A DNA stretch of 10,019 bases. Origin: Actinomycetota bacterium (GTDB lineage: Bacteria; Actinomycetota; Actinomycetes; S36-B12; UBA5976). The stretch covers positions 1-10,019 of the forward strand of contig CANKTT010000048.1 in the NCBI GenBank assembly GCA_947486505.1. The letters are read 5' to 3'. Positions 1 through 10,019 of the stretch are shown here, one piece after another. Under the pieces are notes generated by a model. It saw only the letters and a program-made list of their open reading frames with translations, was not told the DNA's origin and searched no databases. The position numbers were made by a program, and so were the translations under genes. Numbering within the stretch: position 1 is the first letter of the stretch; each line of letters opens with the position of its first letter.

Positions 1-239
1 GCAACCCGATTTAAAATTGCGCCTCGTTCTTGCGGTGACATTTGAGACCAAATTGGAAAGGCAGATTTAGCGGCAGCGACAGCTAGATCAACCTCTTTAG
101 CGCCACCACGGGAAATGTCAGCCAGAAAAGAGCCATCTATCGGAGAGTGATCTGCGAATGTGGAATCGGAGGCAATTCGTTTACCGCCGATGAAATGCCG
201 AGTATCAACCTCAACTCCAGCAACTGTTGCCAATGTCAT
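1..239 (-). CDS. Aldehyde dehydrogenase, N-terminal part (cut by window edge)
   Basis: The visible 79 residues match the N-terminus of the NAD(P)+-dependent aldehyde dehydrogenase superfamily. HFIGGKR lies at about 15-21, followed by the GGAKEVDLAVAAAKSAFPIW segment at about 45-64, where the family usually has G...EVD.AV.AA..AF..W, and a PQERGAILNRV stretch at the cut end. The feel is closest to the betaine-aldehyde, PuuC and HpaE-type subgroup, but the catalytic Cys and Glu lie outside the window, so the substrate is open. The ATG at 239-237 has an AGGGG ribosome site five bases upstream (249-245). It is divergent from the C26 hydrolase and has an island operator only 16 bases before its start. 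In context it probably oxidises an aldehyde made during breakdown of a gamma-glutamylated amine. The family call is firm; the substrate is inference. Confidence 0.9.
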   Translation of the reverse strand, partial: MTLATVAGVEVDTRHFIGGKRIASDSTFADHSPIDGSFLADISRGGAKEVDLAVAAAKSAFPIWSQMSPQERGAILNRV

Positions 240-255
240 GCCATCCCCTGAAAAG

Positions 256-273
256 TCGTTCGGGTACTAACGA
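256..273 (-). promoter_or_regulatory. Island operator 1 (ALDH / C26 hydrolase gap)
   Basis: Read on the minus strand this is TCGTTAGTACCCGAACGA, with arms TCGTT and AACGA around an asymmetric core. It matches the island consensus TCGTTCGTACCCKAACGA at every position except A for C at the sixth. It ends 16 bases before the aldehyde dehydrogenase ATG, so a bound protein would cover the start of that transcript. The likely ligand is the MarR protein encoded at 1011-1523 (inference). Confidence 0.8.
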
Positions 274-276
274 ATT

Positions 277-305
277 ACGATACGTTAAATTTAGTGATTT
301 GGGAA
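277..305 (-). promoter_or_regulatory. Possible promoter of the aldehyde dehydrogenase
   Basis: On the minus strand a TTCCCA hexamer (305-300) lies 17 bases before a TATCGT hexamer (282-277), giving usable -35 and -10 boxes. Transcription would then start at about 270, inside operator 1, a geometry that suits repression. Both boxes are imperfect, so this is tentative. Confidence 0.3.
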
Positions 306-340
306 CTGAATTCAGGTAATTCTTTCATTAGGCTGGTGAA

Positions 341-1021
341 ATGTCGTTACGTCCGAGAATCGCACTCATAGGGCGGTTTACAAACTCTGCTTCGGCGCTC
401 AGATATGAGGGAGTCGTTAGTTCAAGAGCACTTTTGGAATCTCTTTGGAATGCGGGGGCTGACCCGGTGACTCTGCTGGCAGCGCCGGAAAGCGACTGGG
501 CTCAGCGACTTAAGGGCTATCAAGGGGTGTTACTTGCAGGCGGCGGTGACATTAACCCAATTAGGTACGGTCAGACTCCAGACGCCAGTGTTTATGACGT
601 GGATGATCTGCAGGATGATTCAGACTTTGGGATAACCGAGTACGTGTTGCAACAAGGGATTCCCACCTTGGCAGTATGTCGTGGCTTACATGTTGTAAAC
701 GTTGTCCGCGGCGGCACTCTAATTCAGGACATGCCGGAAAATCATCGCCATGTCGTCCAAGAGGTAAAAGTTAGTGATTACGAATCATTTGGTTTTGTTT
801 CGGAATTGGTAGCAACTTCGTGTTACCACCACCAAGCAATTGACAAACTCGGATCTGGATTAGAAGTCCTAGGCCGTGGTCCGGATGGAACTATTGAAGC
901 CGTTGGAATTGAATCAACTGGTTGGGCTCGTGGCGTTCAATGGCACCCAGAAGATACTGCGAAATCAGATGCAAACCAACGGGGATTGCTTGCCCGACTA
1001 GTTAAAGAGGCTAGTGCTTAG
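341..1021 (+). CDS. Peptidase C26 / PuuD-like gamma-glutamyl hydrolase
   Basis: This is a class I glutamine-amidotransferase-fold hydrolase of the C26 family, which includes PuuD (gamma-glutamyl-GABA hydrolase) and folylpoly-gamma-glutamate hydrolases. Visible marks are LLAGGGDINPIRYG at about 64-77, the nucleophile elbow AVCRGLHVVN with Cys113, GGTLIQD at 124-130, the CYHHQAID segment at about 161-168, and GVQWHPE with His202 and Glu204 completing the triad. At 226 residues it is shorter than PuuD (about 254), mainly at the N-terminus. The ATG is preceded only by a weak GGTGAA ribosome site. Its 3' end overlaps the convergent marR by 11 bases. The expected job is to release glutamate from a gamma-glutamylated intermediate in the cytoplasm. 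The family is certain; the exact substrate is unknown. Confidence 0.88.
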   Translation: MSLRPRIALIGRFTNSASALRYEGVVSSRALLESLWNAGADPVTLLAAPESDWAQRLKGYQGVLLAGGGDINPIRYGQTPDASVYDVDDLQDDSDFGITEYVLQQGIPTLAVCRGLHVVNVVRGGTLIQDMPENHRHVVQEVKVSDYESFGFVSELVATSCYHHQAIDKLGSGLEVLGRGPDGTIEAVGIESTGWARGVQWHPEDTAKSDANQRGLLARLVKEASA

Positions 1022-1523
1022 CTTGCTTTTGGGAATCTACAGTGACGGTAACGGCCCGAAGTAGGTCAGCAAAGATTCCTAAATCAGATCGCTTTAAGTC
1101 AGCAACGGCTAACTGCTCGCCTTTATTAAATTCAGGAAACAATTGCTTCATCATTTTTCGACCCTTGGCCGTTAGCTTTACCAAAACCAAACGCCCGTCC
1201 TTGTTGCTTCGAGTTCTGGTGATTAGGCCACGCCCTTCAAGGGTTTGCATCACACCAGTCAAAGTAGCTTTAGAAAAACCACCCTCTTCAGCAATTACCC
1301 GAGATTCAACTGGTTCCCAAATCCAAACCACCCAAAGGACTACAAATGCGGTCCAGGATAAATCGTGCTGTGCCAAAACGGTTCGCTCTAGGTAATTGCG
1401 GACCGCGTTTGCAGCCCGGAATAAATTGGAGGCAACGGCCATTGCTTCGAAGTCAATTTTTAGATCGCCGAGGCGCTCCTGAACTTGTCGTTCCGTTTCA
1501 TCAAGCGTGTGCTGACCAGCCAT
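1011..1523 (-). CDS. MarR-family transcriptional regulator
   Basis: The protein has 170 residues, slightly longer than a typical MarR protein (about 140-150) because of a charged N-terminal extension of some 25 residues. A winged helix-turn-helix spans about 58-120: the recognition helix FSKATLTGVMQTLEGR (83-98) is followed by a wing carrying the conserved DGR at 109-111 and then LTAKGR at 117-122. Flanking helices (about 25-55 and 125-165) would form the dimer interface. The ATG at 1523 has a GAGG ribosome site four bases upstream. It is divergent from the P450 and shares a gap with operator 2, so autoregulation is likely. As the only regulator in the island, it is the natural candidate for binding all five 18-bp operators. 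MarR proteins often sense phenolic or other small ligands; the ligand here is unknown. Confidence 0.92.
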   Translation of the reverse strand: MAGQHTLDETERQVQERLGDLKIDFEAMAVASNLFRAANAVRNYLERTVLAQHDLSWTAFVVLWVVWIWEPVESRVIAEEGGFSKATLTGVMQTLEGRGLITRTRSNKDGRLVLVKLTAKGRKMMKQLFPEFNKGEQLAVADLKRSDLGIFADLLRAVTVTVDSQKQAKH

Positions 1524-1610
1524 GGAACCTCAATTTCCTAGAACCTACGCTAACTTTATCTGCTTAGTTGAAAATGATCACGGGATGGGCCAGAATCAGG
1601 TATCTTAAAA

Positions 1611-1628
1611 CTGTTCGTACCCGAACGA
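1611..1628 (+). promoter_or_regulatory. Island operator 2 (MarR / P450 gap)
   Basis: The sequence CTGTTCGTACCCGAACGA has the consensus right half intact (GTACCCGAACGA) and two changes at its left edge. It lies 28 bases before the P450 ATG. A TATCTT hexamer (1601-1606) sits just upstream as a possible -10 box, which would put the transcript start inside the operator. It also lies 88 bases upstream of marR, so it could serve both genes. Confidence 0.8.
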
Positions 1629-1656
1629 ATATTCCAACTTGTTGTGAGGTGAGTTA

Positions 1657-2907
1657 ATGTCAGCCGCTACAGATGTCAGCTTGGCAAACTTAGATTTATT
1701 CGAAAAGCAAATTCCATGGCATACCTTTGACGAGTTGCGTGCGAATAGCCCGGTGCACTGGAGTGAAGAGCCTGCACCGAATTCAGGTTTCTGGTCGTTA
1801 ACTCGGTATCAAGATATCGTTCGCGTACTTCGTGACACTGAGACTTATTCAAGCGAAAAAGGTACTGCGAATCTCGAAGAGTTAGATGAAGAGCAAATGG
1901 AAGCTCGCAAGTCAATGCTTGAAACTGACGGTATTCGTCATCGCGCATTGCGCCGGCTAATGCAAGATTCATTTACTCCAAAAGCAGTCGCTGGATATGA
2001 AACCTTCCTTCGAGGATTAACAGCAAGCACTCTTGATGATGCATTCGCCAAGGGATCCTTTGATTTCGTCAAAGAAGTCGCTGCAGATTTCCCAATTCGA
2101 GTCTTAGCTCGCCTTATGGATGTTCCTGACACTGACATCGGTCAACTCATTGCTTGGGGCAACCGCATGGTGGGTAATACCGACCCTGAGCACGCAGATG
2201 TTTTGCTAGATTCACCCGAATCTGAAAAATATCGAATGTTGCCATTTAGGTCTCCTGCAGCTTTGGAAGTTTGGGCCTATGGCGATGAATTAGCCAAGCA
2301 ACGATTGGGTGGCAATGGAACTGATATCGTCTCGACGTTGATCAACCAAACTCCTGTAGATGGCTTGCCACTGTCGACGAGGGATTTCCATGCCTATTTC
2401 TTGCTTTTGATTGTTGCTGGAAATGAAACAACTCGTCACACAATCACGCACAGCATGAATTACTTGATCGACAATCCAGATCAAATGGCACTGCTGCAAG
2501 AACGCCCTGAATTGATCGAATGGGGAGTTGAAGAAATGCTTCGCATGGCGAGCCCGGTTTATCACTTCCGTCGAACTGCAACCAAGGACACAGAGATTAA
2601 TGGTCAGGCAATTAAGGAAGGCGACAAGGTTGTTACTTGGTTCGCTTCCGGTAATCGCGATCCGGAAATTTTTGTCGACCCATATCGCATGGATGTCACT
2701 AGGAATCCGAATGAGCATATGACATTTGGTCGAGGTGGCCCACATATGTGCCTAGGTAATTCACTTGCTCGACTTGAAATAAAAATCATGTTCGAAGAAT
2801 TATTGCCAAGAATTTCTGACATTAAGCGAGTTGGCGAACTAGAGCGACTTCGCAGCAACTTCGTTAATGGAATTAAGCGCTTTCCTGTTGAAGTAACTCT
2901 TAAATAA
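1657..2907 (+). CDS. Cytochrome P450, CYP124/125/142-like
   Basis: This is a soluble bacterial class I P450 of 416 residues, the usual length. The I-helix carries the oxygen-activating AGNETT at 254-259, the K-helix ExxR is E293-M-L-R296, and the haem loop MTFGRGGPHMCLGNSLARLE (355-374) places the thiolate ligand at Cys365. The loop has nine residues from F to C (F-G-x-x-G-x-H-x-C) instead of the common eight, and the C-terminus contains RLRSNFVNGIKRFPVEV. Both features recall CYP124/125/142, which hydroxylate sterol side chains and methyl-branched lipids. The ATG has a good GAGGTGA ribosome site (1646-1652). No ferredoxin or reductase gene is in the window, so redox partners must come from elsewhere. 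In context it may hydroxylate or dealkylate a glutamate-capped amine; that role is inference. Confidence 0.93.
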   Translation: MSAATDVSLANLDLFEKQIPWHTFDELRANSPVHWSEEPAPNSGFWSLTRYQDIVRVLRDTETYSSEKGTANLEELDEEQMEARKSMLETDGIRHRALRRLMQDSFTPKAVAGYETFLRGLTASTLDDAFAKGSFDFVKEVAADFPIRVLARLMDVPDTDIGQLIAWGNRMVGNTDPEHADVLLDSPESEKYRMLPFRSPAALEVWAYGDELAKQRLGGNGTDIVSTLINQTPVDGLPLSTRDFHAYFLLLIVAGNETTRHTITHSMNYLIDNPDQMALLQERPELIEWGVEEMLRMASPVYHFRRTATKDTEINGQAIKEGDKVVTWFASGNRDPEIFVDPYRMDVTRNPNEHMTFGRGGPHMCLGNSLARLEIKIMFEELLPRISDIKRVGELERLRSNFVNGIKRFPVEVTLK

Positions 2908-3615
2908 CTAAATCAATTTAGCAATATCTCTTAAGAACGTATCAACCAATTGGTTGGTACGTTCTTTTGCTGCAGCCTGCTCAGCTTCGGTATGTGCAAG
3001 CAATACATCTGGATCTTGACCATCTTTGATAACTAGGTCACGACCACCGTTGTTGAGCCAACCTAGGAGCATCTCTGGCGTTAACTCAGGGTGGAACTGA
3101 ACTCCAAGATTCCTACCATTAGTAAAAGCCTGACTAGCTGCTGAGTTCCGCGCGATCTCTAGAGCGTCAGCAGGTAATTGCCATCTGTCGTAGTGGAACT
3201 GAAACCACGGACCAGCAGGGACTAAATCTGGACGATCGGTATGAACTACCGTCCAGCCAATTTCTGGTTTAGGTCCAGGAGCGACACTGCCACCTAAAGC
3301 CCGGGCAAGTAGTTGCCCACCGAAACAAATTCCAAAAATGGGGACATCGGTATCAATTGCCTCAGAAATGAAATCCAATTCCGGTTTCAGCCAAGCTCCA
3401 ATTCGGTCATCATCCCAAGCGCCCCAGGGTGCACCCATCGGCACAACGACGTCATAATCTGCAAGGTTTGGAAATTCTCGCTCAACATTTGGCTCATCGA
3501 ATTTCTCTGCGGGAACAACCAAGAATTGATCCACAGTAAAGCCATGGAATCTAAATCTTTCAGCCACTGGGCCAGGCGGGCTCACATGATCGTGCTCAAT
3601 GATTAGAACTCTCAT
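2908..3615 (-). CDS. Class I glutamine amidotransferase-like hydrolase
   Basis: This stand-alone class I amidotransferase (GuaA N-domain type) domain has 235 residues. The nucleophile elbow GICFGGQ gives Cys97, and VQFHPE supplies His175 and Glu177 of the triad. The oxyanion-side segment VVPMGAPWGAW lies at 57-67. No synthetase domain is fused. It is divergent from the glutamine-synthetase-like gene; the same GS-like plus amidotransferase-like pairing occurs in aniline-degradation clusters, where the amidotransferase-like partner handles gamma-glutamylanilide. A hydrolytic role on gamma-glutamyl amides is therefore plausible. Its stop codon abuts the P450 stop with no gap, and its last codons contain the P450 terminator. 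The ATG at 3615 has an AGGGCAGG ribosome site. The fold is certain; the substrate is inference. It belongs to a different subfamily from the C26 protein at 341-1021. Confidence 0.88.
   Translation of the reverse strand: MRVLIIEHDHVSPPGPVAERFRFHGFTVDQFLVVPAEKFDEPNVEREFPNLADYDVVVPMGAPWGAWDDDRIGAWLKPELDFISEAIDTDVPIFGICFGGQLLARALGGSVAPGPKPEIGWTVVHTDRPDLVPAGPWFQFHYDRWQLPADALEIARNSAASQAFTNGRNLGVQFHPELTPEMLLGWLNNGGRDLVIKDGQDPDVLLAHTEAEQAAAKERTNQLVDTFLRDIAKLI
2933..2968 (+). terminator. Terminator of the P450, inside the convergent gene
   Basis: AAGAACGTA (2933-2941) pairs with TACGTTCTT (2958-2966). The inner CAACC and GGTTG (2943-2947, 2952-2956) extend the stem around an AATT loop, with one T-G wobble (2942/2957). 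The downstream arm runs into TTTT on the plus strand only. It starts 26 bases after the P450 stop and lies wholly within the 3' coding end of the opposing amidotransferase gene. Confidence 0.75.
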
Positions 3616-3689
3616 GCCTGCCCTATTCCCATCGGAAATTTTCTTCTATTCTGCCCTAAAAAGCCCCCCAAACGATTAAAATGAAAAAA

Positions 3690-3707
3690 TCGTTCATACC
3701 CTAACGA
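3690..3707 (+). promoter_or_regulatory. Island operator 3 (amidotransferase / GS-like gap)
   Basis: The sequence TCGTTCATACCCTAACGA matches the consensus except A for G at the seventh position. Here the inverted arms extend outward to ten bases (AAAAATCGTT and AACGATTTTT). It ends 14 bases before the GS-like ATG and five bases before its GGAGG ribosome site (3713-3717). A TAAAAT hexamer (3677-3682) just upstream could be the -10 box. A separate AACGATT half site lies at 3671-3677. Confidence 0.82.
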
Positions 3708-3721
3708 TTTTTGGAGGAACT

Positions 3722-5068
3722 ATGTCGCTTGATCTTTCTGCACTTCGTGCTCAACTACAAAGCGAAAATATTGACATCCTGCGGCTTGTTTACGCTGACG
3801 TACTCGGAATCCCTCGCTCCAAAGATTTGGTCGTTAGCCAAATGGAAAAAGCCGCGGCGCATGGACCAGCTTTTTGCCAAGGCGTTTGGGTTACAAATAC
3901 CCGCGGTGGAGTTCTGGATGGCCACGGAAGTATTTCTGATGGCCTATCTGATTTCGTAAGTCGAATTGATCCAAACACAATTCGCAAACTCCCATGGGAG
4001 CCGGGAGTTGCATACGCGGTTGTGGATGCCTTCGAACCAAACGGAGACGACAATCCGGTTGCACCACGAACTGCGCTACAGCGAGTATTGAAGGAATACG
4101 AAAAGATTGGTTTAACTCCAGTAATTGGTCCAGAGCTTGAGTTCTATTTGGCTACGCAGGAGAACGATCAATGGGTGCGTGCCTTACATAGAACCGGTCG
4201 GGTTTACACCACTGGTGCAATTGTGGATCCAGACGGCACGTTCTTACACATGTTGCGCATGCTAGATCAAATGGATATCGGCGTCTTTGCGGGTAACCAC
4301 GAATTTGCTCCTGCCCAGTATGAAATCAATTTGTGGCATGGCGAAGCTTTGGAGTCAACGGACAGAACTTTCTTGTTCAAGACTGCAATCAAAGACATTG
4401 CCGTACGTCGTGGTTACAACGCGACGTTCCTCGGAAAGCCTTGGGCTGAATCTGAAGGCAGTGGCTTCCATTTGCACTTCTCAGTAGTCGACTCCAAGGG
4501 CAAGAACCAAATGCATCATGGCCAAGAGCTATCTGAAGTCGCAAATCAAATGATCGCTGGAATTCTGAGCCATGCAAATGCGCTTACTGCATTTACCAAC
4601 CCAACTATCAATGCCTTCAAACGTCTAGGACCAGACACCTTGGCGCCGAGTCGCGCTAACTGGGGCTATGACAATCGGGCGACGCTGCTTCGAGTTCCAC
4701 CTGAGCGTGGCGAGGGCACTCGACTTGAAATCCGAATCGGTGATGGCGCAGCTAACCCTTACCTGATGGTTGCTTCAGTATTGGCTGCTGGCTTGGACGG
4801 CATTAAGCAAAAAATGAAGCCGAACAAGGCTGCGGAAGGCTGGGCATATGAAGATGAAGCAGATCCACTTTTGCCTGTGACCTTCACTGCTGCACTGGAC
4901 GCGCTTGAAGCAGATCCGCTGTTTGCTGACCTCATGGGACCAACTGTTATTTCAACACACTTAACTTTGAAGCGCGATGAAATTGAGCGTTACGAAGCTG
5001 AGGTTCCAGACCCAAGCACTCGTGAGATAACTGCCTGGGAACTAGACGAATACATATGGGATTACTAG
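3722..5068 (+). CDS. Glutamine synthetase-like gamma-glutamylamine ligase
   Basis: This ATP-dependent ligase of the GS type I fold (448 residues) has the usual landmarks: GPELEF at 136-141 and HEFAPAQYEINL at 193-204 for metal and glutamate binding, GSGFHLHFS from 246 with the metal-ligand His250, NPTINAFKRL at 293-302, WGYDNR at 314-319, and LEIRIGDGAANPYL from 335. The ammonium-pocket glutamate of true GS (PGYEAP, Glu327 in Salmonella numbering) is replaced: the segment reads PDTLAP with Leu307. No Asp is visible at the Asp50 position, and the NLYDLP adenylylation motif is absent. WGYDNR is also typical of PuuA-like enzymes. It therefore most likely joins glutamate to an amine rather than making glutamine for assimilation. 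The start is fixed by GGAGG at 3713-3717. Its stop overlaps the next gene by four bases. Confidence 0.9.
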   Translation: MSLDLSALRAQLQSENIDILRLVYADVLGIPRSKDLVVSQMEKAAAHGPAFCQGVWVTNTRGGVLDGHGSISDGLSDFVSRIDPNTIRKLPWEPGVAYAVVDAFEPNGDDNPVAPRTALQRVLKEYEKIGLTPVIGPELEFYLATQENDQWVRALHRTGRVYTTGAIVDPDGTFLHMLRMLDQMDIGVFAGNHEFAPAQYEINLWHGEALESTDRTFLFKTAIKDIAVRRGYNATFLGKPWAESEGSGFHLHFSVVDSKGKNQMHHGQELSEVANQMIAGILSHANALTAFTNPTINAFKRLGPDTLAPSRANWGYDNRATLLRVPPERGEGTRLEIRIGDGAANPYLMVASVLAAGLDGIKQKMKPNKAAEGWAYEDEADPLLPVTFTAALDALEADPLFADLMGPTVISTHLTLKRDEIERYEAEVPDPSTREITAWELDEYIWDY

Positions 5069-5874
5069 ACCGGATTTGAACGGTCAGCAATTAATTTGCC
5101 ACCAGCGAAGGTAACTCCAACCTCGCGGTAGTAGCCACCAAGTATTTTCTGCACTGGAAGTATCGACGCTAGTTCGTCCCATTGGGAATCACCAAGAACT
5201 AACTCTGCGTCACCCTTCCACGGTTGTCCGAGGTCGGCATCAATACCATGCATGGTGATCAATTGATCCATGGATAGCCCGGCATCTTTAGTAATCGATG
5301 GCATGAAACGACTGTGCAACATTGCATGACCATTAACGAAGCCATTTGTTTCGGAAGGCTCGCGCAACGTCACGACTGCAGATGCAAGTCTGTGATCGTA
5401 AGCAGACAGAGTTGCGCCAAGCTTTGCTCCGGCTTCAAGGCGGGGCGAAGCCTTTCCACGATTAAAGATTCGGGTGACATGTGCTGAGCCAATTTTCTTT
5501 GGATACCCCTGATACCAACCACGAGCGATTGCAAAATCTTTTGTGACCCAAATTGCAACACAACGACTGTAAGTAACACCTTCATAAGAGCAGCGCACAA
5601 CCGCAAAAGTCTCTAGGTACTGCGAGCGAATTGGATCTAGTAATTCCGCGCCGCCTTCGCTGCACGATTGCCAGTCAGCCCAAATCAAAGCAACTGCTCC
5701 CGGTTCTTCTGGAGCTAAATCGATATCAGGCGGCAGGATGGCTCGAACATTTGCTGGGTCAGTTAAGTATTCAACGGTTAGTAGGGTGCCGCTGTAATAC
5801 CAAGGCATTTCGGGAATGATCGCGCTCTTACCAGTCGGGGTGAGCGGAGGCAGGAATCCTTGTAGATCAGACAT
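5065..5874 (-). CDS. Acetoacetate decarboxylase-family protein
   Basis: This 269-residue protein has the acetoacetate decarboxylase fold. GYPKKIG at 123-129 matches the family's Schiff-base segment, with tandem Lys126 and Lys127 equivalent to Lys115 and Lys116 of the Clostridium enzyme. A conserved-looking acidic residue, Glu88, sits in RSQYLETFAV. Family members decarboxylate beta-keto acids, or use the same lysine for retro-aldol, aldol-condensation or hydration chemistry, so the reaction is not settled by the motif. The gene overlaps the GS-like stop by four bases and is divergent from the permease. No Shine-Dalgarno is visible before the ATG at 5874; a TACGAT box (5886-5881) ends six bases ahead, hinting at a leaderless transcript. 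Operator 4 lies 23 bases upstream. It is part of the island regulon, but its place in the pathway is unknown. Confidence 0.85.
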   Translation of the reverse strand: MSDLQGFLPPLTPTGKSAIIPEMPWYYSGTLLTVEYLTDPANVRAILPPDIDLAPEEPGAVALIWADWQSCSEGGAELLDPIRSQYLETFAVVRCSYEGVTYSRCVAIWVTKDFAIARGWYQGYPKKIGSAHVTRIFNRGKASPRLEAGAKLGATLSAYDHRLASAVVTLREPSETNGFVNGHAMLHSRFMPSITKDAGLSMDQLITMHGIDADLGQPWKGDAELVLGDSQWDELASILPVQKILGGYYREVGVTFAGGKLIADRSNPV

Positions 5875-5897
5875 GCGACTATCGTAGTACGAAATAT

Positions 5898-5915
5898 TCG
5901 TTAGGGTACGAATGA
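5898..5915 (-). promoter_or_regulatory. Island operator 4 (before ADC-like gene)
   Basis: On the minus strand it reads TCATTCGTACCCTAACGA, with one change from the consensus (A for G at the third position). It ends 23 bases before the start of the acetoacetate-decarboxylase-like gene. If the TACGAT box at 5886-5881 is its -10 element, the operator covers the -35 position. Confidence 0.8.
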
Positions 5916-5948
5916 GCCAATCAAGCCCAATTCCTTAGCGACACGCTC

Positions 5949-6014
5949 AATTTGCCCAGGTTTAATCGATAGTTTTTAGAAATTTCTCTAATTTGCCCCA
6001 CAGATAGGGCAAAT
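5949..6014. repeat. ATTTGCCC repeats in the ADC / permease gap
   Basis: AATTTGCCC occurs at 5949-5957 and again at 5990-5998, 41 bases apart (about four helical turns). An inverted copy, GGGCAAAT, lies at 6007-6014, giving perfect 8-base arms (5991-5998 and 6007-6014) around an 8-base loop. The motif is unrelated to the 18-bp operator and could be a binding site for a second regulator of the permease. A 10-base palindrome, AGAAATTTCT, lies between the copies at 5978-5987. Confidence 0.45.
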
Positions 6015-6023
6015 CTGCCAATA

Positions 6024-6041
6024 TCGTTCGTATCCGTTCGA
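6024..6041 (+). promoter_or_regulatory. Island operator 5 (before the permease)
   Basis: The sequence TCGTTCGTATCCGTTCGA differs from the consensus at three positions (10, 14 and 15) and is the most diverged copy, though the outer TCG and CGA ends remain. It ends 45 bases before the permease GTG and lies 108 bases from operator 4 in the same gap. Confidence 0.68.
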
Positions 6042-6086
6042 TCTCACATCGGACGTGAATTACAGCAGTGAGCCTAGGAGGAATCT

Positions 6087-7601
6087 GTGTCAAGTAATGA
6101 AGCAAAGGCTGCCGTAGATGGCGAGGGCCTTAAAAAAGGAACGATTGGAATCTTTGGAATCGTCTTCTTCGTAATCGCAGCAGCAGCTCCAATGGCTGGT
6201 ATGACTGGCGCTGTTCCTGTCGCCATCGTATTAGGTAGTGGCGCCGGAGCACCTGGTGCTTATCTGCTGGTTGGTCTAGTGCTCGTGCTATTCAGCGTGG
6301 GTTATGCCGCTATGACGCATCGAGTAACAAATGCCGGTGCATTCTTTGCGTATGTAGGTCGTGGCCTAGGTACAAATGCTGGCGTAGGTTCAGCGTTTGT
6401 CTCGATGGTTGCTTACTTAACTGTGCAATGGGCAGTTTACGGTTTCTTCGGTGCCATTGCTGCTGGCCAAATGGCTGCGCAATTTGGAATTGACCTGCCT
6501 TGGTATGTGTGGTCACTTATTGCGGTAGCAATTGCGACTGCATTATCGATTCTTCGGGTTGATGTGGGCGCTAAGGTTCTTGGTGTTCTGATGATCGCGG
6601 AAATTCTTTCAATGTTGGTTGCCGGCATCGCTGCACTTGTAGATGGCGGACCAGAGGGTTGGAACCTTGTGGCATCATTCTCACCGAGCAGCATCTTTGC
6701 TGGTGGACTACTTGGTACTGCAGGCATCGCATTCGCATTCGCATTCGCATCCTTTATTGGATTTGAAGCAACTGCAATTTACGGTGAAGAAACCAAAGAC
6801 CCTAAGCGCTCAGTTCCGCGCGCTACCTATCTAGCAGTTGGAATCATCACTGCAATCTTTGCCATCGTTTCCTTCGGCATGATTACTGCAATGGGTGCAT
6901 CCGAAGCTGTCAACAAAACTGTTGAATGGTCATCCGTTGATGGTGTTCCATTGGCAAATCCAGCTAACGTTCTGATTACTGTGGCAAATCAGTCAGTGGG
7001 AACTTGGCTGGGAACATTAATTGGTTGGTTGATTCTTACTAGTTTGTTTGCTGCCACTGTTGCGTTCCAGAACTCGGCATCTAGGTACTTGTTTGCACTT
7101 GGTCGCGGTGGAGTTCTGCCTACATCAATGGCAAAGGTCAATGGCCGTGGCGCACCTCAGAATGCATCAATCATTACAACTGTGCTTTCTGTCTTAGTAA
7201 TTCTCTACTTCCAGCTAAATGGTTTAGATCCAATTCTGAACTTGTTCTACTGGATGAGTGGATTAGCGGTTATTGCAATCGTCTTGGTAGAAATTTTGGT
7301 CAGCTTGGCTGTAATTGTTTTCTTCTCCAAGCATGCAGAGGGCGAAGGAGTGTTTACTCGGTTAATTGCTCCATTGCTAGGTCTAATTGGATTGGCATTT
7401 GGCCTGTATCTACTGATGTCACGCTTTGCACTTCTAGCTGGTACCACTGCAACTGATGTGGACCCAACGGTTACTGCTTGGGCGCAAAGCATGACTGGAA
7501 CTGTAATCATGGCAATCCCATTTGTTGCCCTTGTTGTTGGATACCTAATTGGTCTTGCAAGCAAGGAAAATGATGAGGCAGTTAAGGATCTCGTTAGCTA
7601 G
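6087..7601 (+). CDS. APC-superfamily amino acid/amine permease
   Basis: This integral membrane transporter has 504 residues and about 12-13 hydrophobic segments, from about residue 19 to 490, with a short hydrophilic N-terminus and a charged C-terminal tail. APC family marks are the glycine- and proline-rich first helix (FFVIAAAAPMAGMTG, 27-41), EETKDPKRSVPRA at 234-246, and the NSASRYLFALGRGGVLP stretch from 329. It should import an amino acid or amine by cation-coupled transport or exchange. The GTG start is fixed by a strong AGGAGG (6076-6081) five bases upstream. It lies under operator 5 and next to the ATTTGCCC repeats, and is followed by a strong terminator. It is the likely uptake step for the island's substrate, by analogy with PuuP in putrescine use. 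A hexanucleotide repeat encodes its AFAFAF stretch near residues 215-220. Confidence 0.92.
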   Translation: MSSNEAKAAVDGEGLKKGTIGIFGIVFFVIAAAAPMAGMTGAVPVAIVLGSGAGAPGAYLLVGLVLVLFSVGYAAMTHRVTNAGAFFAYVGRGLGTNAGVGSAFVSMVAYLTVQWAVYGFFGAIAAGQMAAQFGIDLPWYVWSLIAVAIATALSILRVDVGAKVLGVLMIAEILSMLVAGIAALVDGGPEGWNLVASFSPSSIFAGGLLGTAGIAFAFAFASFIGFEATAIYGEETKDPKRSVPRATYLAVGIITAIFAIVSFGMITAMGASEAVNKTVEWSSVDGVPLANPANVLITVANQSVGTWLGTLIGWLILTSLFAATVAFQNSASRYLFALGRGGVLPTSMAKVNGRGAPQNASIITTVLSVLVILYFQLNGLDPILNLFYWMSGLAVIAIVLVEILVSLAVIVFFSKHAEGEGVFTRLIAPLLGLIGLAFGLYLLMSRFALLAGTTATDVDPTVTAWAQSMTGTVIMAIPFVALVVGYLIGLASKENDEAVKDLVS

Positions 7602-7608
7602 TCACATC

Positions 7609-7650
7609 AAATAGGAATGGGCTGCCGGAAACGGTAGTCCATTCCTATTT
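7609..7650 (+). terminator. Strong terminator after the permease
   Basis: AAATAGGAATGG (7609-7620) pairs perfectly with CCATTCCTATTT (7639-7650). The stem continues inward for seven more pairs (7621-7627 with 7632-7638, two of them G-T) to a GAAA tetraloop at 7628-7631. The result is a 19-bp stem starting seven bases after the permease stop. No long T-tract follows beyond the TTT inside the stem. It marks the right end of the island. Confidence 0.75.
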
Positions 7651-7717
7651 ATGTCCCATTTTGGGAACTTGCTCGCGCCTAAGCCATTTTTAGCCATTTG
7701 CTTAATACCTTAAATAT

Positions 7718-8383
7718 GTGACCGGCGTTGTGCATCCAGTTGGACCTGAAGAACCTCAGGTCTATTGGCGACGACGCCTAATGCTTGGACTAGCTGCACT
7801 CGTGACACTCATCGTGATATTCAGTACCCTGTCCGGCGGCGAAGATCCGGTTGCTACCGCAGCCTCCACTACCAGTTCGCCAAGTCCGGACACTGTAGTC
7901 ATGTCTCCTGAGTCAACAACAGTTCCAGGCGTTGCCGTTTCGCCAACTCCAGCGGTTCTGCAACCCACAACCCAGCCAACAGTCCCAGCCGTCGCTGAGG
8001 GCGAATGTTCTGATGCAGATACTTCAATTCGAGTAGTAGTTGATCGCGAGACGACGGCGGTTGGTGAAGGCGTCCACATCAACATGATCGTTAAGAATAT
8101 TTCTGCAAAAACTTGCAAGAGGGACGTGGGCAGTGGGGCCAATGAAGTAACAGTAATTTCTGGCCCAGCATTGATTTGGTCGACAGATCACTGCAATCCA
8201 AGTACCGATAAAGATTTAGTAGAACTTGCACCTGGGCAGGAATGGAACGTAAAGGTAGTTTGGATTGGAAAACAAACGGCCAAAGGTTGCAAAGTAAGAA
8301 ACATGGCTGAGTCTGGCGCCTATTGGGCTCATGGTAGAAATGCCAGCCTGAACAGTGACGGCGTGCAGTTCGTCGTTCAGTAA
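7718..8383 (+). CDS. Membrane-anchored extracytoplasmic protein of unknown function
   Basis: The 221-residue protein has a short N-terminal cytoplasmic part with RRR at 18-20, one membrane segment (about 21-39), a Ser/Thr/Pro-rich linker (about 45-92), and an outer domain (about 95-221) that looks beta-rich and has four cysteines at 97, 133, 159 and 191, suitable for two disulfides. It is therefore probably anchored in the membrane facing outward. The start is a GTG with no Shine-Dalgarno; TAATAC (7703-7708) lies nine bases ahead, which would suit a leaderless message. It converges on disA with seven bases between stops. In mycobacteria a membrane protein gene (Rv3587c) holds the same position beside radA-disA, and this may be its counterpart; orthology is inferred from position and architecture. 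I assign no function. Confidence 0.75.
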   Translation: MTGVVHPVGPEEPQVYWRRRLMLGLAALVTLIVIFSTLSGGEDPVATAASTTSSPSPDTVVMSPESTTVPGVAVSPTPAVLQPTTQPTVPAVAEGECSDADTSIRVVVDRETTAVGEGVHINMIVKNISAKTCKRDVGSGANEVTVISGPALIWSTDHCNPSTDKDLVELAPGQEWNVKVVWIGKQTAKGCKVRNMAESGAYWAHGRNASLNSDGVQFVVQ

Positions 8384-8387
8384 TAAG

Positions 8388-8411
8388 TTGTTAAACGTAA
8401 CGTTCTAACAA
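8388..8411. terminator. Weak hairpin between the convergent stops
   Basis: TTGTTA then AACGT (8388-8398) pairs with ACGTT then TAACAA (8400-8411), with one bulged C at 8405 and a tiny loop. It spans the gap after the membrane-protein stop and the last codons of disA. There is no T-tract on either side, so it is only a possible bidirectional terminator. Confidence 0.35.
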
Positions 8412-9482
8412 ACTAGCTTCGGCTACTCGAGATAAATTCTCTCGAATCGCTCGTGCCCGAGTTTCGCCAACGCCTTCGACGTCGCGCAACTCATCAGCTG
8501 ATGCAGAAAGTAAGTTCTGTAGGCCGCCAAAATGCTGAATCAAGTTTTCAAAGATTTGCTCCGGAAGCCTTGGAACCTTTGCCAGTAGGCGGAAGCCTCG
8601 TGGGTGCACGGTGTTATCCAGTGATTCAGTGTCACTTGGTAGCCCAATAGCTGAGGCAATGTTTGAAACATCCAATAGTGATGCTGCATCAAGTTCTGCG
8701 ATCCCTTTCAGAATGCCTTCAGCTTTATTTGCTTTGCGCCCGCCAGTTGGCATGTAATCCTGAATGATGTAACCCAGATCAGCTGCGGTACCAGAAACCA
8801 ATTCTTCAAGCTGTAGCGACAACAAGCGACCGTCGGTACCGAGCTCGACAACGTAGGCAGAGATTTCACTTGAAATACGGCGAACCATTTCATGTCGCTG
8901 CACCACAGTTGCAACATCTCTAATTGTTACTAAGTCTTCAATTTCCATTGTGGACAGCGAGCCAGCAACTTCATCTAGTCGAGCGCGGTAGCGCTCTAAA
9001 GTTGCCAAGGCTTGATTTGCCTTGGAAAGAATGGTTGCTGAATCCTCGAGCACATAACGCAGTCCGTCAAGATAGAGAGCGATAATCCGCATTGATTTAC
9101 TTACACTTAAAACAGGCAGATTTGATTGCCTAGAAACACGGTCAGCGGTGCGGTGCCTTGTTCCCTGTTCGTTTGTTGGAATTGATGGGTCTGGAAGCAA
9201 TTGGACTGCAGCGGAAACTATTTTTGTCGCATCTCTGTCGCAAATTACAGCGCCGTCCATTTTTGCCAACTCGCGCAACCGGGTTGCAGTGAACTCAATG
9301 TTGACATCGAAGCCACCACTGCTGATTGCATTAATTGTTTTATCCTGGCCCAATACAATTAGCGCGCCAGTGTTACCGCGCAAAATTCTTTCTAGGCCAT
9401 CACGCAACTCAGTTCCGGGGGCAACTTGTGCCAAAACGGATCTCAACATTTCAGCAGAGTTAACTTGCTCTTTGGTTGCCAC
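8391..9482 (-). CDS. disA: DisA, cyclic di-AMP synthase (diadenylate cyclase)
   Basis: DisA condenses two ATP into cyclic di-AMP and scans DNA for branched structures. At 363 residues the length is normal. The diadenylate cyclase domain (about 8-145) keeps both active-site motifs: MDGAVICD with D76-G-A, and GTRHRTADR at 107-115 with R109-H-R. A helical linker follows (about 150-295), then a C-terminal helix-hairpin-helix DNA-binding domain (about 300-355: LPEQIFENLIQHFGGL, then VEGVGETRARAIRENL). The start is a GTG at 9482 with a GAGAAAG ribosome site seven bases upstream. It follows radA on the same strand, 74 bases downstream, as in many Gram-positive genomes where RadA modulates DisA activity. 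No key residue is missing, and nothing suggests it belongs to the catabolic island. Confidence 0.97.
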   Translation of the reverse strand: MATKEQVNSAEMLRSVLAQVAPGTELRDGLERILRGNTGALIVLGQDKTINAISSGGFDVNIEFTATRLRELAKMDGAVICDRDATKIVSAAVQLLPDPSIPTNEQGTRHRTADRVSRQSNLPVLSVSKSMRIIALYLDGLRYVLEDSATILSKANQALATLERYRARLDEVAGSLSTMEIEDLVTIRDVATVVQRHEMVRRISSEISAYVVELGTDGRLLSLQLEELVSGTAADLGYIIQDYMPTGGRKANKAEGILKGIAELDAASLLDVSNIASAIGLPSDTESLDNTVHPRGFRLLAKVPRLPEQIFENLIQHFGGLQNLLSASADELRDVEGVGETRARAIRENLSRVAEASLLERYV

Positions 9483-9556
9483 GCGATTTCTTTCTCACTG
9501 GAGTTGAGATGAGTCTACGGCTGATACCAACTATTTTGCATCATTGGTAAAGAAAT

Positions 9557-10019
9557 TCAGATTGCGTTAACCGCATCGCTAAGTGAGCCAACTTCGATAA
9601 GTCGAAGGCCTTTGACTCCCGATGGCAGGCGAGTACTTTTTGGAACGAGTGCAGTCTTGAAACCGATTCGGGCAGCTTCGCTTAGCCGTTGATTCATGCC
9701 AGGAACTGGTCGAACATCACCACTGAGTGCAACTTCCCCGATAGCTACGAGGTCGATAGGTAGGGCAGTATCGCGGGCAGCTGAGGTAATCGCTAAGCAC
9801 ATGGCTAGATCAGCGCCTGGATCTGAAATTTTCGCTCCAGCAACCGTGGCAAGGTAAACGTCCTTATCCCAAAGTTTTAGCCGAGCAGCCCGCTCGGTAA
9901 CAGCGATCAACATAGCAGCGCGGGCATTATCAAAACCTGTGGTCCGGCGCATCGGATTATTACCTGGGCTAGTTGTCGTTAGCGCCTGCACCTCTACAAG
10001 CAGCGCGCGACTACCTTCA
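9557..10019 (-). CDS. radA: RadA (Sms) DNA repair protein, C-terminal part (cut by window edge)
   Basis: The visible 153 residues are the C-terminal Lon-like domain of RadA, the RecA-related helicase that promotes branch migration in recombination. Recognisable stretches are EGSRALLVEVQAL at the cut end, NNPMRRTTGFDNARAAML, KDVYLATVAGAKISDPGADL, and AIGEVALSGDVRPVPGMNQRLSEAARIGF. The reading frame stays open to the window edge, so the GTG at 9991 is an internal valine and not the start. The zinc finger, Walker motifs and KNRFG motif lie beyond the window. It precedes disA in the same direction and is probably co-transcribed with it. The order radA-disA agrees with the known functional link between the two proteins. 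Confidence 0.95.
   Translation of the reverse strand, partial: EGSRALLVEVQALTTTSPGNNPMRRTTGFDNARAAMLIAVTERAARLKLWDKDVYLATVAGAKISDPGADLAMCLAITSAARDTALPIDLVAIGEVALSGDVRPVPGMNQRLSEAARIGFKTALVPKSTRLPSGVKGLRLIEVGSLSDAVNAI

Follow-up and report, generated by a model that had tools for sequence, protein, structure and literature searches.

Gene content and regulation of the cluster

The window, a 10,019-nucleotide stretch of DNA from an Actinomycetota bacterium, carries a cluster that spans to position 7650, in which open reading frames and family matches recover every gene named in an earlier sequence-only reading: an APC permease, a glutamine synthetase (GS)-like ligase, two amidotransferase-fold hydrolases, an aldehyde dehydrogenase (ALDH), a cytochrome P450, and an acetoacetate decarboxylase (ADC)-family enzyme. 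At one edge lie the first 79 codons of the ALDH (3 to 239, minus strand), whose gene continues beyond the window; its identity rests on 82 to 91% identity to the ALDH genes of five related loci (L001 to L005) and on the full-gene family match in L002. It is followed by a PuuD-like Peptidase_C26 hydrolase (341 to 1021, plus strand; best NCBIfam model PRK11366, 57 bits against a cut-off of 266), a candidate gamma-glutamyl-GABA hydrolase, and by an HpaR-like MarR-family regulator (1011 to 1523, minus; HpaR best at 54.8 bits, cut-off 121, with OhrR near at 52.3). Next are the P450 (1657 to 2907, plus), a class I amidotransferase-fold hydrolase (GAT; 2908 to 3615, minus), the GS-like ligase (Gln-synt_C; 3722 to 5068, plus), the ADC-fold enzyme of the MppR/Sbi00515 type (5065 to 5874, minus; MppR best, 177 bits, cut-off 380), and the permease (6087 to 7601, plus; family match). 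An inverted repeat directly 3' of the permease (7609 to 7650, plus; 19-nt arms, 89% complementary, 4-nt loop) is terminator-like by position and marks the cluster end.

The proposal that these genes form one regulon is supported by a 16-bp pseudo-palindrome, CGTTCGTACCCGAACG, five copies of which (at most three mismatches) are distributed over all four intergenic regions that separate divergently oriented genes of the cluster. They lie at 257 to 272 (minus; ALDH/C26, one mismatch), 1612 to 1627 (plus; MarR/P450, one), 3691 to 3706 (plus; GAT/GS-like, two), and, in the ADC/permease region, at 5899 to 5914 on the ADC side (minus; two) and 6025 to 6040 on the permease side (plus; three). The expectation was a mean of 0.09 copies over 200 dinucleotide shuffles, none of which reached five, although the consensus was derived from the same window sites in which it was then counted. 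Across 81 sequences (80 loci and the window, 1.27 Mb) there were 74 copies at two mismatches or fewer, 67 of them within a span reaching from 260 bp upstream of a cluster gene's start to 60 bp past it; five Markov controls of these sequences held 0 to 2 copies in all. We infer that the MarR protein binds this operator, through which it would control the cluster promoters.

Ligase, hydrolases, P450, and ADC-fold enzyme

The GS-like ligase scores below the cut-off of every NCBIfam GlnA, GS-III, and PuuA model (PuuA, 262 bits against 650). The GlnA motif FDGSS is found in none of the 65 family members of usable length, and alignments show that the flap glutamate is missing, with PDT[LM]AP in its place in 62 of the 65 (three unmatched). 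The ligase thus lacks both the Asp50 motif and the flap glutamate, as GoaS-type ligases do; amine-glutamylating enzymes lacking both are reported in PMC11335346. These losses agree with the earlier idea of an amine that is capped with glutamate and oxidized before the glutamate is released, and they make the protein a putative gamma-glutamyl-arylalkylamide synthetase. GoaS also has a "15th motif," a long hydrophobic loop lining the amine pocket. Four of five alignments, none of them made directly to NpaA1, leave nine extra residues at this site. On the release side, CxG and HPE motifs are present in all 39 C26 family members, and CxG and QxHPE motifs in all 67 GAT members, which makes the GAT a candidate gamma-glutamyl-amide hydrolase. 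The C26, GAT, and GS-like proteins all fall far under the cut-offs of characterized families.

The best solved relative of the P450 is the chain CYP125MRCA (8vxi; 383 bits), which we read as an ancestral reconstruction, followed by CYP125 (254 bits for the natural enzyme), CYP268, and CYP124. The resemblance to CYP124/125 is real, but it does not fix the substrate; the solved relatives act on alkyl chains, which counts against a ring-hydroxylating role, and we recognized no steroid genes around the cluster. The lysine region of the ADC-fold enzyme aligned with 4jm3, 6eej, and 4zbo; the PK[KQ] lysine is kept in its GWxQG context, and GW[YVF]QG[YFM]PK occurs in 57 of 63 family members. The suggested action of this enzyme on a keto or aldehyde intermediate can be refined to a putative hydratase-aldolase role.

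A ring-cleavage operon in related genomes

The window covers 79 ALDH codons and none of the operon behind them, and the dioxygenase is assigned to the cluster from relatives, whose DNA is 81 to 86% identical to the window across the first 5.9 to 7.8 kb. In these relatives the ALDH is the first gene of an operon that continues with a LigB extradiol dioxygenase, an HpaG-like FAA-hydrolase-fold (FAAH) enzyme, a ferredoxin, and a ferredoxin reductase. The dioxygenase directly follows the ALDH in all 57 loci with more than 1.2 kb beyond it. Among the 38 loci seen in wide view, ferredoxin, reductase, FAAH, LigB, ALDH, MarR, and P450 were each present in every one, along with GS (37), ADC (37), GAT (36), APC (35), and C26 (17); the sole wide locus scored without GS and ADC, L076, does contain a GS-like match, but its 42% falls short of the 50% limit. 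The gene set is thus linked to aromatic ring cleavage.

By their scores, the ALDH, dioxygenase, and HpaG-like enzyme are below-cut-off sisters of the homoprotocatechuate enzymes: the best NCBIfam model for the L002 ALDH (7122 to 8582) is HpaE (TIGR02299, 520 bits, cut-off 638), and HpaD (127 against 316), HpaG (190 against 276), and HpaR (55 against 121) also miss their cut-offs. The closest solved chain to the ALDH is the HpaE 2d4e, and the PuuC model gives the L002 ALDH 348 bits (cut-off 850). For the FAAH protein the general FAA-hydrolase family PRK12764 ranks first (217 bits, cut-off 444) and HpaG second. LigB residues H12, H60, E243, and H187 are common to HpaD, the first three being shared with six HpaD sequences; we take H12, H60, and E243 to be the His-His-Glu metal ligands and attribute metal or catalytic roles to all four.

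This operon bears directly on the substrate. The methyl-branched or alkyl amine first suggested, with the P450 hydroxylating the alkyl chain and the ALDH oxidizing the product, would suit the nearest P450 relatives (CYP125/124/268), and the isopropylamine route shares the same logic of capping, oxygenation, and uncapping. However, the extradiol dioxygenase and HpaG-like enzyme need a catechol, and we therefore reject this substrate as very improbable; an alkyl amine would be a better match for a separate module that contains an alcohol dehydrogenase gene and one resembling acyl-CoA dehydrogenase. Genes for pyridoxal phosphate-dependent decarboxylases were found in 28 of 81 loci, and except in Streptomyces lunaelactis their model scores do not favor the aromatic type over other group II decarboxylases.

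Distribution across genomes and plasmids

Among 199 unselected genomes drawn from the Lacisediminihabitans family, LigB was present in 23, the GS-like ligase in 22, and both in 21, that is, in 21 of the 24 holding either (Fisher test, 4e-25, ignoring relatedness among the genomes). A LigB-anchored set from 296 genomes gave 21 hits, and of the 19 loci read, 16 had GS and 17 had ADC; one wide locus (L120) had no GS in view and another (L136) no ADC or P450. The set is conserved in relatives and turns up again, with other gene orders, on plasmids of Streptomyces, Embleya, and Novosphingobium. Five plasmid loci from two phyla, with shuffled order, all hold GS, ADC, ALDH, FAAH, and LigB. By tblastn, hpaH, hpaI, and hpaF were found in none of the 19 LigB-anchored loci and none of these 5 plasmid loci, and thus in none of 24 LigB-clade loci overall, whereas seven plasmid comparison loci (relatives at ≤34%) had hpaH in six and neither ADC nor GS in any. 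The cluster also occurs in records of freshwater Nanopelagicales, a group common in lakes.

In two loci, L077 and L078, the upper genes (GS, GAT, P450, and permease) occur with no ring-cleavage genes, so that the two halves of the cluster are separable. This is what would be expected if the amine genes and the ring-cleavage genes were two modules placed together by chance, but the operator shared by all four window intergenic regions, the co-occurrence in 21 of 24 genomes, and the recurrence of these genes, rearranged, in a second phylum where the GS-like ligase is 33% identical, make coincidence exceedingly improbable.

A second ALDH adjoins C26 in Streptomyces canus, S. lunaelactis, and both Embleya loci (in one of them in pieces), and NCBIfam places it as PuuC-like in the two Streptomyces (568 bits for the S. 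canus copy, PuuC cut-off 850). The nearest relatives of the window have no second PuuC-like ALDH in the cluster and one elsewhere at 45 to 46% identity; at E ≤ 1e-120, no such gene was found in 12 of 19 genomes. No NCBIfam model matched the S. canus C26 at 1e-25. GABA transaminase passes its cut-off in 17 of 19 genomes. HpaI passes in 0 of 19 (lower matches in three), as in none of the control genomes; HpaH passes in 1 of 19, on a contig other than the cluster's, and in no control, G014 showing that the model works; and the HpaF (CHMI) model matched none of the 19 and was likewise silent in controls.

Proposed pathway

Taken together, these observations suggest that the cluster probably serves the breakdown of a phenolic arylethylamine, most likely tyramine, with the glutamate cap kept through ring opening. 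We infer every reaction, the step order, and the substrate from the gene content. The APC permease would take up the amine, and the GS-like ligase would use ATP to form gamma-glutamyl-tyramine. The P450, served by the operon's small ferredoxin and reductase, would then hydroxylate the ring to the catechol gamma-glutamyl-dopamine, which the HpaD-like LigB dioxygenase would open; the HpaE-like ALDH would oxidize the resulting semialdehyde and the HpaG-like enzyme would decarboxylate the product. In keeping with the proposed P450 step, S. lunaelactis, whose copy of the set includes no P450, looks as though its route began from a catechol. The ADC-fold enzyme may carry out hydration and retro-aldol cleavage via a lysine Schiff base, yielding pyruvate and 4-(gamma-glutamylamino)butanal, an intermediate common to the Puu putrescine route. 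A PuuC-like ALDH could convert this to gamma-glutamyl-GABA, and the PuuD-like C26 hydrolase (elsewhere GAT or a C-N hydrolase) could release glutamate and GABA, the latter for GABA transaminase. The atom balance of the proposed route closes.

The cap might instead be removed before ring cleavage, with the P450 acting on gamma-glutamyl-tyramine, GAT or C26 freeing the amine, oxidation elsewhere to homoprotocatechuate, and an ordinary Hpa route through ALDH, LigB, and FAAH. The Hpa-type best matches of ALDH, LigB, and MarR, the second-best match of FAAH to HpaG, and the presence of GAT in 36 of 38 wide loci are consistent with such early uncapping, as are statements in PMC11335346 that the GAT homologs NpaA2/AtdA2 hydrolyze gamma-glutamyl amines. 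We nevertheless consider it unlikely: all Hpa-like proteins fall under the Hpa cut-offs, HpaH and HpaI pass theirs in 1 and 0 of 19 genomes, the contrast in hpaH between LigB-clade and comparison loci points the other way, and such a route would leave the ADC-fold enzyme and the C26-adjacent second ALDH with no task.

The same capped ring cleavage could serve a substrate other than tyramine: an arylethylamine bearing methoxy or N-methyl groups, which the P450 would demethylate, or else dopamine or an octopamine-like amine. We consider this somewhat less likely still. One-carbon genes flanking certain clusters are a hint that the substrate is methylated: GcvT-like, FolD, and PurU genes follow the S. 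canus cluster, which also has a second, unrelated P450 (24%), and in six loci the gene after GS belongs to the PurU family, with five of these loci extending on to ADC. In S. lunaelactis the P450 is absent. However, the PurU family occurs in only 6 of 81 sequences, and tyramine needs one hydroxylation, in line with the single P450 of this family that most clusters contain.

Returning to the capped tyramine-type route, we lean slightly toward its being shared by lake actinobacteria, Streptomyces, and sphingomonads: a capped catecholamine ring would be opened with its nitrogen retained, an ADC-fold enzyme would take the place of the hydratase and the aldolase at a single step, and the pathway would join Puu at gamma-glutamyl-aminobutanal, taking an aromatic biogenic amine to GABA without an amine oxidase. 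If so, this would be a new logic for tyramine- and dopamine-type amines (protection, ring opening, and harvest of GABA and pyruvate) that avoids the peroxide and the reactive aldehydes which amine oxidases generate, provides carriers, including freshwater Nanopelagicales, with nitrogen and carbon, and gives ADC-fold aldolases a testable physiological substrate. Standard annotation would miss such a route, since it labels the genes "glutamine synthetase," "catechol 1,2-dioxygenase," or "acetoacetate decarboxylase family."

Comparison with known systems

The sequence-only reading knew of no pathway with the full gene set, and we likewise found no published account of one in the open-access literature searched; the pathway looks undescribed, a variant on the Puu and Hpa kinds. 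With the homoprotocatechuate (4-hydroxyphenylacetate) route, hpaR/hpaGEDFHI, it shares a LigB dioxygenase, an ALDH, an FAAH-fold enzyme, and MarR. It differs in its sub-cut-off scores, in the absence of hpaH and hpaI beside the cluster (hpaF was also not seen there, its controls being silent), in having in their place an ADC-fold enzyme together with a P450 and a GS-like ligase, and in a side chain predicted to terminate in a glutamyl-capped amine. The Puu scheme (PuuP-PuuA-PuuB-PuuC-PuuD) degrades gamma-glutamylated putrescine. The APC permease, GS-like gamma-glutamylation, ALDH, and C26 hydrolase have counterparts there, and gamma-glutamyl-aminobutanal is predicted to be common to both, but none of the PuuA, PuuC, and PuuD models reaches its cut-off, no PuuB-type oxidase was noticed in the cluster, and the aldehyde would arise from aromatic ring cleavage.

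Aniline and 1-naphthylamine glutamylation (AtdA1-A2, NpaA1-A2) likewise combines a GS-like ligase lacking Asp50 and flap glutamate with a GAT-type hydrolase and an oxygenase. In those routes a dioxygenase carries out ring oxidation with loss of the amine, whereas the cluster has a P450 and is predicted to retain the cap during ring cleavage. Capping, oxygenation, and uncapping are also common to the isopropylamine Ipu pathway, which has an aliphatic substrate and no ring cleavage. The Pip/Mor clusters of Mycobacterium, in which a CYP151-type P450 acts on cyclic amines beside a GS-like gene, similarly bring together P450, ferredoxin, and GS-like genes, but have no ring-cleaving dioxygenase; pipA-like P450s and glutamine synthetase genes are described for Gulosibacter in PMC9477822. 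Finally, the MppR/Sbi00515 ADC-like enzymes share the fold and the conserved lysine region. MppR-like Sso1221/Sso1222 of the Saccharolobus phenol route are proposed, in PMC7820114, as the pyruvate aldolase of a meta pathway, whereas the ADC-fold enzyme here is fixed in a regulon with glutamylation genes.

Genes and operator of the window

All genes named by the sequence-only reading are present in the window, which additionally encodes a MarR regulator; its best NCBIfam model is HpaR (54.8 bits; cutoff, 121), followed by OhrR (52.3 bits). An operator, first recognized as inverted repeats common to the intergenic regions, occurs five times in the window versus 0.09 expected, with a consensus derived from the same sites that were counted, and these sites fall in four regions between divergent cluster genes. 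Across the window and 80 related loci we found 74 operators at up to 2 mismatches, 67 of them close to cluster gene starts, while five Markov controls gave 0 to 2 occurrences. An inverted repeat lies directly 3' of the permease gene (7609-7650). Between the permease and disA, a 221-amino-acid protein (7718-8383) has no Pfam or NCBIfam match and has a relative in L002, a related locus; beyond it lie disA and then radA, which look unrelated to the cluster.

A ring-cleavage operon beside the cluster in related genomes

The 80 loci are the best 80 of 162 relatives from a P450-profile scan of species genomes, so that counts over these 81 sequences presuppose the P450; gene presence was scored by per-gene identity limits, which a gene can escape (e.g., in L076). 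Their titles are mostly Microbacteriaceae, Nanopelagicales, or unnamed actinobacteria. The usual order is ferredoxin reductase, ferredoxin, HpaG-like FAAH, LigB, and aldehyde dehydrogenase (ALDH), then C26, MarR, P450, class I amidotransferase-fold protein (GAT), glutamine synthetase (GS)-like ligase, acetoacetate decarboxylase (ADC)-fold enzyme, and APC permease. In each of the 57 loci that extend >1.2 kb past ALDH, a LigB-type extradiol dioxygenase comes next, and the 49 that extend >3.5 kb encode FAAH (49/49), a small ferredoxin (48/49), and its reductase (49/49); a Streptomyces canus relative of this ferredoxin, at 57% identity, carries a ferredoxin annotation. The window's nearest relatives (L001 to L004) share 81 to 86% DNA identity with it over 5.9 to 7.8 kb, and because loci this close carry the operon, it is very probably also present behind ALDH in the window's species. 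The dioxygenase operon leaves the alkyl-amine substrate guessed from sequence alone unsupported, and we reject it; the capped-amine logic of that reading holds in outline.

Individual loci show further arrangements. Two (L077 and L078) hold the upper genes for MarR, P450, GAT, GS, permease, and ferredoxin, with ring-cleavage genes and ADC absent within view. In four loci closely related to the window, L001 (14559-20077), L003, L004, and L005, a second module between ADC and permease comprises an acyl-CoA-dehydrogenase-like gene, GAT, a GS-like gene (26%), a Zn alcohol dehydrogenase (not called in L003), and a P450 (41%), with related genes in L048, L052, and L059; given the alcohol dehydrogenase, plus an ALDH in L048 and L052, this module resembles a distinct route for capped alkyl amines. 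A three-gene insertion, its first gene membrane anchored by eye, follows GS in L022 (6407-11226; there ahead of ADC) and L045 (4484-9442). A luciferase-like oxidoreductase (family f14; TIGR03619, F420 type) is found repeatedly in or beside the cluster (L025, L034, L051, L056, L057, L059, L061, L067, L068, L070, and L076; also L087:19311-20234 and L136:11546-12490), and a conserved protein of ∼500 amino acids (family f19) is encoded upstream of the ferredoxin reductase in L051 (3058-4572), where it has no Pfam or NCBIfam match, and in five further loci. Three loci (L002, L039, and L054) carry the cluster under the title of a “Bifidobacterium breve” MAG, a label that looks wrong; the L002 P450 is ∼94% identical to the window's.

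Recurrence of the gene set without selection for the P450

Sets anchored on LigB do not presuppose the P450. Among 199 genomes of the family to which Lacisediminihabitans profunda (L008) belongs, Microbacteriaceae judging from its name, 23 encode LigB and 22 encode the GS-like ligase (E ≤ 1e-100); 21 encode both, 2 only LigB, and 1 only GS (Fisher test, 4e-25, kinship ignored). A class-level sample of 296 genomes contained 21 with LigB, of which G006 had been seen earlier and G409 was left out; the 19 loci read include three that overlap earlier ones (L128 is L057; 83% of L132 40-mers recur in L059, and 64% of L124 40-mers recur in L087) and two short contigs (L126 and L131). ALDH and FAAH are present in all 19, ADC in 17, GS and P450 in 16 each (one P450 is a fragment at the edge of its locus), and ferredoxin plus reductase in 13, with hpaF, hpaH, and hpaI in none of the 19. 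Within 18 to 20 kb, GS was not found in L120, nor ADC and P450 in L136.

A tblastn search of plasmids with the dioxygenase recovered a separate clade of five records at 52 to 67% identity (S. canus, S. lunaelactis, two Embleya, and Novosphingobium EMRT-2); the other 25 among the best 30 of 46 plasmid LigB records have at most 34% identity and are mostly annotated as hpaD. We read 12 of the 46, namely, all five at ≥52% and seven at ≤34%. All five close-clade loci encode GS-like, ADC, ALDH, FAAH, and LigB proteins in differing orders, four encode the P450 (S. lunaelactis is without it), and tblastn found hpaF, hpaH, or hpaI in none of them. The seven loci with distant dioxygenases have neither ADC nor GS (0/7 each), with hpaH in six and hpaI in five. 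In the close-clade loci, identity is 52 to 67% for LigB and 72 to 77% for FAAH but lower for the GS-like protein, at 42 to 43% (Streptomyces and Embleya) and 33% (Novosphingobium) relative to that of the window; glutamylation thus remains tied to this ring cleavage despite divergence or replacement of the ligase.

Divergence from homoprotocatechuate enzymes

The ring-cleavage proteins resemble those of the homoprotocatechuate (Hpa) route, all below equivalog cutoffs: the dioxygenase best matches HpaD (127 bits; cutoff, 316), ALDH best matches HpaE (520; cutoff, 638), and FAAH best matches the general FAA-hydrolase family PRK12764 (217; cutoff, 444), followed by the HpaG C-terminal model (190; cutoff, 276). 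Among solved chains, the nearest are DHPA 2,3-dioxygenase (8iq8), HpaE (2d4e), and HpaG (1gtt), respectively. The dioxygenase keeps H12, H60, and E243, the metal ligands, and 23 positions invariant in six HpaD proteins are ≥95% constant for a different residue in 55 cluster-type dioxygenases (L002 counted twice). A pattern of this kind would be expected of a sister route for a compound with a different side chain. HpaI exceeded its cutoff in none of 19 cluster genomes (below cutoff in three), and HpaH did so in one, G014, on a contig other than the cluster's. There (C94:48-1588), hpaH adjoins an HpaI-like gene (322 bits; cutoff, 369), and the Hpa route may coexist with that of the cluster described here (L048) in the same genome. 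A search for CHMI, the hpaF product, gave no match in cluster genomes and none in control genomes either. An ordinary Hpa cluster was dropped on the absence of hpaH and hpaI beside the cluster.

The solved relatives of the ADC-fold enzyme are MppR and Sbi00515 (4zbo and 6eej), and the lysine region and GWxQG are kept. Sbi00515 joins pyruvate to aldehydes with loss of water. The same reaction in reverse on a 4-substituted 2-oxo-3-butenoate would combine the work of HpaH and HpaI, and we propose that the ADC-fold enzyme takes their place. According to one report, MppR joins pyruvate to aldehydes, and MppR-like proteins are proposed as the aldolase of an archaeal phenol meta route (PMC7820114); on ADC-like aldolases the open-access literature otherwise yielded little, with one marginal paper.

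The ligase and the candidate glutamyl hydrolases

Five alignments of the cluster ligase with glutamine synthetases from archaea and bacteria show no equivalent of FDGSS (Asp50) and a substitution of the flap Glu, PDTLAP standing in place of GYEAP; among the 65 of 76 family members passing a length filter, FDGSS occurs in none and PDT[LM]AP in 62. Losses of the Asp50 motif and flap Glu are reported for amine-glutamylating enzymes in a study that suggests them as a possible reason why ammonium is unused, and in which NpaA2, a GAT enzyme like AtdA2, likely hydrolyzes the glutamyl amide back (PMC11335346). By analogy with NpaA2 as described there, the cluster GAT may hydrolyze the glutamyl amide. 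GAT is present in 36 of the 38 loci viewed broadly and was not detected in the S. canus, S. lunaelactis, and Novosphingobium plasmid loci. The window's C26 peptidase best matches PuuD (57 bits). A C-N hydrolase gene adjoins the operon in 12 loci. Eleven of these (L007, L012, L014-L019, L021, L024, and L042) have no C26, which the C-N hydrolase likely replaces; L008 has both, its C-N hydrolase being deaminated-glutathione-amidase-like. At least one of GAT, C26, and C-N hydrolase is present in 37 of the 38 loci.

Predicted carbon fate and probable substrate

For a 2-aminoethyl side chain under the glutamyl cap, the route would yield pyruvate, CO2, and 4-(gamma-glutamylamino)butanal, for which the formula balance closes. 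PuuC acts on this aldehyde, and PuuD acts on the corresponding acid. An ALDH with PuuC as its best match directly adjoins C26 in S. canus (568 bits) and S. lunaelactis (554 bits; cutoff, 850), and tblastn finds the same pair in the Embleya loci, one ALDH being in pieces. GABA transaminase exceeds its cutoff in 17 of 19 genomes.

We infer tyramine as the likeliest substrate. Most clusters hold one P450 of this family, matching the single hydroxylation that tyramine would need; the P450-free S. lunaelactis set is accompanied by a decarboxylase with tyrosine decarboxylases as its best match (129 bits; cutoff, 905); and 28 of 81 loci hold pyridoxal phosphate (PLP) decarboxylase genes, of two families, neither scoring as clearly aromatic. 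A methylated amine is a less likely alternative, for which one-carbon genes near some clusters speak: FolD, PurU, and GcvT-like genes follow the S. canus plasmid cluster (L087:25181-28041), in six loci (L054, L056, L057, L061, L068, and L070) the gene after GS is of the PurU family, and such genes could possibly handle one-carbon units from a methylated substrate. Two other settings were dropped: a cyclic amine of the Pip/Mor type, on the window P450's best solved relatives being CYP125/124/268, and a steroid P450 setting, as inspection of the genes around the cluster recognized none for steroids.

Comparison with known pathways

We found no description of this pathway in the open-access library searched, most subscription papers lying outside it, nor, among the open-access papers listed and partly judged by title and abstract start, a catabolic pathway for tyramine or dopamine with gamma-glutamyl or meta-cleavage steps. 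The gene set is hybrid, combining capping of the type known from the gamma-glutamylated putrescine (Puu) route with a divergent form of Hpa-type meta cleavage, in which the ADC-fold enzyme is proposed to stand where Hpa has HpaH and HpaI.
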